Source: Candidatus Hodarchaeota archaeon
GTDB lineage: Archaea; Asgardarchaeota; Heimdallarchaeia; Hodarchaeales; Hodarchaeaceae
Assembly (NCBI GenBank): GCA_016840035.1
Contig: JAEOTC010000038.1
Coordinates: 1 to 64,000 of the forward strand
Reading direction: 5' to 3'
Length of the DNA stretch: 64,000 bases
In this document: piece after piece, positions 1 to 64,000 of the stretch
Layout: each line of letters starts with the position of its first letter
How positions within the stretch are numbered: position 1 is the stretch's first letter
Program-made: the position numbers and the translations under genes
Notes under the pieces: generated by a model
What the model was told of the DNA's origin: nothing
Databases searched by the model: none
What the model saw: the letters and a program-made list of their open reading frames with translations, nothing else

Positions 1-145
1 TCGGGTTTAGAGAATATAAAACCACGAATGGACCCTCAAATTCAACATTAGAAATTTGTGCGTTAGGGGGTAAAGCATTAATTAGGTCAGCTTTCAAATG
101 ATCAATTGCTAATTCACGGCTATACTTCGGAAGTTTTTTGGCCAT
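1..145 (-). CDS. N-terminus of a KH-containing protein, possibly an aCPSF1-type beta-CASP ribonuclease (partial, runs off window start)
   Basis: Reverse-strand reading from ATG at 143-145: MAKKLPKYSRELAIDHLKADLINALPPNAQISNVEFEGPFVVLYSLNP; the 'LPxxAxIxxVEFEGPxxVxYxxNP' pattern resembles the archaeal CPSF KH N-terminus. Confidence 0.4.
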   Translation of the reverse strand, partial: MAKKLPKYSRELAIDHLKADLINALPPNAQISNVEFEGPFVVLYSLNP

Positions 146-650
146 TCATCTTTCGATCCTTTAGATTTAGTTTTCTTTTTTTTATATGTAAGAATTACCC
201 AATTCTGTGCATTTCTCTCAGTTAATCCACTTTTAGAACACTATCCGATTTTTTAAGAGTGAATCTCCTTTATTACCAAATTTTTAATTTGGATCTTTAA
301 CCAGAGAGGGTTAAATATTTCTTATAATCATGAATTCTTGTGATATTCTGATTGATTGGGAAAATCTTAATATAATGAGGTGAAGGGGAATTTCTGAACT
401 TCTTTTATTGCTTAATGTTAAGATCGAAAAGTATATTCCGATCTAGCTCTAATTTCGTACCTTATGAGTATGATACAAATTTAGGAAATATTAGAATGGA
501 TACAAAAAACCATTACAAGATTTAACATAATTCCCCGAAGAGAAATTTGATTCTTCGCTTTAAATTCCTCTATTCTCTCCCCCGCACACAGGAGTTTTTA
601 AGGATTGCGTCATTATTCTTATAAAGGCGAGGTTAAGGGTTAGATTCACA

Positions 651-1730
651 ATGCCGGGATCAGAAATTCTAGAATCGATCGTACCAAGATCAATAATAAT
701 TGGAAATTCTATTCTTGATAAAATCCCGCAAATAATTAAATCTCTAAGATTTAAACCAAAAGTAATGGTTTTTACAGGACCTAAAACTCGCCATATTATT
801 GGAAATGATGTATTTTCAATATTAGAAAAGGGAAACATTTCCTTCGATTCCTTAATCATCGAAGAAGCTTCCATTGAAGCAGCTAATACTTATCAAGACT
901 CAGTGAATGATAATGGGTCGAATTTGATAATTTGTGCTGGAGGGGGAAGAGTAATTGAAATAGGAAAATTCTGTTCTTTTAAAGCCAATCAAAAGACTGA
1001 ATTGATCTCTGTACCAACAACAGCATCACATGACGGAATAGCTTCTCCATTCATTTTTTTAAATGATCCTACGGAAAAATATATTGGAGAAAGTAGGCCT
1101 CCTGTCGCGATTATTGCAGATATTGATAAAATAATTCAACACCCCGATTTGCCTCGCTATCTGGCAGCAGGCGTAGGAGACACGGTTGGAAAGATGACCG
1201 CCATTTGGGATTGGAGATATGCTCATAGAATTAAATCAGTGAAATTCTCACGTTTTGTCGGGGGAGTATTACAAAGTGCGGATTCATTATTTCAGAACCA
1301 AGTATCAGAAGCACTGGTAGATCAAGAAAATGCAATTAAAGTCGTTTTAAAAGCTTTATTAATAGCAGGAGTTCTTATGGGAACTTCTAATGATATCAGA
1401 GTTGGATATGGATCAGAACATCTTTTTTCTCAAGCTTTACACTCAGAAACACCAAATAAAGATATACTTCATGGGGAACGAGTAGCCCTAGGGACAATTC
1501 TAATGGCCAAATTACAAGGCCAAGATTATCAACAAATCATAAAGATATTGGATTCCGCTGGTTGCCCTACCTGTATAGACGACCTTGAGGATGAAATTGA
1601 ACCAGAAGCAGTAATAAGAGCATTACAAAGAGCACATGAAGTGGATTCAATATATACAATTTTAGGTGAAACAGGTTTATCGAAAAAAGCAGCAGAAACA
1701 CTTGCAATACAAACAAATGTAATTTCCTGA
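651..1730 (+). CDS. egsA: sn-glycerol-1-phosphate dehydrogenase
   Basis: GGGRVIEIGKFCSFKA, SVPTTASHDGIASP, GSEHLFSQALH...HGERVALGTI motifs of the G1PDH/iron-ADH-like family. Confidence 0.93.
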   Translation: MPGSEILESIVPRSIIIGNSILDKIPQIIKSLRFKPKVMVFTGPKTRHIIGNDVFSILEKGNISFDSLIIEEASIEAANTYQDSVNDNGSNLIICAGGGRVIEIGKFCSFKANQKTELISVPTTASHDGIASPFIFLNDPTEKYIGESRPPVAIIADIDKIIQHPDLPRYLAAGVGDTVGKMTAIWDWRYAHRIKSVKFSRFVGGVLQSADSLFQNQVSEALVDQENAIKVVLKALLIAGVLMGTSNDIRVGYGSEHLFSQALHSETPNKDILHGERVALGTILMAKLQGQDYQQIIKILDSAGCPTCIDDLEDEIEPEAVIRALQRAHEVDSIYTILGETGLSKKAAETLAIQTNVIS

Positions 1731-1818
1731 AATGAACATATATATCTCAAAGTTGAGGATATTGTCTAGTTGTATTTTTTAAGTCAAATTCCCAATAATC
1801 AATTAATGGAGATTAAGG

Positions 1819-2550
1819 ATGAACACAAAAACTGAGAGCCCAGTTGTTGGTATAATAATAAGTTTATTTACCGATACAGGGCCTCAAGTAGTTTTGAACT
1901 CCGCTGAAACTCATGTATCAGAAGATCAAGCATTTAATCTTTCAATTCGCATAATGACGCTTATAGGTGAAGGGATCAGTGAGGATATTTTTGGTCCATT
2001 ACCAATTCCTTCAAATGAAGAATTCCTATGTTTAGCATATGCCTTTTTTGTCAAATCGACGTTTACAACTGATCCTCGTCTAAAGAAAAGACCTTCTGTT
2101 ATTTGCATCGTTTTCAAAAGACAACTCAAACGAATTGTGTCACACGCTCATGGACTCATCTTTTCCTATTTATCAAATGTTACCCCAGAATTATTTAGAA
2201 CCGAAGACGATTTTAAAACTGTGAAGATGAGAGAAATCGATACTCGTTTGACTGCTTTAATAAGTACAAATCCCATAAGAATATATCGAGTTTCCAGGGA
2301 CACACTTGTTGAACATATTGACCCAATTATGATTCCATCCGATGCCTATGTTGTCGCAGATCTTGAGAAAAAGACTCTTTTCGTTTTGTATGATCAACAT
2401 CTATCTCCTGTCCAGAAAAGAAATGTAAGTATAATGATTGACGGGTTGAATGGGAAAGAATATCGACGTGGTTTTAATAAGAGAATAGTCGATTCTGAAG
2501 AAGAAAAAGAACAATTACTGAACTTCTTCGGATTAGCAAAAAATTTGTAA
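1819..2550 (+). CDS. uncharacterised protein, possible longin/roadblock-like domain
   Basis: Long ORF starting ATG; 'VVGIIISLFTDTGPQVVLNSAE...AFNLSIRIMTLIGEG...DPRLKKRPSVICIVFKR' resembles longin/roadblock-style folds of Asgard archaea; weak. Confidence 0.55.
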   Translation: MNTKTESPVVGIIISLFTDTGPQVVLNSAETHVSEDQAFNLSIRIMTLIGEGISEDIFGPLPIPSNEEFLCLAYAFFVKSTFTTDPRLKKRPSVICIVFKRQLKRIVSHAHGLIFSYLSNVTPELFRTEDDFKTVKMREIDTRLTALISTNPIRIYRVSRDTLVEHIDPIMIPSDAYVVADLEKKTLFVLYDQHLSPVQKRNVSIMIDGLNGKEYRRGFNKRIVDSEEEKEQLLNFFGLAKNL

Positions 2551-2563
2551 CGAGGTATTATTT

Positions 2564-2950
2564 TTGGAACTACCAAGTGCTTATGGGATAGAGCTATCGA
2601 GCTTTATAGATTTGGTTCGCTTAATCACGAGTTCAAGTCCAGATAGACCATCTACCATTTTTAAATGGAAAACAACTGATGATACTTACAATTATGGTTC
2701 TTTTGCCATTTTTCCTGGATACTTTGATTATCGTGCTTTACCAGTACTTTTCTATATAACAGTTGAATCTGAACTTGAAAATGAAGGACAAGGATTAGTA
2801 CGCTATGATTTACAAAAATCTGATGACCAGATCACGTTTTTAAAATTTCTAAAAGAGCAAGATTTAGAAAATGCTCATACGGGGTTAATCCGTTTTATTC
2901 CAATAATAAATCTCAAATCAGCCCCCACGATCTTTACTGACCTAGCTTGA
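2564..2950 (+). CDS. uncharacterised small protein
   Basis: 128-aa ORF with TTG start, tightly spaced between flanking + strand genes. Confidence 0.5.
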   Translation: MELPSAYGIELSSFIDLVRLITSSSPDRPSTIFKWKTTDDTYNYGSFAIFPGYFDYRALPVLFYITVESELENEGQGLVRYDLQKSDDQITFLKFLKEQDLENAHTGLIRFIPIINLKSAPTIFTDLA

Positions 2951-2960
2951 GGAAACTCGA

Positions 2961-3740
2961 ATGCTTATTGAAGGGAGTATTGTTAGGGCTGTTGAAATAT
3001 CTGACAAAAACCCCAAAGCTTGGATATTCAGGCTAAATAATGGAGGAGAATATTCAACTCATCTAGGAAGAATTGACCATGACAGGATCATCGGATCAAA
3101 ATATGGAAGCATAATCAATCTCACCAAAGGGAAAATAATCATTCTGAAACCTACTCCTAGGGAATTCATTCGTTCTTTTTCGCTTAAAACGCAGATAATG
3201 TACGAAGATGATTGTGCAATAGCCTGTAGTGTGGCTGGAATCGGAAATGGTATGAGAGTTGGGGAAGCAGGAACTGGTTCAGGTGCTTTAACAACTTTTC
3301 TTGCTTGGGCAGTCGCTCCTGATGGACATGTCTATTCTTTCGATAATAATGAAAAGCATCTGAACAATGCGAGGCAGAATCTCCAATTGACCGGGTTACA
3401 AGATAATATTACCTTGAAACTCCACGACATTAGAGAATCAGTCGATATTCCTGAACTTGATGCGTTTTTTTTGGATTTTTCCACCCCTTATGAAGCTATT
3501 AACTCAGTTACTAGAAATCTTAAAAGTGGGGGTCATTTAGTATGTTTTGTGCCTAATTGGGGTCAAGTAGAACAGATTATTGAAGTAATAAATCTGAACC
3601 CCGAACTAATTTTACAAAGAGTCTTCGAAATAAATAAACGAGATTTCAATGTCAACCCAAAAAAACATATAATGCGACCCAAATTCAGGTCTATTGTGTA
3701 TTCGGGAATACTGATTCACGCCATAAAGATTCTTTCCTAG
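2961..3740 (+). CDS. trmI: tRNA (adenine-N1-)-methyltransferase, TrmI family
   Basis: Rossmann motif GMRVGEAGTGSGALTTFLAWAV...VYSFDNNEKHLNNARQNL...DAFFLDFSTPYEAI; TrmI-like N-terminal beta domain. Confidence 0.85.
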   Translation: MLIEGSIVRAVEISDKNPKAWIFRLNNGGEYSTHLGRIDHDRIIGSKYGSIINLTKGKIIILKPTPREFIRSFSLKTQIMYEDDCAIACSVAGIGNGMRVGEAGTGSGALTTFLAWAVAPDGHVYSFDNNEKHLNNARQNLQLTGLQDNITLKLHDIRESVDIPELDAFFLDFSTPYEAINSVTRNLKSGGHLVCFVPNWGQVEQIIEVINLNPELILQRVFEINKRDFNVNPKKHIMRPKFRSIVYSGILIHAIKILS

Positions 3741-3755
3741 CTTTGAGATGCCATT

Positions 3756-4664
3756 ATGATCTATATTCCAAAGGAAGTATATCGAAATTTTCTCCAATTT
3801 GCACTCGAAAATGCAAATCCTTTAGATAGGTCACGAAATTGGAGAGAATGTATAGGTTTAATTCTTGGTCGAATTAAAGGGGAGGAAGTGATTGTGACAG
3901 ATATTATACCAATAGGCTCGGGTTCATCAGTTTTTGTGGATATAAGTGATTATGAAAAAGTTTTTTCTTTGATTTCATTTGATCGAATTGATCAGGGAGA
4001 AGTAATTGTAGGTTGGGCACATACACACCCAGGATTGGGATTATTTTTCTCAGGAACAGATATTGGAACTCAAATAACGTATCAAAGTATGCATTCTTTA
4101 TCCTTTGGATTAGTTCTTGATCCAACTAAAGTAAACTCTAGATCACCTGGATTCAATATTTATAGAGTAGACTCAGTTTCTTCACAACCTTATACAATTG
4201 ACTATCAATTTACAGAAGAATTTAGCTTTCTTTCAGTATATAATCAACTTGCACACGAATTATATGATATTGCAATTCCATTTATTGAAATAAAACCCGA
4301 GTTAACAGCAGTTAATGTGTTAACCTGGAAAAATATTACTCTTACATTAGAAGAATCTTCTAATATTGAACAAAATCAATTGTTTACAGTTAAACTTATT
4401 TTAAATATGCCCCGTTCCCAGTTCTTTCGAGTTACTTATAAAACGAAGGTCTACAACGCGACAACAAATTATATGTTGAATAATGAGGAATCTCAGGAAT
4501 ACTTCCATGAATCGTTTGATTCAGGCACATTAGCTACATTTTCTTTCGGTTTTAACAGCCCCAATCGGGCTATAGTACAATTAGTTGATATGAAAATTAC
4601 TGATTATAACCAAAAGTATTTTGATGCTCCAGCTATGGGAATTGAAGTATCCCCTGAAGATTAG
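3756..4664 (+). CDS. JAB1/MPN/Mov34 (JAMM) metalloprotease, Rpn11-like, with C-terminal extension
   Basis: JAMM signature GWAHTHPGLGLFFSGTDIGTQ plus upstream Glu in 'WRECIGLILGR'. Confidence 0.88.
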   Translation: MIYIPKEVYRNFLQFALENANPLDRSRNWRECIGLILGRIKGEEVIVTDIIPIGSGSSVFVDISDYEKVFSLISFDRIDQGEVIVGWAHTHPGLGLFFSGTDIGTQITYQSMHSLSFGLVLDPTKVNSRSPGFNIYRVDSVSSQPYTIDYQFTEEFSFLSVYNQLAHELYDIAIPFIEIKPELTAVNVLTWKNITLTLEESSNIEQNQLFTVKLILNMPRSQFFRVTYKTKVYNATTNYMLNNEESQEYFHESFDSGTLATFSFGFNSPNRAIVQLVDMKITDYNQKYFDAPAMGIEVSPED

Positions 4665-4668
4665 AACC

Positions 4669-5472
4669 TTAATCTTCTAAGTTTTTATACTTTCGATTAC
4701 CATATATGCCTAGCAACACAAAAGCACAAAAAATAAAGAATACACCATAGAATAACACAAATAGAATGTATGGGGGTTCTGGTAAACTCTCTACAAATTC
4801 GAAGGACATATTTTGGGAAAAGAACACGTTCTTTACTGTCTTATCCCCATCAAAAATATGGTAATGGAGTCTAAAAGCAAATTTGTAATTCCCATATGTA
4901 GGTAAAGGTAACTGATCAATGATTAGAAGTTCAGACTTTGAGGAATTTGGAGGTAGAACTAACTCTTCTGGGATGTCTGATTGATAATCGCGCCGCACGG
5001 CTGTTGTTAGATTGTCGGTTTCACCTGTGAGTACTTCATATACTTCTACAGCAAAGCTATGGATCACAATCGATTCATCGTTCCCGATAATGGTAGTATA
5101 CGAAGCATTTACACGTAGCTTAGAGTTATTGACAAGTTGTGGAGTCAACGTAGTCTGGCCAGTTGTAGGCTCATCCAAAATTAATTCTTCCAATGTAACA
5201 AACTCTCCATCCTTTTCCACCTCAAGATTTACTTGTTGGATTTTAATCAGATGAGGTTCGGTTTGCGCTCTTGCACCATCAACCTGAATCATCTTAGGCT
5301 GAGTAAATGGCATTATTCCTAAAGAAAGTACTGTTACAAATACGATGAGACTTGGTTGGATGATTTTACGTATCATGGGGCGCACCGATCTATATACTCT
5401 TTGAAGAGAATCTTTTTTTGTCGTTAAGACTGAAAGGTTCTTTTTTTGATTCCGACTATATCTTTTATGCAC
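4669..5472 (-). CDS. membrane-anchored protein with extracytoplasmic domain
   Basis: N-terminal hydrophobic segment (IIQPSLIVFVTVLSLGIMPF), beta-rich middle, C-terminal TM (YILFVLFYGVFFIFCAFVLLGIYG). Confidence 0.6.
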   Translation of the reverse strand: MHKRYSRNQKKNLSVLTTKKDSLQRVYRSVRPMIRKIIQPSLIVFVTVLSLGIMPFTQPKMIQVDGARAQTEPHLIKIQQVNLEVEKDGEFVTLEELILDEPTTGQTTLTPQLVNNSKLRVNASYTTIIGNDESIVIHSFAVEVYEVLTGETDNLTTAVRRDYQSDIPEELVLPPNSSKSELLIIDQLPLPTYGNYKFAFRLHYHIFDGDKTVKNVFFSQNMSFEFVESLPEPPYILFVLFYGVFFIFCAFVLLGIYGNRKYKNLED

Positions 5473-5484
5473 TTTTGTTGGTAC

Positions 5485-6108
5485 TTAGCTCTCTTCATCA
5501 AAGATTATGGAACTCAATCTATTTCTTATTGCCTCTTTTCTACGGTCAAAAATCGCGTTAAAGGTGTTATTAACCATTAAAGGACCCTTTTGAACAATAA
5601 CCCCTCCATTTGTAAGATCATGTTCAGAAGAAGTGACATTGAGTTTAGTAGATGTTCCCGTTTTCTTTGCTATTTCTGATTCTAGGGAATTCGTATTAAT
5701 AGATTGTACATCACTAGGGTGTAAGGAAATCGTCATTTCTCCGCCCTCTAAAATCGAACAACTTACTACTATTAAATCAGTAAGAGAATTTGAATACCTC
5801 TGGTCTTTTTGTTCTCGCATTTCTTTTATTCTGTAAATACTGTTCTCAAATATCTCTTGAACCAAGGATTCTTTGAGATTTTCGAGGTCAATCTTATTCT
5901 TAATCCGTATTCGCGATAATTCTCTTTGAACCTCGATTTCTTGTCTTGAGATTTTTTCTTGTTCTATTTTTTCTTTTAATTCCGAATTCTTACTTCTTGC
6001 TTGATTTAAAATCTCATCGGCTTCTTTCTTTGCTTCTTTCAGGATGGTTTCTGCACTGTTTTGTGCATCCTGTAGTATCTCTTGCTCCAACTGTTGAATA
6101 TCTGACAT
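5485..6108 (-). CDS. atpE: V/A-type ATP synthase subunit E
   Basis: Long N-terminal coiled coil with ILKEAKKEADEIL; C-terminal GGVIVQKGPLMVNNTFNAIFDRRKEAIRNRLSSIIF. Confidence 0.85.
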   Translation of the reverse strand: MSDIQQLEQEILQDAQNSAETILKEAKKEADEILNQARSKNSELKEKIEQEKISRQEIEVQRELSRIRIKNKIDLENLKESLVQEIFENSIYRIKEMREQKDQRYSNSLTDLIVVSCSILEGGEMTISLHPSDVQSINTNSLESEIAKKTGTSTKLNVTSSEHDLTNGGVIVQKGPLMVNNTFNAIFDRRKEAIRNRLSSIIFDEES

Positions 6109-6145
6109 GTTTCTCTATCCTCTAAATATCCACACCATTTAGACA

Positions 6146-7177
6146 TCAATCAAGTCTCATAATCGGATAATTCTCTTCTAGAAGATCCTCTATTGTCTGC
6201 TTAATTGCATTTTGAGCATTTGAAATTTCTTCCTCTGAAAAGAATTTATTCAACTCCTTTATTATCATATAATTTGGGTCTTTTTGATTCCCATTCGATA
6301 AAATCTGGTAAATTTCTCTCTCAATTAAGCCTCTTGAGAATTTATCCTTTAAGATGTCGAATATAATTTCGTGAGCTATCAATATTTTTAATTCGTTTTG
6401 GTCAATCCTATTTATTACTTCCGTAGTAAATACTAAGACTGAAAAATCATCTTTAACTTGACTAGTAGCATCTAATGAAAAAACAGAGATGTAAGATGGT
6501 TCAAACCGATTTTCTAGGGCTGTTCGAAATATATATGGTTTAACTGAAATACGATATCGATTGGAAATTCGTGCAGAAAATTCTCTGAGATTGGATTGTA
6601 TTGTAACTAAAGCCGCCTTTGCTTTCCTTAACTCATTCAGGTATTGCATAGATTCTTTCGAAATATCTTCAATTACCTTAATTACTGGAAAGATTTGAAT
6701 CCCTGTTCGAACTTTCATTCTCATCTGGACCTCGATCTTCTCTGTGAAGTCTTCATACGGAATAATATCCTGATCTCTTTGTCTTAGAAGAGGGAGATTT
6801 TTAATGTCATTAAATGCTAATACCTCTGATTCAGATACTGAATTGTCTTCACAATAGATATACTTCAGAACAGCAGAAAAGTATTCCATCCCAGTCGATA
6901 ATGCGCTTGAATCTAAGGCTTTAAAAACTGGAATCGAGAAAACAATAATTAAAAATTTCTCTTCATTTTCTTCAGTTAAATGAAAATAAAACGGACTTAC
7001 TTTCTGGTTTTCTAACTGGATTAATCCATTAATACCATAAAATCGAACTTGTTCGATAACATCAAGTAAATTAGAATATTGTAGTGTTACTCTCTCAAAC
7101 TCGATTGCCATCCATTCTTCAATAGTTAAACGAAGTTGAAATTGTTGGGTCGGTGGAATCTTCTGGTGAGTGCTCAT
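6146..7177 (-). CDS. uncharacterised protein
   Basis: 343-aa ORF, good context; no family recognised. Confidence 0.55.
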   Translation of the reverse strand: MSTHQKIPPTQQFQLRLTIEEWMAIEFERVTLQYSNLLDVIEQVRFYGINGLIQLENQKVSPFYFHLTEENEEKFLIIVFSIPVFKALDSSALSTGMEYFSAVLKYIYCEDNSVSESEVLAFNDIKNLPLLRQRDQDIIPYEDFTEKIEVQMRMKVRTGIQIFPVIKVIEDISKESMQYLNELRKAKAALVTIQSNLREFSARISNRYRISVKPYIFRTALENRFEPSYISVFSLDATSQVKDDFSVLVFTTEVINRIDQNELKILIAHEIIFDILKDKFSRGLIEREIYQILSNGNQKDPNYMIIKELNKFFSEEEISNAQNAIKQTIEDLLEENYPIMRLD

Positions 7178-7223
7178 TCTATTAGAAAAGAGGTTGAGGA
7201 GCTAATAAAAAAATTACTCCCCA

Positions 7224-8246
7224 TCAATATCGTTGACTTGCTCGTTGATATGCTACCCAAAAAAGGAACATAAAAATAGCGAATGCCATAAAAATGGCAC
7301 TAGATCGACTTATGGTTTCCAGAGCACCAGAAGCAAAATTCACAAGCTGAAAAAGGACCAATGTCAACCATCCAACAATACTCGTGTCACGACTTGTTAG
7401 TAATCCTTTCCAGTACCGGATGATAAGTAATAAAACTCCTAGAATTACCACCGCAATATGTATCCAACCCAAAAATCCTTCAAAACTCTCAGTGAAGAAT
7501 AAAAATAAGGTTTCAAAAATGATAAAGCAGCCTAAAGAAATTAAGGTTATTAGTAGTTCTGGAATGTTCACATCACGGTCAACCTGTTGCGCTCCCTCAT
7601 ATACTAAATATATAGCTCCTCCAATTGTAGCCGAATCCGCTAGAATAAGAGCAGATGTATATAACACATCAATTCGAGATGTCCAGTACTCAATAAGCTG
7701 CACGAAAAAGGAAAAAATTCCTGACTGGGAACCTAAAGGATCATATCCAAAATAGAAACCGATTACAACCATTAATGGTAAGGGAAGATAAATTAAAGTC
7801 AATAGTCTAGTTTTCCGTTGATTAGAGAATATTTTCCCTTCTTCCTTCCATCCAAAAAGGTAGACTGCTATAAAATACCCACCAAAAAGTGATAAAATTG
7901 GTGCTAGAATTGGAAATAGGAAAACAATTCCGAGGATGAAATTAAATCCATAAAAAGCTTTGATTGTAGTAGGTAATCGCCAAACTTCACGGCCAAATGT
8001 TTCATAAGCATCACCTATTTGATATCTTTTACCGTAGGTCCAAAAAAATAAGGGAACAGCCATGACAAGGGGTCCAATTCCGTAAACAATGAAATCGGAA
8101 ATAAAGATCAATTCAGGGTCATTTAAAAACCAAATTACACCTCCTACAAATATGAAAGATAATAAATAGAAGTAAACTGGTATTAAAATGAACTGTAGTA
8201 GGACTACTAACCGTCCATAATGAATATAGCTTTCGTACTCACTCAA
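7224..8246 (-). CDS. multi-pass membrane protein, uncharacterised
   Basis: About 8 hydrophobic segments. Confidence 0.6.
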   Translation of the reverse strand: MSEYESYIHYGRLVVLLQFILIPVYFYLLSFIFVGGVIWFLNDPELIFISDFIVYGIGPLVMAVPLFFWTYGKRYQIGDAYETFGREVWRLPTTIKAFYGFNFILGIVFLFPILAPILSLFGGYFIAVYLFGWKEEGKIFSNQRKTRLLTLIYLPLPLMVVIGFYFGYDPLGSQSGIFSFFVQLIEYWTSRIDVLYTSALILADSATIGGAIYLVYEGAQQVDRDVNIPELLITLISLGCFIIFETLFLFFTESFEGFLGWIHIAVVILGVLLLIIRYWKGLLTSRDTSIVGWLTLVLFQLVNFASGALETISRSSAIFMAFAIFMFLFWVAYQRASQRY

Positions 8247-8404
8247 AAAAACATCAACTCTAAAATACTGACACTCTTGCTAGATTGAGTGGATGACACC
8301 TCTTAAAAATGTATCTTAAGAGCTATTTTGAATCCTATCCTATCAACCAGTTTTTTATTTCAGTTCCAAATGCGCTCAAAATAGTCTAAATGGGAGTTTG
8401 ACTA

Positions 8405-8716
8405 ATGGTAGATGAAAAAGCAAAAGAAAATTTTCCTTATCATTCCGATTATTATCACTTAATAAAAGGTAAAACCATTTCAAGACGTGGTCGTTGGTGG
8501 ACAGCGGTTTTACTCGTTCAATCCGTTGATGACGCTGAAAAAAGGATAGTCGTCATTCAAAGGTGGCAAAAAAGGAATAAAGCAGATCCTGATGCCGAGG
8601 GTAAAATGTCAAGTTATTGGGCTCAAGCGAAATCGTTTAATCTGAATTCAAGTAAACCATGGGAGGTTCTAAGGGAGACAGTTGAAGAATGGTTATCAAA
8701 GAATGATTGGAAATAA
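8405..8716 (+). CDS. uncharacterised small protein
   Basis: 103-aa ORF with ATG start, W-rich conserved-looking sequence. Confidence 0.5.
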   Translation: MVDEKAKENFPYHSDYYHLIKGKTISRRGRWWTAVLLVQSVDDAEKRIVVIQRWQKRNKADPDAEGKMSSYWAQAKSFNLNSSKPWEVLRETVEEWLSKNDWK

Positions 8717-8744
8717 TGAAAAGAGGAAAATTCGGTATTCCTCA

Positions 8745-10076
8745 TTATACAATTTTGATATATTCATAGGCTTTAATCTTTGACTCAAAACCATAATGGA
8801 TATTTTGGAATTCAGTTCTGAAACCTGATACCTCCTTGGCTACTACAAGTGGATCTTTCTTATCTACAAGAACAGCTTTAAAAAATTCTGCAATAGTGAC
8901 CATATCTGATTCTTTCATACCCAATCGAGTAATTTCCTGGGTTCCGATTCGAATTCCTCCTGGATTCAAATAATTACGCTTTTCTAAAATATCCCAAGGT
9001 AATAAATTTCGGTTTGCTACAATATGTGCTTTCTCGAGTCTTTGTTCAACATCAGCACCTAATCCAATTGTATCTTGGAAGTTAGTAATATCGACTAACA
9101 ATGTATGAGATTCGGTAAAACCTTTATCTGGACAAACAACTTGAAATCCTCTTTCATATAATGCTTGACCTAATGCCTTTGCATTAAGAATTATTTGTTT
9201 AGAGTATGCTTCTCCAAATCTTATGAATTCTGCAGCTGCTACAGCAAGACCTGCAACATGCATCAAATGATGATTTGAAGTCATCCCAGGAAAAGCTGCT
9301 GCTTTAATTTGATCCGCTAGTTCTTCTTGAGAAGCTATCACTATTCCTTTCTGAGGTCCGGGGAAAGTTTTATGTGTAGACATAGTCATTGTATCTGTTC
9401 CTTCCTTTATGGGATCTTGAAATTGTTTTCCAGCAATTAATCCTGCTACATGTGCAGCATCATAATTTACATGCGCACCAACCTCATGAGAGATTGGGAT
9501 TAGCTCCTTGAGAGGATGGGGAAAAAGAAAAACACTTGCACCAAATTGAACGAGTCTCGGTTTTTTCTCACGAATTGCTTTTATTGCGGCATCAACATCG
9601 ATATTTAGCCCATAACGATCAAAAGGAATGTAATCAACATCTAATCGTGAAACAGCACCTGCTGTTCCTCCAATAAACGAACCGGATTTTGCAGAAAGAG
9701 GTCCAGAGCTAATATGTCCTCCTACCGGAATCGAAATAGCCATCATCTTATCATGAGCTTTCGTAAAAGCAGTATAGACAGTAAGATTTGCAACAACCCC
9801 AGATATCGGACGAGCATCAATAAAAGGTGCTTTATAGAGCTCCTTCAAGAGCTTCAAAGTAAGCTCTTCCATATCATCAAAATACTCATTCCCTGGATAG
9901 ACCCGTTCTCCTATCCACCCCTCTGCATATCTATGTGCTAAATCAGAAATCGCAGCTTCTCTTACTGCAGGGCTTGTTAGGTTTTCTGAAGCAATTAAAG
10001 GAATGGCATTATTCCAATAATTATGGTGAGCCTCGAGTATACTCCGAATTTTCTTAAAAGTTGGATCATCAGTCAA
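8745..10076 (-). CDS. glyA: serine hydroxymethyltransferase
   Basis: IPLIASENLTSPAVREA, HRYAEGWIGERVYPGNEYFDD, YDAAHVAGLIAG, TMSTHKTFPGPQKG. Confidence 0.95.
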   Translation of the reverse strand: MTDDPTFKKIRSILEAHHNYWNNAIPLIASENLTSPAVREAAISDLAHRYAEGWIGERVYPGNEYFDDMEELTLKLLKELYKAPFIDARPISGVVANLTVYTAFTKAHDKMMAISIPVGGHISSGPLSAKSGSFIGGTAGAVSRLDVDYIPFDRYGLNIDVDAAIKAIREKKPRLVQFGASVFLFPHPLKELIPISHEVGAHVNYDAAHVAGLIAGKQFQDPIKEGTDTMTMSTHKTFPGPQKGIVIASQEELADQIKAAAFPGMTSNHHLMHVAGLAVAAAEFIRFGEAYSKQIILNAKALGQALYERGFQVVCPDKGFTESHTLLVDITNFQDTIGLGADVEQRLEKAHIVANRNLLPWDILEKRNYLNPGGIRIGTQEITRLGMKESDMVTIAEFFKAVLVDKKDPLVVAKEVSGFRTEFQNIHYGFESKIKAYEYIKIV

Positions 10077-10270
10077 TTTTATTCCACACGTATTCTACTA
10101 TTTGTAAAAGTAATTAATAATAATTCTAAAAAAAATTTCTTAATAATTATACTTACCTCCGAAGGCCATTAATTGAAAAAGATTGTTCCTTAATAGCAAG
10201 TTAAACCCAAGTTTTTACAAGAATCTTGCTGGTAGGATTAAAACAATACAATAATAAGTTGTGAGAATCA

Positions 10271-11419
10271 ATGAAAACACAATTATATGATTGGCATGTA
10301 GAAAATGGAGACATTGTTGACTTCGCAGGCTTCAAGATGCCTATAATGTACACTTCCATAATTGAGGAGCATCTAGCAGTTAGAAATACAGTTGGTATCT
10401 TTGATGTTTCTCATATGGGTCGAATGTGGATTCAAGGTGAAGATTCCGAGAAATTCCTTAACGTTCTAGTACCACGTGACCTCTCGAAAACCGCTGTAGG
10501 TAGAGCTTCCTACACCTTCATGCTTAATGAACAGGGGGGCTTTCGGGACGATTTAGTATTCGAGAGGGTTGATGAAAATAAATGGTTGCTTGTATGGAAT
10601 GCTGGAAACTATAGTAAAATAATACATTGGATCAATTCAAATTCAAAATTGATTCAAAATTTTCATAAACTTGATGTTTTATTTGAAAATATCTCTCAAT
10701 CCTCTGCAATGTATGCTTTACAAGGTCCTAAGGCAGAAACTCTCTTAAAGCGCGTTTTACCGGAAGATTTATCTCCACCCAAATCTTGGAGCATTTTACA
10801 AACGATGATTGACGGCTGTGATGTAATCATTTCCGGAACTGGGTATTCAGGAGAATCTGGATACGAAATAATTATTCTGAATACAACCAAAGCAGATAAT
10901 CAAAAAGCAGTCAAAGTATGGATGAAACTACTTCAAGAAGGCGCTGAATTTGCTATCAAACCATGTGGATTAGGGGCGCGTGATTCACTTAGATTAGAGG
11001 CAGGATATCATCTCTATGGAAATGATATCTCAGAAGATATTAATCCACACGAAGCAGAGTTATTTTTTCCCCCATTTATACATATGAACAAACCATACTT
11101 TGTAGGAAAATCTCAACTAGAAAATTTGAAGGATAAACCTCTTAAAAAAATACGTGTAGGTTTGATTTCTTTGAAAAAGGGTCCTAATCCCCGTCCCGGT
11201 TTGAAACTATATAAAGATGGAACGGAAATAGGTATTATTTCTTCTGGGGGCTTTTCTCCACTCTTGAATATCGGAATCGGAATGGGATACATCCTTCCAG
11301 AGCATAACACCGAGGGCACACTAATTCAGTTCCAAGTCAGAGAGAAAATGCATGATTTGAAAATTAAGAAATATCCTTTGTACGACCCAGATAAGTTTGG
11401 AAAATCACGGAAAGTATGA
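10271..11419 (+). CDS. gcvT: aminomethyltransferase (glycine cleavage T protein)
   Basis: VRNTVGIFDVSHMGRMWIQG, YSGESGYEII, CGLGARDSLRLEAGYHLYGNDI. Confidence 0.94.
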   Translation: MKTQLYDWHVENGDIVDFAGFKMPIMYTSIIEEHLAVRNTVGIFDVSHMGRMWIQGEDSEKFLNVLVPRDLSKTAVGRASYTFMLNEQGGFRDDLVFERVDENKWLLVWNAGNYSKIIHWINSNSKLIQNFHKLDVLFENISQSSAMYALQGPKAETLLKRVLPEDLSPPKSWSILQTMIDGCDVIISGTGYSGESGYEIIILNTTKADNQKAVKVWMKLLQEGAEFAIKPCGLGARDSLRLEAGYHLYGNDISEDINPHEAELFFPPFIHMNKPYFVGKSQLENLKDKPLKKIRVGLISLKKGPNPRPGLKLYKDGTEIGIISSGGFSPLLNIGIGMGYILPEHNTEGTLIQFQVREKMHDLKIKKYPLYDPDKFGKSRKV

Positions 11420-11422
11420 AAA

Positions 11423-14400
11423 TTACTTCTTTTTCTTCTTTGCTTTAGTCTTCTTACCCGATTCCCCAGATATTGATCCAAGTTCAGATAAGGCATCTGA
11501 AAATAAGTCAATCAAGTCTGGGGGTTTAACCTCGGCCGGTTTAGAAGATTCTGATTCGGGTATTTCTTCATAAGCAACTTCAGGAATGCCAAAAATCTCA
11601 TTAGTATCACTTGATTCATCTTCTGCTAAGGAATCTACCACAGAATCAAAGGTACTAGTGACATCCTTATCAAAAAGACTTTTAGTCTCTTCAAACGGTT
11701 TAGTTTCCTGTCTGGGAGGGATAATGCTTTCTGTATCAACTAAGGCCTTTTCCAATTCCTGTAGACCAGGGAGCTGTTGTTTTTGTAAACTCTCTGCATC
11801 AGGTTCCAGCTGAAGGGACTTGAGTTGAGTTGGTTTTACAACTTCCTCTTTTTTAGGTTGAAAAGTTGACTCCAAGTCGCTTAGATCTGGTGTACCTGTT
11901 GTCTCCTCAACAAAACTGGGTGAAATTGCAGGTTTCGGTTCAGAAATTATGTCTGGGGTGGAGGTTGTAGCATCTTTCTTTAATAAACGCCCGAAAGCAT
12001 CTACTTCCCATTCTTCCTCACTTGTAGATGTATCTTTTTGCGATAATGAACGAAGGACATCAGCTCCTCTTACCTTGGTATCCCCACGAGAGCTAAAAAG
12101 TGTAGTAACCTCATCATCTGATAGAGTAATCCCCTCTTTAGTTATCTGAGTCTGGTCAGGAAGAATCTCATCTTCCATCGTGGGAGAGGTTAATGTTGAT
12201 TCTTCAGGAGTCGGATCTCGGGAAAATAGACTTGAAAGTTCCGCATCACTAAGGGTAGTAGAGGTAATTTCTCCATCTTTTTTGAGAGGAATTTCTAAAA
12301 CTTCGTCACTAATTTGCGGTTGTGCGGTTAAAGCTGGTTCTTCCTGCACTGTATCTCTGGATTGAGGCTCTGGTTCGTGTGTCAGAGGTGGAGCCCCAAA
12401 AGGATCTGGTAATGGGGATTCAGGTTTAATACCTTTTATAACATCTATAATCTCATCTTCTTCTATAACTTCAGGAGCAGTAGGTTGTTCTATTTGTGGT
12501 TCTTCGGCATGAGTAATTATTTCAGATGTATCAACCAATGTAGGCGTCGGTAGTTTCTCGGTTTCAATTTCAATTTGATCTTTCAAAGGTTGAGATTTCA
12601 AGAAACTGCTCCGTGCTTCTGTTAACCGTTTAAATTCCTTTTTGAACTTCTTAGGTTGAATTCTTAGATCATCAATATGTTGTTGTATCTTATCAACTTT
12701 TTCTGAATCTTTTTGATCAGAAACATAGTTTAACATGAATACAAGTGAACCACCTATTTCATCAGAGCGATTAATCATATTTGCTAATTTACTAGTATAT
12801 TCCAAATATCTAAAGACTAGATCCAAATTATCGGTTGAGATTGCTGTATCGATGACATCACAGCTAGTTGTGAAGAGTGCATCCAAATCCTCTAATTCTT
12901 CTAGTTTCTCTATTGTCTGTTGAAAAGCAGTTAAAACAGAATCATCGGAGATGCTGCAAAGATGTTTTGTAAGGAGTGCTAACAGCTTTGCTTCGTGTTT
13001 TTTTGCCTTAAACTTGTTACATATATAAATTCCCCTCTCAAATGTACGAATAGCTCTTTTGGGGGTAGAAGATTGAGTAGCTAGGTTGTAATAAATATCA
13101 ACCACCCCATCAAAGTCATTAGCTCCCCTGAGATAATCAGCTGCAAGGTATGCATATTCAGAAGCTAGGTCAGGATTCTCTTCAGCAACCATCTGAGCGA
13201 ATCTCTGGCAAACATGGGCACCAAGTTGATTCTTTTCCGCAACAAGTTCAGGATTTGTAACAATTTGCTGGATTAAACTATCTAAATACTCTCTTGCTTT
13301 TTCAATATTAGCTTTATTAACCAGGTTCTGAATAAAGGTGAGTGAATGCTCAACAATATCAGAAAAGGGGAGACTTGACCTCTCAGACATTATGGACATT
13401 AATTTAATGGCTTCAGCAGCGAAACCAAACTCTACAAGCTTACCTGTGTATTTGAATACAAGTTTATCGCCAGGATCAACGAGAGCACTGCCATATACAA
13501 GATTAACCAGGGAAATGATGCCATCAGAGGCCTCATAAGTTAAAGCAGACGAAGATATCAAATTATCATAGAATTTTTCAGAATACTTAATGTATTCATC
13601 GAGTGGAGGTGATAGAACTTCATTTACAACAATGAGTAAGGAGACATCGGGAAATTTTGATAAGAGAGGATCTACTACCTTCTTTGTTATTTTCTTAAAA
13701 TCATCTTTTACAGAATGGATTTGTATGATCTTACGGAATATCTTAAGGGACGGTTCTTTTACTTGAATAAAAGTAATGCTAAAAATCATGTGAAGAAATT
13801 CAAGGGCTTTTTCTGGTTTGGTGTCATCCTCAAATAAAGCAGCTACATCAAGTGCAAATTTTATTGCGGAATTGTAGTCTTCATTATCAAGAGAAATCTT
13901 TGCATATTCTTTTATCGATTGGATTGCGATTTTATATTGTTGGTGAGTTTTACCAAATCTAAAAATCAGATCGGTCATTTTAGCTGCATCTTCAAATTGA
14001 TCAAATTCCAAAAATCGATTTCGCATTTTTCCAAGATATTTGATGACATCAGGGATGCTCCCAGAACTTTCTATATATCGAGCATTTTGTACACTGAAAA
14101 TATAAGCATCTTGAAACATTCCTTGATCTAACTGTCTATCGATAATACTCGAAACAATTGAAATGCACTTCTTATATTCCTCTTTCTCCTCGTATTCTTT
14201 TAGAATAATGTCTGTAATTTTCTGTGATAACTCCACTGAATAATCAAGGAGCTCTTCTTGATATTTCACTAACACTTGAAGTGCGCCTTGCTCATCTCCC
14301 ATTCGTTTATAGGCCTCTGAGGTTTCAAAAACATACTTTTGTACAAGATCAACTCTTTGAGTGTGTTCTAATAAATGATCAAGAAAACGACCAATTGAGT

Positions 14401-17014
14401 CAATAGCTCTTGTAAAATCGTTTTGTTTACCTTGGAGAACTACTAGTTGATCCAGAATATGGGCAGCTCTATCAATTTCATTGTTACCCAAAAGCTCATT
14501 AATGAATTTTTGCAGCAGTTCATAATCAATTTGATCTGATTGGAGCATTAAACTCGCAATATAACGGATATATTCAAAAATCATATCACGATGGTCATAC
14601 TCTCTGAGTTTGTCAATAAATTGGCAACAGAACTTCACTACATCTTTTATCTTCTTTGTTTCTAACAAACGAGATAATTCTAGGTTGATCATTTCTTGAG
14701 CAGTAAGAACAGCCTGACTCACAAGCATTTCATCAACATATTTCAAAACAATTTTTTCTCTCTTCTTTGGATCCTCAATAGTTTGAAGAGCAGTCTGTAT
14801 AAATGATTTTGATCGATCTTTCATTCCTAATTTGCCTAATAAATCACCCATCGCTAATTGTTTTTCTATCCGACGAGAATCGTCATCTTTGTAGGCCTTC
14901 CCGATTAGATTTTCGACAAATTGGAGATAATTCTTTGCTGCTTCACTTTCATTTAAGTCTGCAAGACCTCTTACGACACCAAGACTAAAATCAACAGCTT
15001 CTTCAACTTTATTCAATTCATAGTACAATTTAATAGCTTGATTACTAAGTTCACATGCTTTTACATATGTTTCAGTGTCCATAAGTGCATCTGCAGCTTC
15101 TAAAGTAATTTCTAATGCTTTCTCCTTCTTCCCTTGGGTTTCAAGTGTCAGAATTAGGCGATTAATATAGCGTTGGTAATGGGTTTTCTCCTTCGCAGCC
15201 TTAAGTAAATTTGTTGTTTCCTCTAATGTACTCATTATTTCGAAATTAGCCTTTCTTTCTTCTTGAACACCAAGCGCAATATCGATTAAGAAAATAATGT
15301 CATCCATGAACCCATCCTTTTGCCCTGCTGCAAACGAATCCTCACTAGCGCTAATCTCTTTAATAGCAAAGTGTGCATATCGAAGAGCATTTTCCCACAT
15401 AACTACGGGTAATCGAGCATGTTTATAGAATTCTGCTTGTTTCTTTGCTAAAAGTAAGATAGTTGATATTGAATCTGGTGAAATTTTTTCCGATAAATAG
15501 TGATCTAACACTAAATCACATAAATTGGCCGCATTTAGGTGTTTATTTTGATCAGCAAGCATTTCTATGGATTCGAAAACAAATTCAACGGAAGTATCTA
15601 AATCAATGGCTAGTAAATCCGATGTGATTTCAGATTGAATCTTAACTACTTTAGAGTCTTTATTTTGATCAACGAAAAATTGGATAAGCTTTCTTCCAAA
15701 TCGCAAAATACCTTTAGAGTTCTTTTCTTTGCGGAAGCGTCTTAATAAAACCTCTGTGATTTTTGATGCAGCTTTGAGATTTCCCTCTTTCTCTTTCTGT
15801 TCAATAATTTGTAAGAAATGGCCAACTGCTACATTAATTATAATCTGATCCATTGGTTTCTTTGAGAGAGCCCCAATAGTTTGAAAGATTAGTTCTGAAG
15901 CATCATACAAATAGCTGAATGATATCTGAGGGATTTCTTGATTAATTAATCGTGCGATTTCATCCTGATCTATAGTAATCTCTGTGGGAGTGGATATAGT
16001 ACCATCAGACTTTCGGAAACGTAAAAACCAAGAATCAAATTTTCTAAGGATTATACATTCTACTCCTCCAGAATGGGAAATTTCCACTTCCTTGACTGGT
16101 AAGGGTTGTCCGACTTCTACAACTTCTTTCACTTTTACTATAAATTTATCAAAATCTTCAGCTTTACTGAATTCAGACATGTCAAATTCAGACAAATCAA
16201 CAAGTGTGACTTCATCTTGTTCTACTGAAGGGGTTTCTTGCGATGAAGAGAATATTTTAGGATCATCAACATCAACTATACTATCCATTTGAGGTATGGA
16301 AACAGAATCTTCTGATTCAAGTCTTTCTGGTTTTAGTACTAACGATTCAATTCGTTCTGCAGAATCATAAATTGCTGAAAATGATAGAAAATCGATTCCA
16401 GATTCACTAATCAATTCTACAAGCTTATCTTGGTTTACTTCCTCTTTTGAGTAGACTTTTCGTATGAGTAATTCTTCACCTCTAGACAATACAACTGCGT
16501 ATTTTCCCTCTGGAGTGTAATAGATTGAAGCAAAACCTGATTTCGAGTGTAACATCTCGATTCGTGTAAGCTGCTTATCACCAGGAGGAATTGTCAATAT
16601 TTTACTTGTTATTTTTGTTGTTTTTTCATGAATAACTTCCTCCTCTTCTTCAGATGTTGAGTCAGTAATGATTCCAAACTTTTCAGTCATTTCGTTAACA
16701 GGTTGGGTCACAGGAGTCGAATCAGCAGTATCTTCTATCGAGAAAGCCTGAAATTCATCTTTAATAGTTGTAACTAGTAGATCGGCTATATCAAAAATAG
16801 CAGAGAAACTAAAAAATTCCACTCCGGCTTCACTAAGGAGATCTACCATTCGGTCCTGGTCGAGTTTGGCTGGAGAGAGAGAAGAAGAGTTAATTTGTCT
16901 ATCATTTTGGAAAAAATTTAATACATATCGTTCTCCACTTTCTCTAATCTCGACTTCAACCCCAGAAGTAGAAGGAAGCTCTAACCGAATCAGTTTTTCG
17001 TCTCGGGTTGCCAT
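11423..17014 (-). CDS. giant (1863 aa) alpha-helical repeat protein with three N-terminal repeat modules and a disordered acidic C-terminus
   Basis: Uninterrupted 5.6-kb ORF; central TPR-like helical pairs; three N-terminal copies of a 'DQDxxVxLxxExGIxFxSFSAIYDxAExI' module; Lys-rich terminus. Confidence 0.85.
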   Translation of the reverse strand: MATRDEKLIRLELPSTSGVEVEIRESGERYVLNFFQNDRQINSSSLSPAKLDQDRMVDLLSEAGVEFFSFSAIFDIADLLVTTIKDEFQAFSIEDTADSTPVTQPVNEMTEKFGIITDSTSEEEEEVIHEKTTKITSKILTIPPGDKQLTRIEMLHSKSGFASIYYTPEGKYAVVLSRGEELLIRKVYSKEEVNQDKLVELISESGIDFLSFSAIYDSAERIESLVLKPERLESEDSVSIPQMDSIVDVDDPKIFSSSQETPSVEQDEVTLVDLSEFDMSEFSKAEDFDKFIVKVKEVVEVGQPLPVKEVEISHSGGVECIILRKFDSWFLRFRKSDGTISTPTEITIDQDEIARLINQEIPQISFSYLYDASELIFQTIGALSKKPMDQIIINVAVGHFLQIIEQKEKEGNLKAASKITEVLLRRFRKEKNSKGILRFGRKLIQFFVDQNKDSKVVKIQSEITSDLLAIDLDTSVEFVFESIEMLADQNKHLNAANLCDLVLDHYLSEKISPDSISTILLLAKKQAEFYKHARLPVVMWENALRYAHFAIKEISASEDSFAAGQKDGFMDDIIFLIDIALGVQEERKANFEIMSTLEETTNLLKAAKEKTHYQRYINRLILTLETQGKKEKALEITLEAADALMDTETYVKACELSNQAIKLYYELNKVEEAVDFSLGVVRGLADLNESEAAKNYLQFVENLIGKAYKDDDSRRIEKQLAMGDLLGKLGMKDRSKSFIQTALQTIEDPKKREKIVLKYVDEMLVSQAVLTAQEMINLELSRLLETKKIKDVVKFCCQFIDKLREYDHRDMIFEYIRYIASLMLQSDQIDYELLQKFINELLGNNEIDRAAHILDQLVVLQGKQNDFTRAIDSIGRFLDHLLEHTQRVDLVQKYVFETSEAYKRMGDEQGALQVLVKYQEELLDYSVELSQKITDIILKEYEEKEEYKKCISIVSSIIDRQLDQGMFQDAYIFSVQNARYIESSGSIPDVIKYLGKMRNRFLEFDQFEDAAKMTDLIFRFGKTHQQYKIAIQSIKEYAKISLDNEDYNSAIKFALDVAALFEDDTKPEKALEFLHMIFSITFIQVKEPSLKIFRKIIQIHSVKDDFKKITKKVVDPLLSKFPDVSLLIVVNEVLSPPLDEYIKYSEKFYDNLISSSALTYEASDGIISLVNLVYGSALVDPGDKLVFKYTGKLVEFGFAAEAIKLMSIMSERSSLPFSDIVEHSLTFIQNLVNKANIEKAREYLDSLIQQIVTNPELVAEKNQLGAHVCQRFAQMVAEENPDLASEYAYLAADYLRGANDFDGVVDIYYNLATQSSTPKRAIRTFERGIYICNKFKAKKHEAKLLALLTKHLCSISDDSVLTAFQQTIEKLEELEDLDALFTTSCDVIDTAISTDNLDLVFRYLEYTSKLANMINRSDEIGGSLVFMLNYVSDQKDSEKVDKIQQHIDDLRIQPKKFKKEFKRLTEARSSFLKSQPLKDQIEIETEKLPTPTLVDTSEIITHAEEPQIEQPTAPEVIEEDEIIDVIKGIKPESPLPDPFGAPPLTHEPEPQSRDTVQEEPALTAQPQISDEVLEIPLKKDGEITSTTLSDAELSSLFSRDPTPEESTLTSPTMEDEILPDQTQITKEGITLSDDEVTTLFSSRGDTKVRGADVLRSLSQKDTSTSEEEWEVDAFGRLLKKDATTSTPDIISEPKPAISPSFVEETTGTPDLSDLESTFQPKKEEVVKPTQLKSLQLEPDAESLQKQQLPGLQELEKALVDTESIIPPRQETKPFEETKSLFDKDVTSTFDSVVDSLAEDESSDTNEIFGIPEVAYEEIPESESSKPAEVKPPDLIDLFSDALSELGSISGESGKKTKAKKKKK

Positions 17015-17312
17015 AAGTAATCGTTCATCCTATGAGATTTATCATATAATGTCTCTTCTAAAAGATTTTCTAATTCTCAAGAATGTTATTATATGTATAG
17101 AGTTGTTTTCTGATAAGTAAGTGTTTAATTTAAGAAAATGATCAGAACTCTTAATTTCTTTCCTTACTCTATGTGTGTCCTAGATTTATGTACCTAGGGT
17201 TTCAGTACTATTCATTAAAATACGATTTAAGAAATATAATGACTGATAATGAGGTTAAGAACTAGATAATACGTAAATTACTTTCCAAAGTGAGTAAGAC
17301 CTCGAAATCAAT

Positions 17313-18575
17313 TTATTCTATTGATTTCTCAACGAAGATTTGAATTAAATTGATGATGGTCTCAACTGACTTTTCCAAAGCAATAACAGGTACAAATTCT
17401 TTCTTGCTATGAAAATTCATTGCTCCAGAGAAAATATTTGGAGTTGGTAAACCCTGATAACTCAAACGAGCTCCGTCAGTTCCTCCACGAATTACTTTTT
17501 TGATAACAGGAATACCTGAACGCTTAATCGCTTCCTCTGCATACTCCATCAGCTCGGGCACCTCATCGATTTTATACTTCATATTCTTGTAAGATTCTTT
17601 TATTGTCAATTTAATTTTAGCAGAGGGATATTTTTTCTGGATTTCATCTGTAAAATCCTTTACTTCTTGAATTTTCTCTTGAAGAATTGTATAATCGAAA
17701 TCACGAATAATAAACTTTATTTTTGCTTCGTTCACGGAGCCACTAATTACATAGGGGTGATAGTATCCCTCATATCCTTCTGTCATCTCAGGAGATTCAT
17801 TAACAGGGAATAACTGTATAAGATCTGACAGAATTCTAATTGCATTTACCATTTTATCTTTTGCATATCCAGGGTGACAATTAAAGCCAGAAATTAAAAT
17901 ATCACCACCTGCGGCATTGAAAGTTTCTGATTCCAGTACTCCCATCTCATCCCCATCAATCGTATACCCGTAATCCGCATTTAAAGATTCTACATCAAGG
18001 CCATCAACTCCACGACCGACCTCTTCATCTGGAGTAAAAACAATCTTAATTGTTCCATGTTTAATTTCGGGATTAGATTTCAATTTGGAGATTGAGGCCA
18101 TAATTGCAGCAATTCCAGCTTTGTCATCTCCACCCAATAATGTTGTACCATCAGAAGTCACAATATCACTTCCAATAAACTTTAGCAATGCAGGTGTTTC
18201 TTGGGGAGAGATTACAAGATCAGGATTATTTAAAAGTTGGATATCTCCTCCCTGATAATTTTTCACGATTTGTGGCTTAACATTTTCGCCAGATTCTTCG
18301 GGAGAAGTGTCTAAATGACCCAAAAAACAGATTATTGGAATCTTTTGGGCTTCTTCATCTGAGAGATTTGAAGGAATTGTTGCTATAACATAGCAGTTCT
18401 CTGTTAAGACAGTATCAGCTATACCTAAATCTTTTAGCTCTTGGACGAGAATTTTCGCTAGATTAAATTGATGTTTTGTACTCGGAATAGATTTCTCATC
18501 TTCCTTACTTGTTGTATGGATTTTAACATACTTTAAAAATCGATCTAAGACATCTGAAGTCATTAATACCACCAT
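17313..18575 (-). CDS. pepT: peptidase T (tripeptide aminopeptidase)
   Basis: FLGHLDTSPEESGENVKPQIVKNYQGGDIQL, TLLGGDDKAGIAAIM, FTPDEEVGRGVDGLD, RGGTDGARLSYQGLPTPNIFSG. Confidence 0.93.
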   Translation of the reverse strand: MVVLMTSDVLDRFLKYVKIHTTSKEDEKSIPSTKHQFNLAKILVQELKDLGIADTVLTENCYVIATIPSNLSDEEAQKIPIICFLGHLDTSPEESGENVKPQIVKNYQGGDIQLLNNPDLVISPQETPALLKFIGSDIVTSDGTTLLGGDDKAGIAAIMASISKLKSNPEIKHGTIKIVFTPDEEVGRGVDGLDVESLNADYGYTIDGDEMGVLESETFNAAGGDILISGFNCHPGYAKDKMVNAIRILSDLIQLFPVNESPEMTEGYEGYYHPYVISGSVNEAKIKFIIRDFDYTILQEKIQEVKDFTDEIQKKYPSAKIKLTIKESYKNMKYKIDEVPELMEYAEEAIKRSGIPVIKKVIRGGTDGARLSYQGLPTPNIFSGAMNFHSKKEFVPVIALEKSVETIINLIQIFVEKSIE

Positions 18576-18650
18576 TGAGAAATGAGAAAATAGAGAATTT
18601 AATTCTTATAGATGAGGTAAAAAAGAAAAAAAGGGAGGAAAACTTTGATT

Positions 18651-19373
18651 CTAACTTCCACGAGTTACGGGGAGGTGTGGAAGAAGTAAGGCGGCCAATA
18701 AGCCAATTTCACGGTTTTGAGTGTACACAACGCCAGGGCCTGTATATCTGATCACGACACCCTCTCCACCAAGCATGAAACTCTTTCGACCACCTACTTT
18801 TGAAACTTTATGCTCAATTCCTGCTTGATAAGCCATCATCACGCCATTATCTACAACAAACTCTTGACCTGGTTCTAATTCGTGACGTTCAACGTATCCA
18901 TAACCCCCAATCCAAACATCACCATCAGCTTCCGCCATGATTTTGGTTAACATGAGTCCTTCACCTCCTAAAACTCCTTTAAAACCCCCAAATTTAGAGG
19001 TTACCCCAATACTCGTAGTCCCACAAATATAAGCATCGCGACTGAGAACCCATTCTTCACCTTGCTTTAAATGAAGATGAACTATATCACCTGGTGCACC
19101 ATGTGCGAATGCAACAACTCCAGGTGGAGAACCATCAGAAATTGAGAAGAAATTCTGAAACATCGATTCACCGGAGAATTTTCGCTTTAAACCTCTCATA
19201 ACTCCGCCAGCTGATTTAGTTTCCATGTTCACATGGCCATCCATGTATACCATTGCTCCTCCTTCAGCACGAACCTTTTGACCTGGATTGTCAATCGTAA
19301 TTTTAACTACTGCAAAAGCAGGATCCCCAACTACCTCATATTTTAAAAAAGATGTGTCTTTATTGATTGTCAT
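18651..19373 (-). CDS. AIM24/TIGR00266 family protein
   Basis: KVRAEGGAMVYMDGHV, GPGVVYTQNR, GGEGLMLTK patterns. Confidence 0.85.
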   Translation of the reverse strand: MTINKDTSFLKYEVVGDPAFAVVKITIDNPGQKVRAEGGAMVYMDGHVNMETKSAGGVMRGLKRKFSGESMFQNFFSISDGSPPGVVAFAHGAPGDIVHLHLKQGEEWVLSRDAYICGTTSIGVTSKFGGFKGVLGGEGLMLTKIMAEADGDVWIGGYGYVERHELEPGQEFVVDNGVMMAYQAGIEHKVSKVGGRKSFMLGGEGVVIRYTGPGVVYTQNREIGLLAALLLPHLPVTRGS

Positions 19374-19480
19374 TATTTTTCACTTAATATTTCCTTGAAT
19401 TTTTATTTTAATGAACAAATCTATTCATTCAATTTCCGTTCTATTCTGATTAAAAGCTGTACTAAAACGGAAAACGAAAA

Positions 19481-20149
19481 TTACGTTAAAATTTGGAAAC
19501 GCATGCTTAAATCGTTTAAAATTGTATTAAAATCTGAGAAGATATAAAATTGCATCTTGTTCTTCATACAAAGTCTCGATAACTCGGAATCCTTTACAGA
19601 ATAAACTATATCCGCTTTCTTTGCCGCATAAAAATCCCCACTCCCGTCTCCTATATAGAGAACATTATATCCTTTCTCTTGATAGTCAAGAACAAGATCC
19701 TCTTTAAAATTCCGAGAAATTTCATGCTTTTTTGTTGGGAACTCAAATGAGATCCCCGTTGAAGTATATTTGCTAATACCAGAAACAATTGGAATATGAT
19801 TTTTCGTTTCTATTTTATTCAGAAAGAACTCAATTATAAAATCCAATCCAGCTGATACAATCATTAAAGGAATGCTAAATTCTTCGCAGAATAATGCGAG
19901 TTTATTAAAGGATGGTCGAAAAACTATCTTTGAATCAAGTACCTTCAATATGGTTTCACGAGGAACTTTTAGTGTAGAAAATTGTTTTGTTAAACACTCC
20001 TCAAGAGTTATTTCTCCCTTTAGGAGTTGATTGTCATATTTCCTCCAATTTCCTGAACCATATAGATTCAGGATAAGAAGTGCAGTATCTTCTATTACAA
20101 TTGTTCCATCGAAGTCAGAAAGTATAACATATTTTGGCATCGGCAACAA
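19481..20149 (-). CDS. HAD-superfamily phosphatase (PSP/MtnX-like)
   Basis: ILSDFDGTIVIEDTA motif I, IVSAGLDFII, YIGDGSGDFYAAKKAD. Confidence 0.82.
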   Translation of the reverse strand: MLPMPKYVILSDFDGTIVIEDTALLILNLYGSGNWRKYDNQLLKGEITLEECLTKQFSTLKVPRETILKVLDSKIVFRPSFNKLALFCEEFSIPLMIVSAGLDFIIEFFLNKIETKNHIPIVSGISKYTSTGISFEFPTKKHEISRNFKEDLVLDYQEKGYNVLYIGDGSGDFYAAKKADIVYSVKDSELSRLCMKNKMQFYIFSDFNTILNDLSMRFQILT

Positions 20150-20175
20150 ATTTCAATCGTGATTTTAAATTGGCC

Positions 20176-21600
20176 TCAATCATAAGGCATTCGTTTGCCA
20201 GCTAGATACTCCTTATGATGGTCTTTAACTAACATCAGAAAGAATAATCCGATTATGTATATTATTCCCAGTACTACAAAGCCAACTCGGTAAGAGGTAG
20301 GTATGCTTCCAGTAATTTCTTGAGTAATAGATAATACTGCAGCAAAAATTGACATACCAATGGCACTTCCACCTTTATTCACCAATTTACTAAAGCCGAA
20401 ATATTGGCCAACCTTATCTTCCGGGGCTAGTTCAATAACCATTTGACGATTTGCTACCCAAGTAGAGCCTTGTGCTCCTCCAATAATTAATGCTGCTAGA
20501 AATAGTAGTATAAGCCAAACAGTCCCCATATTCGGATCATTCGTATCTGCAAGTATGGCAATAATAAGTGCAAATAAATATCCAATTCCTACGACAAGAA
20601 ACGCCATTTTTGGGCCTCTTTTATCTGATACAGGCCCGATAGCAAGTGTTAAGACACTCGCTCCAATGACTCCAACAAAAATCAACACGAGGGGCATCTC
20701 CCCTGAAAGTCCCCAGGCATCCTCGGCAGCTGGTAGCATATACGTGATTATTGTATTAACAACATCAACCGTTAGTATCCATCCGATCATAAATAACAGC
20801 ATATCTCGATAGGTGACAACTTCTTTAGCGGTGGATTTTAATTCATTAAAGGCGCTTTTGAATACACCAAGAGTGGATTGAGACTCTTTTTTTGTTCTTT
20901 CAGTTACCCAAAGAAAGGGAATTGCCGTAATCAAAAATGCTAAAGCGCATATCAGCCACATCCATTGAAAGTCTCCGAGTACGATCTGGTCAAATGGGAT
21001 TACTTCTCCTCCCTTATCAAGTGGTGCACTTAATGGGACTCCGTCTTCGCTTAAAGGGGTATGTGCTGATATTCCGACAATTGGGAGAAGAAACAAGATT
21101 GCTATGGCAATGAATGATCCTACATATCCAATAGCTATCCCAATTGCTGATACATTCCCGATTTCATCCTCTGCACAGATATGGGGAATCATAGCGTCAT
21201 AAAAAAGGTTCCCCCACTGGTAGGTAATATTTGCTAGGATAAATAGGAAAAAAGCAATCCAAAAATTCGTGAAGAAAAAAACAATACCTGAAGTTAGGAT
21301 ACAGAGAGTTCCTAATAAGACAACTTTGCTCTTCCTTTCCCCGCTTTTGTCACTTAAAGCTCCCATAAACGGTATTGTAATGGCTACAAATATTGTTGAA
21401 ATCGATCCTGCTAGTCCAGCAAGAAAATTCGACTCACTCCAGCTTAAACCTTGTTGCATACCGAGTAAAGTAAAAAATTTAATCACTGTTAATGAAACAA
21501 TACCCATAGAGAAGATAGTATTTGCTAAATCATACATAGACCATAGTAATACATTCCCACGGGTAGAACGTTTATTTATTAGAGCTGTACTTGTAGACAT
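20176..21600 (-). CDS. MFS transporter, UMF1/Atg22-like
   Basis: WSMYDLANTIFSMGI, GALSDKSGERK, GNLFYDAMIPHI; ~12 TM. Confidence 0.8.
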   Translation of the reverse strand: MSTSTALINKRSTRGNVLLWSMYDLANTIFSMGIVSLTVIKFFTLLGMQQGLSWSESNFLAGLAGSISTIFVAITIPFMGALSDKSGERKSKVVLLGTLCILTSGIVFFFTNFWIAFFLFILANITYQWGNLFYDAMIPHICAEDEIGNVSAIGIAIGYVGSFIAIAILFLLPIVGISAHTPLSEDGVPLSAPLDKGGEVIPFDQIVLGDFQWMWLICALAFLITAIPFLWVTERTKKESQSTLGVFKSAFNELKSTAKEVVTYRDMLLFMIGWILTVDVVNTIITYMLPAAEDAWGLSGEMPLVLIFVGVIGASVLTLAIGPVSDKRGPKMAFLVVGIGYLFALIIAILADTNDPNMGTVWLILLFLAALIIGGAQGSTWVANRQMVIELAPEDKVGQYFGFSKLVNKGGSAIGMSIFAAVLSITQEITGSIPTSYRVGFVVLGIIYIIGLFFLMLVKDHHKEYLAGKRMPYD

Positions 21601-21673
21601 GATTCAATCTTCCAGTTTGAGTATCGGCACTTGGTTTTGTTATAAAGTTTTTTAGAATAAAATCTAAAGATGG

Positions 21674-23443
21674 ATGAGAGAAATAGTTAAAAAATTTCCC
21701 CAAAGGATGGACGCACGAATGAACGAATATCCAGCCACTGTGAACGTCTCCCCTCCACACGGACACTCACCCATGTATGTTATGCACAAATTTTTTGGGA
21801 GAAAACAAGAAAGACTGATCAATCATTATATAAGGACATTTACACAAGACGAGGGAGAAATTGTCTTAGATCCATTTTGTGGGAGCGGAGTTACCTTAGG
21901 TGAAACCCTAAGACTAAAAAGGAAGGCTATAGGAGTAGATATTAATCCTATTTCCGTATTTGTTACAAGAAATACACTCACCTTTATTTCTGGAAAAAAA
22001 ATCTTAGAGGAATTTAAAGCAATAGAAAATGACTTAAAAAATGAAATTTCCAATTTATATAAAACTACATGCTCTAAATGTGGAAAAAAAGTTACAGCAA
22101 TTTGTTTTTCTTGGCAAGATTCTAACCTATACGATAAACGCTACTTCTGCTCTCAAGATGGTAAGAGAGTAGAAAAAACAGACTTTAAAGATATTGAACA
22201 GTACAATGGAATTAGAAGTTATTTTGAAAACGAGTTTAATAATCTTAATGAATCCAGTACTTATTGGTTTCCTAAAAATCCTCTCTATTACTCTAATGGG
22301 AGGGCTTTTCTTAAGAAGGAGAGGTATAATCATATACATGAACTTTTCACGAAAAGGAACATAGCAAGTCTTGCCTTACTTCTTCATAGAATTAACCAGA
22401 TATCTCCACAAGACCTTCGGAGTTCCTTTCTCTTTGCTTTTTCTAGTATGGTCCACCTAGCTTCGAAGATGACCCCAGTCAGGCCAACAAGACCTTTTAG
22501 TTCTTCTTGGATTCAACCGAGTTACTGGTATTGCCCTCATAATATGGAATCAAATGTTTGGGAGCTATTTGAGCGTGCCATCATCGGTAAACAGGGATTA
22601 TTAAAGGCAAAACGGGATTTAAATAGAAAAATACAGAATATTAAAAAAGTAAACACTTTTTCTGAGCTAGAAACATCCCCTAATCCAACCTATTTTCTGA
22701 TCAATACTGATATTACAAGATTAACTCAAATTCCTGAGAATTCAGTCGATTACGTAATTACTGATCCTCCTTATGGACATTCCATTCAATATGGTGAGCT
22801 ACTATATCTATGGGGATCATGGTTGAATGTTGTGAACGATTACAATGAGACTTTTCAGGATGAAATTATAATTAACCATAGACAAGACAAGAGTATTTCT
22901 GAATATGAATCACTGTTGAAACTGGCTTTAAATAAGATATATCTGACTCTGAAACCAGATAAATTCTGTACAATCACATTTCATAGTCCAAATCTCACAA
23001 TTCGAAATCTATTATATCGTTCAGCAATTCAGACTGGATTTATTTTTGATGAACTTGTCTTTCATGCCCCAGCACGAGCATCAGCTAAAAGTCTTCTTCA
23101 ACCTGCAGGATCTCAACAAGGAGATTTCTTCTTTCACTTTAAAAAGCCATTAAAGAAATTAAAACAAGTATTCCAACCTATTACAGGAGAAGAGCTAGAA
23201 AAATGGATAGTGGAAATCGTTAAAGATATCATAGTTAAGGAAGAAAATCCCTTGCCTTATAATCAAATACAAAATAAATTAGATCCGTTTTTATATGAAA
23301 AATTGTATAAATCCAAACTTCTGTTGAATTTCAATCCTAAGGAAGTTAAAAAAACTTTAAAGAAATACATTGGTATAGAATTTTCACTTTTCGAGAACCC
23401 AGATGGTAAATCTAAGAATGATATTCTTTGGGGGCTTGTTTGA
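21674..23443 (+). CDS. DNA methyltransferase (N4/N6 type), orphan
   Basis: HKFFGRKQERLI, LDPFCGSGVTLGE, DPPYGHSIQYGELLYLW; internal CxxC segments. Confidence 0.85.
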   Translation: MREIVKKFPQRMDARMNEYPATVNVSPPHGHSPMYVMHKFFGRKQERLINHYIRTFTQDEGEIVLDPFCGSGVTLGETLRLKRKAIGVDINPISVFVTRNTLTFISGKKILEEFKAIENDLKNEISNLYKTTCSKCGKKVTAICFSWQDSNLYDKRYFCSQDGKRVEKTDFKDIEQYNGIRSYFENEFNNLNESSTYWFPKNPLYYSNGRAFLKKERYNHIHELFTKRNIASLALLLHRINQISPQDLRSSFLFAFSSMVHLASKMTPVRPTRPFSSSWIQPSYWYCPHNMESNVWELFERAIIGKQGLLKAKRDLNRKIQNIKKVNTFSELETSPNPTYFLINTDITRLTQIPENSVDYVITDPPYGHSIQYGELLYLWGSWLNVVNDYNETFQDEIIINHRQDKSISEYESLLKLALNKIYLTLKPDKFCTITFHSPNLTIRNLLYRSAIQTGFIFDELVFHAPARASAKSLLQPAGSQQGDFFFHFKKPLKKLKQVFQPITGEELEKWIVEIVKDIIVKEENPLPYNQIQNKLDPFLYEKLYKSKLLLNFNPKEVKKTLKKYIGIEFSLFENPDGKSKNDILWGLV

Positions 23444-23548
23444 TGAGGGTTCAAGCTCGAAGATTACAGTTTTGTTCAGAAACTAATTAATAAAATATCA
23501 ACGATACATATTTTTATCAACAAAATTGCCTTCTATTTTGATATTCTA

Positions 23549-24127
23549 TTGAAGGTTATGATATGGAATGGAAATAATATGTCACTGGACCTTAACCACG
23601 TCATAGATGATTTTAATAAGTCTGGATTAGACAAATTGATAGAAAAATTAGATCACGTAGCTTACAGAGTGAAAAGGGGAGAACGATTAACCACTATGCA
23701 AGCTATGATGAATTTACTACCTTATCGCGAGTTCAAGAACTTCAAAATCATCAAAGCAGATGCAATTACTACATGTATTAAGCTTCATGAGACCCTCCCT
23801 GTAATAGTAATTTCTGAAGGACTCAGTGAAGATTCCATTGTGGAAAAATATTGTCAAAAATATGGATCGCGTGTCCATCATTTAGCCTACTTGGTCAAAG
23901 ATATAGAAAAAGTCGTAGAAATTCAAAAATCCCGAGGAGTGGAGTTTACAAGCGATCAGGTTATTGGTAGCGTATCAGAAGGCATAAAGCAAATTTTTAC
24001 AATGCCAACAGAGACCACAAATCACATCGTTGAATATATCCAACGTTTTGGAGATTTTGATGGATTTTTCACTCCAAGTAATGTGGAAAACTTGATGATC
24101 TCTACTGCTAAGCTTGGAGAAGCATGA
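23549..24127 (+). CDS. VOC-superfamily / 4-hydroxyphenylpyruvate dioxygenase-like protein
   Basis: VHHLAYLVKDIEKVVEIQKSRGVEF...QIFTMPTETTNHIVEYIQRFGDFDGFFTPSNVENL resembles the HPPD C-terminal VOC module. Confidence 0.6.
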   Translation: MKVMIWNGNNMSLDLNHVIDDFNKSGLDKLIEKLDHVAYRVKRGERLTTMQAMMNLLPYREFKNFKIIKADAITTCIKLHETLPVIVISEGLSEDSIVEKYCQKYGSRVHHLAYLVKDIEKVVEIQKSRGVEFTSDQVIGSVSEGIKQIFTMPTETTNHIVEYIQRFGDFDGFFTPSNVENLMISTAKLGEA

Positions 24128-24151
24128 TCACGTCTGAATGAAAATAATGGA

Positions 24152-25255
24152 TTGACATATCTTATGGTAGAGCACGAACACTGGGCAATCTTTGTTGAAG
24201 GAGAGGAGGTAAAATGGACATTTGGGGATCCTAAAGAGGATTTTCAACAAATTGTTGTCGATTTTTTAAAAGGTCTTAGGTCGTTCGGGGAAGAACTCTT
24301 CGGCGAAGGGATTGCTAGTATCACCTTTGATCTTCCTCAATATTCAGGTACGAAAACAGCCGAAATATTCATTGTTTCACTTCATAATCATTTTTATTTT
24401 ATTATCAGCAATCCCGCAACTACTCTGATGTTAATATCTTCAAAAGAAGGTATTCCTTTCAATATCAAGGAAGTAATGACTGCAGTTCTGGTGGGACAGC
24501 TCTCAATTTTATATGCTACCAGTATTGAAGATGTGAACGAGAAAGACAAATATAGAATTACGAAGCAATTCCAAAACATAATCCTTGATATCAACCCAAT
24601 TTATATTGAGAATAACAAGGTAGAAACCATAGTCGGGAAATCTGGAACAAATTTTGGTATTCTATCATTAGAAGAATGTATGCTATTCCATTATTTCTTA
24701 AGAAAGAAAGCAGAACAGGCTGATTATATTTCTCCGACGAGTTGGTGTTTAATCTCTCATCAAGATGGAGGAGACATTCCCTTTTCCTATAATGTTGAAG
24801 ATGATGTGCTACTCGGTGGATATTTTGCCGCAATCATTGGCCTATTATCAACATTATTTAACTCCAAACCACGATTCCTTGCTTTTGGGAGTTCTAGTAT
24901 AAGAAAACTACGTTTCATTTATGGAAACGAATTTTTTATGGCGATTGATAAGAGATTCATGCTTGATCTCCTTCTAACTCGCAAATTCCAGAAACAATTC
25001 TTTGAATCAAGCTATTCAGTGATTAAAGATATCGCGATTGGAATAAAAGATCTAATTATAGAGGAAATATTACAGCTAAGCGAGGAAAAACTTAGGGTGT
25101 TTTCAGCAGAAGATTTACTAGATTTGTACATTGGAGAAACAACAGAAACTATGACCTTCGCATTTGGGGATGATGAGGAAGATTCAGAACTACTTCGAGA
25201 AGAACAAATTAATCAATTACTAAGAGTTTGGGGAAGACTCTTGACAGAATTATGA
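24152..25255 (+). CDS. uncharacterised protein, two longin-like segments
   Basis: HFYFIISNPATTLMLIS...VLVGQLSILYA and GYFAAIIGLLSTLFNSKPRFLAFGSSSIRKLRFIYGNEFFMAID resemble longin-domain strands/helices. Confidence 0.55.
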   Translation: MTYLMVEHEHWAIFVEGEEVKWTFGDPKEDFQQIVVDFLKGLRSFGEELFGEGIASITFDLPQYSGTKTAEIFIVSLHNHFYFIISNPATTLMLISSKEGIPFNIKEVMTAVLVGQLSILYATSIEDVNEKDKYRITKQFQNIILDINPIYIENNKVETIVGKSGTNFGILSLEECMLFHYFLRKKAEQADYISPTSWCLISHQDGGDIPFSYNVEDDVLLGGYFAAIIGLLSTLFNSKPRFLAFGSSSIRKLRFIYGNEFFMAIDKRFMLDLLLTRKFQKQFFESSYSVIKDIAIGIKDLIIEEILQLSEEKLRVFSAEDLLDLYIGETTETMTFAFGDDEEDSELLREEQINQLLRVWGRLLTEL

Positions 25256-25290
25256 GATCAGCCTTTCTATTACTAGGGAGAAAAAATGGA

Positions 25291-25839
25291 TTAGTCTAAT
25301 TCTACATCACATGAACCTTGAGTTGTAGATATAAAGGATTTTGACTTGGAAATTAGAGACTGTAAAAACTGAGTTAATTTTTCCCTATTGAGAGTCTTAA
25401 ATTCATGAAGGGAGAGATTCAGATTGGCTAGATCGTCATTGATAGCACTTTGTGTCTCGGAATCAATTTTACCTATACTAATGAAAACTGGTTGTACGTC
25501 TACAGTGTCATAAAGATGTTTAAATAGTGCATAATCTCTTTTTACTTCATTGAAGTATTTTATATCCATTTTGTCGAAGATGTAGATCATACCAATTGAA
25601 CCATGGAAATCTCTCAAACGAGAATTATTGATTTGGCTTTCCAAGTGCAATCTTTTAAGATGAAGTCGAACTAAAACGCTATTAATTTCAATTCGTCTCT
25701 CGGTGAGGGAATTCGATTGAAGTGAATTTACCTCAATGTCTCCTAACTCTAACATGAAATTCCTAACTAATTCGGGAGGAGAGCCAGCTATTGAAATCTT
25801 AAAAGGAAATTCTCTTCTAAGCATAAGAAGAACAACCAA
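25291..25839 (-). CDS. degenerate Ras-like GTPase-fold protein (pseudoGTPase candidate)
   Basis: FKISIAGSPPELVRNF in place of a P-loop; GSIGMIYIFDKMDIKYFNEVKRDY and QPVFISIGKIDS match small-GTPase topology; GK[ST] absent. Confidence 0.45.
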   Translation of the reverse strand: MVVLLMLRREFPFKISIAGSPPELVRNFMLELGDIEVNSLQSNSLTERRIEINSVLVRLHLKRLHLESQINNSRLRDFHGSIGMIYIFDKMDIKYFNEVKRDYALFKHLYDTVDVQPVFISIGKIDSETQSAINDDLANLNLSLHEFKTLNREKLTQFLQSLISKSKSFISTTQGSCDVELD

Positions 25840-25900
25840 TTAGTTATCTTAAGAAGAATTTCTTTGGAATTCCGAATTAATTTCTTATTGAATCGTAAAG

Positions 25901-26176
25901 TTAACAACATTGGCTAGACTTCTCAGGTAAATGGAGAATCTTACGAATTTTTTTACGAACCACGCTTGACACACACCCACATCCGTGAGGGTGAGCTAGT
26001 ATTGCATCTTGGGGACATTGTAGTGCGCATGCTCCACATTCAATACACTTCTTCTCCTCGATTATTTCTGCTTTATTATCTTTATTTAAAGTAATAATTT
26101 GATGTGGACAAACATCTAAGCACCAAGAACATCCATTACATCGCTCTACAAATATGACTGCAACCATTTCTATCAC
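25901..26176 (-). CDS. hgcB: HgcB-like 2x[4Fe-4S] ferredoxin
   Basis: CNGCSWCLDVCP and CIECGACALQCPQDAI, followed by GCGC and a C-terminal vicinal pair ...SSQCC*; directly follows the hgcA-like gene. Confidence 0.8.
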   Translation of the reverse strand: MIEMVAVIFVERCNGCSWCLDVCPHQIITLNKDNKAEIIEEKKCIECGACALQCPQDAILAHPHGCGCVSSVVRKKIRKILHLPEKSSQCC

Positions 26177-26179
26177 ATC

Positions 26180-27850
26180 TCAAACTAATAGGTGTTTAAT
26201 ATCATTTTCAATTAGTGGTATGATTATTGCTATAAGACAAAGTATCACTGCGGGTATCATAAATAATGTGAGGTCACTTTCAACATCTAGATGATTTGTA
26301 TAAGGTGTATTTCCAGCAAGATCTAGAACTATGAATATACTTACCACAGATGTCAGAGCTATCCAAAATATTACCGTGAACAATGAATCAGTTTTTCCTT
26401 GTGTAATTAGGAGGAGAATCGTCCCAAAGATATTAAGTGTTGCCATCACAAGGCCCTTCTTAAAGAAAGAGGATGTGAAATCGAAAAATGGATAAAACCA
26501 GATAAATGCAAAATTTGTCACCAATCCAATAATTAAGAGCTGTAAAACAACAACAACCCAAAATGAGGTCAAAGGAATTTGTATAACCGCTAAAATTCCA
26601 AGAATCAATAATAAGGGTAAGAAAAGAACACAACCGACGAAAAAAGCGTGTTGAATTCCCATAAGAGTTCTAAAGGGAACATTAAATGTGATTCTGGAGC
26701 TTTCAGGTTCTTTAGTGTATAATTTCAAGAAGGAATTTATATCTCCGATATCTACAGGCCCAAAATTAGGTTTCCATCCAGCTTTAGCCAATACTTTGCG
26801 ATCTACTCCCGTTGCTGACAGTTGGGGTAAAATAAGTGAAGAATGATCAATATGATCTCTGAGATTAAATAATCTAATTGCTTCTAATATTTGTGTATGC
26901 GTAAAATGGCCTCCGCCTGCGGCACACCAGACATTGATACCATCAGAATCAATGATCAACAAAAAACAATCAATTTTTTCTTTACAAAGTGTATTATAGA
27001 CCGAATTCACAGTCCAATAGTAATTCGCGGTTACAATTACTGGTGAAGATCTTTGAGGAGTCCCAATTCGATATAATCCAGGTATGATACTTTTTCGTGT
27101 GAATATTCCATTGATAATGCAGTATCCCGTCTTAAGTCGTGGAAACTGGCCAAGAAGAGATTCCAAGGAAGAATATTCTGTAGTTATTGCGGAGGTATCT
27201 TTCAGTTTTGTTACTTCAAACAATTTCACGGTATTCTTTTTATACAACAGAGTGTATTCAAAAAGGTGAGAAAGCTTTCTTTCTAGGTTCTTAACCGGAG
27301 ATGTTGAAGATATGTCTTTGAAGATGGATATCTGATCACGTACGAAATTAGAAGTGGAAAACTTAAGTTTAGAGAATCTAGATACCGGAGTAGTGTCAGC
27401 TGCAAGATAAAATATTCCTTCATCTTTAAGAAATTGATCGATTTGTTTTAAGAATAACTTTTGTTGTAAAGATGAAAATTCAGAGAGTGCAAATGTAGAA
27501 ATTATAAAATCAAACTTTCCAGAGCTCCCTAAACGCTCAATAATTGAACTTGAGAGAAAATTACCTTGAAGAAATTCAACCCTAGTACTTTCTTGCCTTG
27601 CTGTCTCTTTTGCGAAGTCTATCATTTCCTCTGAGATGTCAATAGCAATAACCTCATGGCCTTGCTGCGCAAGATCAAGTGATAAACGTCCAGTTCCAGA
27701 ACCAATCTCAAGCACACGTCCCTGCTTACTAATTCTAGATTTTATCACGTCGTATATTAATTCGGCCTCTGGAAATTTCTTTTTAAACTCCAGATCATAA
27801 GTTTGAGGATCTTTTTCCAAAGCTTTCATATAAACAAGAGACATGGTCAA
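26180..27850 (-). CDS. hgcA: SAM methyltransferase-HgcA-like corrinoid protein fusion with C-terminal TM domain
   Basis: N-term VLEIGSGTGRLSLDLAQQGHEVIAIDIS (class I MTase); then SPVIVTANYYWTVNSVYNTL...INVWCAAGGGHFTHTQI...LPQLSATGV...GWKPNFGPVDIGDINSFL (HgcA corrinoid domain); ~5 TM at C-terminus. Confidence 0.8.
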   Translation of the reverse strand: MTMSLVYMKALEKDPQTYDLEFKKKFPEAELIYDVIKSRISKQGRVLEIGSGTGRLSLDLAQQGHEVIAIDISEEMIDFAKETARQESTRVEFLQGNFLSSSIIERLGSSGKFDFIISTFALSEFSSLQQKLFLKQIDQFLKDEGIFYLAADTTPVSRFSKLKFSTSNFVRDQISIFKDISSTSPVKNLERKLSHLFEYTLLYKKNTVKLFEVTKLKDTSAITTEYSSLESLLGQFPRLKTGYCIINGIFTRKSIIPGLYRIGTPQRSSPVIVTANYYWTVNSVYNTLCKEKIDCFLLIIDSDGINVWCAAGGGHFTHTQILEAIRLFNLRDHIDHSSLILPQLSATGVDRKVLAKAGWKPNFGPVDIGDINSFLKLYTKEPESSRITFNVPFRTLMGIQHAFFVGCVLFLPLLLILGILAVIQIPLTSFWVVVVLQLLIIGLVTNFAFIWFYPFFDFTSSFFKKGLVMATLNIFGTILLLITQGKTDSLFTVIFWIALTSVVSIFIVLDLAGNTPYTNHLDVESDLTLFMIPAVILCLIAIIIPLIENDIKHLLV

Positions 27851-27953
27851 ACAAGAGGAGAAATGCCTCCATAGTTAAATAATTGTAGTTAGATAAAAAC
27901 AATCTAGACATTACTTCAGTACATCTCTAAAGGGATTTATCAATATTTTTTTT

Positions 27954-28535
27954 CTAATCTAATTCCTTAATCGCATTATACCGGTAACAATTTGTTACAT
28001 GATCATTAACCATACCTATCGACTGCATATAGGCATAACAAATAGTAGGCCCTACAAAATTAAACCCACGCTTCTTTAGATCTTTACTAATTTCTTCTGA
28101 AAGGGGAGTCGATGCAGGAAGCTCAGAAAGTGATTTGAAACGATTATGAATCGGTTTAAATTTCACAAAGGACCAAATATATTCGTTAAAAGAATTAAAC
28201 TCTTTTTGTACTTCAATGAACATCTGTGCATTATTAATTGCACTCTTTACTTTCAGTTTATTTCGTATGATTCCTTTGTCTTCTATTAGGCGGGAGAAAT
28301 CCTGATCTGTAAATTGAGCTACCTTTAGAACGTCAAAATTAGCGAATGCTTTACGGTACCCATTCCGACGTTTTAAGATGGTTGCCCAACTTAACCCAGC
28401 TTGTGCTCCTTCCAATATCAATAATTCAAATAATTCCAGGTCATCATGTACAGGTACTCCCCATTCTTTATCATGATAATCACGCATTAGCTTATCCTCT
28501 CCGGCCCATTCACATCGTTCTACCTTCTTACCCAC
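27954..28535 (-). CDS. tag: DNA-3-methyladenine glycosylase I
   Basis: RCEWAGEDKLMRDYHDKEWGVPVHDDLELFELLILEGAQAGLSWATILKRR; C-terminal NFVGPTICYAYMQSIGMVNDH. Confidence 0.93.
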   Translation of the reverse strand: MGKKVERCEWAGEDKLMRDYHDKEWGVPVHDDLELFELLILEGAQAGLSWATILKRRNGYRKAFANFDVLKVAQFTDQDFSRLIEDKGIIRNKLKVKSAINNAQMFIEVQKEFNSFNEYIWSFVKFKPIHNRFKSLSELPASTPLSEEISKDLKKRGFNFVGPTICYAYMQSIGMVNDHVTNCYRYNAIKELD

Positions 28536-28704
28536 TTTTAGTCACCTAAATCTCTGATATCTGTTCTTTCCTCTTGGTTATAATCGTATCCAAGCAACAA
28601 AGCATACAGACAACAGCTAGAGTTAAATAAAAAGTATCAAAGGATCATTCATATCGTCCCCCATAACAATATCAGAAACCATCAATTATAGAGCGGTTGT
28701 AGCA

Positions 28705-29574
28705 ATGAGTGATTTCTTTAATTTGGTAAATAACAAGCAAGAAAATGCAAAAAACATTTTCGTCCTCGGAATATCATGGGATAAATCATCCTCTTATCGG
28801 CTAGGTGCTCTCAAAGGTCCTAATTATATTAGAAACTCTACATCATCACAAATTTACAATAGTTTTACTGAAACAGGGATTGACTTATCTCAACGATGGA
28901 ATGTGATCGATCTAGGAAATATCAATACAGCGTTTGAGGACCTTGATAAACTTATAACTAACATTCGTGACCGAATTGTTGAACATAGGAGTAAAGAACC
29001 AATTTTCTTTTTAGGAGGGGATCATTTAGTTACATACCTCTGTCTACATGCACTAAATCCTAAAAATACGGGTATAATCTATTTTGACGCTCACCCAGAT
29101 CTTTATGAAAACTATGAAGGTGACAAATTTTCGCACGCTTGTGTATTACAGCGAGTGTTCGAGTATACGGACATTATGCCTCATAACCTTGTTCAAATTG
29201 GGATTAGGGCATCCACAAAACCTCAAAGGGATTTTTCCGAAGAAAATGGAATTCTTGTTTATTCTAGAAAGGAAGCACAAAAACTAGAGTTAGAGAAAAT
29301 TAAGAATCAGATCAAAGAAAAACTTGGACATCTGGAACAGATATATGTATCATTTGATATGGATGTTTTAGATCCAGCTTTTGCACCTGGAGTTGGAAAT
29401 CCCGAACCAGCAGGACTTTCAACGTCTAATATTATAGATTTGATTCATGAACTAAGAGGATTGCCAATCAAATTCTTTGATATAGTCGAAGTAAATCCAA
29501 CTCATGATTATTCTAATATTACCGCGTGTGCTGCAGCTAAAATAATTAAAGAAATGTTAGGAGTAATTCCTTAA
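28705..29574 (+). CDS. speB: agmatinase/arginase-family ureohydrolase
   Basis: FLGGDHLVT, YFDAHPDLYENYEGDKFSHAC, VSFDMDVLDPAFAPGVGNPEPAGLS. Confidence 0.88.
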   Translation: MSDFFNLVNNKQENAKNIFVLGISWDKSSSYRLGALKGPNYIRNSTSSQIYNSFTETGIDLSQRWNVIDLGNINTAFEDLDKLITNIRDRIVEHRSKEPIFFLGGDHLVTYLCLHALNPKNTGIIYFDAHPDLYENYEGDKFSHACVLQRVFEYTDIMPHNLVQIGIRASTKPQRDFSEENGILVYSRKEAQKLELEKIKNQIKEKLGHLEQIYVSFDMDVLDPAFAPGVGNPEPAGLSTSNIIDLIHELRGLPIKFFDIVEVNPTHDYSNITACAAAKIIKEMLGVIP

Positions 29575-29622
29575 CTCATTAAGGGTTTAGATTTTAAACA
29601 GAACTGTTCAAGTGTAATTGAA

Positions 29623-30201
29623 TTGTCAATCCCGTTGAAAATCAAAGTAAAGGTAATTTATTTTCTGAATGAAGAGTTTTCATCCCAAGAAACAGTCATT
29701 GTAGAAAAAAAACGATCAGAATCTATGTTGCACATAGTTCTCAAGCTCTTCGCATTATTATATTTCTTTAAAAGCACCCATCAGTTAATTTTAGAGCCAA
29801 AAGTGCGAGTTCGGGGTTTTAGACCTGATTTAGTCTCATATAGACCTTCAGAAATTCCCAGTGAGGTCGAACCTGAAGTTGACCTTTGGATTGAATGTAA
29901 GAAAGTTAAAATCTCGAAACTAAAGACCCTTGCACAATATTTGCCTTTTTCACAGATATATTGGTTCCACTTAGATCATATGTTGAGAAAGAAAAGAATT
30001 GACCTTGAAGGATTATCAGAGATAGAAATAATTGGTGTTAATATTACTAAAAGAGATCTTGCAATTCTTGAGAATAGTTTAATTACTCAATCCCCAATTT
30101 GGAACGTAAAACAAGATGGAGGTTCAAATATTACTATTACCACGCTGAATTCAGAAATCTGTATAGAATTTATAAATATCAAGACGAAAAGTGATCACTG
30201 A
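29623..30201 (+). CDS. YaeQ-like PD-(D/E)XK-fold protein
   Basis: RPDLVSY...PEVDLWIECKKVKISKLKTLAQYLP. Confidence 0.55.
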   Translation: MSIPLKIKVKVIYFLNEEFSSQETVIVEKKRSESMLHIVLKLFALLYFFKSTHQLILEPKVRVRGFRPDLVSYRPSEIPSEVEPEVDLWIECKKVKISKLKTLAQYLPFSQIYWFHLDHMLRKKRIDLEGLSEIEIIGVNITKRDLAILENSLITQSPIWNVKQDGGSNITITTLNSEICIEFINIKTKSDH

Positions 30202-30208
30202 TATAATT

Positions 30209-31309
30209 TTACATAGTTTTTGAGTAAAGACCTCTGGTTGCTTGGAGAATCTGTGCATCTGTTAGGATATGAGTATCAACAATGAATTGATCAACAGACC
30301 CTATTGGATATCTAACTCCATCTAGTGGAGGTATAATCAGTTTTCTAAGCTCATTTTTGATTTTTTGAGTATTTATGATCATTTGATCCCGTGAAAAGAA
30401 TTGAGTGGCATTTACGCTAATTTTTGGTGTAATTTGCAGGGAATTTTGGTAATCAAGAAGAACAAGATAAGCTTCGGTTAATAAATTCTCACGTTTTCTC
30501 CAATTGTCTTGGGTTAAAATTTCAAGAAGTATAGGTTGAAGATCAGTGGCAATTGGGAGAAAAGAAAAGGCAAATCCAAACCATTTTGAATATGGAACAT
30601 AGGTTTTACATAAAATAAATGCTAATCTAATTATATATCTTACAAGTCTAGTAGCAACCAGCCTAGACCCCAAATCGTCTCCTTTAGGAGCAGAACGGCC
30701 AACAAACGCCATTTCTTCCGAAATATGGTCCCACTCCGAGAGTATCTTGAAGTACCATACATTCTCAGGATAATAAGAAAAATACTTTCTGACCTTAGGA
30801 AGTTCTCCAAGAGATTGGTGAAATATTTTTCCAGCTGTTAATTCAAGTAGTCTTTGTTCTGGCAGAATTAACCAATCTATATCAGTTAAGTTGGTAGAAT
30901 CAATGCAAAGTACCTTTCGTAGGTATGAATTGACAGTAAAAATATCCACACGATGATTTACAAGACCCTCAGATGTTGGTTCGAGAAACTGGTTCATATT
31001 ATCATTTGGATCAGGTTTACTCCAGTGAGTTGAATATCCTTGAATACTATATGGGAGTTTCTGCCGTAGAAGTAAATCTATCTTCTGATGAAGACTATGA
31101 TAGTCGGTTTCTGAAAGGAATAACTGTAATCGCGGACCCCAGTGATGATCTGATGATATATGATCATCAAATCCTAGAACTTCAGACCCTGGGCCGATTA
31201 ATGATGCATCATATTGTAATAACGGATAGTATTTTTCTAAAAGGGGTTTAAGGGCGTCTTCAAAGAAAATCTGGCTCAATTTTAAACCTTGGATAAAAGA
31301 GGGACTCAT
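30209..31309 (-). CDS. DUF4037-family protein
   Basis: LIGPGSEVLGFDDHISSDHHWGPRLQLFLSE; VDIFTVNSYL; LILPEQRLLELTAGKIFH. Confidence 0.75.
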   Translation of the reverse strand: MSPSFIQGLKLSQIFFEDALKPLLEKYYPLLQYDASLIGPGSEVLGFDDHISSDHHWGPRLQLFLSETDYHSLHQKIDLLLRQKLPYSIQGYSTHWSKPDPNDNMNQFLEPTSEGLVNHRVDIFTVNSYLRKVLCIDSTNLTDIDWLILPEQRLLELTAGKIFHQSLGELPKVRKYFSYYPENVWYFKILSEWDHISEEMAFVGRSAPKGDDLGSRLVATRLVRYIIRLAFILCKTYVPYSKWFGFAFSFLPIATDLQPILLEILTQDNWRKRENLLTEAYLVLLDYQNSLQITPKISVNATQFFSRDQMIINTQKIKNELRKLIIPPLDGVRYPIGSVDQFIVDTHILTDAQILQATRGLYSKTM

Positions 31310-31788
31310 AAATTAGCATTTCACTTCAGAGAGAAAAACTTTCAGATGAGAGAAAACTAAAGGTGGTGATTGAAAGTAAAAGTATATAGTCTATAACGCA
31401 GCTAAAACCTGTAAAACACAATTTTCTATTTGAAAACGACATAATTTTATGTTAAAGGGCTTACATCTTTAACAAATTTGGATTCATTTAGTATTCGTGA
31501 CTTTCAGTCTTCTTATACTGATTATATTATATAAATACCCAAGTATTTTGGAGTCTTTGCATGAAAAATGGGGATTTTCCGAAAATGAACTTCTCAAATT
31601 CGGTTTGACGCTCCTTCACTTATAAAACCCTATTATCAAAATAACTACACTTACTTTCTACCGAACACGACCATGGGAACTCTTCTCTGACAGAATCACG
31701 ATCAAGAAGAGATGATTGTTGAAATACTTTGGAAAATTTCTTTTATTAAATTGGTCGTCTCAGTACTTATCATTAATCTTTCAGAGTA

Positions 31789-32049
31789 TTAGAATTCTAT
31801 ATTATCTACCCTTTTACGAATCAATGTCTGAAGATCTTTCAAAGATTGACTACTCTCAGAAGTTTTTGAGGGTTGAATTTGACGAAATTTTTCTATCAAC
31901 AGTTTCTCTTCAGTGGTCACTCTCATGATGATATTCTTTGGATTTTCTGAGGTAAATCTACCTTTATTGTCTCTTTTCTGACTGTTCATTCTAGATAGCC
32001 TTCTTTGAATCCTCGTTACACGGATATTTCTGACAATCAAGTGAATCAT
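31789..32049 (-). CDS. small basic protein, possible regulator
   Basis: NKGRFTSENPKNIIMRVTTEEKLLIEKFRQ; short ORF, no clear family. Confidence 0.3.
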   Translation of the reverse strand: MIHLIVRNIRVTRIQRRLSRMNSQKRDNKGRFTSENPKNIIMRVTTEEKLLIEKFRQIQPSKTSESSQSLKDLQTLIRKRVDNIEF

Positions 32050-32408
32050 GTAATTATTTTTCGTTTATTTATATACTTCTTAGAAGATACCGTGGGGTGT
32101 CCCCATGGGGGGGAATCTGGGCCCAAGATGCGCTTTGAATGGGAGAGGTTAGTGAAAATGACAAACTTGTTCAAGAAAAAGAAAAAAATCATCTTAACAT
32201 TTTATTTTTCCGTGTTACACGGAGTAATAATCATCAGAAAATTTACTATCAGGTATCATATCAGATTTATGTTCTGAGTGCTCAATCAGTTCATTTGAAA
32301 CATATACTTTGCTTGAAAAATTGTTCATACTACTAACTTGGGGGGTCTGTGGACTTATCAACACTTTCTCACTTCTTTTTGAGTGTAACAATTTGAGGAG
32401 AAATAAAT

Positions 32409-32810
32409 ATGTCTCATTTTACAAGAATAAAAACGAAAATCACAGATCGAAGTTGTTTATTGAAGACTCTAAAAAATCTACAATATACCGTAGAAGAAGA
32501 TTCTACAATACGAGGATATAATCGAAGAACCCGAAAGGGGGATATTGTTATTAAAACGAATGGAGAATTCGATGTAGGATTTATTAAAGGTAAAGACTCG
32601 TCCTACCAAATTCTCGCTGATTGGTATGGAGCTACCGCCGCAATAGGGAAAAATCGAAGAGAATTTGCGAACGAAGTTCAGAAGGAGTATGCAGTTACTA
32701 AAGTATTAAGTGAGCTTCGCAAAAAGGGTTATCGAATCAGATCCCGATATATTAATGAGATTGGTGAAATAAAACTTCTAGTTGTCAAACGAGGGTGGGT
32801 AGGCCGATGA
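32409..32810 (+). CDS. DUF1257/Ycf35-like protein
   Basis: MSHFTRIKTKITDRSCLLKTLKNLQYTVEE...RGYNRRTRKGDIVIKTNGEFDVGFIKG...EVQKEYAVTKVLSELRKKGY; SD-like ttgaggag upstream. Confidence 0.8.
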   Translation: MSHFTRIKTKITDRSCLLKTLKNLQYTVEEDSTIRGYNRRTRKGDIVIKTNGEFDVGFIKGKDSSYQILADWYGATAAIGKNRREFANEVQKEYAVTKVLSELRKKGYRIRSRYINEIGEIKLLVVKRGWVGR

Positions 32811-33013
32811 GTGCAGAAAACATTGAACTAGAAATCACTATTGATGAGAAGGGTAATATCAGTTATACTGTGAATGGAGTAAAGGGTAATTCTTGCACTG
32901 AAACTACAAAATTTCTTGATGAAGCTCTTGGGGAAGTAGCAAAAAGAGACTTCAAACGAGAATACTACGAACATCCTGTCGACGTCACTAATCGAGTTAC
33001 AACAAGAAAGTAA
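32807..33013 (+). CDS. DUF2997-like protein
   Basis: IELEITIDEKGNISYTVNGVKGNSCTETTKFLDEALGEVAKRDFKREYYE; starts in an ATGA overlap with the upstream gene. Confidence 0.72.
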   Translation: MSAENIELEITIDEKGNISYTVNGVKGNSCTETTKFLDEALGEVAKRDFKREYYEHPVDVTNRVTTRK

Positions 33014-33032
33014 CCTCCTCACGACACAGGCG

Positions 33033-34571
33033 ATGATTATGACTGACTTAAGTGAGGATCAACAGAAGAAAGTTGATATTCTAATTCGAGCACGTTATCC
33101 TCTCATCTATATTACCTCTTGGGAAGAAGAAAGGGTAGCTGTTATGTTAAACACACTTGCCATGAAAGCTGAAAAGCAATTAATTATTTGGAGTACGACG
33201 GAGGGATTTTCTGACTTCTCTGGTAGAAAAATGGATGGTGAATCAGTCGATCCCTTTGCAGCACTAACTTACATTACTGATTATCAAAGGCCAGCAATAT
33301 TTATGTTGAAAGACTTTCATCCGTTTATGAAAGATCCAGTAGTTATTCGGAAACTCCGGGATCTAAAAGTTCATCTTAATGCTTTGAAAAAAACGTGTGT
33401 ACTTGTATCTCCAGTTTTAGAAGTGCCTATTGAACTAGAAAAATTAATAAATGTCGTAGATTTTGATTTTCCATCCTTAGAATTGCTTGATACCGTTTTA
33501 GAAGGAATAATTGAACCATTAAGAACGAATTTCCTAGTGGATGTAAGTTTGACCGAGGAAGAGAGGGAAACTGTTTTAAAATCTGCCCTAGGACTCACCG
33601 TTGATGAAGCAGAAAATGTATTTGCTAAATCACTTGTTGAAGTAAAACGATTTGATCCAGCAATAATTATTCAAGAAAAGGAGCAAATAATCCGTAAATC
33701 GGGAATATTAGAATATTATCACTCAAATGAACACTTTGATAATATTGGAGGATTAGAATACTTAAAAGAGTGGTTAACCATTCGTAATCGGGGGTTTACT
33801 GAAAAGGCAAGAGAATATGGTCTTCCCTTTCCCTCTGGTTTGATGTTGATAGGTATTCCTGGGACAGGAAAATCGCTTACTGCACAGGCGGTTGCTTCCT
33901 TATGGAAGTTACCCCTATTAAGATTTGATGTCGGAAAGGTTTTTGGTGGTATTGTAGGTGAGAGTGAGCGAAACGTTCGCAATGCAATTAAGACAGCTGA
34001 GTCTGTATCTCCTTCAATACTCTGGATTGATGAAATTGAGAAGGGGTTTGCTGGGGTACAATCAAGTAACCAAACAGATGCCGGAACAACGAGTCGAGTC
34101 TTTGGTACGTTTATTACCTGGTTACAGGAAAAGAAGAAACCAGTTTTTGTTATAGCTACAGCCAATAATGTCAGTCAACTACCACCAGAACTTATGAGAA
34201 AAGGACGTTTTGATGAAATCTTCTTTCTAGATCTTCCCTCTCCAAAAGAACGTGAGGATATATTTTCTATTCACATCAGAAAAAGAAATCGTCAAATTGA
34301 GAATTTTGATATGAAAACACTTGTTGGCTTGAGCAAAGGGTACTCTGGAGCAGAGATCGAACAGACAATCGTTACTGCAATGTTTGAGGCTTTTTCTGAA
34401 GATCGGGAGGTCGAAACAACGGACATGATGAATGCGTTAGAAGATATGGTACCTTTATCACGTTTTATGAAGGAAGAAATTACTTCCTTACGTACTTGGG
34501 CTCAAGCACGCGCACGATTGGCTTCAAAAGCGGAACAACAGAAAAAATCCACCATAAAAATCGAGATTTGA
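33033..34571 (+). CDS. AAA+ ATPase, Ycf46-like
   Basis: N-term [23 protein letters not shown]; Walker A GIPGTGKS, Walker [12 protein letters not shown]; same operon as Ycf35-like gene. Confidence 0.87.
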
Positions 34572-34799
34572 GATTAATGTTATATGATTGATTTATCAAA
34601 TCAACCAGGTAGAAAATTCTCAGATTGGTAAGGTTTTTTCTGCAGAATAGTCCTTCGACTTAAGGATTGATGGATTAATTATTCGAACTGGCTTTTAAAT
34701 GGAGGAATTTCGCCACATTCTCAATTTTTAAATAAGTCTAAAAAATTAGTATTCATTGAAGCAACCTGAGTCAAAGATCCTTGAAGGTTGGAATGAACT

Positions 34800-35363
34800 A
34801 TGTCTAAAAATATTTGTCAAAATTGTGGAGCAATAGGAGCAATAGATGATTTATTTTGCCAAGAATGTGGATCAAAATTTGTAATTCAAGATAAATCAGT
34901 CTATTATGATTCTAATTCTCGTGTTAGGGAGTATAAAGGTTACATTCAAATTATTGGAATTATAGAAGCAATATTCGGAGTATTCGCAATGTTTATTGCA
35001 GGTCTTCTCATATTAGTTGCAGCATTACTACCTGTTATTGCCACCTCAGAGACCTTTATGTCAGAAAATGAAGCGATGACATGGCATCCGATATTACCTG
35101 GTTCAGAAGGGCAAATCGGAAACTCATCTGGGATTTTTCTGTTTGTGTTACTTGTTCTAGGTTTTGTAGCCCTATTTATACTAGCATATGGTATTCTCGC
35201 TATTATTAACGGTCGTAGATTAATGAGTTATCGAAGAAGTGGACATTCAGGTTCAATGGTGATCAGCGTACTAAGTTTGCTGGCCATGCCCATGGGAACC
35301 ATTTTCGGAATTTTTAGTCTGTATATCCTAACCCGTCCAGAAGTTGATCAGATTCTCTCTTGA
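34800..35363 (+). CDS. zinc-ribbon membrane protein
   Basis: CQNCGAIGAIDDLFCQECG then ~3-4 TM. Confidence 0.6.
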   Translation: MSKNICQNCGAIGAIDDLFCQECGSKFVIQDKSVYYDSNSRVREYKGYIQIIGIIEAIFGVFAMFIAGLLILVAALLPVIATSETFMSENEAMTWHPILPGSEGQIGNSSGIFLFVLLVLGFVALFILAYGILAIINGRRLMSYRRSGHSGSMVISVLSLLAMPMGTIFGIFSLYILTRPEVDQILS

Positions 35364-35423
35364 ACAGTGAACAGAGATTCTTTCTCTTCACCATTTTCTT
35401 TATAATAAAAAATATACTCAGGT

Positions 35424-35687
35424 TTAGAGCTTGATCCTCATCCTTCTCATAAATTCCTTTCCTCCCATTTTATTCCAAAACCCTATTGATTGAGGATTAT
35501 TACTGGCTACTGTTAATTCGACATGATTCACTTGAAAGGTCTTAAACCAGGTGCAAATTGAGTCAAAAAGTTTTGTTCCGATTCCTTGTCTTTTATAACC
35601 CGAATCCACATTCTTCTTCATTGGGGTACCCCTCGGAGTATACTTAATCCTTCGAAGGTCCCCCTGGAAGGGAACACAGGTAGTCAT
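35424..35687 (-). pseudogene. truncated GNAT acetyltransferase (C-terminal half only)
   Basis: GYKRQGIGTKLFDSICTWFKTFQVNHVELTVASNNPQSIGFWNKMGGKEF matches GNAT motifs A/B; no N-terminal strands upstream. Confidence 0.5.
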
Positions 35688-35779
35688 TAATGATTCGGAT
35701 AATGTTGAATAATCACTTATGAGAAAAAAAGAAAAGAGTGAAAGAGTAGGCCTTGATGATGCTAACGGAGCTGAATAGG

Positions 35780-36748
35780 CTAGCTAATATTATTAGCAAG
35801 TTTAAAGCCAAGTACTTGCCAAGCAAGGACATCTTTAATCATGATATTCGCCGTTGATATAGGATCTTTCCTGATAAGACGTCTAAGACCATTCATGACT
35901 CCTAGCATTATACGTATCTCAGGTTTGAGTAATTTAAATTCAGGAATAATCGGATTAATTTCTCGCATTGCTGTAGTATAGATGAAATCTTGATCATCGA
36001 GTTTCCCTTCCGAGTGTGCTTTACTAAATATCTCCCACATCTGGTTAAAAACATGTTCAGCCTCATCTAAAACAGTTTTTGCTTCATTGTCTATGATACA
36101 ACCAAAATGACATAAACTAATGGTATTATAATCAATATTTTTAAGTTTTTGAATTGTAGAATGGAAATCTTTCTTATTACAAAACGGAGGTAAAATCGGA
36201 GGTAAATATGCGTTATCGCCAGCTTTCATACCGATTGCATCCCCGACAAAGATGTTTTTATTCCTTTCATCGAGGATGGAGATGTGATCGGAAATATGTC
36301 CAGGTGTGTGATAAATCTTTAGAGAGATCCCACCAAGATCAACAGTGTTTCCCTCACTCAAGGGGGTTACATCCTTGATATTCTGAAAACTCCCCTTTTG
36401 ATCAAAAACGTTGTTAAATGACTGATCTTCAAGCAAAGGAATAGCCTCAGTATGGGCAAAAACCTCAATTGCTTTCTGTTCTTTTAACGCTCTTTGTCTT
36501 AATATGGGAACTCCCTGACAATGGTCCCAATGAGAGTGTGTCAGGATAATATAATCTGGGGGAAAGGCGTCTAGCTGCTTTAATGCTTTAATAATCCGTG
36601 GTGCGCCTGATCGTGTCCCACTATCAATTAAACAAGACTTCTCTGCTTGAACTAAATATACTCCTCCCGCGCCTGCAACATCAACATAGCCAAAATCAAT
36701 TAGAGTGGTATTGGAATTTATAGGTCCTGGTATCCTCATTCCAGTCAA
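35780..36748 (-). CDS. metallo-beta-lactamase-fold hydrolase
   Basis: ILTHSHWDHCQGVPIL, YHTPGHISDHISILD, FVGDAIG, SLCHFGC. Confidence 0.88.
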   Translation of the reverse strand: MTGMRIPGPINSNTTLIDFGYVDVAGAGGVYLVQAEKSCLIDSGTRSGAPRIIKALKQLDAFPPDYIILTHSHWDHCQGVPILRQRALKEQKAIEVFAHTEAIPLLEDQSFNNVFDQKGSFQNIKDVTPLSEGNTVDLGGISLKIYHTPGHISDHISILDERNKNIFVGDAIGMKAGDNAYLPPILPPFCNKKDFHSTIQKLKNIDYNTISLCHFGCIIDNEAKTVLDEAEHVFNQMWEIFSKAHSEGKLDDQDFIYTTAMREINPIIPEFKLLKPEIRIMLGVMNGLRRLIRKDPISTANIMIKDVLAWQVLGFKLANNIS

Positions 36749-37015
36749 AATTTCTCCTCCTTAAACATAAAACATTAGAAATTTGGTTATCAAAATCCAC
36801 TCATGGAATTTAACCTATATAAAACTTGGGAACAAATTGCTTTTCATGGGATCAGAGATAATCTTGACACATTTTCTTACCCAAAAAGCTATACTCATGG
36901 GTGGGGTAATTCTTGACCAGAGACTCCCCAAATGATTGTAACGGAACAAAAAAGAGAATAAAAGCAGCTGCACCTGCTACTAGCCCACGAAGAAAATCCA
37001 TCTTAACCAAAGCAT

Positions 37016-38479
37016 CTATTTCCTGTGATCTGAATAGAGAGATTTAATATACTCAATAGGGGGTTTCCAATCATCAGGAAGAGGACTTTTATAGGGGGTC
37101 CGAGTGATCTTTTTGTTAAATTCGCTTTTTGCTTGTAATACTAGCTCAGGATTGGTAAATAATTCAAAACTAGCTAGAGCTAATACTTTTGCTGCATATA
37201 ACATCCCTTTATGTCCAATACTCATTCCTGCTTGGGCAACAAGTTGCCAAGAATGGCCAGGTGTCCCTAATATCGTACAAGTGGTTGCAAATTGGGCTAA
37301 AGGTGTAACCCAGCTTACATCCCCTACATCTGTAGAACCAGGTAGCGTTACACCCCTACTTACAAGAGGTATAACTGTCTTATGTAATTTAACTCCTCTT
37401 AATTTCTCTAACTCTTTCTGCATATCGATAGGGTAAGTTGCAAGAATTCTGTCGAAATAACCTTTCTCAAAAGTTTTGATAATACTATCAGCATAATCCT
37501 GATCACTTTGATCGTACGTTGGTGATCCGATCTGGTTCATCTTTTCATAAAGCAAGTCTTCTAGCGTAAGATTTGGGAGAAGGTTCGCTGATCCTCCCTG
37601 AAAGTCAATTTCAACTTCTGTTTCTGTCATAAGAGCGGCTCCCTTTGCTACTTTGACAACACGAGGATAGATCTCTGCCAATTGGTCAAGCTTAGCAGCT
37701 CTTACGAAATACCATACTGCAGCTTCATCTGGTACAATATTGGGAGCTTGTCCACCTTTTGTGATGATATAGTGTAGTCTTGCATCTGGTATAAGATGTT
37801 CCCTTAAATAATTACACCCCACATTCATTAATTCTACTGCATCAAGAGCTGATCTTCCATGATATGGATCAGCAGCTGCATGAGCAGTTTTTCCTTTGAA
37901 ATTAAAGACGACAGAGTAAATTGCCTGAAAATTGGTTGTTACTACCATGTTAAAATCCCATGGATGCCAAGTCAAAGATATATCAACATCAGAAAACGCT
38001 CCAGCTTTCACCATCCCCCCTTTTGCATCCACATTCTCTTCTGCCGGACAGCCATAATATCGAATAGTTCCTTGAAAATCACCATTATCAAATGACTCTT
38101 TCAATGCTAAACACGCTGTAAGTCCTGCAACTCCTAATAAATTATGACCACAACCATGTCCAGGTGCACCTTCTTCAAAGGGCTTTTTTATTGGATCAGA
38201 CGTTTGACTAAGCCCAGGCAGTGCATCAAATTCTCCTAATATTGCTACAACAGGTTTACTTGTTCCATGACTTGCTATAAAAGCAGTAGGCATACCTGCT
38301 ATGCCTTGTTCAATCGTAAAGCCAGCTTCTTTTAATGTCTCTATTAAGAGATGGGAGGATTTTTCTTCTAATAATCCAATCTCTGCAAATCTCCATATAC
38401 TATCACTAATTTCAATGAATTTCTCTTTATTCTTTTCAATCCAATCTAGAAAATCCAAAGGCAAACCAATGACCTCCAA
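37016..38479 (-). CDS. M20-family amidohydrolase (AbgB-like)
   Basis: ILGEFDALPGLSQ, GHGCGHNLLGVAGLTA, AEENVDAKGGMVKAGAFSDVD, TLPGSTDVGDVSWVTP. Confidence 0.88.
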   Translation of the reverse strand: MEVIGLPLDFLDWIEKNKEKFIEISDSIWRFAEIGLLEEKSSHLLIETLKEAGFTIEQGIAGMPTAFIASHGTSKPVVAILGEFDALPGLSQTSDPIKKPFEEGAPGHGCGHNLLGVAGLTACLALKESFDNGDFQGTIRYYGCPAEENVDAKGGMVKAGAFSDVDISLTWHPWDFNMVVTTNFQAIYSVVFNFKGKTAHAAADPYHGRSALDAVELMNVGCNYLREHLIPDARLHYIITKGGQAPNIVPDEAAVWYFVRAAKLDQLAEIYPRVVKVAKGAALMTETEVEIDFQGGSANLLPNLTLEDLLYEKMNQIGSPTYDQSDQDYADSIIKTFEKGYFDRILATYPIDMQKELEKLRGVKLHKTVIPLVSRGVTLPGSTDVGDVSWVTPLAQFATTCTILGTPGHSWQLVAQAGMSIGHKGMLYAAKVLALASFELFTNPELVLQAKSEFNKKITRTPYKSPLPDDWKPPIEYIKSLYSDHRK

Positions 38480-38653
38480 TTATGCTAATACAACAATTCA
38501 ATTGCAACGATATCACAATTTATCTTTGTTATTATATTCGAAATTGAAAGTACAGGTTTAAGATGAGAGAATATAGAAAAAAAGGAAAAGATGGTTGCTA
38601 GCTCTAAATACGAAAGTAGAATCCAGATCAAACCAAGAATGTATAAAGAAAAT

Positions 38654-39106
38654 TTAGTGGACGACTAAACTAGTTCCACAATTAGGACAAAATTTGGCTT
38701 GGGCAGTATTTTGGGTACCACATTTGATACAAAAGTTAGCGATTTGTCCAACTGGAGCTTGAGGAACGGGTTGAGCACCTGCGTAATATTGTTGACGAGG
38801 TTTGTTCTGGTAACGGATCGGTTCAATAATCCAATAGTATAAAGGACCACCAACCATAATGATAAAACCTACAAAGACCATCAACATCCAGATAGGATTA
38901 AGTAACGAGGAATCATAGCTTTGACCATATTCTTGTTTTCCAATAAAACTTAAAGCAGCAAAAATCGAAGCAACTAACCAAAAACCAAAACCAAAAATCC
39001 CAACACCAAATCCGCGTAAAAAACGCATTTCCTCATCATCCTCAAGTTTAGGTTTGTAACAAGTGGGGCTTATAAAAAGGTTTGGAGGGAAGGGGAAAAA
39101 AACCAA
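38654..39106 (-). CDS. membrane protein with C-terminal zinc ribbon
   Basis: Two TM segments then FCIKCGTQNTAQAKFCPNCG. Confidence 0.6.
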   Translation of the reverse strand: MVFFPFPPNLFISPTCYKPKLEDDEEMRFLRGFGVGIFGFGFWLVASIFAALSFIGKQEYGQSYDSSLLNPIWMLMVFVGFIIMVGGPLYYWIIEPIRYQNKPRQQYYAGAQPVPQAPVGQIANFCIKCGTQNTAQAKFCPNCGTSLVVH

Positions 39107-39210
39107 AAAAATATGTTGACCTTCGACTTCAAATTGTGAGTATAAATGGTGAAAAAGGAATCCAATTTGGATAAAATCTGTAAAATACCAACCAAACTCC
39201 CCAAAACAGA

Positions 39211-39286
39211 AAAAATGAAAAGAGATGCCGTTTAAACGGTAATCTCAATGCTTAGCTCACGTACCAGCTCTTTGTAGTGATATCTC
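39211..39286 (-). repeat. degenerate copy of TFB 3' end (copy 1)
   Basis: Minus strand reads ...RYHYKELVRELSIEITV* and then palindrome CCGTTTAAACGG; aligns with the end of the TFB gene at 53.99 kb. Confidence 0.8.
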
Positions 39287-39392
39287 CCTAGTAGGGTGAG
39301 GAATACGAAAACAAGAAGGAATTGAAGACTTCGTTTCCTCCCAAAGTATTTTGAATGATTACATAACTGATTCCAGTATTATCCGCTGACTG

Positions 39393-40253
39393 GTGAATGA
39401 TATGTGTAAATACTGCTATCAACACACTCGGAAAATGTGGTATCTCGAAAAAGAATCCTTTGATATTAGATCAGGTAGATTCATGAAAATATTGCCAGGT
39501 AGATTCAGAGAACTGTGGTATAATTTTTACGCTCCTAAGTTACAATCGTTTGTTGATGGAACTACTGGTGACATTGGAGCGAATCCTGATCGTGAACCGT
39601 ACAAGGGTTTACAAAAGATGTTTTACAATTATTTCGCAAAGAACTTTTTAGGTGGTCAGGTCGTTAGCTCCCTCGATGAAATGATGCAAGTCCTTGATCA
39701 AGCAGAAGATATTTTTGTTTCATATTGTTCTTGTAAAAAAACCGCTGGCGGGGGAGAAGATTATCGATGCCTTTTTCTTAATCACAACGCCCGATTTACT
39801 AGAAAACGGCAACTCCAAGGGAAAACAAACAATGAAGGACGTTTCATCGACAAAGATGAAGCAAAAGAAGTAATTCAAGAAAAACGTCGTTTAGGTCATT
39901 ATGGCACAGTTCTGTGGGGATTACGACCGAAAGTAGATTGCATTTGTAATTGTGACCAATATTGTGCGGGTTTATACACTCCCGAAATACGATGGGGATT
40001 ACTACCCTCCTTCACTATTTCTGTAATCGTCGATTCTGATAAATGTGATTCTGATTGTACAGTATGCCTTGATCTTTGTTACCCAAAAGCCATTACAAAA
40101 AATGAGGACGGATTAGTGACTTCAATAGATAATTATCTATGTATAGGCTGTAATCTGTGTGTTGAGAATTGTCCAAATGGAGTTTATGATTCTCAACCAC
40201 GTAAGATATATTATGACGCTTCTATTGGTAAAAAACGCGTATTAGAATATTGA
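39393..40253 (+). CDS. 4Fe-4S-cluster protein
   Basis: CDSDCTVCLDLCYPKAI and CIGCNLCVENCPNGVY; further Cys motifs (SYCSCKK, CICNCDQYC). Confidence 0.7.
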   Translation: MNDMCKYCYQHTRKMWYLEKESFDIRSGRFMKILPGRFRELWYNFYAPKLQSFVDGTTGDIGANPDREPYKGLQKMFYNYFAKNFLGGQVVSSLDEMMQVLDQAEDIFVSYCSCKKTAGGGEDYRCLFLNHNARFTRKRQLQGKTNNEGRFIDKDEAKEVIQEKRRLGHYGTVLWGLRPKVDCICNCDQYCAGLYTPEIRWGLLPSFTISVIVDSDKCDSDCTVCLDLCYPKAITKNEDGLVTSIDNYLCIGCNLCVENCPNGVYDSQPRKIYYDASIGKKRVLEY

Positions 40254-40290
40254 TGAAACTATAACAGAATGAGATAAAAACAACAAGATG

Positions 40291-40379
40291 AAAAAGAAAG
40301 GAGATACCGCCTAGACGGTAATCTCAATGTTTAGCTTGCGTACGAGTTCTTTATAGCGATTTCTCACGGTTACTTCGGA
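40291..40379 (-). repeat. degenerate copy of TFB 3' end (copy 2)
   Basis: Minus strand reads GFSEVTVRNRYKELVRKLNIEITV* followed by the CCGTCTAGGCGG palindrome and A-rich tail. Confidence 0.88.
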
Positions 40380-40469
40380 AAATCCGAACAGCTATGCAAG
40401 TATCTCAAGGGTAGAGAGATGAGAAGATAAAGTTTATAAGATCTGAAGACTCCTAGAAATAGGATAAGT

Positions 40470-41063
40470 ATGAAAAAAAATAACCGATGTCTTCTTCAGC
40501 TTGTCATTCTAATAGTACTTATCTTGAATCTAATGACAGGGTTAAAACTAATCCGAGGAGGAGAGATGAAAAGGGATCAACTCGTCCAAGTCGAATTATT
40601 ACTATTTCTAAAGGCTGTTCCCATGGAAGATTATCCTACAGCGGTTTTCAGTGGAATTGAAGACTATCAGGTTTGGACTGGAAATGTAACGGTCAATGGC
40701 TCAGTCGCTACAAATAATGACCTCAAAGAAGCAGTTGTGACCCTCAAAAATCGAACGTCAACATTTCTTCACACGAATTTAACGCTAACTAAAGATACGG
40801 ACTACTTAGGTCCGAAAAATCTAGCCTACTTATTCGAAGTAACACTTAATAGTAATGAATATCCAAATGGGTCGTATACATTGTTTTTTCATTTTCTAGA
40901 TACCAAAGGTGCCGGAATGATTTATCATTGGGACATCAGGATAGCTAATGCTTCAGATCATCTCTCTCCAGCAATAGGCCTCCCTCTGAGTTTCCTCACA
41001 CTGTTTTCTATTATTACCATTCGTCGAAAAGTTCCACGACTATTCAAGGAAGAGAAAAAATAA
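40470..41063 (+). CDS. secreted/membrane-anchored protein
   Basis: N-terminal signal-like hydrophobic segment; C-terminal TM followed by basic tail (IRRKVPRLFKEEKK). Confidence 0.5.
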   Translation: MKKNNRCLLQLVILIVLILNLMTGLKLIRGGEMKRDQLVQVELLLFLKAVPMEDYPTAVFSGIEDYQVWTGNVTVNGSVATNNDLKEAVVTLKNRTSTFLHTNLTLTKDTDYLGPKNLAYLFEVTLNSNEYPNGSYTLFFHFLDTKGAGMIYHWDIRIANASDHLSPAIGLPLSFLTLFSIITIRRKVPRLFKEEKK

Positions 41064-41124
41064 AGGAGAGAATACCTAGACGGTTATCTCAATACTAAGC
41101 TTACGTACAAGCTCTTTATAAATG
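41056..41124 (-). repeat. degenerate copy of TFB 3' end (copy 3)
   Basis: Minus strand reads IYKELVRKLSIEITV*, peptide identical to TFB from YKELV to the stop with synonymous differences. Confidence 0.85.
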
Positions 41125-41698
41125 GAGTTCTCAATCTTTTATTATGTACTTGCACTTCGGCATGATTTCAGTCAGTTTTGAATGAGAATCCTGAAAAGGA
41201 TATAGTGAGGAAATTTTTCAAATCACGAAATACTCCATTCTTATATGCGTGAAGGAGGGATAATTGAACATTTGTACTATTCTCCAATATATATAGGAAA
41301 TTATCCTGATGGGGACTGGAATGAATCATATGAGCTTCACGATTATATAGGGGGTTATATTATGGGTGGAATGAACCCCACATGGTATTTGCATCCTGAT
41401 ACAGAGAACAGAGTTTATAAAAATCTAGATCAATGGGATGGACCTATTTAATGATCTTTAAAAGAGAGCTCATTTAAATTTAAAAAAAGAGAATAATAAC
41501 TATAATTTGTAGGGTTAATTAACCATATGTTCACATTTCAAATACAAAATAGTTCTCGTGGAAATCGTAAAAATGTGTGATTAATGCATTATATGATAAG
41601 TATAAAAGCAAATAAAGGACTAGAAATTACTAGTTTTTTTCAGTTAACTGAAAAAAATAAGAATTCAGTAAAAAAGACTTGAATGAGCTGAAAACAAG

Positions 41699-42763
41699 AT
41701 GAAAAGGGGAAAAAGAGGATATTATCTATTATTAGTGAATCTGAGTCTGGGGTTATTACTATTACTAAGTGGATGCACGCTATTACCAACGAGTGAACCA
41801 GAGGAGATATTATCATTTGATCCAAATACTGCAACCATATATAATCCGAAAACAAACATTTCAGAGAGTTTTTATGTCAGGAACATGAACAGGAGTGGTA
41901 GTACTTTCTACCATGAAGATCAAATGAAAATTATAGTCGGAGTAAGAGATTCTAAAGGACTTCCAGGAGTAGCTGTGAATTTACATTTGAGAGTTATCTT
42001 TGACTGGTATGGAAATACAGATATTGTAAATTTAACAGAAGAATTCGGCCTCAAAATGACCACTAATCAATCAGGAGCGGTGTGTTTGATTTGTACATAT
42101 AATCAATATACATGGCCTCAAGGGTCTTATACCACTGAAGGAATACTTGAGATTTCTTCTTCTCAGCTAAATAATACAAGAGGATCCTCTGGAAAGCTAG
42201 ATTTTACCTATTATCATAAAGAAATCACACGAAATTCAACAGTAGAGGGGGGGATAGCAGTTATAAATGCTTTAGAAAAAATGAATCTGATAGAAGAAGC
42301 CAGTTTACTCGGTGGGGAAGACAACCTATACCCAAACTGGAATAGTCAATATTATGAATACTACGATATTAATCAAGTAATATTAAACCAATCTACCATT
42401 GAATTCTATACTAATTATCGCCAGCAACCAAGAGTTGAAGTCTACTATGTAGCATGGACAATCCTGTACGAAGAAACGAATTTAACATACAATATCATCA
42501 GAAATAACTGGAGTACATATATTGGGGAAGATTATGGATCTTTACTGATCAGTGATGAATATCTTGGAGAGAATTGGCTAATAACTGAACCAATCACAAA
42601 AGTAAATCTTACAACAGGTTGGTTAGTCATGCAAATTTTATATATTGATTCATTCCAAGAACCACTAAACGGTTGGACAAGAGTAGTTTATCAAGTTAGC
42701 CTTGTAACCATAGATATGCAACTTCGATGGTTATTATCTAGTTCCTTTACAGCAATAGCCTAA
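41699..42763 (+). CDS. putative lipoprotein, uncharacterised
   Basis: Signal peptide with lipobox-like LLLLLSGC, beta-rich extracellular sequence. Confidence 0.55.
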   Translation: MKRGKRGYYLLLVNLSLGLLLLLSGCTLLPTSEPEEILSFDPNTATIYNPKTNISESFYVRNMNRSGSTFYHEDQMKIIVGVRDSKGLPGVAVNLHLRVIFDWYGNTDIVNLTEEFGLKMTTNQSGAVCLICTYNQYTWPQGSYTTEGILEISSSQLNNTRGSSGKLDFTYYHKEITRNSTVEGGIAVINALEKMNLIEEASLLGGEDNLYPNWNSQYYEYYDINQVILNQSTIEFYTNYRQQPRVEVYYVAWTILYEETNLTYNIIRNNWSTYIGEDYGSLLISDEYLGENWLITEPITKVNLTTGWLVMQILYIDSFQEPLNGWTRVVYQVSLVTIDMQLRWLLSSSFTAIA

Positions 42764-42943
42764 AAATTCGGAATTAACTGAAGATACTTGAACTAAACAT
42801 TAATATGCGTGTTAACCGAGAGGACTGAAAAATTCCACATTTCTAGTAAGAAATCTTTTTTTTCCTTTATAGACTCGGGAGAATTGTTGAAACTGAAGAA
42901 TGAAACCTTGGATATGTGATTTAATCCCTTCCACCCAAAACGA

Positions 42944-43021
42944 GAAAAAAGAAAGGAAATCCCGTCTAGGCGGTAATTTCGACACTAAGTTTGCGTACGA
43001 GCTCTTTGTAGCGATTTCACA
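42944..43021 (-). repeat. degenerate copy of TFB 3' end (copy 4)
   Basis: Minus strand reads NRYKELVRKLSVEITA*; palindrome region CCGTCTAGGCGG on + strand. Confidence 0.87.
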
Positions 43022-43170
43022 AAGTAAGTTCATGTTTAGAATAAGAATACAACAATTAAGATATTTAATTGTTGAAAATCAAATCCTTCATTAATTCACT
43101 ATCGAATAGAAAATCACAAATAGGAGAGAGTAGATGTGAAATACGCTTCCTTTTGAGGGATGAGATAAAC

Positions 43171-44142
43171 ATGAATGATATAGAATTGCTGCTAGTTTTT
43201 GGTATTACAATACTCATTTCGTCAGGAATTACCTTTTTTATCCTCAGGTATTTCTTTGCTACACGACTGAAAGGTATAGAAAAATCATCTGATACAATCT
43301 CTAAAATATCTGAGGGAATGGTTCAACAATCTAATAGCTTCATTGATCTAATGAAAAACAGTCTTAATACGCTACAGACGGACGTAATGGGACAATTAAA
43401 AGAATTACGGGAAATGTCTCGGGATCTTCAGACTACTCAAAAAGATACTCAGAGCTCTTTCGAAAAATTTGTCAGTTTAGTACGTATGCGTCCCCAAACA
43501 AAAGGCGAAGTAGGAGAAGGTATCGTACGTTGGGTATTAAGTTCATTACCAGCAAATTCATGGAAAGAGCAAGTAACAATCTCCGGAGGACGGGTAGATT
43601 TTATAGTATATTTACCACCAGATCAAGAAAAAGTTCTCATTGATTCAAAATTTAGCTTTCCAACAGAATTATTAGAATCCGATAATCTAGTTGCTGCTGA
43701 CCAACAAACCATCAACAAAATTAATCGAGGGATAATCAAGAGAAGTAAAGAACTCGAGAAATATTTAGTCCCAGAGAATACAAATATCGGTTTTTTACTC
43801 ATGTACATTCCAGATATACTATTTTCCTACCTATCTGATACCACATTTAAAGAATTGACAGGGAAGAAAATTATTCCAGTTAATGTGTCAGGTCTTTTAT
43901 CAACTTTATTGATAATTTCCCGTCAAATTCAAGTATTTCGAATTGGCGAGGCTATTTCGCGTTTAGAATCAATCAAAACAACTTTCGACAGTGAAATTGA
44001 TGCTATTCAGAAGATAACTAAAACAAGTAAAGGTCAACTTCAGAAAGCACTCACAAACGTCGAAAAAATCGATGTTCAACTTGATTCCACTCGACGGAAG
44101 ATTTTTAGAGAGTTTGGATTAATTGAAGAAGAGAGTACTTAG
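43171..44142 (+). CDS. rmuC: RmuC-family protein
   Basis: N-term TM, coiled coil, KGEVGEGIVRWVLSSLP...GRVDFIVYLPPDQEKVLIDSKFSFP, GFLLMYIPDILFSYL; ATG at 43171 preferred over the 43069 start. Confidence 0.8.
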   Translation: MNDIELLLVFGITILISSGITFFILRYFFATRLKGIEKSSDTISKISEGMVQQSNSFIDLMKNSLNTLQTDVMGQLKELREMSRDLQTTQKDTQSSFEKFVSLVRMRPQTKGEVGEGIVRWVLSSLPANSWKEQVTISGGRVDFIVYLPPDQEKVLIDSKFSFPTELLESDNLVAADQQTINKINRGIIKRSKELEKYLVPENTNIGFLLMYIPDILFSYLSDTTFKELTGKKIIPVNVSGLLSTLLIISRQIQVFRIGEAISRLESIKTTFDSEIDAIQKITKTSKGQLQKALTNVEKIDVQLDSTRRKIFREFGLIEEEST

Positions 44143-44159
44143 GATTAAAGAGAAGGCTG

Positions 44160-44957
44160 GTGAATTTAATGAGTAATTTGAAAGATAAATCAAAAATTTG
44201 TCCATATTATCAAAAACCATGCTTATTAGAGAAGTGTCTTGCCTACAGTGGTGAGACTTGCCTAATTATTCCTTTGGGGAGATTAGAAAGGGAAACTACT
44301 ACAAAAGTGCCTGTAATCCTCAAGACTAAATCCATAAAAGAATTAGCAGAAAAACTTGCTGATTATTATTTGGAAAAATATCCCGATGGAGAAAATTATC
44401 GATATACTGACACTTCCCTTTTCTGGAGCAATAGAATTGGAGTGAAAGAAATCTATAACCTCCCTTCGGACATCCAAGAAAAGATTCAAGATGTGGAAAG
44501 ACTTGCAGAGGACATAACAGAAGATAGGAAAATCCCCGAAGAATTAAAGAGCCAAAAACCTGAGAAGATAGCAGAAAACATGGTCAAATGGGCAGAAAAA
44601 AATTTTGATATCACTAGATATGTATATTTTAGAAAATACTGGGGATCCAAAGGATTGCCCGAATCTTATTATTTTTCAGATAGATATCGGCCGAAAGCTG
44701 AAAAATGTGAGTTACTGGCTGAACAAAAATTAGAGGAAATTCGTGAAAAGAGAAAGAAGGAGAAAAAAGAGAAAGAGAAACAGCAAGCATTAGCTGAAAT
44801 CGATAATATCATTAAATGGTTAAAAGAGAAACGGTTGGTGAAGCTCTCAAAAGCGAATTTAAAGCTTTATTTTTCTGAAATAGGTATGAAGGTCTCTCCC
44901 ACTAATCGTCAGAATGTATACATAAGGGTAAATGAAATTTTAAAACAAGAAAAATAG
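44160..44957 (+). CDS. uncharacterised protein with N-terminal Cys cluster
   Basis: CPYYQKPCLLEKCLAYSGETC; K/E-rich helical C-terminus. Confidence 0.45.
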   Translation: MNLMSNLKDKSKICPYYQKPCLLEKCLAYSGETCLIIPLGRLERETTTKVPVILKTKSIKELAEKLADYYLEKYPDGENYRYTDTSLFWSNRIGVKEIYNLPSDIQEKIQDVERLAEDITEDRKIPEELKSQKPEKIAENMVKWAEKNFDITRYVYFRKYWGSKGLPESYYFSDRYRPKAEKCELLAEQKLEEIREKRKKEKKEKEKQQALAEIDNIIKWLKEKRLVKLSKANLKLYFSEIGMKVSPTNRQNVYIRVNEILKQEK

Positions 44958-45013
44958 GGGGCTAAGTGATAAAAGTGATAGACCTAGAAATTTATAGCGA
45001 TGGAGGGTATTAA

Positions 45014-45874
45014 TTGAGGAAAACTCGAAATAAGAGAAGTACAAGTTTACTATTAATTTATATTGCCATCAATCTTGGTTTAATTCTCCCAATGGGAGTA
45101 TCAAACGCACTAACCACGAATAGAACACAGAATGAATATACACGAACATTTACTTGTAATAAAGACGCGTATGTAGACTCTTCGAACCCAACTTCAAACT
45201 ATGCTAATGCAGATTTAGAGGTTTCAAACTCATCATATCGAGCAAGACGTTCTTATCTATCCTTCGAAATTCAAGACCTACCTTCAGATGCTGATATAAA
45301 AGAGGTAACATTCGGATTAAGCGTGAAATTCTTGCCTTATGATGACCATACCGTTCCATTAGATATTTGGAAAACAACTTACTTTGATGAAGATATCGTT
45401 ACTTGGGAAAATTGTCCTCAAAGAACTGTTCTCATGATACAAGTCGATATTGCTGAAAATAAACGCTGGAGCATTCCACTGGAAAACCATGGCATTACTG
45501 GAAATTTAAATCTCTATATTTGCTTATCCACCGATCTCGACAACTCTGCACCCATTACATTCGATTCTAGAGATGATATGTGGAATCCACCAAGAGTAGC
45601 AGTTACTTTCGAAGCATTATCCATCGATGAAAGTCCAAATGGAACAGTAGACTTAGTGATATTCCTAATTTTACTTGGTCCAATTGGAGGAATTGGATTA
45701 GCAATATTTCTAATGGTGAGAAAATCAAATAAGAGAAAAACAAGTTTTAGTATTGTATATCAAGAACCGAGAATTTCTCAAAAATCCGTAACTATAGACC
45801 AATTTTGTGGCCAATGCGGTGCTCCTCTGGATTCGACGAATGTTTTCTGTCCGTCCTGTGGGAAGAAACAGTGA
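45014..45874 (+). CDS. DNRLRE-domain secreted protein with TM and C-terminal zinc ribbon
   Basis: CNKDAYVDSSNPTSNYANADLEVSNSSYRARRSYLSFEIQDLPSDADI; TM; FCGQCGAPLDSTNVFCPSCGKKQ; start assigned upstream of ORF methionine. Confidence 0.7.
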   Translation: MRKTRNKRSTSLLLIYIAINLGLILPMGVSNALTTNRTQNEYTRTFTCNKDAYVDSSNPTSNYANADLEVSNSSYRARRSYLSFEIQDLPSDADIKEVTFGLSVKFLPYDDHTVPLDIWKTTYFDEDIVTWENCPQRTVLMIQVDIAENKRWSIPLENHGITGNLNLYICLSTDLDNSAPITFDSRDDMWNPPRVAVTFEALSIDESPNGTVDLVIFLILLGPIGGIGLAIFLMVRKSNKRKTSFSIVYQEPRISQKSVTIDQFCGQCGAPLDSTNVFCPSCGKKQ

Positions 45875-47036
45875 GGATATACTTCTTCGTGAGAAGTTAA
45901 AACTGGGTGAAATTTTGAATAGAACTAATCTCATGAAACTATTTCAGCTCGAGGATAACCAGGAAATTTTTGATTTAGCCCTTACTCCAAAATCGTGTGG
46001 TGGAGGTGACGAATTCAAACTTTTAGCCCTTTATGGGGATAAAATCATTGACTTAGCTCTGATCATTGATTTTTCAAATCAAGGATTCACAAATACGGGA
46101 GTAATCTCACCTGCTATTGATAGCTTTCATAATGAAGATGCTCTCAACGCACTAGGAAGATATCTAGAAATCGATCATTTGATGAATCCACTTGATAAAT
46201 CCAAACCGATCTCAGATGGTGATGTGAAAGAAGGAGTAGAAGCTCTTATAGGAGCAGCATATCAAAAACATGGATTAACCACATGTATCAAAATTGTTCA
46301 ACGTCTATACGAACAATCGGAATCTTTTTCTACAAAACCGGGAGAGGAAAAAGCTACTATCCTGACGGAAAACTTGGTAGGGATGTTACAAGAGTGGTTA
46401 GCAAGCCAAGGCCTTGGAATACCTGTTTATGAAGGGATACGAGTTGGAGGAACTAATGACAATCCATTATGGAGATGTCAAGTTTCATTTGAATATCATG
46501 GAGAAAAAGTCAAGGAGAAAAGTGATATTTTTTCCAATAAAAGACTCGCTAAGAAGAATGCAGCCCAGAAAGCATTGGTTGCATTAGGAATAAGGAAAGA
46601 TAATGTAAGCAGAGTTTTTGGGTCGATTCAGGAGGTGAAAATTCCTGAAACAGCAACTCAATCTCTCCAAGAACGAGAAATTCTCTTTACCAAAGGAGGG
46701 AGGGGAGGGCATTTTATCACAGGAGAGATACAACTAACAACTCAAACGGGTGAAACTGTCTTAGAATGGGCAGAAAAGAAGATAAAAAAGAATCCTTATG
46801 GAAGCTTGATTCTCCTAAGTGCACGTTTAGAGGAAATAAGTGGATCTTCTTGGTCAACTTCCTTGGAGGATCAGGAGCTAATTCTACTAAATATTGTTAT
46901 TGAAGACATGCCCTATTTTGAAATAGGAAAAGGAAAGTCAAAAACAAAAGCTAGAAAAGATGCTGCGCAAAAAATAATAAGATCATCTAATCTTATCAAA
47001 TGGATTGCTCAAAAATATTCAACCATACTAATCTGA
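45840..47036 (+). CDS. RNase III-like protein with two dsRNA-binding domains
   Basis: GGGDEFKLLALYGDKIIDLAL and DVKEGVEALIGAAYQKHG (RNase III); dsRBD1 TENLVGMLQEWLASQGLGIPVYEG...AKKNAAQKALVALG; dsRBD2 ending GKGKSKTKARKDAAQKII. Confidence 0.78.
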   Translation: MFSVRPVGRNSEDILLREKLKLGEILNRTNLMKLFQLEDNQEIFDLALTPKSCGGGDEFKLLALYGDKIIDLALIIDFSNQGFTNTGVISPAIDSFHNEDALNALGRYLEIDHLMNPLDKSKPISDGDVKEGVEALIGAAYQKHGLTTCIKIVQRLYEQSESFSTKPGEEKATILTENLVGMLQEWLASQGLGIPVYEGIRVGGTNDNPLWRCQVSFEYHGEKVKEKSDIFSNKRLAKKNAAQKALVALGIRKDNVSRVFGSIQEVKIPETATQSLQEREILFTKGGRGGHFITGEIQLTTQTGETVLEWAEKKIKKNPYGSLILLSARLEEISGSSWSTSLEDQELILLNIVIEDMPYFEIGKGKSKTKARKDAAQKIIRSSNLIKWIAQKYSTILI

Positions 47037-47041
47037 AAATG

Positions 47042-47128
47042 TAAAAATTAAGGAGATACCATTTGATTGGTAATTTTCATACTAAACTTATGTATGAGCC
47101 CTTTGTAGCGATTTACCAAGTAACTCCA
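47042..47128 (-). repeat. degenerate copy of TFB 3' end (copy 5, most diverged)
   Basis: Minus strand reads NRYKGLIHKFSMKIT (stop lost); same A-rich flank and palindrome position. Confidence 0.7.
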
Positions 47129-47374
47129 ATCACTGTTACTCGTTTAAGTCAGAAGGGTACAATATTTTCTTCCTGTGTGGAGAAACAATGGAAGATAAAA
47201 AAGTAAATAGCAATTAGCAAAAAAGGGAGAATTCTGTTGAGAATGTGGAAATTATGTTTTAAGATGGAGTTGAAGTAATCGCAAACAGAGAAGACCAGTT
47301 TAAGGGAGAAATATATTGATCCGTTTCCCGTACTCTTAGCATTAAGCATTCTACTAATTGTTATATATATAATA

Positions 47375-48115
47375 ATGCTAATTAATCCTTCAATTTATGA
47401 TCTACTAGAAATGAACAGATCAAATCCCTTTAGTATATTAACTAGTCTATTAATCCATGATCTAGATAATTCAGCACATTTAAGCGTGAATTTGGGGGCA
47501 TTATGGATTTTTGGTTATATTGTAAATATCCAGACAAATCGATTTCGAATGCTAATAACTTTCTTCGTATGTGGTGTATTAGCAAATATATCTACGGTGA
47601 TTTTTTCAGATTTAATAAACCACCTATTTTCTACTACATTCACAAATTGGGCTGTTTCTTCTAGACATTGGATCGGAGAGAATTTACGTGTTGTTCCATC
47701 ACCAAACGGAGGAGGAGCTTCAGACGGATTGATGGGGCTAGGAGGATTTGCTCTCGCTTTAGCTATTGACTTTTTAATTATTAATTTACATGAAGCTTAT
47801 AGAATCAGCCGTAATTCAACCAATAAATACCTAATAATACTAATTGATCGTCTGAATCAGTCAATTGTGGATACCTGTGTAAATTGTGTTGGGATTCTAG
47901 GAATTTTAGTTCTTTGGGCAGGATTAATTATGGATCTTGAAATGTTTTATTATGTTTTAACTTTTAATTACGCAGCAGCAAACGGAGAACTGTTATCTTA
48001 CCCGACATCAGACGGGCATCCGTTACTAGCCCATGCTTTTGGAGGATTGATAGGATTTATCATCGGGATCTATTATACTCGGTTCTTTCAAAAGGGGATA
48101 AGAAACTCCAATTGA
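47375..48115 (+). CDS. rhomboid-family intramembrane protease
   Basis: SAHLSVNLGALWIFGY, GGGASDGLMGLGGFALAL (GxS), HAFGGLIGFIIG; multi-TM. Confidence 0.72.
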   Translation: MLINPSIYDLLEMNRSNPFSILTSLLIHDLDNSAHLSVNLGALWIFGYIVNIQTNRFRMLITFFVCGVLANISTVIFSDLINHLFSTTFTNWAVSSRHWIGENLRVVPSPNGGGASDGLMGLGGFALALAIDFLIINLHEAYRISRNSTNKYLIILIDRLNQSIVDTCVNCVGILGILVLWAGLIMDLEMFYYVLTFNYAAANGELLSYPTSDGHPLLAHAFGGLIGFIIGIYYTRFFQKGIRNSN

Positions 48116-48185
48116 CATGAGAGTGAAATACAAACAAGAAAAAGATGAGGGGAATACTTTACTTTGGAAAGACTTCCAATCAAAC

Positions 48186-50042
48186 TCAGAAGGATTGGAA
48201 TCGGTTCCTTAAGACTGCACGAAGGTTTCTGAAAGAGCGAAACAGCTGCAAATTCGGAAGATGATGTTGATTGAACATGGCACGATTATCAAGAATTAAC
48301 CCTGTGGCTTGATCTACTTCAGAGCGAATAGCACGCCCCAAACACTGGCGGACCTGTGTGAAGAGATAGCGTTCTATTAACGTCCATTTAACAAAATGGA
48401 GATGACGATAACGGTTAAAATAGAGTCTATAAAGCAAATTGTACACCGGAGTGGGTGCTGGAAAGGGTAAGCCTATTAAAATCACCATTCGTACACGACT
48501 TCGGCCAGTTTGAGGATCTCGAACTTCGACTCCTTCACTAAACTTCCCGCCATAAACTGCAAGCACCACACTTGGGTCCCCATTCATTAATTCAGAGAGG
48601 AATGTAATCTGACCCTTTCTAGGTTCACGATAGAGAGACAGTTTTTCATTCAAATGCTCTTCTAAAAGTGGAAATAAGTCATCAAGAAACTCATAGGACG
48701 GGACAAAAACCCAGGTATGATCAGGAATTTCAAGTGCGACCTCCTTCACAGTTTTTGCACACCAACGCAGGAACTTCTTTGTACGATTACGATGAGAACT
48801 ACTCACCTGCGGATGAATAAATGCAGCCACAAGTAATTGCTGAATACGCGATTTAGGAGTAGGAACGTGGTGCAAATGGTACATATTCCACGGTTTTTTT
48901 TTTAATCCATAATAATGCGAGTAATATTTGAGATATTGAAAAGTGGCAGAAAACAGCACTGTCCGGGAGAACTGCCGATTCACATATTCAAAGATTTTCG
49001 ATGGATAGGGATCGAGTTGAACTAATCCTTCCTCCGTGTTCACCCAATATCGGCCTTGACGCTCAACAAAAGAGCGCACAGCCAGTAAAGCTTCTAGATC
49101 GAGAGGAGAAAGAGAATATCGAATACCTTTCTGATGAAGGAACGAATCGATTTGAGCTAGATAAGAACGATCAAGAGTTGGGGGACGTTTAACATACCCA
49201 TACTTTCGCTGGCATAGATTTTGCAGAATTTGCACAACAGGAAAAGCTCCGATTGACTCAACCAACGAAAGTTGTTTCCGAGTGACTGTAGCCTCTATTG
49301 TTGGCCCAAAATTGTGAGCTTCATCAATAATAGCGAATCTATGACTCCAACGAAAACCATAATCATGCGCTTTCCAGGTGAATCGAGACAGGGAGCGCTG
49401 GAGAGAGTGAGATTCCAAATATCCCTGCGGGAGTAATATAATATTAGCCTGAGGAAGCAAACGTCGGATGACTTGAGCAGGACAGCCATAGGGAGTGAGA
49501 AGCTCCTGAAAACCGGCAAATGATGAAGGACAGTGCTGGAGGGATATTTGAGGAAGAATCTCTCTTAGAGAGGATAACGGTAAAAAACGAGTTTTTTTCT
49601 TTCGAGGACAATGAAAACAGTCATTTTCAGGAGGTAAAGGACAGAGATCTTTGCTAGCGATCAAAGGAAGTAAGGTTAACTTGTCTGCCGGAGGGTTAGA
49701 GTAATATTCTTTCAGAGTTTTGAGAAACACTGATCTAAGTTGTGCTTTGGTTTTAGAAAAACACCAGAGTTGATATTCACCGGTCTTCATCAGATCCCAG
49801 AAGGCAGAAAACGCGGTGACGGATTTACCAAACCCAGTGTAGGCATTAATCGCAATTCGGGGATAAGCAGCAATTAAAGCTAGGACCTGTGCCTGACCAC
49901 GACGAAAGGAGGGAAAAGGAAAATGCTGGCGAATTTCAGGGGGCAATTCTTCATCCTTGAAAGACGAATGAGCCGCACCTGCTTTAAAAGCATCTGAATA
50001 ATAGATAAAAATTCCCTCAAGAAGGTTTTCCCGTATACACAT
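48186..50042 (-). CDS. divergent XPD/Rad3-like SF2 helicase
   Basis: Walker A INAYTGFGKS, DEAH box IIDEAHNF, Cys-rich insert (C..C..C), motif VI QVRQCLGRAIRSEVDQATGLILDNRA. Confidence 0.8.
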   Translation of the reverse strand: MCIRENLLEGIFIYYSDAFKAGAAHSSFKDEELPPEIRQHFPFPSFRRGQAQVLALIAAYPRIAINAYTGFGKSVTAFSAFWDLMKTGEYQLWCFSKTKAQLRSVFLKTLKEYYSNPPADKLTLLPLIASKDLCPLPPENDCFHCPRKKKTRFLPLSSLREILPQISLQHCPSSFAGFQELLTPYGCPAQVIRRLLPQANIILLPQGYLESHSLQRSLSRFTWKAHDYGFRWSHRFAIIDEAHNFGPTIEATVTRKQLSLVESIGAFPVVQILQNLCQRKYGYVKRPPTLDRSYLAQIDSFLHQKGIRYSLSPLDLEALLAVRSFVERQGRYWVNTEEGLVQLDPYPSKIFEYVNRQFSRTVLFSATFQYLKYYSHYYGLKKKPWNMYHLHHVPTPKSRIQQLLVAAFIHPQVSSSHRNRTKKFLRWCAKTVKEVALEIPDHTWVFVPSYEFLDDLFPLLEEHLNEKLSLYREPRKGQITFLSELMNGDPSVVLAVYGGKFSEGVEVRDPQTGRSRVRMVILIGLPFPAPTPVYNLLYRLYFNRYRHLHFVKWTLIERYLFTQVRQCLGRAIRSEVDQATGLILDNRAMFNQHHLPNLQLFRSFRNLRAVLRNRFQSF

Positions 50043-50817
50043 GAGGAGTCAAAGGTTTGGAAGCTTTTTTCTTCCTCTTTTTTGACCGAAATTCTCGAAA
50101 ATAACCCCTGAATTCTACCACTTGATCATAGATCTTGTGTGTCCACGAATTTTGCCAGAAACGAATCCGATGTTCTTTGTGTTTTAATTTCGTAATATAA
50201 CAGAAATAGGGAAAGGCCTCCCAGGGGTGGGTTTGAAGCAACTTATCGAGATCCCCACGAAGAGTAACGAGAAAACCCATCTGTTTAAAGGAAGCGAGGG
50301 TAGCAAAACCCCTCAATCCACTCGGGGGAAGAAAACAGGTATCATATCCGTCAAAAACTAAAGCTGTAAGCATAGGATGTCTAAGAATAGGTTTGAAAAA
50401 TTCACGGTCGAAACTCTTGGCAAATAAAGTGTGTTTATCAATTCGACTTAGATAAGAGGTGGGAAGTTGCTTTTGAGATCGGAAATTAAGGACACGAAGA
50501 ATACGTTGAACCTGATAATCCTCATTGAAATCGTAATACAAAATTTGCCATGGTTTTGGACTGCTCAAGAGGCAGGAGGCAACGAGTTGAGCAAGAAACA
50601 GGCTTTTTCCAGCGTTTTCCGGACCAGCAATGATAATGGGCCATTGCCAGAACCAGCCACCTCGCCATGTTCGATCCAAAGACTGTAAGTACGTAGGGAT
50701 CGGTTTACGTGGAGGAAGGGAACTATCGCACGGAACAGCATGTTTAATAACTTGGGATAACAAATCATCTAAAGACTCGGAGTCATTCCTAGATGAGAGA
50801 GGTTTTTGAGAAACCAA
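50017..50817 (-). CDS. RecA/RadA-superfamily ATPase
   Basis: Walker A IIIAGPENAGKS, Walker B-like ALVFDGYD; overlaps downstream helicase start by 26 nt. Confidence 0.65.
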   Translation of the reverse strand: MVSQKPLSSRNDSESLDDLLSQVIKHAVPCDSSLPPRKPIPTYLQSLDRTWRGGWFWQWPIIIAGPENAGKSLFLAQLVASCLLSSPKPWQILYYDFNEDYQVQRILRVLNFRSQKQLPTSYLSRIDKHTLFAKSFDREFFKPILRHPMLTALVFDGYDTCFLPPSGLRGFATLASFKQMGFLVTLRGDLDKLLQTHPWEAFPYFCYITKLKHKEHRIRFWQNSWTHKIYDQVVEFRGYFREFRSKKRKKKASKPLTPHVYTGKPS

Positions 50818-50912
50818 AAATATACACCTTCCATTTACTAGATATCGGGTTGTCCCCTTTTATATCTGAAAAGATCTAGAAAATTGGAAGAGGACCCAAG
50901 CTCAAGTACTTT

Positions 50913-50922
50913 TGAATATATA
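50913..50922 (+). promoter_or_regulatory. candidate TATA box for the 50.95-kb hairpin-rich leader
   Basis: tgaatatata(a), expected spacing would place transcription start near 50945. Confidence 0.3.
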
Positions 50923-50944
50923 AGGGAGGGGCAGAATCTAGTAC

Positions 50945-51830
50945 GGTTCTCTCTTTAGTACCATTCAGGCAGCTATAGTAGGTGAGAATTGTGAATGACC
51001 ACTCACAATGATCTTCACATACGTAGCGAAAAAGTGCTAGTCGCTAGCATTTGCCTTGCACTTGCTTAAAGAGGCAGGTGGATAAACAAACACGGTTGAA
51101 AACCGATGTTGGCAAGTGAAACACGAGAAAGTAAGAGGAAAACTATCCAGTTATGGCAAACTGGAAAATTTAGTCATATTTTGTTCGTGAATGAACTGGC
51201 CCTGTTTCCTCAGAAGAATCAGGTAGATAAGGTTCAAGAATCAGATCAATTAAACCTGGTTCAAGGTACGGATACGAAAACACAAAGAACGCGGAATCCG
51301 CAAAGACAAACAATAACCCCAATCCAATACCCACCAGTATACCCTCTTCAACTGGGAAATACTGGCCTTGTCGACTCTCCAAGGTGGATCGAGTCACACG
51401 ACAAGCAATTCTTTACGAAGGAAACGAAAACCCCACACGAAGGGAAAATGGAACAATACCCAAAAGAACAACACCAGCGTTTAATAACAAAACAACCATA
51501 TTCGACTTACACTCACGGTCAGGAAGAGACGCGGAAGTGTGTGTCAGTCAAGCGGAGTGTATCCACTCAAAACCATATCCAACTACCACGGGAAAGCATC
51601 CCTCCCAAGGGTGCTAGGCCTCAGAAGAGATGTGTCGTAAGACAGGTCTCTTCTGAGGATCCCACGAATATGGGCCCTTGTCATGGTGACATGACCAGGG
51701 TAGGTAGATACTCTACCCAAGGTGAACTGACGATGTCACAAACCAACCCTCTTCCTACGGAAGGAGGGGCGCAGGCCCCACTTCCTGACCGTGTCATCAC
51801 GGGGCAAAACGCCCCATGGCCGGTCGTCCC
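50945..51830 (+). ncRNA. candidate structured RNA leader overlapping the start of a LAGLIDADG-like ORF
   Basis: Dense perfect hairpins, incl. 12-bp stem 51619-51630/51647-51658 with an inner TGTC-GTAA-GACA (GNRA loop), and 51676-51699 with a GTGA GNRA loop; predicted translation of this stretch is non-globular. Confidence 0.45.
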
Positions 51831-53214
51831 CGAAGAGTACACCTTCCAGGAGGTGTCTCTTTGGGAGTTTACCAATCTCTATGTCCTGTTGGGCAAAGAC
51901 GATTGGATTACCCTGTCAACATTGTTGCAGGGAATCAATCTCTCGGCAATAAGTCGAGAGATTGGGATAGGCGTATCCGTCCTATCCAACATTCGAGAAT
52001 CCCCCGATCAAACGATCGCGGTGGCGAATCTCGAACATCTCTGCCACTATGCAGGGATGGATCTTTCACAGGTCGAGCGAAACGCGCGAGCGGTTCGTTT
52101 TTCTAAACGAGGTGACCTGGAGTACCTCAAATTTCCATTCGTCATGGATATTTATGCCTGGCGAGTCCTTTGTCACATTGCTGGAGATGGTAATGTGCAT
52201 TTTCGCAAGTATCCTGATCTCCGGTGGATTCAACTCCCCGAGCATCAGGATCCAATGCGGACTCTTCTATCCAATCTGAGTCGTGATCCAACAATTGATT
52301 ACGAACGGATGATATATCCTAAGACATTAGCTTATGCTATCTTGGGAACCATTCGAGGGATCACATTCCGTGACCTTCGGACCCCTTCATTCATACAATT
52401 TGTACTTGATTTACCCAGTCGCTATCGTGATTGGAAAGTACAATTCCTTGCCGCTTTCATCGTAGATGATGGATGTATTGGTGAGGACATATCTATTTCT
52501 CAGAAGGATGAACGAGTCCTTCGCCTCATCATGCAACTATGTGATCAGTTGGGATATGATCATTCCCCGCTATATCCAAGTAAGCGTGATGGAGTAAATA
52601 ACTTTCAGTTACGTCAGGAAGGAATTCAAGCCTTCTTATATGATGTAGCGCCCCTTTATGCACGTGATCCACTTCTAGGTCTCTGGCATAAGCATACACA
52701 ACTCTTAACTGTTGCTAGTTCTTTTTCTTCAGAAAGAAAACTAGATCAAAAGTTATCTGTTCATGTGTGCACCACTATCCTTCAGATTTTGGAGGATGGA
52801 ACTATCTATTCCACGGATGAACTGCGTGTTCATCCAGCTCTTCAAGTTTATCTTGAAGGGTACCCATCCTATGTTTTAAACAGAAGATTGGGAATTCTCC
52901 ATCGTTCTATGAATCTCATTCATGAGGACATCAAGAACAATGGAACCTCTTACCGGCCTAAACGCTGGTATGTTCCTCGTTGTACTACTTCAGAACACTT
53001 GATTCAAGTGTTTCATGCGAAGTACAACAATCGTGCTCATCCACAATCCTACAAACGTAGGAACATTACTTCTCAGATGGTAGAGGACGCCATTGAGGAA
53101 CTTAGTGCGCAGGGGGTCAAACCTAGTGCACTAAATGTCTCTCGTTTCATAGGGTGCTCGAAAAAGCAGCTCTATAAACGAAAAGACTTACGGGTGTACT
53201 TCATTGGTAAATGA
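51733..53214 (+). CDS. LAGLIDADG-like endonuclease with flanking HTH segments
   Basis: Two LAGLIDADG-like motifs VLCHIAGDGNV and FLAAFIVDDGCIG; XRE-like 'AISREIGIGVSVLSNIRE'; C-terminal HTH; SD aaggtga 5' of ATG at 51733 (ORF track begins at 51106). Confidence 0.65.
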   Translation: MSQTNPLPTEGGAQAPLPDRVITGQNAPWPVVPEEYTFQEVSLWEFTNLYVLLGKDDWITLSTLLQGINLSAISREIGIGVSVLSNIRESPDQTIAVANLEHLCHYAGMDLSQVERNARAVRFSKRGDLEYLKFPFVMDIYAWRVLCHIAGDGNVHFRKYPDLRWIQLPEHQDPMRTLLSNLSRDPTIDYERMIYPKTLAYAILGTIRGITFRDLRTPSFIQFVLDLPSRYRDWKVQFLAAFIVDDGCIGEDISISQKDERVLRLIMQLCDQLGYDHSPLYPSKRDGVNNFQLRQEGIQAFLYDVAPLYARDPLLGLWHKHTQLLTVASSFSSERKLDQKLSVHVCTTILQILEDGTIYSTDELRVHPALQVYLEGYPSYVLNRRLGILHRSMNLIHEDIKNNGTSYRPKRWYVPRCTTSEHLIQVFHAKYNNRAHPQSYKRRNITSQMVEDAIEELSAQGVKPSALNVSRFIGCSKKQLYKRKDLRVYFIGK

Positions 53215-53250
53215 AGTCACTCCCATTCCCTTCTCTTTTTTTTTCATAAC

Positions 53251-53838
53251 TCAAACTTGATACGGAAGACTAGTTTCATCAAGTTTTACGATCTCATTTC
53301 CACTAATTGACCATGAGAACCTCTCACATGCTTCTTTGAAAACAACATCTGTTACTAGAAAATCCAGAATTCCTGAATCTTTACTAGAATCAAGGATTTT
53401 AACTTTTTTCCTTCGGGTCCACTCACGAAGTATTTTGATATCCTCAGTTAACTCCATAAGTTTTTGGAGAATCTCATCAAGAGGACGACATACATCAATT
53501 GCATATTTAAACGAGATGTAAAAGTGAATTGGTGTGCGAAACAAAGAGACTGGAGATTCTTGAGTAAAATGGTTTTTAATGGAATTTTCCACAAATCTCG
53601 CATCTTGAAGAGAGAGGGGGTTTTTTAGAGATCGAGATCCGTCATTATTCTTTTTGATTTGCACAATTACTTCTTGAACGAAGTCCTGGTTATTTATTGA
53701 AGGAAATCCATCAAAAATTAGTCTTTTACTTGTAAAATCAGTATAGTTTATTTGTGTGTATCTATCCTTGATTGCAAGAGGTGTATCTGAATAATTTTGA
53801 TTTTTAATCTCATTAGGGTTTTGTTCATCTTCTTCCAC
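53251..53838 (-). CDS. uncharacterised protein
   Basis: 195-aa ORF, no family recognised. Confidence 0.45.
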   Translation of the reverse strand: MEEDEQNPNEIKNQNYSDTPLAIKDRYTQINYTDFTSKRLIFDGFPSINNQDFVQEVIVQIKKNNDGSRSLKNPLSLQDARFVENSIKNHFTQESPVSLFRTPIHFYISFKYAIDVCRPLDEILQKLMELTEDIKILREWTRRKKVKILDSSKDSGILDFLVTDVVFKEACERFSWSISGNEIVKLDETSLPYQV

Positions 53839-53990
53839 ATATTTACCTCCTTAGAGTCAATAAACGTGAAGGATTTTTAGAAACCCAAGTTCATTAGATT
53901 GTTAAATCCTAACAAAAAAGAAGAACATAATGAAATTAAGAAAAAAAGAATCCAAGCAATTATTATAATAAAAAAGAAAGGAGATCCCGT

Positions 53991-55004
53991 CTAGACGGTA
54001 ATCTCGATACTTAGCTTGCGCACGAGCTCTTTGTAGCGATTTCTCACGGTAACTTCGGTAACGTGAGCGACCTCTGATATTTCCCGCTGTGTCCGTCGTT
54101 CTCCGTTGATTATCCCGCTGATATAGATTGCTGCGGCTGCTAGGCCGGTTGGGTCTTTTCCTGCTGTCAATCCTCCGGCTTTTGCGCGTTTTAGGATTTC
54201 TGCGGCTTTTCGTTGACAGACTCCTGATAATCGTAATTCTGTCCCAAACCGTACCAGATAATCTATGGGGCTTGCGAGGGGGATATTCAGGTATAATTCC
54301 CTGAGTAATAAGCGGTAACATCTGCCCAGTTCTTTTTTTGTGATTCGTGATTCTTTTGCGATCTCATCGAGTGTTCTGGGTACCCGGCGTACGCGTGCGG
54401 ATGCATAGATGGTTGCTGCGACCATCGCTTCTATGGAGCGTCCTCGTACTAAGCGTTTTTCTATGGCTTTTCGATAGATTATTGCTGAGGTTTCTTTTAC
54501 ATTGCGTGGTATTCCGAGTTGTGAGGCTAATCGATCCATTTCTGACATGGCGAATGCCAGATTTCTATCCATTGAGCTATGGACTCTTGTTCGTATTTGC
54601 CATTTTCGTAATCGATAGATTTGTGCTCGTCGTGAGGCTGTGAGTTTGTTGCCAAACGTATCTCGGTTTTCATATCCTATAATTGTTGATAAGCCTTTAT
54701 CATGTACTGAAAATGTGCTAGGTGATCCTACACGACTGCGTTTATCGCGTTCTTCGCTATTGAACGCACGCCATTCGGGTCCTTCATCTATTAATCGTGT
54801 TTCCAGTACGTAACCACATTTTTCACAGATTAGTTCGCCTCGATTTTCGTCGGCGACGATATCTGTGGATCCACAGTTTTTACATTCGAGGATTTCTTCC
54901 TCATCATCTACCTGGCCTTTTTTCTGTGGTTTTGCTTTTGCTTCTTTCATAAGTGCCATTCCTGAGCGTTCCTTCTCAAACTTGTGATTGCCTGGTCGGG
55001 GCAT
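53991..55004 (-). CDS. tfb: transcription initiation factor B
   Basis: Zn ribbon ECKNCGSTDIVADENRGELICEKCG, EWRAFNSEERDKRSRVGSP, cyclin repeats, C-terminal HTH TQREISEVAHVTEVTVRNRYKELVRKLSIEITV. Confidence 0.96.
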   Translation of the reverse strand: MPRPGNHKFEKERSGMALMKEAKAKPQKKGQVDDEEEILECKNCGSTDIVADENRGELICEKCGYVLETRLIDEGPEWRAFNSEERDKRSRVGSPSTFSVHDKGLSTIIGYENRDTFGNKLTASRRAQIYRLRKWQIRTRVHSSMDRNLAFAMSEMDRLASQLGIPRNVKETSAIIYRKAIEKRLVRGRSIEAMVAATIYASARVRRVPRTLDEIAKESRITKKELGRCYRLLLRELYLNIPLASPIDYLVRFGTELRLSGVCQRKAAEILKRAKAGGLTAGKDPTGLAAAAIYISGIINGERRTQREISEVAHVTEVTVRNRYKELVRKLSIEITV

Positions 55005-55450
55005 TAGCGTTCCTTATTGGGAATCTATTCTCGTTTCGATAGCGCGCTCTCACTTCTGTGCGACAAATAACTGCGAGAGTGTGTTCTTTCTTACTAAAAG
55101 ACTGGGGAAAATTAATTGCCACCTAGGGTGAGCGCCTGACCTCAATCACCACTAATCTCAAAGGCTTTTTCCTCCTTTATAAGCCTTTTCGCAAGACTTA
55201 TATATGATTTCCCTTATGCCGGGGGCCCCATTTTCCCTGTCCCTCCTTGTTTGCACTTCTTCTGTTGACTTTTTTAAGCAATTCGTTTTTCCCTGTATTT
55301 TCTTGTTATTTTTGTAATTTATTACTTGTTTAACTAGAGAAATCCTTCGTTAAACGAGTGAGTATCTTGAATTATACCTCGAATGAAAAAACCTCAATAC
55401 ATACCTTCTAACTTCAACATCTTCAAGCAATAATAAATTATTTCCTTTCA

Positions 55451-56782
55451 ATGCATTTCCCTTTAATTGAGAAGACCGTGACAAAACCAAGCGTTAATCC
55501 TCCTATTACCCTAATTCCGGAGGAAGCTTCATCAATCCAAAATAGAAAACCAACTATTTATGGAGTAGCTATCGGGAAGGATACAGGACATTTTATTGTC
55601 GCCACTTACTCACAAATCTACGCTGTATTTGTTGCTGCATCTCCTCTTCTCCTTTCAATCATCACAAGCATCAGAAATCTTATTCAACTTACTGTTCAAA
55701 TGCCTTTTGGTAGATTAAGTGACAGATATGGTAGAAAACCATTCTTGACCATGGGTCTATTTATTTCAGCCCTAACGAGCTTTATAATTCCAATGATTTC
55801 GAATCCTCTTATCCTACTTATCGCTATAATCATTTATTCCCTAGCTTTTAGTATATTTTCACCTTCTTGGATTGCCCTCTTAGGTGATTCGTCTCATGAA
55901 ACAACTAGAGGTTCTTATATTGGACGTATTACAACAATAACGGTTATTTTCACGATGTTCGTCTTTCTGATCTCAGGTTGGGTAATACCCTTTCTTACAC
56001 AAGATGAAGCCTCTCAATATTCTATCATTTATTCTATCGCAGGATTTGGCTTTCTCTTCGCAGGTATTATTACATTCTTCTTCCTGCACGAAACACATGC
56101 TGGAAATAAATCAGAAAGTGAAATCCATACTCTCCCCACAAATGGGACTACTAATAAATTTTTGGCAAAGTTCTCCATTCATAACATCTTTGCTCCTTTT
56201 CGAGAAAATCCAACGTTCACTCGCTTTGTGATCATTAGTGCATTGATGGATTTTAGTATGTCCACAGGATGGCCTCTCTTCAGCTTTATTCGTCAACGCT
56301 ATGCAACACCCAGTCAATTCAGTTTTCTCTGGGCTGTTCATATGGCATGCCAGATCTTTTCTTTATCCATCGGAGGCAAAGTAATTGACAAATATGGAAA
56401 GAAAATTGGATTTAATGGACGAAGAATTATGTTCTTGATCCCATTGGTACTTTTCTTTGCCCGAGATTGGGTACAACTGGCAATTGGGAATTTTATTGGA
56501 GGAATTGGATATGGGCTATACTTTATCACAGCCACTGCTTACATCATTGATTCCGCTCCAGAGGAATCCAAAGGAAGATATATTGGTATATACCAGCTTG
56601 TCATGGGACTTTCAACCTTTCTCGGTTCCTTTGCTATGGGCGTGGTTGCTGAAATCCTTATCCCAATTTTAGGAAAATGGTCTGCGATCTATTCACTTGT
56701 ATTAGTTGTTGTGATTTTACGATTTTTGGGAGGAATTGCCTTTTATTTTGTTGATGAACCATCTAAACCAACTTCCAATTAG
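55451..56782 (+). CDS. MFS transporter
   Basis: ~12 TM; GRLSDRYGRKPFL motif. Confidence 0.85.
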   Translation: MHFPLIEKTVTKPSVNPPITLIPEEASSIQNRKPTIYGVAIGKDTGHFIVATYSQIYAVFVAASPLLLSIITSIRNLIQLTVQMPFGRLSDRYGRKPFLTMGLFISALTSFIIPMISNPLILLIAIIIYSLAFSIFSPSWIALLGDSSHETTRGSYIGRITTITVIFTMFVFLISGWVIPFLTQDEASQYSIIYSIAGFGFLFAGIITFFFLHETHAGNKSESEIHTLPTNGTTNKFLAKFSIHNIFAPFRENPTFTRFVIISALMDFSMSTGWPLFSFIRQRYATPSQFSFLWAVHMACQIFSLSIGGKVIDKYGKKIGFNGRRIMFLIPLVLFFARDWVQLAIGNFIGGIGYGLYFITATAYIIDSAPEESKGRYIGIYQLVMGLSTFLGSFAMGVVAEILIPILGKWSAIYSLVLVVVILRFLGGIAFYFVDEPSKPTSN

Positions 56783-56884
56783 TTTCATACAAAATCAAAG
56801 AAATCGATTATACCCATCCAAAGTTTAAAATATCGATCAAATCTACTTTGGGGGTATATTCAGAAAATTTCTAGGTGATCACGT

Positions 56885-57490
56885 TTGGAGTCAGAAGAGG
56901 ACAGAAAGAGAGCTTATGATGAAAGGTTGATTGTTAAAGAGTCAGCTTTGGATTTATTAGGCCATTTTTCAACAGCTGCTGCTATCTTAGCAGGATTTTT
57001 CTTAACAGCGGCAATTTTCTTGGTTTCAGTAAATGCTGAACGACTTGGTTCCGCTCAATACAGTTTCCTAGATGAACCGATTGGGGATCAATTTGGTCTT
57101 ACTGAAATCCTACGTCAATGGTTACCAGATTCTTTTGTTACGAATTATTGGCCTAATCATTATTCTTATATGTTAATAATCTTTATCATTCTATTCTTAC
57201 TCGCTATGTTTTCTTATGCCTGTTATATTCAGGCTGGGTTATCTCATATGAAAGTTCTCGAAGGAAAAAGCAGTTCCCTTAATCGTGTTTGGTTTTGGCA
57301 AAAATGGGGGTTGCGTATCTTAATCTTAGGCTTGATCGCTGCATTCATCAGTCTACCTTGGGCTATTCTTCGCTTTGCTTTTGAACATGCCTTTTCTTGG
57401 ACTATCGTTCTCCTTTCTATTGTACTCATCTGTGGCTTGATTCTTGGAATTGGTATCAAGCTGATAAATATCCGAAGGATGAGCCACTGA
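56885..57490 (+). CDS. membrane protein, uncharacterised
   Basis: ~4 TM; TTG start. Confidence 0.5.
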   Translation: MESEEDRKRAYDERLIVKESALDLLGHFSTAAAILAGFFLTAAIFLVSVNAERLGSAQYSFLDEPIGDQFGLTEILRQWLPDSFVTNYWPNHYSYMLIIFIILFLLAMFSYACYIQAGLSHMKVLEGKSSSLNRVWFWQKWGLRILILGLIAAFISLPWAILRFAFEHAFSWTIVLLSIVLICGLILGIGIKLINIRRMSH

Positions 57491-57537
57491 TCAGTTGAAT
57501 AACCAGATTTATCTATACAGTTCAAGAGATTACGGTA

Positions 57538-58815
57538 ATGGCACCAAATATCCGTCACCAATTATTAGCCTTTATGTCAATATCTCATTTTATTCATCAT
57601 GTGCTATTGTATGCGTTCCCTGCTTTAATTATCCTTATCATTAATGACATTCCTCTCACTTATCTCGAAATGGGAATATTAGGTTCTCTTCCGTCTTTGA
57701 TTATGGCCTTTACCTCTCCCGCAATCGGTTATTTAGGAAAAAAGGCACGAAAAGGATTTTTCATTGTTCTCATCGGTGTCTTTTTCTTTGCTGTGTCTAG
57801 TTTTTGTATCTCGATTGCTAATGACTTCTTAGGATTGTTTTTAGGGAATATTATTCTTGGATTTGGTTGCACTACATATCATCCCGTAGGTTTGGGTGTT
57901 TCGGCGAATTCTTTTTCAGATCGTAACCGTGGTAAGGCCATGGCTATAAACCATGCCGCTGGAGTGATTGGAACTGCAGTCAGCCCATTTAGTACGCTAT
58001 CATTGGCATTGTTTGTTTTGACTTGGCGATGGACTTTCTTTTTATTAGGTTTGGTCTGTATATTTCTTGCCATTGTTCTTCTTATATGGATGTTTTTCCA
58101 GAAATTAATAACTCGTTTTGAAACCTTAGTATCACTAAAGGAGAAACAGAATTCCCAAAGTGAAACAATGAAGAACTCTTCGATTCGGCATTCACCTCAT
58201 AGAAACTGGATTTTAACGAGTTTAGCTCTTATAATCATAATTAGTGCAATGCGAGGGGGAGTCTATCGATCTGTTAGTTATTTTACCACTACTTTACTCC
58301 GAAACTTCTATGATTTTGATGCTTTCATGGCTGGAGGAATAACCAGTTTTATTCTTTTATTAGGATCTATGTCTGATATTTATGGCGCTGTCAATTCAGA
58401 TAGAATGGGGCCACGCGGAAGAATTAGAATTATCCTTATTTCTGCATTAATCTCAAGTTTGGCTATTACTAGCCTTATTGTATTTACAGTTAGCTTTACG
58501 GATGTTTTAATGATTATCCTCGGATTCTCCGTATTTGCTATAGGATTTTATCTTGCAGGAGGAACATTGCAAGCATTACAAGTTGATCTCGTTCCTGTGG
58601 GAGATAGAACGTTTTTCTACTCGCTCGTTTTTTCCCTAGGTCTCGTTGTTAGTTCCTTTTCCCCTACAATCTTTGGAGCACTACTGGATGAATTTAATTC
58701 TCCTGTGGGTGGATTACTCTTTATGTTAAGTTTAATGGTAATATCTTTTATTATAACAGAGATGTTTCGTCGACGAATTCCGTTTGCGGAGAAGAACCAA
58801 TTATTTTCTAATTAA
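57538..58815 (+). CDS. MFS transporter
   Basis: ~12 TM; FGCTTYHPVGLGVSANSFSDRNRGKAMAINHAAGVIG. Confidence 0.85.
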   Translation: MAPNIRHQLLAFMSISHFIHHVLLYAFPALIILIINDIPLTYLEMGILGSLPSLIMAFTSPAIGYLGKKARKGFFIVLIGVFFFAVSSFCISIANDFLGLFLGNIILGFGCTTYHPVGLGVSANSFSDRNRGKAMAINHAAGVIGTAVSPFSTLSLALFVLTWRWTFFLLGLVCIFLAIVLLIWMFFQKLITRFETLVSLKEKQNSQSETMKNSSIRHSPHRNWILTSLALIIIISAMRGGVYRSVSYFTTTLLRNFYDFDAFMAGGITSFILLLGSMSDIYGAVNSDRMGPRGRIRIILISALISSLAITSLIVFTVSFTDVLMIILGFSVFAIGFYLAGGTLQALQVDLVPVGDRTFFYSLVFSLGLVVSSFSPTIFGALLDEFNSPVGGLLFMLSLMVISFIITEMFRRRIPFAEKNQLFSN

Positions 58816-59586
58816 TTATATATAATAACTGGGTCCTCGTGAGGATTCATCATCTGAACCACCCTCTGCTTCCTCTGCTTGATGTAATAAATCATTTTTC
58901 TGAACAGCTTCCTCAATAATTCCATCAAGGTCTTCATATTTATAATCAAGAGAGAAAAGTTTTGCTAATCGTTTAAGGAGATTTTTGCTAGCTAATGGAT
59001 CTGTACCGACTAGAGTTAATTTCCCAAGTAATCCAAAACTCCGTAATCCCTTCTCCGCAGCTAAAGCTGAGAAGACTCCTACTGCTCCTGTTATTTCTCC
59101 TCCCTTTAAAGGTGTGATTTCAAACCCTTCTAACCACTTCATGGTTTCTTCGTTATAACCAAATGCAGCGACTTCTGGTCCTTCTTCTAATGCCCTGAGT
59201 CCTCCCAAACACACAACAGTCTTTGCTTTCAACTCAATGACAAAATCTAGAACTTCATTCAAGACCTGTATAATTCCGATATCATGGGGTTGCGCATCAC
59301 CTGTTAATATCAATAGATTCGGAGTTGTTTTTGTGATTGCGTAGATTTCCATTCGTGCCAGTTGCCCTACTCCCTGGTCATTATCAATCTGCACCACAGG
59401 TGGGAAGAATGAACTGTATACACGGGCAATTTCGACGCCATTAAATTGATCGATTAAAAAATTGGCTGCGATCTTTCCTATTAACCCCATACCGGGTAAT
59501 CCTTGAATAACAACTGTATCAGGCTTTAGATCTACTTCGGTAAGTTTATGGAAGTAGCTGAAAGAATTTCCATTCGATTGACTCAA
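58816..59586 (-). CDS. PAC2-family (proteasome assembly chaperone-like) protein
   Basis: VVIQGLPGMGLIGKIAANFLIDQF...LLILTGDAQPHD...CLGGLRA. Confidence 0.85.
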   Translation of the reverse strand: MSQSNGNSFSYFHKLTEVDLKPDTVVIQGLPGMGLIGKIAANFLIDQFNGVEIARVYSSFFPPVVQIDNDQGVGQLARMEIYAITKTTPNLLILTGDAQPHDIGIIQVLNEVLDFVIELKAKTVVCLGGLRALEEGPEVAAFGYNEETMKWLEGFEITPLKGGEITGAVGVFSALAAEKGLRSFGLLGKLTLVGTDPLASKNLLKRLAKLFSLDYKYEDLDGIIEEAVQKNDLLHQAEEAEGGSDDESSRGPSYYI

Positions 59587-59718
59587 TATAGTACCTCAAT
59601 TACTAATTCGTTCTCAACATTTTATTGACTAGGTTGCGGAAAAACGAGTGAATCCCACACAGAAAAGGGAATGATAAAGAGATTGAGTCGTTTTCCAAGA
59701 AATATTGATTTTTATCTC

Positions 59719-60684
59719 CTAATAATCGAGGGGAGGACCATCACGAATACCTTGAGGAGTGATATGATAGACTGCTTCTCTTTCAGCTAATTCGGGTGAA
59801 TCAAATATACGAGCAATACGTGCAGTTCCCCTTGATTTACGTAATAGGATTCTATGAGTAGGTCTATGACCCCATGCAAATCCCAATGCAGGTTCCAAAT
59901 TTTGTGCTCCTGAGAATAGATTATCAGGGTTACTAAGAATTTGATTTGTAGTTATAATAGCTAGTTTGTAGCTATCTGCTAATCGTTGAAGAGTTTCCGC
60001 ATGAGCCATAAGCGTCTGTTGACGTCTTGGAAGGTTCTCTTTCCCAGGAAATTCGGCGCGGAAATGTGATGCCATAGAGTCGATGACTACTAATCGAATA
60101 TTGTTTTCCTCAATGATTTTGTCTGCATTCTTGATCAACTGAATCTGGTGATCTGAATTATAAGCACGACTCACAAAGATATTGTTTAAGAATATTTTTG
60201 GATCATCTGTAAACGAATATGCCATTTCGGCTACCCTTGCGGGAGCAAATGTATTTTCTGTGTCAACAAAGAGAGCTTTTCCTTCTAATCCTCCTTCTTC
60301 TACGCTTCGTTGAACATTTAGACATAATTGAAATGATATTTGTGTTTTTCCGGTTGCAAATGCTCCACTAAATTCTGTAATGGATCCAACAGTAATTCCT
60401 CCTCCCAAGATGTCATCAAGTGATTGTGAAGAGGTGGTAATTCTAGGTTTTGTTAACTCTTGCTTCAATAGTGATGCTGCTGTTGTTGGTTGGTTCATTC
60501 CAATGACTTTTCTTGCTTGATTCACTGCTCGTTCTGCAGATGACTTACTTACTTCGCAGCGTTCCATTACTTCACTTGGAGGAGTCGCAGCTAGCGCCAT
60601 TAGACTAGGAAACTCTTCCTCAAGTCGGCCTCGAAGCTCTTTTGCTACATTTAACTGAGTGAAATCATTTGTCTTGCTCATCAT
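59719..60684 (-). CDS. radA: DNA repair and recombination protein RadA
   Basis: Walker A GAFATGKTQISFQL, VVIDSMASHFRAEFPGKENLPRRQQ, LLRKSRGTARIARIFDSP. Confidence 0.95.
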   Translation of the reverse strand: MMSKTNDFTQLNVAKELRGRLEEEFPSLMALAATPPSEVMERCEVSKSSAERAVNQARKVIGMNQPTTAASLLKQELTKPRITTSSQSLDDILGGGITVGSITEFSGAFATGKTQISFQLCLNVQRSVEEGGLEGKALFVDTENTFAPARVAEMAYSFTDDPKIFLNNIFVSRAYNSDHQIQLIKNADKIIEENNIRLVVIDSMASHFRAEFPGKENLPRRQQTLMAHAETLQRLADSYKLAIITTNQILSNPDNLFSGAQNLEPALGFAWGHRPTHRILLRKSRGTARIARIFDSPELAEREAVYHITPQGIRDGPPLDY

Positions 60685-60782
60685 TCATCCTTTCAATGGA
60701 ACCAGTTATTATTTCCAAAATATGAGTATTAAGTCTCCTTAGGTTGAGGAAATTTCTTCTTACGCTATATTAGGTTTTCTCT

Positions 60783-61694
60783 CTACCGACGTATTTTTGT
60801 CATCAGGTAGTCAACTATTTTTTCAGCGACATTAATATTGGGATTCGCTATTTCAAACGCTTTCCACCCAGGACAGGCATTTACTTCAAGAACATACATC
60901 CCATTTGGTGTAGGAAATAGGTCGATTCCAGCCACTTCAATCTTTATTCTTTCGACTATTTGATGAACTAATTCTTCATCTTCCGTTGATAATGTATATG
61001 CTTCACAATTTGCTCCAAGGGCAAAATTTGTTCTCCATTCTCCTGTTAAAGCAGTTCGTTTCATACTCCCAATTATTTCGTTTCCTATGGAAAATACTCG
61101 TATATCGGCGGAGGGGGGAGCTTTATGCGGAGGCCCAGTTTGAAGATATTCTTGAATCATAATTGGTTCAGAGGATCGCATGAACAATGATTCAATTATT
61201 TCCTCAGCAGCTTTTGAATTGTAAGCCAACAGTGTTCCACTTCCCTGTGTTGCATCAGGTAGTTTGATTACCAATGGGAATTTGAAAGCTTTTAACAGTT
61301 GGTCTATCTGGAATGCGTTATTTATCAAGATCGTTTTTGGCAATTGGACCCCTTTAATCTTTGAGATGGTTTGATAGCACCGAAATTTATCCCGAGAAAG
61401 GAATAGCGCTTCTGCGGAGAGAGTACTTGGTATATCCATCAGTTCGAAGTGCTTCAGGCATAATACACCTAAATTTGTTTGTGATCTGCCTATACGTGGA
61501 ATAACCCCCAAAAGAGGGTGTAGTGATTGGTTTGCGAACCTAGCATCAGCTCCAGTAGAGCTAATTAGGGGAAAAACATATTGTGTAGAAAGGAAAACAC
61601 CAGAAACATCGTTTCTTTTATTTATGTCCTTTAGTAATTCGGTTGTCGGGAAATAATCCTTATTTCGACTTAGGACACCTATTTGTCTTGCCAG
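60783..61694 (-). CDS. RimK-family ATP-grasp ligase; N-terminus extended upstream of the ORF-track start
   Basis: VIPRIGRSQTNLGVLCLKHFELM...LSRDKFRCYQTISK...VIKLPDATQGSG; in-frame upstream reading IGVLSRNKDYFPTTELLKDINKRNDVSGVFLSTQYVFPLIS...LHPLLGVIPRIG; aaggagg SD before a CTG. Confidence 0.8.
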   Translation of the reverse strand: MARQIGVLSRNKDYFPTTELLKDINKRNDVSGVFLSTQYVFPLISSTGADARFANQSLHPLLGVIPRIGRSQTNLGVLCLKHFELMDIPSTLSAEALFLSRDKFRCYQTISKIKGVQLPKTILINNAFQIDQLLKAFKFPLVIKLPDATQGSGTLLAYNSKAAEEIIESLFMRSSEPIMIQEYLQTGPPHKAPPSADIRVFSIGNEIIGSMKRTALTGEWRTNFALGANCEAYTLSTEDEELVHQIVERIKIEVAGIDLFPTPNGMYVLEVNACPGWKAFEIANPNINVAEKIVDYLMTKIRR

Positions 61695-61713
61695 ACTTGA
61701 ATGCCTCCTTAGA

Positions 61714-61821
61714 TAGCCCCGCTCAGATTCGAACTGAGGTCAGAGAGAATTTCCACATAGCTTATACCGAATAAACTGATGTCATAGAACTCTCTATGAT
61801 GGACCACTACACTACGGGGCT
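61714..61821 (-). tRNA. intron-containing tRNA, Gln-like body, anticodon unresolved
   Basis: Minus strand AGCCCCG...CTCAG TTCGAAT CTGAG CGGGGCT A; D-arm GTGTAGTGGTCCATCAT; GAGAG/CTCTC anticodon stem separated by ~35-nt insertion. Confidence 0.8.
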
Positions 61822-61825
61822 GAAA

Positions 61826-62029
61826 TTAACGAATTGGGCTTGAAAAAGTCAGAATATCGTCAATAAGTTCCACGTGTGTTATTAACATCCTTCTGCAGCA
61901 GTATCGTTTCAATTCAAAAGAATCGAGTAACTCTGATGCTTCTTTACCTGCTTTCAAACCATCTAAAAAATCATCATAATACTGAGCAATAACTTTACCG
62001 CAGGTATAACATCGGATTGGAATCATCAT
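61826..62029 (-). CDS. rpoN: DNA-directed RNA polymerase subunit N (Rpb10)
   Basis: MIPIRCYTCGKVIAQYYDDF...LKRYCCRRMLITHVELID. Confidence 0.95.
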   Translation of the reverse strand: MMIPIRCYTCGKVIAQYYDDFLDGLKAGKEASELLDSFELKRYCCRRMLITHVELIDDILTFSSPIR

Positions 62030-62045
62030 GGTTATTGATCACCCT

Positions 62046-62699
62046 TTAGAATCCATCATCACTCATGGGACGGCGGCCGCGTGGAGCTCTAAACAATTCT
62101 ACTCGCATTTGAGCATCTTTCTCGGGTGTTAATTCTCCACGTTCACGGAGTATCTCCTTAGTTAATAACCAAAAGATCATTGCTAATGAATTGCGTCCTT
62201 TGTTGTTGCATGGAATTGCTAGATCGATATTCTTTATTGTATTATCAGTATCGACCAACGATATCACTGGTATTCCCATTCGATATGCTTCTTTAAGCGC
62301 TTGATGATCAAAATGAGGATCAGTGATCAAAATGCTTGTTGGTTCAACGAAATTATAGCGTCCTTTAATATTTGGATTTGTAAAAATTCCTGGAATGAAT
62401 CTTCCAGTAATCGGAACGGCACCGGTCACTTTGCAGAACATTTCTACAGGATAAATTCCGTACGCTCTAACGCTGCATGCTGCTACTCGTGACATATCTT
62501 GACGAGCAAGGAATTTTGCTGCTGTACGGATTCGATCATCAGTTTTATGGACATCTAATACATATAGACCATCACTTCGTGTCCGATAAATTGCCCAATC
62601 CATGCTTTTCATTCCGCTGGAGGTTCCTATATGGACACCAGCCTTCAGATAATCTTCTAGAGGGGTGAGCAACTCTTCTTCTTGTGTAGGGGTTGTCAT
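62046..62699 (-). CDS. rpsB: ribosomal protein uS2
   Basis: LKAGVHIGTSSGMKSMDWAIYRTRSDGLYVLDVHKTDDRIRTAAKFL...GRFIPGIFTNPNIKGRYNFVEPTSILITDPHFDHQALKEAYRMGIPVISLVDTDN. Confidence 0.96.
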   Translation of the reverse strand: MTTPTQEEELLTPLEDYLKAGVHIGTSSGMKSMDWAIYRTRSDGLYVLDVHKTDDRIRTAAKFLARQDMSRVAACSVRAYGIYPVEMFCKVTGAVPITGRFIPGIFTNPNIKGRYNFVEPTSILITDPHFDHQALKEAYRMGIPVISLVDTDNTIKNIDLAIPCNNKGRNSLAMIFWLLTKEILRERGELTPEKDAQMRVELFRAPRGRRPMSDDGF

Positions 62700-62806
62700 T
62701 TGAAGAAATTCCTTATTTTATCAATCCTTTCTGCGTTTAAGTGACAGTTACCCTAGTAAAAAACGATGTTAAGAAGTTTTGTAGATGTCTTTTTGAGGTG
62801 GAACTA

Positions 62807-63598
62807 TCAAGAAAAGAAATTGAATTCAATCGTTTTTTGCTCTGAATCAGCCCAAGAGGCTTTCTTTGACTTCACCATTAATTTCATTATTATTTGTAAA
62901 TCCTTAGGGGGTAGTGATGACCAAGTTTGGTTCATTTTGACCATGTCGTATAGAGTTACCATCTCAAATCCATTTTGGAAGCTGTAATTAAATATTTCTT
63001 CTGCAAAAGAATTTAGGGTCTTCCAATATACTCGAAGGCGCGTTTCGTCTGTGTCCCACCATGTGGCTTTTTCCTGTTCAATCAAATATTCGGAAATGGC
63101 TTTGAGTTGCGGGATCGAGAGTTTTTTATGGAGAATTCCATTTTGAAAGGGATAGACCAAACTAATTTCTTGAAGGTCAAGAATATGCTGATTCAAAACT
63201 CTTGCGAATGCAAGTAAAAAGTCTCCCCATGTGATTAGCCATTGTTGTTTTAACTCTGGATCTTCTGGGATCATCCAACGCCAAGGTTTCGATACCCAGC
63301 CTGGTAATATTGGCTTAACATTTGGATGAACAGTTCCAGGTTTTAACTCTGAGATGGATATTCTCTCTACTGGCTTGGTTACCACTTTTTCGACTGTTAA
63401 TGTTCTAGATGGAACTTGAATTTGTGGTAAAGTATGGGTTATTGTTTCTTTCTCAAACTTTGGTGTTTCAACCTTAGATGGGGCGGAAGAATCCGTAGTT
63501 ACATCTTGAAGGACTTCTTCAAGGACATCAATATTACTTTTTTTCTTCTCGACCTTTTCCTTCTTTCGTTGTAATTCTGCCATCCAAGAACAACTCAA
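62807..63598 (-). CDS. vps25: ESCRT-II VPS25-like protein with disordered N-terminal extension
   Basis: KQQWLITWGDFLLAFARVLNQHILDLQEISLVYPFQN...LSIPQLKAISEYLIEQEKATWWDTDETRLRVYWKTLNSFAEEIFNYSFQNGFEMVTLYDMVKM matches the tandem winged-helix order of VPS25. Confidence 0.78.
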   Translation of the reverse strand: MSCSWMAELQRKKEKVEKKKSNIDVLEEVLQDVTTDSSAPSKVETPKFEKETITHTLPQIQVPSRTLTVEKVVTKPVERISISELKPGTVHPNVKPILPGWVSKPWRWMIPEDPELKQQWLITWGDFLLAFARVLNQHILDLQEISLVYPFQNGILHKKLSIPQLKAISEYLIEQEKATWWDTDETRLRVYWKTLNSFAEEIFNYSFQNGFEMVTLYDMVKMNQTWSSLPPKDLQIIMKLMVKSKKASWADSEQKTIEFNFFS

Positions 63599-63625
63599 AA
63601 TCCGATAAATGTAGAAGGACTCTCT

Positions 63626-64000
63626 TTATCCACCAAATTTATCTCGCCAATCATCATATCGTGCAAGTTCACTAGGAGCTACAGAAGGCCGAATATGTAT
63701 CATTGCATTATGAAAGTCTGTTGCTGTTGGAGCTCGTACTTGAACACTCATGTCTGTTAGTGCTCCCTCTGCATCTAATTCTCTAATTGGCTGCATTAAC
63801 GATTCACGACATAATAGTGCAATATCTGCCGCAGTATATCCTCCAGTGATTTCAGCTAATGCTCTGAAATCCACATCCGTATCTACTGGTACTCCTTTGG
63901 TATGGATTGAAAACATCACTTCCCTAGCCTCCTTGGTTGGAAGTGTCACATAAACACGCCGCTCAAATCTTCTTCGCATTGCAGCATCAATATCCCAAGG
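63626..64000 (-). CDS. vps4: VPS4-like AAA ATPase, C-terminal part (runs off window end)
   Basis: PWDIDAAMRRRFERRVYVTLPTKEAREVMFSIHTK...GGYTAADIALLCRESLMQPIREL...RPSVAPSELARYDDWRDKFGG. Confidence 0.88.
   Translation of the reverse strand, partial: PWDIDAAMRRRFERRVYVTLPTKEAREVMFSIHTKGVPVDTDVDFRALAEITGGYTAADIALLCRESLMQPIRELDAEGALTDMSVQVRAPTATDFHNAMIHIRPSVAPSELARYDDWRDKFGG

Follow-up and report, generated by a model that had tools for sequence, protein, structure and literature searches.

A CpaM~HgcA-Like Fusion Paired With a Cysteine-Tailed HgcB in Asgard Archaea

Introduction

The locus described here poses the question of whether an Asgard gene pair resembling hgcAB is a mercury-methylation system, or a related system that carries a methyltransferase of its own. 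It lies within the window, meaning the whole 64,000-nucleotide stretch analyzed (Candidatus Hodarchaeota archaeon, contig JAEOTC010000038.1), for which a preliminary description had claimed an hgcAB-like pair with a methyltransferase-HgcA fusion. The source of the methyl group carried by HgcA was open until 2024, when purified HgcAB of P. mercurii was shown to take it from SAM by way of methylcobalamin with a Cys ligand, and not from methyl-THF (PMC11588087, PNAS 2024); the SAM-binding site is not named in the text of that paper. Besides SAM as the HgcAB methyl donor, CpaM, named for corrinoid protein-associated methyltransferase, and HgcAB-like proteins are already known, as NCBI families, and HgcA of Asgards has been mentioned before, in Heimdallarchaeota (PMC7305189). 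No description of a methyltransferase~HgcA fusion was found in the literature searched, with Haft and Gwadz 2023 and Haft and Tolstoy 2025 lying outside that search; within it, the Asgard-wide CpaM~HgcA fusion is a new variant relative to the published systems.

Architecture of the Locus

The features of the fusion gene and its partner are listed in Table 1. Translation of the fusion probably starts at the ATG at 27844, which would give a protein of 554 aa and would place the called TTG two codons too early, because two orthologs of the same subclade (L035 and L036) are 554 aa long and match this ATG. Matches far beyond chance were obtained for the fusion with Methyltransf_25 (2.9e-18) and CdhD (5.3e-16) in Pfam, and with HgcAB_like (3.7e-60), HgcA (6.9e-49), and CpaM (6.1e-35) in NCBIfam. 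In the AlphaFold2 model (pLDDT 87.7, pTM 0.83), a methyltransferase with a Rossmann fold is joined to an alpha/beta domain of the corrinoid type and to five long helices at the C-terminus (residues 391-422, 429-456, 462-483, 490-514, and 520-547). A Foldseek search with this model gave chain A of the published HgcAB model 9a0b as the top match (E 2.5e-12) and SAM methyltransferases next; the methyltransferase part matched SAM methyltransferases at Z of about 20, in VIA rows that covered mainly residues 7-219 and tested the HgcA part weakly. Across 36 fused homologs, the SAM-motif glycines G50, G52, and G54 and the cap-helix residue Cys309 were invariant, and D71 was nearly so. The claimed motifs VLEIGSGTGRL, NVWCAAGGGHF, SPVIVTANY, LPQLSATGV, and GPVDIGD were all found in place, and the union of a methyltransferase with an HgcA-type domain and about five membrane helices was borne out by Pfam and NCBIfam, AlphaFold2, and Foldseek.

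Table 1. Coordinates of the fusion gene, its HgcB-like partner, and their features in the window.
Feature	Positions	Strand	Basis or remark
CpaM~HgcA-like fusion ORF	26180..27850	-	556 aa from the called TTG; uninterrupted
Class I SAM methyltransferase domain, CpaM type, N-terminal	27266..27841	-	NF043040 and fold match
HgcA-like corrinoid-binding and membrane domain	26207..27091	-	NF040863 match and Foldseek
Cap-helix motif NVWCAAGGGHF, aa 306-316	26903..26935	-	read in the sequence
SAM motif VLEIGSGTGRL, aa 46-56	27683-27715	-	read in the sequence
Five predicted membrane helices, aa 391-547	26210..26680	-	AlphaFold2 helices and hydropathy
HgcB-like 2x[4Fe-4S] ferredoxin, 91 aa	25901..26176	-	NF040864 match; 3 nt downstream of the fusion ORF
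GCGC after the clusters	25973..25984	-	aligned with GVGC of canonical HgcB
Terminal Cys-Cys of HgcB	25904..25909	-	aligned with CC of canonical HgcB

The 91-aa protein matched HgcB in NCBIfam (1.6e-18), and alignment with canonical HgcB showed that it has two 4Fe-4S motifs, a further Cys beyond the clusters, and a Cys pair at its C-terminus, so that both coordinates and alignment agree with the adjoining HgcB that had been claimed. The GCGC site falls at the C73 position of P. mercurii, and the terminal CC corresponds to C94/C95. Elsewhere in the window, an ORF of 1863 aa (11423-17014, minus strand) had no Pfam match at E 1e-5.

Family Scores and Phylogenetic Placement

The proteins were scored against curated NCBIfam cut-offs of 275 bits for HgcA (NF040863), 99 for HgcB (NF040864), 180 for CpaM (NF043040), and 285 for HgcAB_like (NF043039). 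The fusion reached 166.7 and 168.4 bits against NF040863, as compared with 453 and 459 bits for two canonical HgcA proteins (about 455 vs. 167-168 bits), and in a profile search none of 227 genomes of the phylum passed the NF040863 cut-off. Also below their cut-offs were HgcB (66.3 bits), the methyltransferase (120.6 bits over aa 4-195 in hmmscan and 123 in the genome search), and the match of the fusion to NF043039 (204 bits), with HgcB being a separate gene and not part of the same chain. The CpaM cut-off was passed by the fusion of Heimdallarchaeota bin6 (G006, 222 bits) and by two bacterial fusions (230 and 272 bits). The fusion shows the cap-helix Cys and five C-terminal membrane helices by which HgcA is recognized; however, the motif NVWCAAGK, present in nearly all canonical HgcA, is replaced by NVWCAAGGG in the window and by NVWCAARG in the Loki/Thor fusions. 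The earlier caution about the missing Lys was thus justified, and it extends to the whole fused group.

In an HgcA tree rooted with CFeSP, the 31 canonical HgcA rows included formed a 100/100 clade, with the window fusion outside it. The Thor/Loki fusions formed a clade (96/82) that was sister to canonical HgcA at 93/79, a value that is not decisive, and there was no supported placement for the Heimdall subclade of the window, the G006 fusion, or the two bacterial fusions. None of the groupings submitted to AU tests was rejected, whether a clade of all Asgard fusions (p 0.44), a clade of the fused and the bacterial fused proteins (p 0.128), canonical HgcA with the main fused group and the window subclade (p 0.471), a clade of all CpaM-linked proteins that leaves out canonical HgcA (p 0.444), or canonical HgcA with all Asgard fusions (p 0.366). 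A methyltransferase tree recovered the same groups as the HgcA tree at lower resolution; three of four other methyltransferases were separate from CpaM (SH-aLRT 88), and one long-branch row fell inside the CpaM group. By its scores and its position in the tree, the window fusion belongs to the HgcA superfamily as a branch apart from canonical HgcA. An HgcA-type fusion with mercury-type HgcB cysteines therefore stands from the preliminary description, but a strict hgcAB pair does not: the profile check against curated HgcA and HgcB gave matches below both cut-offs, the phylogenetic check placed the corrinoid domain outside the canonical clade, and a plain canonical hgcAB is ruled out by these cut-offs and the tree.

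A simple CFeSP was also ruled out, since CFeSP formed a separate 100/100 group. CFeSP (CdhE/AcsC) shares a homologous corrinoid domain with the fusion (PF03599; PDB 2h9a) but is soluble, is charged by methyl-tetrahydropterin, lacks the cap-helix Cys motif, and is the outgroup of the tree. In the genome of the window, which is about 87% complete, the sole PF03599 match was the fusion itself, and thus no CFeSP was found there; this genome encodes other B12-binding proteins and one pterin-binding-domain protein only.

Canonical HgcAB and the fused system have in common the corrinoid domain with the cap-helix Cys, five membrane helices, a two-cluster HgcB with GxGC and a terminal CC, and ArsR neighbors in many loci; canonical HgcAB differs in having no methyltransferase domain, no CpaM (25 genomes), and the NVWCAAGK motif. 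The other known relative, an HgcAB-like fusion with CpaM (NF043039 and NF043040), likewise places a CpaM-type methyltransferase beside an HgcA-like protein and yields similar HMM scores; however, its HgcA~HgcB is one chain without tail cysteines and its CpaM is usually a separate gene, whereas in the window system CpaM~HgcA is one chain and HgcB is separate and tailed. Related organometal systems were probably described by Haft and Gwadz in 2023.

These results bear on the reading that the locus is a true mercury-methylating HgcAB of Asgards, in which the methyltransferase is an accessory. HgcB has a cysteine at each of the three positions that are reported to matter for Hg methylation, in alignment with canonical HgcB, the Thor/Loki fusions were recovered as sister to canonical HgcA (93/79), and the HgcAB model is the first Foldseek match; against this, the HgcA and HgcB scores lie below the curated cut-offs, the cap-helix Lys is absent, the fusion falls outside the canonical clade, and P. 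furiosus and M. methylutens, which both carry HgcA~B fusions, made no methylmercury (PMC5893877), so that homology alone is insufficient to name the substrate. We consider this reading quite unlikely.

Distribution and the HgcB Tail

The 227 genomes of the phylum sample were searched with profiles, and the matching loci were then classified by gene arrangement. The CpaM~HgcA fusion was recovered at 58 loci in 57 of these genomes, spanning six families, as open frames of about 550-600 aa, with a readable HgcB directly downstream in 55 of the loci. An assembly artefact or chance ORF is ruled out by this recurrence, and the search for the same architecture elsewhere that had been proposed was thereby answered, with two further fusions in bacteria, from Poribacteria (L202) and Anaerolineae (L242). 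Among the named relatives are Thorarchaeota, Lokiarchaeota, Sigynarchaeum, a Prometheoarchaeum sp., and Heimdallarchaeota bin6 (CP070695); the last belongs to the window's own genus, in keeping with the Asgard-type host first proposed. Relatives on plasmids were looked for and none were found. One Asgard genome (G122) carried two fused loci (L138 and L144); a 2021 paper knew of no genome with several HgcAB copies.

Other Asgard arrangements were CpaM, HgcA, and HgcB as three genes (six loci), CpaM adjoining an HgcA~HgcB fusion (nine loci among those examined), and triple CpaM~HgcA~HgcB fusions of about 640 aa (three loci, L156, L157, and L158). The triple fusion of L158 was modeled with pLDDT 87.8 and pTM 0.87, and its best 50 Foldseek matches listed were solely methyltransferases. 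Among the intact HgcA-like genes of the phylum, nearly all thus encoded a CpaM-type methyltransferase within their own product or adjoined a gene for one; at L037 it lay 2.6 kb from the HgcA-like gene, and two further loci ended at contig ends.

Both GxGC and the C-terminal Cys pair were present in all 55 Asgard fused loci with a readable HgcB, and neither was present in any of 18 CpaM-linked unfused Asgard loci. The fusion and the mercury-type HgcB tail are therefore strongly associated in Asgards, in counts taken across related genomes that are not independent. A further tailed locus, L159, has lost its 5′ end at a contig end and groups among the fused proteins in the tree.

Genomic Neighborhood

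Of the 58 fused loci, 21 had an ACR3-family arsenite permease nearby, in most cases immediately upstream and in the same orientation, and 33 had a nearby regulator of the ArsR type. In 18 fused loci, hgcB was directly followed by a small Cys-rich protein of 90-168 aa (e.g., L121 3845-4351) that matched nothing in Pfam or NCBIfam. All three kinds of neighbor occurred in Loki and Thor families, and among the unfused Asgard loci examined ACR3 was present in just one. None of the three was found in the window's subclade (five fused loci of its family), and the window's genome encodes an ACR3 on another contig. Many canonical hgcA loci have ArsR just upstream, as previously reported (PMC7438021).

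The cysteines of HgcB point to a metal(loid) acceptor with an affinity for thiols, and both Hg(II) and As(III) are candidates, mercury from the likeness of HgcB and arsenic from the operon setting in Loki and Thor. For the Loki/Thor loci the genomic evidence favors an arsenic-linked role, and the operon setting in Lokiarchaea supplies a possible native function other than mercury methylation for the family. An extended reading is that the fusions are SAM-driven metal(loid) methylases in their own right, with arsenic as the substrate in Loki/Thor and perhaps a different soft metal in Heimdall, and that mercury-methylating HgcA arose from a CpaM-partnered ancestor and later lost the methyltransferase. 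Such a descent is neither supported nor rejected by the AU tests, and we regard the whole as conceivable, though rather doubtful.

Possible Mechanism

With moderate confidence, we propose that the fusion is a membrane-bound, SAM-driven corrinoid methyltransferase acting on a soft, thiol-bound metal(loid). HgcB would hand low-potential electrons to the corrinoid to give Co(I), the fused CpaM domain would bind SAM and methylate the cobalt, and the cap-helix Cys would stabilize the methyl-Co(III); the methyl group would then pass to a metal(loid) ion held by the GCGC and CC cysteines of HgcB, which may also bring the substrate or remove the product. The domains, the conserved SAM-motif and cap-helix residues, the pairing of the fusion with the HgcB tail, and the recurrence across the phylum are observed; for the fusion itself, we infer that a corrinoid is bound, in what order the methyl group is transferred, and that a metal(loid) accepts it. 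In favor of the proposal are the CpaM-type methyltransferases that accompany nearly all intact HgcA-like genes of the phylum, the agreement in groups between the methyltransferase and HgcA trees, the retained SAM-binding residues, the use of SAM by purified P. mercurii HgcAB, the window genome's lack of a detected CFeSP and its other B12-binding proteins, the HgcB tail of the fused loci, and their ACR3 and ArsR neighbors. The window's own subclade, which has neither neighbor, counts against it. The SAM-driven route suggested in the preliminary description is plausible, and fits the published biochemistry of canonical HgcAB (PMC11588087).

The simplest reading for the CpaM-linked group is that CpaM charges the corrinoid. 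It is also possible that the corrinoid charges itself from SAM, as in canonical HgcA, and that the fused methyltransferase acts later, on the metal(loid) product or a thiol carrier, adding a further methyl. Canonical HgcAB uses SAM without CpaM (PMC11588087), which was found above its cut-off in none of the 25 canonical-hgcA genomes searched, so that the methyltransferase is unneeded for SAM use there and CpaM may act otherwise; in addition, Pfam and Foldseek match the fused domain to methyltransferases of small molecules, TehB among them. However, CpaM accompanies HgcA~B proteins without metal-tail cysteines as well, which argues for a role common to both, and thus for charging rather than work on a metal product. 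We hold the later action to be unlikely.

In a third reading the usual methyl donor is a different one, and CpaM reactivates the corrinoid by SAM-dependent methylation when the cobalt is oxidized to Co(II). MetH provides a precedent, as a corrinoid enzyme known to be rescued in this SAM-dependent way by its activation domain, but that domain has a fold that differs from the class I fold, and CpaM matched the class I fold in structure. No other methyl-donor route is evident in the window's genome either, given its lack of a detected CFeSP and its single pterin-binding-domain protein, and reactivation appears very improbable.

Under the proposed charging by CpaM, the conserved Asgard fusion, always accompanied by mercury-type HgcB cysteines, provides a direct model of that step, and one open to experiment. 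Surveys based on hgcA must keep the fused group apart from methylators of proven activity before methylmercury production is ascribed to Asgards.

Related Bacterial Loci

The HgcB-like proteins of the two bacterial fusions (L202 7230-7487 and L242 6765-7112) are without a terminal CC, and thus, in these two cases outside Asgards, the link between fusion and CC tail does not hold. At an Oligoflexia locus (L193 1-2507), ArsR and CpaM are fused in one chain, and behind them lies an HgcA~HgcB fusion whose tail is rich in Cys. In the bacterial hgcB of L188, L215, L221, L239, L240, L243, and L246, the frames read GVG-TGA-A and continue to a terminal CC; the TGA looks like a selenocysteine codon at the position of the extra Cys, and selenoprotein homologs of HgcAB have already been mentioned in the literature.

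Follow-up and report, generated by a model that had tools for sequence, protein, structure and literature searches.

The gene for a TFB/TFIIB homolog (tfb) in a Hodarchaeales genome is followed by displaced copies of its own 3′ end, with cargo genes lying between them. We think it probable (about 0.6) that homing-endonuclease-type insertions have stacked up one after another at the 3′ end of tfb, with a candidate homing endonuclease gene beside the tail as the likely driver. Replacement of the 3′ end by homing-endonuclease elements fits better than an integron-like or att/integrase mechanism because the tails diverge at synonymous positions only, share a start point and have a LAGLIDADG-type gene next to them. 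We directly observed the copies, their boundary, conservation at the protein level, the LAGLIDADG association, variation between genomes and, in some gene pairs, a hybrid signal. The analysed stretch of 64,000 nucleotides (the window) lies on the 142.8-kb contig C184 of a 4.3-Mb genome in 293 contigs (G000), whose closest relatives are MAGs under the labels Heimdallarchaeota or Hodarchaeota. Tails were surveyed in 12 congeneric Hodarchaeales genomes, G000 included; all compared genomes are MAGs, and several contigs terminate within arrays.

The intact tfb (53991–55004, minus strand) encodes a protein of 337 aa with Pfam TFIIB and Zn_Ribbon_TF domains and is the target gene of the proposed insertions. 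Its replaceable tail corresponds to the last ~70 nt (53991–54060, minus strand); together with a stop-codon palindrome and a T-run, the current functional tail spans 53967–54060 on the same strand, as delimited by profile match and alignment. Orthologs 94–99% identical to the window gene are found in G002, G007 and G009. A 4.9-Mb single-contig congener (G006) is without an ortholog of the array tfb, its best TFB matches being ~47% identical, so some congeners can apparently dispense with the array-type gene.

When the 3′ end of tfb was searched against the window with BLASTN, five further matches came up, all on the minus strand like tfb and downstream of it, as the initial annotation had claimed. 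Each comprises the last 16–70 nt of the gene plus 3′ flank. Counting outwards from tfb, tail 1 (47043–47114; 74% identity, E = 7e-7) is the most decayed. Tail 2 (42945–43031; 87%) reads NRYKELVRKLSVEITA-stop, tail 3 (41055–41124; 79% over 41055–41120) reads IYKELVRKLSIEITV-stop and tail 4 (40288–40381; 88%, E = 1e-29) reads SEVTVRNRYKELVRKLNIEITV-stop, all placed by BLASTN and, like tail 1, by alignment. Tail 5 (39211–39286; BLASTN, 83%) is the outermost and abuts a flank common to G002. The copies had been described as C-terminal codons with a stop; this holds for four of them, which retain 14–22 C-terminal residues and the stop codon, but not for tail 1, whose frame is lost. A search of the whole 4.3-Mb assembly recovered four of the five copies and matched none elsewhere. 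As a control, among the 50 window ORFs of at least 150 aa, repeated 3′ ends were confined to tfb and an ORF overlapping one of the copies, and no repeated 5′ end was found. The copies had also been said to be without a TFB body, and a search of the window with residues 1–312 agreed, giving a best other match of E = 0.10, with no body upstream of any copy. We thus ruled out decayed tfb paralogs.

The tails alternate with cargo that we assigned in part by Pfam. Nearest tfb (47375–51105) are genes for a rhomboid-like protein (47375–48115, plus strand), a DinG/XPD-like helicase (48186–50042, minus) and a RecA-like ATPase (50017–50817, minus); a homolog of the helicase is encoded on the tail-bearing contig of G003. 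Beyond tail 1, a block of four plus-strand genes (43069–47036; Pfam) encodes RmuC (43069–44142), an unknown protein (44160–44957), a secreted zinc-ribbon protein (45014–45874) and an RNase III/dsRBD-like protein (45807–47036). Three single-gene cassettes follow, all on the plus strand, for a lipoprotein-like protein (41699–42763), a secreted protein (40470–41063) and a ferredoxin-domain protein (39393–40253). Outside the last tail are minus-strand genes for a zinc-ribbon membrane protein (38654–39106), in the same position in G002, and a metallo-beta-lactamase-fold protein (35780–36748), which G002 and G009 also have past their arrays. Throughout 39393–47036 every cassette gene runs opposite to tfb, and two tails start no more than 10 nt from the stop codon of the preceding gene, a regularity not seen in all relatives.

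Displaced tails occur in six of the 12 congeneric genomes, amounting to 17 tails at seven loci: five in G000, three in G002, one in G009, three in G011, three in G008 plus one on a second contig, and one in G003. The G007 contig carries tfb and the endonuclease gene and ends soon after them. All 17 tails keep one orientation relative to their array, which is that of tfb in the four arrays with tfb on the contig. Cassettes are mostly unshared between array-bearing genomes; a conserved cassette order across relatives was not seen. The relatives carry a solute-binding protein, an NYN RNase, VapC/PIN, ParE, an Arf/Ras-like GTPase, a helicase, and beta-helix and beta-propeller secreted proteins, and in genomes other than G000 the cargo genes lie in both orientations. 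The few shared items are a cassette for VapC (G002 and G009), a 97-aa protein (G011 and G008) and the protein encoded at 53251–53838 in the window (G000 and G002). The outer flank recurs: the metallo-beta-lactamase gene is present in G000, G002 and G009 and the zinc-ribbon gene in the first two, between which the DNA beyond the outermost tail shares 73% identity. Since the same genes return beyond the last tail, the insertions sit between tfb and its old neighbour. Serial insertion at the 3′ end of tfb is well supported, since congeners have such tails too, mostly between different cassettes, and three genomes share flanking genes. Of the initial proposal that elements integrated repeatedly at this site, serial insertion therefore stands, with variable cassettes and flanks conserved in three congeners, but its att/integrase route does not. 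No empty site at tfb was found in the related genomes; in sister families (G012 and G013) tfb has no tail copies within 4.3–4.4 kb downstream, but the window's flanking genes are also missing there.

Other Heimdallarchaeia carry downstream of tfb a separate ORF of ~95 aa for a lone C-terminal TFB cyclin repeat, a mini-TFB (L047:10999–11256, L057:1639–1881, L061:4783–5076 and L051:5616–5822), which directly follows tfb in L047, L057 and L061. As separate ORFs, these tandem C-terminal pieces were rejected as tails. Viral contigs contained neither tails nor the LAGLIDADG family.

Read in the tfb frame, most copies give YKELVRKLSIEITV-stop or nearly so, and differ at silent positions. The three G011 copies each match their own tfb at 22 of 22 residues, with 10–11 silent and no replacement changes; random substitution without selection would give about 8–9 replacements per copy. 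Most other copies also have an excess of silent changes, although the copies are not independent, so that silent/replacement probabilities are descriptive only, and an ungapped count is meaningless for the frame-less tail at 47043–47114. The displaced tails were therefore functional tfb ends during their divergence. Over 51 nt, the G011 copies have 2–3 differences each from a G008 copy (contig C97) but 7–8 from the tfb of G011; tails therefore move between species. Duplication of the host's own tail was rejected, the copies being silently diverged and resembling tails of other species.

The homology begins 64–73 nt before the end of the stop codon in 11 of the 17 copies and later in the rest, never further upstream. 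Some intact tfb genes change history at this boundary. Between G000 and G007, third positions differ at 18 of 22 codons in the tail and at 134 of 286 in the body (P = 0.001), and the tail excess is also seen between G009 and G007 (P = 0.009); the G011 tests are borderline, and several gene pairs show no excess. In some pairs, then, the intact genes look hybrid at the tail boundary. Past the stop codon, a motif near ATTCGGG(TGGA)GGGAGTTT recurs at 25–60 nt in many copies of both sequence groups. The stop-codon palindrome (CCGTCTAGACGG; tails of the window and of L063) is kept by paired changes in most copies of G000, G002 and G009, and persists even in copies that have no stop codon. It is likely a terminator and possibly a binding site. 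Its absence from G011 and G008 led us to reject it as a recombinase core. A pseudo-palindrome at the breakpoint, considered as an endonuclease site, pairs at 8 of 11 positions in G000 and is weak or absent in other genes; we did not count it as evidence.

Convergent to tfb in the window lies a gene for a candidate LAGLIDADG-type homing endonuclease of ~480 aa (51742–53214, plus strand; alignment of four homologs), separated from it only by a gene for an unknown protein (53251–53838, minus strand) that has a homolog in a G002 cassette and a probable one adjoining tfb in G007. The ORF opens at 51106 and homology starts at about 51742. In the alignment of the four homologs, the motifs HIAGDG and FIVDDG stand about 95 residues apart with conserved acidic residues; the N-terminus is HTH-like and the C-terminus weakly resembles DUF6262. 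By sequence the LAGLIDADG assignment is weak. Only the G011 homolog matches LAGLIDADG_3 (E = 5e-4, below the curated cut-off), and a PDB sequence search with the protein gave no match. Structure models are of low confidence (mean pLDDT 58–64); the best-modelled half superposes on I-DmoI and I-Tsp061I with an rmsd of 2.3–3 Å over ~85 residues at E above 0.02, fold matches that we used as support only.

G000, G011 and G007 have the full gene next to tfb in convergent orientation. In G009 only its 3′ end is present next to tfb; such remnants, cut at differing points, also adjoin displaced tails in G008 and in G011 (the third copy), and two G008 contigs end in one. A survey of 232 genomes of the phylum found the family in the array genus only. 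This recurrence of the gene or its 3′ end beside both tfb and displaced tails indicates that tails and gene travelled together. The three displaced tails of G002 have no LAGLIDADG trace, and in the window only the intact tfb, and none of the five displaced tails, has an adjoining LAGLIDADG gene. The fourth homolog (G001) lies away from tfb and is without the C-terminal part. It is flanked (L144:9870–12893) by an intact paralog of a membrane protein gene on one side and by an N-terminal fragment of 81 aa on the other, and may mark a second insertion site of the family. Cargo next to 3′-end-only endonuclease genes is often toxin–antitoxin-like, namely VapC/PIN, ParE with a small partner gene, or a DUF4258 protein (L123:3177–3933, L123:7030–7320, L157:1815–2259 and L036:11503–11916).

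In the homing-type insertion that we favour, an incoming element would bring a replacement for the tfb tail (about 70 nt, encoding the same protein with different silent bases) and a terminator, followed by the convergent LAGLIDADG endonuclease gene and sometimes cargo. The endonuclease would cleave the resident tail and repair would copy from the element, a route that we infer. Joining of the new tail to the tfb body would leave TFB intact and the gene hybrid, and would push the old tail downstream; repeated rounds would then stack tails into an array. Homing genes erode once fixed. Here the endonuclease genes would decay from the 5′ end onwards until only their 3′ end adjoined a tail, while cargo such as toxin–antitoxin modules, nucleases and secreted proteins would persist. 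Our guess is that cargo enters by one-sided copying during repair or by recombination between tails. Against such a stack, the window tail nearest tfb is the most decayed, which is unexpected if every insertion adjoined tfb, and the single-gene cassettes are unexplained by homing alone.

The same footprint (a hybrid gene, a displaced tail, direct repeats and a substitute coding tail) would be expected of tandem tyrosine-recombinase elements with an att site in the tfb 3′ end, most of whose integrase genes have since been lost. The tails are present as direct repeats flanking inserts, and the paired changes that keep the palindrome in the G000 and G002 copies would suit a recombination site. 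As far as the available text of two reports goes (PMC6563490, PMC8371274), archaeal tyrosine-integrase elements resemble the tfb arrays in their 3′-end targets, which include protein genes, in their direct repeats and in accretion by tandem integration; unlike the tfb tails, thaumarchaeal att sites are generally short there, and no TFB gene is named as a target. We nevertheless consider this explanation unlikely. No array contig of the genus has a PF00589 match, Pfam scans found no integrase among the cargo proteins, and G002 and G009 each have a single PF00589 gene genome-wide. Archaeal tyrosine-integrase elements carry integrases and are usually larger; the cassettes of 0.6–1.9 kb have only one or two genes. 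Sequence outside the copies, where an attP half-site is expected, is not common to them, and the palindrome is missing from G011 and G008. An integron-like platform, as the initial annotation proposed, would use tail-derived sites, an integrase acting in trans (possibly a chromosomal Xer) and tfb as an anchor. The window's single-gene cassettes, in which a tail directly follows the gene, the toxin–antitoxin cargo and the single orientation throughout are what such a platform would give, and integrons, archaeal ones included, likewise form arrays of small cassettes with one gene each in places (PMC9668308). The tfb arrays differ in having no IntI-type gene on the array contigs, which as MAG contigs may not cover the whole locus, and no attC signature, a simple core-pair scan of 21 tails having found no R″/R′ pair; their repeats are protein-coding tails, under a TFB constraint that attC sites would not need, and cargo in other genomes lies in both orientations. 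An integron-like origin is thus very improbable. Casposons find no counterpart here, with no Cas1 among the scanned cargo proteins.

The tails might instead have served as homology blocks, with recombination between the tails or LAGLIDADG 3′ ends of different strains shuffling cassettes after one or a few initial insertions. The VapC cassette shared by G002 and G009 is preceded, before the tail, by homologous sequence, one gene occurs in both G011 and G008 in differing surroundings, and the two G008 contigs end toward the LAGLIDADG 3′ end, as expected if several versions coexist in the population. As a full account it is improbable, since recoded tails and a shared start point need another process and 75 nt at 75–90% identity make a poor substrate; homologous reshuffling probably adds to the cassette variation. 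We give almost no credence to the tails being functional terminators or regulators of neighbouring genes, spread by duplication of the host tail. A hairpin with a T-run, maintained by paired changes, is present in most G000, G002 and G009 copies, but coding conservation extends beyond the terminator, tails are closer to those of another species than to the host's, G011 and G008 have no palindrome, and the T-run points away from the preceding cassette genes.

To our knowledge, replacement of gene tails by endonuclease elements is known only from fungal mitochondria. Mobile ORFs with carboxy-terminal replacement occur there in Glomus (atp6, atp9, cox2 and nad3) and Allomyces macrogynus (atp6) (PMC3630166). 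Like the tfb arrays, they have an endonuclease ORF (LAGLIDADG or GIY-YIG in the fungi, the LAGLIDADG-type candidate at tfb) beside a conserved gene, a substitute C-terminus that differs mostly silently, the native C-terminus left downstream and a horizontal origin (PMC3630166). The tfb arrays differ in their archaeal chromosome and transcription factor gene, in a candidate endonuclease gene convergent to the host gene, and in up to five displaced tails per array with cargo between. The nearest Asgard report, as far as its available text goes, is HeimM2 of Heimdallarchaeum, a mobile element with cargo and a homing-endonuclease homolog between 16S rRNA and tRNA-Arg (PMC8813620). It resembles the tfb arrays, with their candidate endonuclease gene, in having a homing-endonuclease homolog at the end of a conserved gene and in its cargo, and differs in its rRNA locus; no duplicated gene end, recoded tail or array is described in that text (PMC8813620). 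On an open-access full-text literature search, tail-replacement arrays at tfb are provisionally novel.

A more specific reading of the homing-type stack is possible, and we advance it tentatively: a natural cleave-and-rescue drive in archaea, in relatives of the eukaryotic ancestor, in which a LAGLIDADG endonuclease would cut the C-terminal tfb codons and supply a silently recoded, cut-resistant tail, repeated rounds having built a gene-capture array with toxin–antitoxin and other cargo. If true, endonuclease-driven tail replacement, repeated until arrays formed at a Hodarchaeales gene of the TFIIB family, would extend to a cellular chromosome and would be a natural counterpart of engineered recoded-rescue drives. 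It would also be a route by which Asgard genomes accumulate accessory genes at one site, where the displaced tails tell in which order and from which source earlier invasions came.

What the first reader, a model, noticed from the sequence alone, without database searches (positions are those of the whole stretch)
50913..51830. Hairpin-dense GC-rich leader with GNRA tetraloops ahead of a LAGLIDADG-like ORF
Seen: after a candidate TATA box, ~880 nt contain many perfect hairpins: TCCAGTT/AACTGGA, CGGTT-gaa-AACCG, GCGGA-a-TCCGC, GAGTG-tatc-CACTC, CCTCAGAAGAGA-tg-TGTC-GTAA-GACA-gg-TCTCTTCTGAGG, CCTTGTCATG-GTGA-CATGACCAGG, GGGTAG/CTACCC, GGGGC-aaaac-GCCCC. Two loops are GNRA type (GTAA, GTGA). The ORF translation across 51106-51732 is low-complexity and unlike a folded protein, and a better SD/ATG lies at 51733. 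Inference: this is a structured RNA (ribozyme-like intron remnant or nuclease-associated RNA) linked to a homing-endonuclease-like protein, similar in layout to RNA-ORF pairs known for other nuclease families.
Basis: partly seen in the sequence, partly recalled or inferred. Interest (0 to 1): 0.75.

Follow-up and report, generated by a model that had tools for sequence, protein, structure and literature searches.

The report
Hairpin-packed mRNA of archaeal homing endonuclease
In an Asgard archaeon, one gene for a DNA-cutting (homing-endonuclease-like) protein is written so that its whole message is predicted to fold into a chain of hairpins, about as tightly as the RNA of phage MS2, and the gene sits in a row of DNA inserts that each end in a copy of the tail of a transcription-factor gene.

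Summary
The hairpins are real, but the "RNA leader" frame is too narrow. The densest structure lies in the protein-coding region and the ~190 nt before it. Against synonymous-codon shuffles, CDS 51733-53211 folds with z about -15.5, matching the MS2 replicase gene (-15.2). In about 1.17 Mb sampled from the same genome nothing comes close. Folding favours the sense strand in this CDS. Homologues in two related Hodarchaeota show it more weakly (z -5.1, -3.6) and a third does not. Individual CDS hairpins are not conserved; only one ~90-nt leader element covaries (three copies). No Rfam, intron or HEARO match.

The protein is LAGLIDADG-like with an HTH, under purifying selection, with no other full-length relative found outside one genus. 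The gene lies in an array of inserts at the 3' end of a TFB paralogue: truncated TFB 3' ends recur at 39208, 40285, 41050, 42941 and 47040. Arrays with different cargo occur in related genomes, and nuclease-gene remnants lie just before some repeat copies.

Best reading: a free-standing homing-endonuclease gene that repeatedly invades the TFB 3' end and whose mRNA is selected to be folded, probably to throttle translation or decay. No transcript or biochemical data exist.

The parts
50917..50924 (+). TATA-like box of the gene (TATATAAG); transcription start expected about 25 nt downstream (inferred)
   Evidence: Sequence; a similar box (TATAAAAG) stands at L007 ~10168-10175 in front of the G011 homologue. 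No transcript data.
51106..51732 (+). In-frame, stop-free leader, hairpin-rich; not conserved as protein apart from a short stretch at the element
   Evidence: Open by chance in 0 of 4000 dinucleotide shuffles; z -5.2 against synonymous shuffles; no strong strand asymmetry.
51362..51452 (+). Leader RNA element: covarying stem-loop plus tail, shared with two copies in G011 (L007:9168-9262 and 10572-10662)
   Evidence: 5 pairs with changes on both sides, 3 sequences; flat codon-position differences; only these three strong matches in 12 genus genomes.
51619..51658 (+). Longest leader hairpin, GTAA loop
51720..51735 (+). Shine-Dalgarno-like AGGTGA and start codon ATG of the conserved protein; region strongly folded
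   Evidence: 90-nt start region -28.7 kcal/mol against a mean of -11.5 for 154 other ATG ORFs; a G007 protein starts at the matching place.
51733..53214 (+). CDS of a 493-aa HTH + LAGLIDADG-like protein; the whole CDS is a chain of hairpins
   Evidence: z about -15.5 against synonymous shuffles; sense minus antisense -90.6 kcal/mol against 1.7 +/- 11.8; unique in ~1.17 Mb of this genome; dN 0.46, dS 2.3 against G011.
52159..52191 (+). LAGLIDADG-like motif 1 (WRVLCHIAGDG), Asp152 invariant in four homologues
   Evidence: Alignment A1.
52441..52473 (+). LAGLIDADG-like motif 2 (QFLAAFIVDDG), Asp245/Asp246 invariant
   Evidence: Alignment A1.
53967..54056 (+). 3' end of the TFB gene plus its terminator-like hairpin: parent of the repeat family
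   Evidence: encodes VRNRYKELVRKLSIEITV-stop on the - strand.
47040..47121 (+). Truncated TFB 3'-end repeat, distal border of the segment that holds the nuclease gene (most decayed copy)
   Evidence: nhmmer E 7e-16 (the profile was built with this copy in it); blastn 74%.
42941..43031 (+). Truncated TFB 3'-end repeat
   Evidence: (3.7e-23).
41050..41132 (+). Truncated TFB 3'-end repeat
   Evidence: (8.7e-18).
40285..40376 (+). Truncated TFB 3'-end repeat
   Evidence: (3.9e-25).
39208..39292 (+). Truncated TFB 3'-end repeat, outermost copy seen; next to the zinc-ribbon gene that also borders the array in G002
   Evidence: (2.8e-21).
53991..55004 (-). TFB (TFIIB-type) paralogue whose 3' end is the apparent insertion site
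   Evidence: 94-99% identical in G009, G002, G007; other genus genomes show only paralogues of 48% or less at E <= 1e-60. Named from its protein sequence; not scanned against Pfam here.

Best explanation
This is a free-standing homing-endonuclease-like gene (HTH + LAGLIDADG) that has repeatedly invaded the 3' end of a TFB gene in one genus of Hodarchaeota. Its transcript has been shaped, mainly through synonymous codon choice, into a continuous chain of local hairpins. Shown by computation: extreme folding of the CDS, sense-strand bias in this CDS, weaker folding in two homologues, turnover of individual hairpins, purifying selection on the protein, truncated TFB 3'-end repeats flanking the gene, and decayed nuclease-gene ends just before repeat copies in other genomes. 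Inferred: selection acts on the mRNA as a whole rather than on a particular fold; the likeliest effect is to throttle translation (start sites and Shine-Dalgarno sequences lie in hairpins) and/or slow decay, so that a potentially toxic nuclease is made at low, controlled levels; the nuclease cuts near the TFB 3' end, and the element brings a replacement TFB 3' end, leaving old ends behind as an array.
For: CDS -541.8 against -346 kcal/mol for synonymous shuffles, z -15.5, while MS2 replicase under the same test gives -15.2. The window genes scored before that script timed out lie between -1.8 and +1.7. Top of ~1.17 Mb of its own genome. In G011 the same locus ranks highest among its 329 kb. 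Sense bias -90.6 kcal/mol against 1.7 +/- 11.8 and inner G-U pairs 30 sense against 10 antisense. G011 SD sequences GAGGAGG and GAGGTG lie in hairpins, as reported for T4 homing-endonuclease genes (PMC2988022). LAGLIDADG: two of four members match Pfam LAGLIDADG_3, best 5.9e-4; Foldseek I-DmoI prob 1.00 at E 5e-3 from a low-confidence model. TFB 3'-end repeats. Nuclease-gene ends just before repeats in G008 and G009. Site without the gene in G002.
Against: No transcript, translation or cleavage data. Structure is computed only. The G001 homologue, away from TFB, shows no excess (z -0.1), so the property is not needed for the protein family. In G011 the small ORF with the same leader element is hairpin-dense without strand bias, and in G011 and G007 the strand bias is weak. 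In the window, ORF 53251-53838 lies between the nuclease gene and the TFB repeat. No cleavage site was tested. Other LAGLIDADG_3 genes of the phylum, mostly in long host ORFs and probably inteins, show no such folding.
Confidence: 0.45

Rival explanations
1. DNA-level origin: inverted repeats made by template switching or quasi-palindrome correction, or selection for folding of one DNA strand, rather than selection on mRNA.
For: The antisense strand is also strongly folded (z -8.7); the leader and the G011 small ORF have no strand bias; the locus is recombinationally active.
Against: The CDS has a large sense-strand bias and three times as many inner G-U pairs on the sense strand, which Watson-Crick palindromes would not give. 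Neighbouring insert genes that were scored (39393, 41699, 43069, 44160) show no excess. Single-stranded DNA would tolerate G-T better than A-C, so this version is not excluded.
Confidence: 0.2
2. [quoted passage not shown]
For: The degree of folding equals MS2 replicase; hairpins turn over while overall folding stays, as expected if only foldedness matters; GORS lowers recognition of viral RNA in animal cells (PMC3950689); an NYN (Zc3h12a-like) RNase gene sits beside the gene in G011.
Against: No Piwi protein in the 12 genus genomes; type III CRISPR and other RNA-targeting systems were not tested; no evidence that the gene is attacked.
Confidence: 0.15
3. One reading: the leader is a discrete functional RNA (intron remnant or guide-like nuclease RNA) that works with the protein.
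For: Leader z -5.6; one element covaries among three copies.
Against: No Rfam match even at permissive thresholds; beyond the ~90-nt element the leaders do not align; the coding region is more structured; the leader frame is open beyond chance.
Confidence: 0.08
4. The hairpins are substrates of the RNase III-like protein encoded nearby (45807-47036), which processes the message.
For: dsRNA-binding motif 1.4e-11 and a weak RNase III domain in that protein, ~4 kb away on the same strand.
Against: Related proteins occur in most genus genomes and in other families of the class without the gene; most stems are 6-12 bp.
Confidence: 0.05

Closest known systems
Free-standing LAGLIDADG homing endonuclease genes (fold relatives of I-DmoI)
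   Same: LAGLIDADG-like motifs with invariant Asp; patchy gain and loss; gene sits next to a conserved gene whose end it appears to have invaded; remnants in relatives.
   Different: Extra N-terminal HTH and C-terminal parts; divergent sequence, no PDB sequence match; mRNA folded throughout; array of displaced TFB 3' ends.
T4-type homing endonuclease genes with hairpin-sequestered ribosome-binding sites (I-TevI, segB, mobE; PMC2988022)
   Same: Shine-Dalgarno sequences of the G011 gene lie in stable hairpins.
   Different: In the phage genes a hairpin covers the start site; here the whole coding sequence is folded as well.
[quoted passage not shown] RNA phage MS2 as yardstick
   Same: Same size of effect under the same synonymous-shuffle test, no need for one conserved fold.
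   Different: A DNA-encoded chromosomal archaeal gene, only one gene in the genome sampled.
Integrons / CALIN cassette arrays of Archaea (PMC9668308)
   Same: Direct repeats of 85-95 bp separated by small, variable gene inserts in Asgard genomes.
   Different: Repeats are truncated TFB 3' ends, the array is anchored on TFB, no integrase in the window array, and the attC core motifs are absent from all window copies.
Elements that integrate at gene 3' ends and restore the gene end (tRNA-gene type)
   Same: Displaced gene ends lie as direct repeats downstream of the intact gene.
   Different: Target is a protein gene (TFB), and no recombinase was recognised in the inserts whose proteins were scanned.

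Membership tests
LAGLIDADG homing endonuclease | LAGLIDADG motifs / fold | tested here: met
   Pfam LAGLIDADG_3 in 2 of 4 members, best 5.9e-4 (the window protein alone gives no Pfam LAGLIDADG match); Foldseek best hits I-DmoI, prob 1.00 but E 5e-3 and model pLDDT 58. Met, with modest strength.
LAGLIDADG homing endonuclease | Acidic active-site residues in both motifs | tested here: met
   D152 and D245/D246 invariant in four homologues.
LAGLIDADG homing endonuclease | Cleaves the insert-free allele and copies itself in | not testable with these tools
   Related site without the gene and gene remnants exist, but no cleavage assay.
Group I / group II intron with ORF | Match to intron covariance models | tested here: not met
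   No Rfam 15 match at gathering scores and no intron match at E up to 5.
RNA-guided nuclease systems (HEARO/IscB, TnpB type) | Known guide RNA or RuvC/HNH nuclease | tested here: not met
   No Rfam or Pfam match of that kind; protein is LAGLIDADG-like.
Integron / CALIN | Integron integrase beside the array | tested here: not met
   PF00589 hits in this genome only on contigs C174 and C244, not C184.
Integron / CALIN | attC core motifs RYYYAAC / GTTRRRY in the repeats | tested here: not met
   Absent from all six window copies and present only sporadically elsewhere; the attC covariance pipeline was not run.
GORS-type transcript | Folding energy far beyond synonymous or dinucleotide-preserving shuffles along the whole coding sequence | tested here: met
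   z -15.5 (synonymous) and -11.7 (dinucleotide); every third of the CDS at -6 to -10.
Conserved structured RNA gene | Covarying common fold across species | tested here: not met
   CDS hairpins: pairing kept after changes close to control rates. Met only for the ~90-nt leader element, 3 sequences.

The most novel reading that the evidence does not exclude
A class of selfish element in Asgard archaea in which the nuclease message is itself a folded RNA, with selection for foldedness as strong as in RNA phages acting on a DNA-encoded gene, and in which repeated invasion of a transcription-factor gene's 3' end builds an integrase-free insert array from displaced gene ends.
Probability: 0.3. Interest if true: 0.9.

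Novelty: new variant of a known kind. Interest (0 to 1): 0.74.

Why it matters
Whole-message folding at RNA-phage strength in a single chromosomal gene is unexpected and directly testable by comparing native and synonymously unfolded versions. If selected, it would show that a selfish DNA element can evolve its entire coding sequence for RNA structure. The TFB 3'-end array suggests an integrase-free way to build variable gene arrays in Asgard archaea, with a homing nuclease as a candidate driver.

Tried and rejected
Rfam scans, also at E up to 5, for known introns, ribozymes or nuclease RNAs: nothing credible. Viral contig scans for homologues: nothing. PDB sequence profile search: nothing. 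A conserved fold across homologues: rejected. General property of LAGLIDADG_3 genes: rejected for 30 loci, mean z -0.3, lowest -3.3. General property of the insert array: the neighbouring insert genes that were scored are ordinary. Argonaute evasion: no Piwi in the genus. RNase III link: that protein is widespread without the gene. Other copies of the leader element in the genus: no convincing ones. One full z-scan and the tail timed out, so not every window gene received the synonymous-shuffle test; one search scanned the whole window by 120-nt windows instead.

Full report
WHERE IT IS. The window is G000:C184:1-64000 of a 4.3-Mb, 293-contig genome. Homologues come from records named Candidatus Hodarchaeota and Heimdallarchaeota. 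The gene at 51106-53214 has only four full-length members in all, counting itself, plus remnants, all within one genus; 227 genomes of the phylum were searched with the profile.

OBSERVATION. The listed hairpins are present, and the leader 50925-51735 folds with z -5.6 against dinucleotide shuffles. A 120-nt folding scan of the 64-kb window shows one block, 51001-53200 on the + strand, with running means down to -5.1 against a window mean of -0.27.

THE CODING SEQUENCE IS THE ANOMALY. Synonymous codons were shuffled within the gene, keeping the protein and the codon usage. CDS 51778-53211 then gives -522 against -332 kcal/mol, z -15.5; the window genes scored in the same run lie between -1.8 and +1.7 (that run timed out before reaching the genes right of 44957). 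For the full CDS 51733-53211 z is -15.5 and -11.7 against dinucleotide shuffles. The MS2 replicase gene, used as a yardstick, gives z -15.2. Each third of the gene is affected (-10.4, -6.1, -8.7). About 670 kb of the own genome including the window, and then 503 kb more, were scanned with a composition-corrected score: this gene scores -4.83 and -3.18, the next place anywhere in the sampled genome about -1.3.

RELATIVES. G011 z -5.1, G007 -3.6 to -4.1, G001 -0.1. In 329 kb of G011 the highest-ranking regions on the long scale are all at this locus, including a 61-aa orphan ORF (L007:9310-9492, synonymous z -4.6) behind a second copy of the leader element. Thirty LAGLIDADG_3 loci elsewhere in the phylum average -0.3.

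RNA OR DNA LEVEL. In the window CDS the sense strand is 90.6 kcal/mol more stable than the antisense, against 1.7 +/- 11.8 in shuffles; long helices hold 30 inner G-U pairs on the sense strand and 10 on the antisense. This points to RNA. The bias is weak in G011 and G007 and absent in the leader and the small ORF, so a DNA-level contribution remains possible.

NOT ONE CONSERVED FOLD. Only 42 of 477 pairs are shared with G011, and pairs are kept after changes at about control rates. What seems to be kept is foldedness. The exception is a leader element, 51362-51452, with 5 doubly changed pairs among three sequences and flat codon-position differences; it is restricted to these copies. Three sequences are few.

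START SITES. The conserved protein most likely starts at 51733 (SD AGGTGA): tblastn homology begins near 51778 and the G007 protein starts at the matching place. The leader frame is nevertheless open beyond chance (0 of 4000 shuffles; G011 0.008), so an extended product is possible. Both candidate SD sequences of G011 lie in hairpins, a layout described for T4 homing endonuclease genes (PMC2988022).

PROTEIN. HTH_26 and LAGLIDADG_3 are weak Pfam matches. A low-confidence model (pLDDT 58) finds I-DmoI structures first. Both motif Asp residues are invariant. dN 0.46, dS 2.3 against G011, with excess third-position change.

THE ARRAY AT TFB. The last ~60 nt of the TFB gene plus its terminator-like hairpin (53967-54056) recur in direct orientation at 47040, 42941, 41050, 40285 and 39208. 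Most copies still encode the TFB C-terminus ..YKELVRKLSIEITV-stop with synonymous differences. Between copies lie different genes: a 4Fe-4S protein, two proteins without Pfam match, an RmuC-to-RNase III-like group, and a segment with rhomboid, helicase, ATPase, the nuclease gene and a 195-aa ORF. G002 has the same borders with other cargo and no nuclease gene; G009 has one repeat besides TFB and only the last ~29 codons of the nuclease gene. In G008 a decayed nuclease-gene end stands ~180 nt before a repeat and another near the contig end. In the whole genus repeat copies are found at the array loci of G000, G002, G009, G011 and G008, plus one match in G003 that was not examined. No integrase lies on this contig and window copies lack attC core motifs, so it is not filed as an integron.

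MECHANISM. Shown: folding, its codon-level origin, sense bias in this CDS, purifying selection, repeat array, remnants. Inferred: the nuclease acts near the TFB 3' end; each invading unit brings a replacement end; folding limits translation and/or decay. Foldedness as protection from RNA-targeting systems is a serious rival (GORS, PMC3950689).

LIMITS. All structure is predicted. Genomes are draft MAGs. Strand bias is strong in one gene only. About 27% of the genome was sampled for background. The TFB 3'-end repeat profile contains the window copies it then scores. TFB naming rests on the protein sequence.

Noticed in passing
window 39208-54056: Tandem array of truncated TFB 3'-end repeats with variable gene inserts between them, an integron-like layout without integrase or attC motifs; related arrays with other cargo in L190 (G002), L191 (G009), L007 (G011), L010 (G008).
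   Followed up: partly
L007:9115-9495: Second copy of the leader element followed by a 61-aa orphan ORF written as a run of consecutive hairpins (dinucleotide z -9.8), with its own SD.
   Followed up: partly
window 45807-47036: RNase III-like protein with a dsRNA-binding motif and a weak nuclease domain, inside the array; relatives are widespread in the class.
   Followed up: partly
window 48186-50817: Overlapping pair of a helicase (Helicase_C_2, weak DEAD_2) and an AAA-type ATPase, divergent from the nuclease gene and in the same array segment; possible defence pair, not examined.
   Followed up: no
L007:9588-10085: Zc3h12a-like NYN ribonuclease gene between the two leader-element copies in G011.
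   Followed up: no
L191:3325-3953 and L010:3177-3933: VapBC-like toxin-antitoxin pairs occupy the same TFB-adjacent site in G009 and G008 (PIN domain confirmed by Pfam only for the G002 relative L190:3195-3608).
   Followed up: no
window 51619-51658: 40-nt hairpin with 12-bp outer and 4-bp inner stems and a GTAA tetraloop, the most regular stem of the locus.
   Followed up: partly
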